Shown one piece after another: positions 1 through 5,044 of a stretch of DNA of 5,044 nt. Below the pieces are notes generated by a model. The model did no database searches. It was not told the DNA's origin and saw only the letters and a program-made list of their open reading frames with translations. The position numbers were made by a program, and so were the translations under genes. This stretch comes from Deltaproteobacteria bacterium. GTDB lineage: Bacteria; DRYD01. The stretch spans positions 1-5,044 of the forward strand of contig JAPYWL010000078.1 of NCBI GenBank assembly GCA_028276365.1. The letters are read 5' to 3'. Position 1 is the first letter of the stretch, and the number at the start of each line of letters is the position of its first letter.

Positions 1-250
1 TAAAAGCTGCAAAATGTATAACTATATCTATTTTATTTTCCTTAAATACTTCCTCTAATTTTTGGTAATTTAGTAAATCTATTTGATAAAAATTAATTTT
101 ATTATAAAATTTTGAAAGTAATTTTTGTTTATTTATTGATGATACTTTATCTATTGCTATTATGTTATAATTAGAGTAATTTGATAATAATTTATATATA
201 AAAGCAGAGGCAATGTATCCTGATGATCCTGTTATTAATAAATTTATCAT
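1..250 (-). CDS. GalE-like NAD-dependent epimerase/dehydratase (extended SDR), N-terminal part
   Basis: Only the first 83 residues are in the window; the gene continues past base 1. The start is the ATG at 250-248. The protein opens with a Rossmann fold: strand beta-1 and the nucleotide loop TGSSGYIAS (residues 7-15), an acidic residue ending beta-2 (IAID, D34) that normally selects NAD over NADP, D58 in QIDL which usually contacts the adenine, and IDIVIHFAA (74-82) at the beta-4 dinucleotide contact. This order matches UDP-glucose 4-epimerase, which interconverts UDP-glucose and UDP-galactose in the cytoplasm for envelope sugar synthesis. Other extended SDRs (dTDP-glucose dehydratase, UDP-glucuronate epimerase) share this half; the catalytic YxxxK and the substrate-binding part lie outside. 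The third glycine of the usual TGxxGxxG loop is Ala14. It follows the 101-aa gene by 8 bases and has no Shine-Dalgarno sequence, so it is probably translated from the same message. Confidence 0.85.
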   Translation of the reverse strand, partial: MINLLITGSSGYIASAFIYKLLSNYSNYNIIAIDKVSSINKQKLLSKFYNKINFYQIDLLNYQKLEEVFKENKIDIVIHFAAF

Positions 251-258
251 AATTTTTT

Positions 259-564
259 TTATTTATTATAAACTATTGTTATATTTAAGAATTTTTCAAA
301 ATTTTCTTTTGTAATTGAAAGATCTATTTTGATGTTATTATATAGTTTTTCGATTTTATTTATTATGTGATTATTGATAAAGTTTATCAATTCATTGGTA
401 TTTATAAAGTTATATTCTGGGGGTAAATTTAGTAGGAATTCTAATTTTTTTGTATATTTTTTATTTTTGTTGTTATTATTTCTTTGAGTTATCATTTCTT
501 GTATTTCTATAATTATGGAGTATGTGATAGGTATAATATTTAATGGATATGGGAATTTTTCCAT
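259..564 (-). CDS. Small hypothetical protein (101 aa) between tRNA-Ser and the epimerase
   Basis: I do not recognise this protein. The frame is open for 101 codons from ATG 564-562 to TAA at 261-259. The product is rich in Asn, Ile and Lys, as expected from the base composition. It shows no signal peptide and no convincing membrane segment: residues 9-22 are hydrophobic but short and contain charge. An Asn/Lys run lies at 29-37, a PPEY motif at 48-51, and the rest looks helical. Support for it being real is positional: it fills the gap between the tRNA and the epimerase, lies on the same strand, and its stop is 8 bases before the epimerase start. Against it, there is no Shine-Dalgarno sequence; the bases before its ATG are the end of the tRNA plus an 8-base spacer. 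It could be a fast-evolving accessory gene or, less likely, a chance frame in AT-rich DNA. Confidence 0.55.
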   Translation of the reverse strand: MEKFPYPLNIIPITYSIIIEIQEMITQRNNNNKNKKYTKKLEFLLNLPPEYNFINTNELINFINNHIINKIEKLYNNIKIDLSITKENFEKFLNITIVYNK

Positions 565-572
565 AGTAGATA

Positions 573-662
573 CGGAGAGGGAGGGATTTGAACCCCCGGT
601 GTCGGGACTACCGACACTGCGGTTTTCAAGACCGCCGCCTTCGACCGCTCGGCCACCTCTCC
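573..662 (-). tRNA. tRNA-Ser (anticodon UGA)
   Basis: A 90-base cloverleaf on the minus strand. The acceptor stem is a perfect 7 bp (GGAGAGG at 662-656 with CCTCTCC at 580-574), with discriminator G at 573. The anticodon loop is CTTGAAA on a 5-bp stem GCGGT/ACCGC, giving anticodon TGA, which reads UCA and probably the other UCN codons. The long variable arm (GTGTCGG/CCGACAC around a 5-base loop) is the class II hallmark and, with discriminator G, identifies serine. The T arm is GGGGG-TTCAAAT-CCCTC with one G-U pair. CCA is not encoded, so it must be added by the nucleotidyltransferase. By my count it is about 65% G+C, against about a quarter in the flanks. Confidence 0.97.
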
Positions 663-785
663 TTTATATTCTTTACACTTTATAATTCTACATATTTTAA
701 TTAATTCCTTCCTTATGAAATTATAATTTTTAATAATGATGTAAATTAATTGTAAGTTAATTTTAATTGCTTAAGTATTAATTTT

Positions 786-815
786 AAAAAGTTATAATTT
801 TTATTATAATTTTTT
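786..815. repeat. AT-only inverted repeat upstream of dnaK, touching the candidate -35 box
   Basis: Arms 786-798 and 803-815 are complementary over 13 positions with a single G-T mismatch (791/810), separated by TTTT. The right arm abuts the candidate -35 hexamer. It could be an operator or simply a consequence of AT richness. It does not resemble CIRCE (TTAGCACTC-N9-GAGTGCTAA). The left arm begins with AAAAAGTTATAA, which recurs at 857-868 just before the ribosome binding site. Confidence 0.35.
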
Positions 816-842
816 TGATATTTAAATTATAAAAAATATATA
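815..842 (+). promoter_or_regulatory. Candidate housekeeping promoter for dnaK
   Basis: TTGATA (815-820) and TATATA (837-842) are separated by 16 bases, which would start a message near 849 with a leader of about 80 bases. The assignment is weak because the whole region is A/T: perfect TATAAT hexamers also occur at 722-727, 793-798 and 805-810, though each lacks a good -35 partner. No CIRCE site and no recognisable alternative heat-shock sigma box was seen anywhere in 663-894. Confidence 0.3.
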
Positions 843-874
843 AAAATTTTTTAAAAAAAAAGTTATAAAAAAAT

Positions 875-880
875 AGGAGG
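875..880 (+). promoter_or_regulatory. Upstream Shine-Dalgarno-like AGGAGG in the dnaK leader
   Basis: A perfect AGGAGG sits 14 bases before the in-frame ATG at 895, which is farther than the usual 5-9 bases. It is therefore a poor site for that ATG. It may be a standby ribosome site or a relic, since a second, better placed site follows at 913-920. Confidence 0.45.
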
Positions 881-912
881 AATTTTTAATAAAAATGTAT
901 AATAATATAAAT

Positions 913-920
913 GGAGGTGA
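913..920 (+). promoter_or_regulatory. Ribosome binding site that sets the dnaK start at 928
   Basis: GGAGGTGA matches the anti-Shine-Dalgarno end of 16S rRNA over 8 bases and lies 7 bases before ATG 928. This spacing is ideal and, together with the family's usual N-terminus (a few residues before GIDLGTTNS), decides the start against the upstream ATG at 895. Confidence 0.88.
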
Positions 921-927
921 TAATAAT

Positions 928-2736
928 ATGCCAAAAGCAGTAGGGATAGACTTAGGTACTACTAACAGTGTTATAGCTTATAAAGAAGCTGGGGGTAATG
1001 TAATCGTTATCCCTAACGCTGAAGGATCCAGATTGACTCCTTCAGTAGTTGCTTTTAAAGGTAATGAAATAATAGTAGGAGAACATGCTAAAAGACAGGC
1101 TATACTTAATCCTGAAAACACAGTTATATCTATTAAAAGAAAAATGGGATCTGATTATAAAGTAAAAATAGAAGGGAAAGAATATACCCCTGAACAAATC
1201 TCTGCCTTTATATTACAAAAACTAAAGAAAGATGCAGAAAGCTATTTAGGAGAACCTATTCAAGATGCAGTTATAACAGTACCTGCTTATTTTAATAATG
1301 CTCAAAGGGAAGCAACTAAAAACGCTGGTATTATTGCTGGTCTTAACGTATTAAGGATAATAAATGAACCAACTGCTGCAGCTTTAGCTTATGGTTTAGA
1401 TAAACAAGAACAAATATTAACAGTATTAGTCTTTGATTTAGGTGGAGGAACTTTTGACGTATCTATTCTTGAAATAGGACAAGGAGTATTCCAGGTAAAA
1501 GCTACTGCTGGAGATAATCATTTAGGTGGAGATGACTGGGATAAGAAAATTATGGATTGGATCTTAGAGGAATTTAAAAAGGAACATTCTATAGATTTAT
1601 CTAGTGAAAAAGCTGCTATGCAAAGAATTAGAGAAGCTGCTGAAAACGCTAAAAAAGAATTATCTATTAAAATGGAAACCGAAATCAATCTACCTTATAT
1701 ATACGCTGATGAAAAAGGACCTAAACATATTCAATTAAGATTAACTAGAAGTAGATTCGAGGAAATGTCTAAGGATTTAATGGCAAGATTAGAAGCTCCT
1801 TGTAAGAGAGTATTAGAAGATGCTAAATTAACCCCTGATAAAATTGATAGAATTTTACTAGTTGGTGGTTCTACCAGAATGCCAATGGTTCAGGAGTTTG
1901 TTAGAAAATTCTTTGGTAAAGAGCCATCAAAAGATATAAATCCTGATGAAGCAGTAGCAGTTGGTGCTGCTATTCAAGCTTCTATTATTAAAGGTGAAAC
2001 TAAGGATATAGTCTTAGTTGATGTTACTCCATTATCTTTAGGTGTTGAAGTATTAGGTGGTGCTGTTGAAGTATTGATCCCCAGAAATAGTGCTATACCT
2101 ATTAAGAAAAGTCAAGTATTTACCACTGCTGCTGACTTCCAAACTAATGTTGAAATTCACATACTCCAAGGTGAAAGACCTTTGGCTAAAGATAATATAT
2201 CCTTAGGTAGATTTATCTTATCTGATATTCCACCTGCTCCAAGAGGAGTACCTCAAATAGAAGTTACTTTTGAAATAGATGCTAATGGTATATTACAAGT
2301 TAGTGCTAAAGAAAAATCTACTGGTAAAGAACAATCTATTAAAATAACAGGAGCTACAAGATTATCTAAAGAAGAAATAGATAGAATGGTAAGAGAAGCT
2401 CAACAATATGCTGAACAAGATAGAAAGAAACGAGAACTTATTGAAGCTAGAAATAGATTAGATCAAATGATATATGCTGCTGAAAAAGCTATTAAAGATT
2501 ATCCTAATGTAGATTCTAATGTTAAATCAGAATTAGAAAATGTAATTAAGGAAGCAAAAGAGGTATTCCAAAAAGAAGAAGATTTAATAGCCATTAATAG
2601 AGTTATTGATAAATTACAAAGTACTTTATATAAATTTACATCAAGTGCTTATGCAGCTACTGGTGCTAGTACTGGTTCATCTTCTAACCCTAATCAAGGA
2701 CCTTCTAATGAACAAAATTATAAAATAGAAGACTAA
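928..2736 (+). CDS. dnaK: Chaperone protein DnaK (Hsp70)
   Basis: A complete cytoplasmic Hsp70 of 602 residues from ATG 928. It binds exposed hydrophobic segments in an ATP-driven cycle with DnaJ and GrpE. The ATPase domain shows GIDLGTTNS (6-14), catalytic Lys70, DLGGGTFD (170-177, Thr175 matching E. coli Thr199) and ILLVGGSTR. The interdomain linker VDVTPLSLG starts near residue 364. The substrate domain carries [18 protein letters not shown] and [18 protein letters not shown], followed by a helical lid. The segment of about 24 residues typical of Gram-negative DnaK is absent after IKRKMG, so it is of the Firmicutes/Thermotogae type. The tail (after about residue 575) is Ser/Gly/Asn/Gln-rich and ends NYKIED rather than the usual acidic EEVD-like end. 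An in-frame ATG at 895 would add 11 residues but fits the family poorly. The gene stands alone, is convergent with the mreC-like gene and has its own terminator. Confidence 0.98.
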
Positions 2737-2738
2737 TA

Positions 2739-2765
2739 TTATAAAATTTATCTTGAATTTTATAA
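2739..2765. repeat. AT inverted repeat between dnaK stop and terminator
   Basis: TTATAAAATT (2739-2748) and AATTTTATAA (2756-2765) form a perfect 10-bp arm pair around a 7-base loop, 2 bases after the dnaK stop. It overlaps the first two bases of the terminator stem, so both hairpins cannot be fully formed at once. It may help protect the 3' end or be a chance product of AT richness. Confidence 0.4.
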
Positions 2766-2806
2766 AGGAGGTAGTTTAATGCGCTACCTCCTTTTTTATT
2801 TTTTTT
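2764..2806 (+). terminator. Rho-independent terminator of dnaK
   Basis: An 11-bp perfect stem, AAAGGAGGTAG (2764-2774) with CTACCTCCTTT (2784-2794), closes a 9-base loop. It is followed by a U-rich tract (T run at 2792-2797, then A and eight more T to 2806). It lies 27 bases after the dnaK stop. On the minus strand the same hairpin is followed by only three T before mixed AT sequence, so it would be at best a weak terminator for the convergent mreC-side cluster, whose last stop is at 2858. Confidence 0.92.
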
Positions 2807-2857
2807 AATCAATTTTTAAATAGATTTTTATTTATATAGTGGGTATACTATATTTTT

Positions 2858-3568
2858 TTATAATCTTCTTAATACTAAGGTATGTATTGAATTTTTTAAA
2901 TCTTTTTTTATTGTTATGTTTAAAGAATTACTATCATATATATATCCTATTGGTATTCCTGATGGTATAGAGTAATATCCATAGGTTAAAACTAAATAGG
3001 GTTTATTTATATTTATGATTTTTTTTTCGAAGGAATATATATCAATGGGTACAAAAACGAGATTGTTATTTAAATATTTGCTTAATCCCAAACAAGTAGT
3101 TTCTTTTATAATTGATATTATTTCAAAATCAGAACTTAATATATATTTAGCTTTAGATAATTTAGGATAAACTTGAATTATTATTCCAATTAAATTATCT
3201 TCATTTATTACTATATCTTTTATTTTTATACCGTTTTCAGAACCTTTATTTATATAGAAATATTCGTTTTCCTTTTGTATAATGTCTGCTAATGTAATTA
3301 GCTTTAAATTATTAATATTAATATCTGAGTTTTTTAGTATATTTGTAAGTTTTAATATGTCGTTATTATAAGCTAATTCACTTAAAATTTTGTTATAATT
3401 AAAAGTGAGTAAATTAATTAGTTTATCATTTTGAGAATCATTAGAAATTAATAATATAGAAAATAAATAAAGAGTAAATGAAAAATAATTCAATTTTATA
3501 GCAGTTATTTCATAAGCTAAAAAAAATATTAACAAAAAAAGAAAAATGTTGAAATTAGTTCTTTTCAT
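2858..3568 (-). CDS. mreC: MreC-like rod shape-determining protein (short, divergent)
   Basis: 236 residues from ATG 3568. MreC is a bitopic membrane protein that, with MreB, MreD, RodA and PBP2, organises the elongation machinery for side-wall peptidoglycan. Here a hydrophobic N-terminal segment (about 6-24, possibly continuing with 28-41) would anchor it. A short linker (about 45-80), where the dimerising coiled coil normally lies, follows. The rest matches the MreC beta domains: FYINKGSENGIKIKDIV (104-120), LIGIIIQVYPKLSKAKYI (126-143), a SDFEIISIIK strand, and near the end SGIPIGYI (203-210) before a final strand. At 236 residues it is shorter than most MreC (about 270-370), mainly in the coiled coil. 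No mreB or mreD is adjacent; its upstream neighbours are an FHA gene (48 bases away) and a Clp ATPase. No Shine-Dalgarno sequence precedes it. The family call rests on motifs recalled by eye; another periplasmic anchored protein is possible. Confidence 0.75.
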   Translation of the reverse strand: MKRTNFNIFLFLLIFFLAYEITAIKLNYFSFTLYLFSILLISNDSQNDKLINLLTFNYNKILSELAYNNDILKLTNILKNSDININNLKLITLADIIQKENEYFYINKGSENGIKIKDIVINEDNLIGIIIQVYPKLSKAKYILSSDFEIISIIKETTCLGLSKYLNNNLVFVPIDIYSFEKKIININKPYLVLTYGYYSIPSGIPIGYIYDSNSLNITIKKDLKNSIHTLVLRRL

Positions 3569-3616
3569 ATATATTCTAATTATATTTTTAATTTAACAAG
3601 AAACTGTTTAATAAGA

Positions 3617-3925
3617 TTAGCTAATAAGAATAGTTGTATTACCGAGTTTAAGTATAGTATTTTTAGGTATATTAGTAGTATTATTTGGTTTTAATTTTTG
3701 TAGATTATTTTTAGTTACTATGAAAGTTCCATTTGTTGAGGCTAAATCCATTATAAAAAATTGATTATTATTAATACTTATTTTTGCATGTTTTCTAGAT
3801 ACTGTTAAGTCTAAAGGTAGAGCTAAATCATTAGATATATCCCTTCCAATATTTATATCGTACTCAAATTCAAAAGTATTGCCCTCATATGGTCCTGTTA
3901 ATATGGTTATTTTTAACTTATTCAT
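3617..3925 (-). CDS. Stand-alone FHA domain protein
   Basis: 102 residues from ATG 3925, almost entirely one forkhead-associated domain. This is a beta-sandwich that binds phosphothreonine peptides, usually made by Ser/Thr kinases. All hallmark residues are present: IGR (26-28), SND (31-33), SRKH (43-46, with Ser43 and His46 in the binding loops) and DLASTNGTF (60-68, Asn65 contacting the peptide backbone). There is no signal peptide, membrane segment or extra domain, so it should act as a cytoplasmic adaptor. Its start overlaps the end of the upstream Clp ATPase gene by 8 bases and it lacks a Shine-Dalgarno sequence. Translation is therefore probably coupled to the ATPase, implying matched amounts and perhaps a shared complex. 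A mreC-like gene follows. The phosphorylated partner cannot be told from the sequence, and no kinase is in the window. Confidence 0.93.
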   Translation of the reverse strand: MNKLKITILTGPYEGNTFEFEYDINIGRDISNDLALPLDLTVSRKHAKISINNNQFFIMDLASTNGTFIVTKNNLQKLKPNNTTNIPKNTILKLGNTTILIS

Positions 3926-5044
3926 AATGATTATTTATATTTTTTACAATAATTTTATTATCTTCAATATCCATTAGTAATTCGTTTTCTTTTAAATTGG
4001 GATTAAGTAGTATTTCCTCTGCTAAAATAGATAATATTTTACTTTGAATAAATCTTTTTATATTCCTTGCACCAAAAGATGGATCAAAAGCATTATCTAG
4101 TATATATTCTTTTAGTTTATCTGTAAATATTAATCTTCCACTATTTTCCTCTATTTTTTTACTTATCTCCTTTAATTCTAATTCTATTATCTTTATAACA
4201 CTTTCCTTATTTAGTGGTTTAAATACTATTACTTCATCTATTCTATTAAGTATTTCTGGTCTTAAGAATTTTAGAATTTCTGGGATTAATTTTTGTTTTA
4301 ATTCTTCATTAGTTATATTTGGATTTTCCTTAATTAAATTAAATATAAGATTAGAGCCTATATTAGAAGTCATAATAATAACAGTATCATAAAAAACTAA
4401 GGTTCTGCCTTTTGAATCCTTTAAATACCCTTCATCAAATACTTGTAAAAATATATCAAATACTTCAGGATGAGCTTTTTCTATTTCATCTAATAAGATA
4501 ACAGTATAAGGATTTTTTTTAATAGCTAAAGTTAAAATACCGTCTTTTTCATATCCTACATAACCTGGTGGTGCTCCCAGTAATTTTGCTACTTCATGCT
4601 TCTCTTTAAATTCTGACATATCCAATCTTATAATATCTTCACTGCCTGAAAAAATAGTTTCAGCTAGTACTTTTGCAAAATATGTTTTGCCTACACCTGT
4701 TGGTCCTAAGAATAGAAATACCCCATAAGGACGCTTAGAAATATTTAATCCTGCTTTAGCTATCTTTATTATTTTACTAACTTTTTCTATAGCTTCATCT
4801 TGTCCTATTATTTTGGTTTTTAATAATTCTTCTAAGTTAGCTATTTTATTGGTTTCCGATTGATCCATTTTAGAAATGGGGATTCCTGTTTGTTTGCTTA
4901 TTATTTCTTTTATATCTTCTAATTCTACTATGTTTTTATTTTTTTCAGTTTTAACGTATGTAGCAGCTTCGTCTATTAGATCTATTACCTTATCTGGTAA
5001 ATTTCTATTAGGTATATATCTTTGGGATAATTTTATTAAATTAA
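3918..5044 (-). CDS. Clp/Hsp100 family AAA+ ATPase, C-terminal part (end of D1 and full D2)
   Basis: The frame is open from the right edge (first full codon at 5042), so the ATG at 4868 is an internal methionine; 374 residues are visible. First comes the D1 lid, LSQRYIPNRNLPDKVIDLIDEA, then a short junction ending TGIPISKM. D2 follows, numbered here from Met 4868: GQDEAI (22-27), Walker A GPTGVGKT (55-62), pore loop GYVG (102-105), Walker B ILLDEIEKAHP (124-134), sensor 1 TSN (167-169), arginine finger region RPEILNRID (203-211) and sensor 2 GARNIKR (266-272). Such hexamers thread proteins through a central pore, for refolding (ClpB) or delivery to ClpP (ClpA, ClpC). The coiled-coil middle domain of ClpB/ClpC is absent, as in ClpA. 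However, the stretch between sensor 1 and RPE (172-202) has no IGF/IGL-type ClpP-docking tripeptide. Its stop overlaps the FHA gene. The N-domain, D1 core and promoter lie outside. Confidence 0.95.
   Translation of the reverse strand, partial: NLIKLSQRYIPNRNLPDKVIDLIDEAATYVKTEKNKNIVELEDIKEIISKQTGIPISKMDQSETNKIANLEELLKTKIIGQDEAIEKVSKIIKIAKAGLNISKRPYGVFLFLGPTGVGKTYFAKVLAETIFSGSEDIIRLDMSEFKEKHEVAKLLGAPPGYVGYEKDGILTLAIKKNPYTVILLDEIEKAHPEVFDIFLQVFDEGYLKDSKGRTLVFYDTVIIMTSNIGSNLIFNLIKENPNITNEELKQKLIPEILKFLRPEILNRIDEVIVFKPLNKESVIKIIELELKEISKKIEENSGRLIFTDKLKEYILDNAFDPSFGARNIKRFIQSKILSILAEEILLNPNLKENELLMDIEDNKIIVKNINNHYE

Follow-up and report, generated by a model that had tools for sequence, protein, structure and literature searches.

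A candidate ClpP-independent Hsp100 ATPase without middle domain and ClpP loop, encoded next to an FHA-fold protein

Hsp100 ATPases are classified by the presence of a middle domain serving Hsp70 or adaptors and of a loop serving ClpP. In type VI secretion, the Hsp100 protein ClpV co-occurs with TagH FHA proteins. ClpA is defined as having no middle domain and carrying an IGL/F loop, and for ClpB and Hsp104 the reverse holds (PMC5540906). ClpL and ClpG have no ClpP motif and act alone by means of special N domains, threading power being central to them (PMC11006417). ClpIb from Actinomycetota is a double-ring Hsp100 without LGF, distinct from both ClpB and ClpC (PMC10149685). In a study of E. 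coli ClpA, the pore-1 aromatic residue of AAA+ unfoldases is described as invariant, and D2 as the main motor with D1 in an auxiliary role (PMC9663308).

The window, i.e., the whole stretch of DNA analyzed here (5,044 nucleotides), corresponds to one entire contig; the draft genome to which it belongs measures 1.59 Mb in 124 contigs and is 87% complete. The following features are relevant.

3918 to 5042, minus strand: C-terminal half of an Hsp100 protein, 374 aa, start-less, comprising the end of the D1 lid, D2 large and D2 small; stop codon at 3918-3920
About 4867 to 4976, minus strand: lid-to-D2 junction of 26 residues, the site where ClpB and ClpC carry or follow a middle domain (counted from the translation)
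About 4560 to 4580, minus strand: D2 pore-1 loop PPGYVGY, intact (counted from the translation)
About 4245 to 4375, minus strand: stretch from sensor 1 (TSN) to NR of box VII, the expected site of the ClpP loop, motif-free by sequence comparison
3617 to 3925, minus strand: FHA-domain protein, 102 aa, with GR, SxxH and NGT kept; its start overlaps the Hsp100 end by 8 nt
2858 to 3568, minus strand: MreC-like membrane protein, 236 aa, the next gene downstream

The contig stops at 5044, which leaves the Hsp100 reading frame without its start; the missing 5' half was looked for in the rest of the same assembly and was not found there. As the window holds only the D2 half, D1 and the N domain were deduced from a sister gene which is 89% identical over the shared part. 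The sister gene lies at L039:4972-7113, its FHA gene at 7133-7441. Comparison of the window with the sister genome gave a dN of 0.059 and a dS of 0.93 for the Hsp100 gene; both this gene and the FHA gene are under strong purifying selection. The protein has the features of class I Hsp100/Clp proteins, namely an N domain, D1 and D2 AAA+ modules with Walker A and B, and a D2-small domain, the D1 part of this assignment being taken from orthologues. Elsewhere in the window, a tRNA-Ser gene (anticodon TGA, 573-662, minus strand) is located upstream of dnaK (895-2736, plus strand).

An earlier note on this DNA had claimed a junction of about 25 residues lacking the coiled coil of ClpB and ClpC. We measured 26 residues from the D1 lid (LPDKVIDLIDE) to TGIP; the identical measure gave 23 residues for a bacterial ClpA, 83-89 for ClpC and 145-153 for ClpB. 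The claimed lack of an [LIV]-G-[FL] motif for ClpP was confirmed as well: a hydrophobic-G-[FL] motif is absent from the sensor 1-to-box VII stretch of the window (TSNIGSNLIFNLIKENPNITNEELKQKLIPEILKFLRPEILNR), and neither this motif nor a middle domain was present in any orthologue with sequence there. Full-length orthologues contain no middle domain elsewhere in the protein either. In a comparison of 56 rows, the ClpP motif was found in those grouping with ClpA, ClpC or ClpE and in none of the ClpB, ClpK and ClpL rows; E. coli ClpB has LGV only, which is not the ClpP motif. An ordinary ClpA or ClpC whose loop has shifted was ruled out, as the motif occurs in no orthologue. Bacteroidales matches without a long middle domain, which looked alike at first, were dismissed because of their GF-type loop.

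Full-length orthologues of 702-713 aa are encoded in Calescibacteriaceae-like genomes of the same family. They start with a region of about 130 residues, predicted to be helical, which is followed by D1 and D2. This region gave no match to Clp_N, and the N domain of the family Hsp100s matched no Pfam family. Its structural model was weak (pLDDT 54), and a Foldseek search with it yielded no match at an E value of 0.001 or below. A model of the full-length protein aligned to chains of ClpC, ClpB and ClpA, chiefly across residues 137-713. The D1 pore-1 loop of the family reads GTSLRG, with SLRG in place of KYRG, versus GTKYRG or similar in most rows, and the pore-2 stretch is shortened to 14 residues as compared to 20-23 in other rows. 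The D1 ATPase motifs are retained and the GYVG/GYIG pore loop of D2 is kept in the orthologues. An order-level orthologue (L014 from genome G006, cut at a contig end) retains GTKYRG and a complete pore-2, and shows a weak Clp_N signal below the threshold. Since L014 keeps both pore elements, the grip of the D1 pore was probably lost within the Calescibacteriaceae-like family. ClpE rows have also lost the pore-1 tyrosine (GTGIRG), with pore-2 kept.

The family Hsp100s passed none of the curated NCBIfam cut-offs. Scores were 629-633 bits for the ClpA model TIGR02639 (cut-off 993), 694-709 bits for the ClpB model TIGR03346 (cut-off 1232) and 613-619 bits for the ClpV (TssH) model TIGR03345 (cut-off 885); the cut-offs for ClpK and ClpG were not passed either. 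With ClpA the family shares two AAA+ modules, an N domain and the missing middle domain; unlike ClpA, it has neither the IGL/F loop nor the KYR motif of the D1 pore. The absent ClpP motif is a feature of ClpB and Hsp104 too, and the D2 sequence is nearest to the ClpB model; however, ClpB inserts about 145-153 residues where only 26 are found here. The short middle domain and the GF-type loop of ClpC and ClpE are both missing. Among the described classes without LGF, ClpIb comes closest; ClpI proteins differ, however, in having intact pore motifs and a ClpC-like middle domain and in lacking a strongly conserved neighbor (PMC10149685). By the features checked, the parts are those of a putative ClpP-independent unfoldase and not those of ClpA, ClpB, ClpV or ClpI.

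ClpL and ClpG also combine a missing ClpP motif with unusual N domains. The family protein might thus be a stand-alone disaggregase whose divergent N domain binds aggregates with no need for Hsp70 or ClpP, the FHA protein being at most a regulator. Solo action of ClpL and ClpG through their special N domains (PMC11006417) and an N domain outside all Pfam families fit this reading. However, both ClpL and ClpG possess middle domains, intact D1 pore tyrosines and threading power, whereas the D1 grip is lost here; furthermore, an FHA partner is described for neither of them, and the conserved FHA gene would be left unexplained. We consider a stand-alone disaggregase unlikely.

Trees were calculated on D1+D2 core columns with loop columns removed; their rows included no ClpI sequences, ClpI being set apart by its published description (PMC10149685). 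The family proteins and L014 formed one clade (100/98) outside ClpA, ClpB, ClpC and ClpE, and hence not inside ordinary ClpA or ClpC. Together with the absence of a middle domain elsewhere in the protein, this grouping supports the suggestion of the earlier note that the protein is neither a typical disaggregase nor a typical protease subunit. In a D2-only tree the family grouped with the order-level orthologue (100); a D1-only tree showed no such grouping at starred support. Trees calculated before a second lineage (described below) was added gave no fixed sister group, and an AU test on the smaller tree did not reject a union with ClpA (p 0.40). This test result, the shared lack of a middle domain and the presence of ClpP in all seven related genomes speak for a ClpA-type protease subunit docking to ClpP via a changed loop. 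Such a subunit is nevertheless very improbable: no orthologue has the motif, the ClpA score stays below its cut-off (629-633 versus 993 bits), and the larger tree places the family with a second FHA-coupled clade.

The FHA gene lies directly downstream of the Hsp100 gene in five of five family genomes with sequence there; in the four genomes other than the window's, the spacing is either a 19-nt gap or an overlap of 4 or 11 nt. The outer flanks of the pair differ between the two genera. The MreC-like gene was left out of the module because it is a neighbor only in the genus of the window; it is the sole PF04085 match in its genome, and mreC of the sister genus lies away from the Hsp100-FHA pair. 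In the sister genus, two membrane proteins without a Pfam match at the usual threshold flank the pair (L040:7400-8833 and L041:3413-4990), the downstream one being coiled-coil-like and the upstream one comprising 512-526 aa.

The phosphothreonine-binding positions of the FHA domain (Arg of GR, Ser and His of SxxH, Asn of NG) are kept in the window and in four relatives. FHA genes are few, ranging from 0 to 3 per genome in seven related genomes, and Ser/Thr kinase-family matches were obtained in all seven. No FHA gene was detected in G006, a genome 73% complete in which the Hsp100 gene is cut at the contig end. In the open-access literature we found no FHA-Hsp100 pair outside type VI secretion, and no name for an FHA-coupled Hsp100 subfamily.

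Profile searches, first of 386 genomes and subsequently of the relatives of one match, revealed a second Hsp100 lineage. These proteins likewise lack the middle domain and the ClpP motif, and the aromatic residue of D1 pore-1 is kept. In a broader search the second type was found in 34 genomes of eight families, all in one group; seven other genomes passed the limit at lower scores, one of them Calescibacteriaceae-like. An FHA-fold gene directly follows the Hsp100 gene in 29 of the 30 second-lineage loci read, the two genes mostly overlapping by 4 nt; the contig of the remaining locus stops 137 nt further on. One FHA-fold gene lies 62 nt away by its chosen start, and the Hsp100 frame at that locus has an internal stop. 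The HMM used for reading the 30 loci was built from nine second-lineage and five family FHA proteins; the loci beyond those nine are therefore an independent test. Nine partners were checked closely, and seven of them exceeded the Pfam cut-off for Yop-YscD_cpl and four that for FHA. Yop-YscD_cpl is an FHA-like fold which belongs to an inner-membrane protein of a secretion system. SxxH and NG are lost in the second-lineage partners, most of which carry a C-terminal hydrophobic segment. Of eight wide second-lineage loci, four have a short ORF (about 110-130 aa) upstream of the pair and in the same orientation (L239:7377-7778, minus strand; L282, L284 and L286).

When the second lineage was included in the trees, it joined the family with a support of 95/77, which changed to 97/96 after three rows had been removed. 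The two FHA-coupled lineages likely form one clade, although this is not settled because the grouping was seen post hoc and the family rows are divergent and composition-biased. An AU test on the largest tree did not reject a union of the family with a third lineage instead (p 0.21).

This third lineage (families f174 and f261; L193 and L218-L235) comprises Hsp100s of 737-765 aa which also have neither a middle domain nor a ClpP loop. Their N domain looks canonical, the D1 pore reads KFRG, and they are placed near ClpB in the trees; none of the loci read contained an FHA-motif gene. The lineage is conserved in both families, whose complete genomes measure about 2 Mb. Additionally, two ATPases from Lactobacillus plasmids (L185:2995-4788 and L186:2995-4779; 594-597 aa) are devoid of N domain, middle domain and ClpP loop; both of their pore tyrosines are gone, and topoisomerase genes adjoin. 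The double absence as a unique trait was thus ruled out. Since the third lineage and the Lactobacillus ATPases share it, it has probably arisen more than once. The trait which sets the subfamily apart is the pairing with FHA: the window combines a missing middle domain and a missing ClpP motif with an FHA-fold gene directly downstream.

The earlier note had named the FHA protein as the obvious candidate partner. This proposal is supported by the conservation of the gene pair, mostly as overlapping genes, in two lineages, although adjacency of the Hsp100 and FHA genes is no proof of binding. Alternatively, the pair might be a chance or house-keeping operon, merely co-transcribed, with the Hsp100 as a decaying paralogue. 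The D1 pore loops lost in one family would agree with decay; purifying selection and an intact D2 would not, and chance hardly accounts for adjacency in two distant lineages whose other neighbors differ. We give this explanation almost no credence.

We favor, at about an even chance, an FHA-coupled Hsp100 subfamily acting as a ClpP-independent unfoldase which would be steered by its FHA partner. The protein would form a hexamer working independently of ClpP and of DnaK binding via a middle domain. D2, whose Walker motifs and GYVG loop are intact, would be the motor pulling the polypeptide. D1 may serve mainly in ring assembly and in regulation or signaling, because its pore grip is lost and its ATPase motifs are kept. 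The FHA protein may be a dedicated adaptor or receptor which recruits clients to the ring or connects the ring with a membrane site. FHA proteins of the Calescibacteriaceae-like genomes are probably phosphothreonine readers. As the FHA fold of the second lineage has lost the phosphothreonine residues, phospho-reading cannot be the function common to both lineages; steering in the second lineage would proceed via a mostly membrane-anchored FHA fold. It is possible, if somewhat short of probable, that the FHA-fold protein is an obligatory partner standing in for both middle domain and ClpP, and that threonine phosphorylation or, in the other lineage, a membrane anchor picks the targets.

The membrane features of the second lineage also suit a different role, in which the FHA-fold protein or its membrane complex is the substrate taken apart by a ClpV-like remodeller instead of its adaptor. 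An Hsp100 and an FHA protein belong to one system in type VI secretion, where TagH and ClpV occur together, and second-lineage partners match Yop-YscD_cpl, most of them with a C-terminal hydrophobic segment. ClpV, however, possesses a middle domain and is encoded within a large secretion cluster, whereas no secretion genes were recognized next to the Hsp100-FHA pair; moreover, the family reaches only 613-619 of the 885 bits set for ClpV. We regard remodelling of this kind as improbable.

With an FHA-steered unfoldase as the preferred reading, Hsp100s which lack both elements and have an FHA-fold neighbor in two distant bacterial groups suggest a little-known third control of unfolding. If the FHA protein reads phosphothreonine, Ser/Thr kinases would be linked to an unfoldase, in parallel to ClpC, which reads a phosphoarginine signal. 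With its small size, the pair offers a testable system.

Finally, the other chaperones and proteases were surveyed. The genome of the window encodes, apart from ClpP, a ClpC with an LGL loop located elsewhere, and two ORFs with a single module which are similar in size to ClpX or HslU. The point raised by the earlier note, whether clpP and a canonical clpB are present, was thus settled for clpP, whereas a ClpB-like gene was not found in this incomplete assembly. All six relatives have a ClpB-like gene (800-812 aa). As ClpP and ClpC are encoded elsewhere and the relatives have a ClpB-like gene, the odd Hsp100 is an extra machine and not a substitute. Four of the ClpB-like proteins (L146, L149, L138 and L139) lack a ClpP motif and carry a middle domain as long as that of ClpC (about 85-89 residues). 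The window's genome also encodes a single-module, D2-like Hsp100 ATPase of 708 aa (L003, contig C45, ORF from 229). Its N-terminal half is unrelated, with no family assigned, and D2-like relatives of 662 aa are present in genomes G003 and G005.
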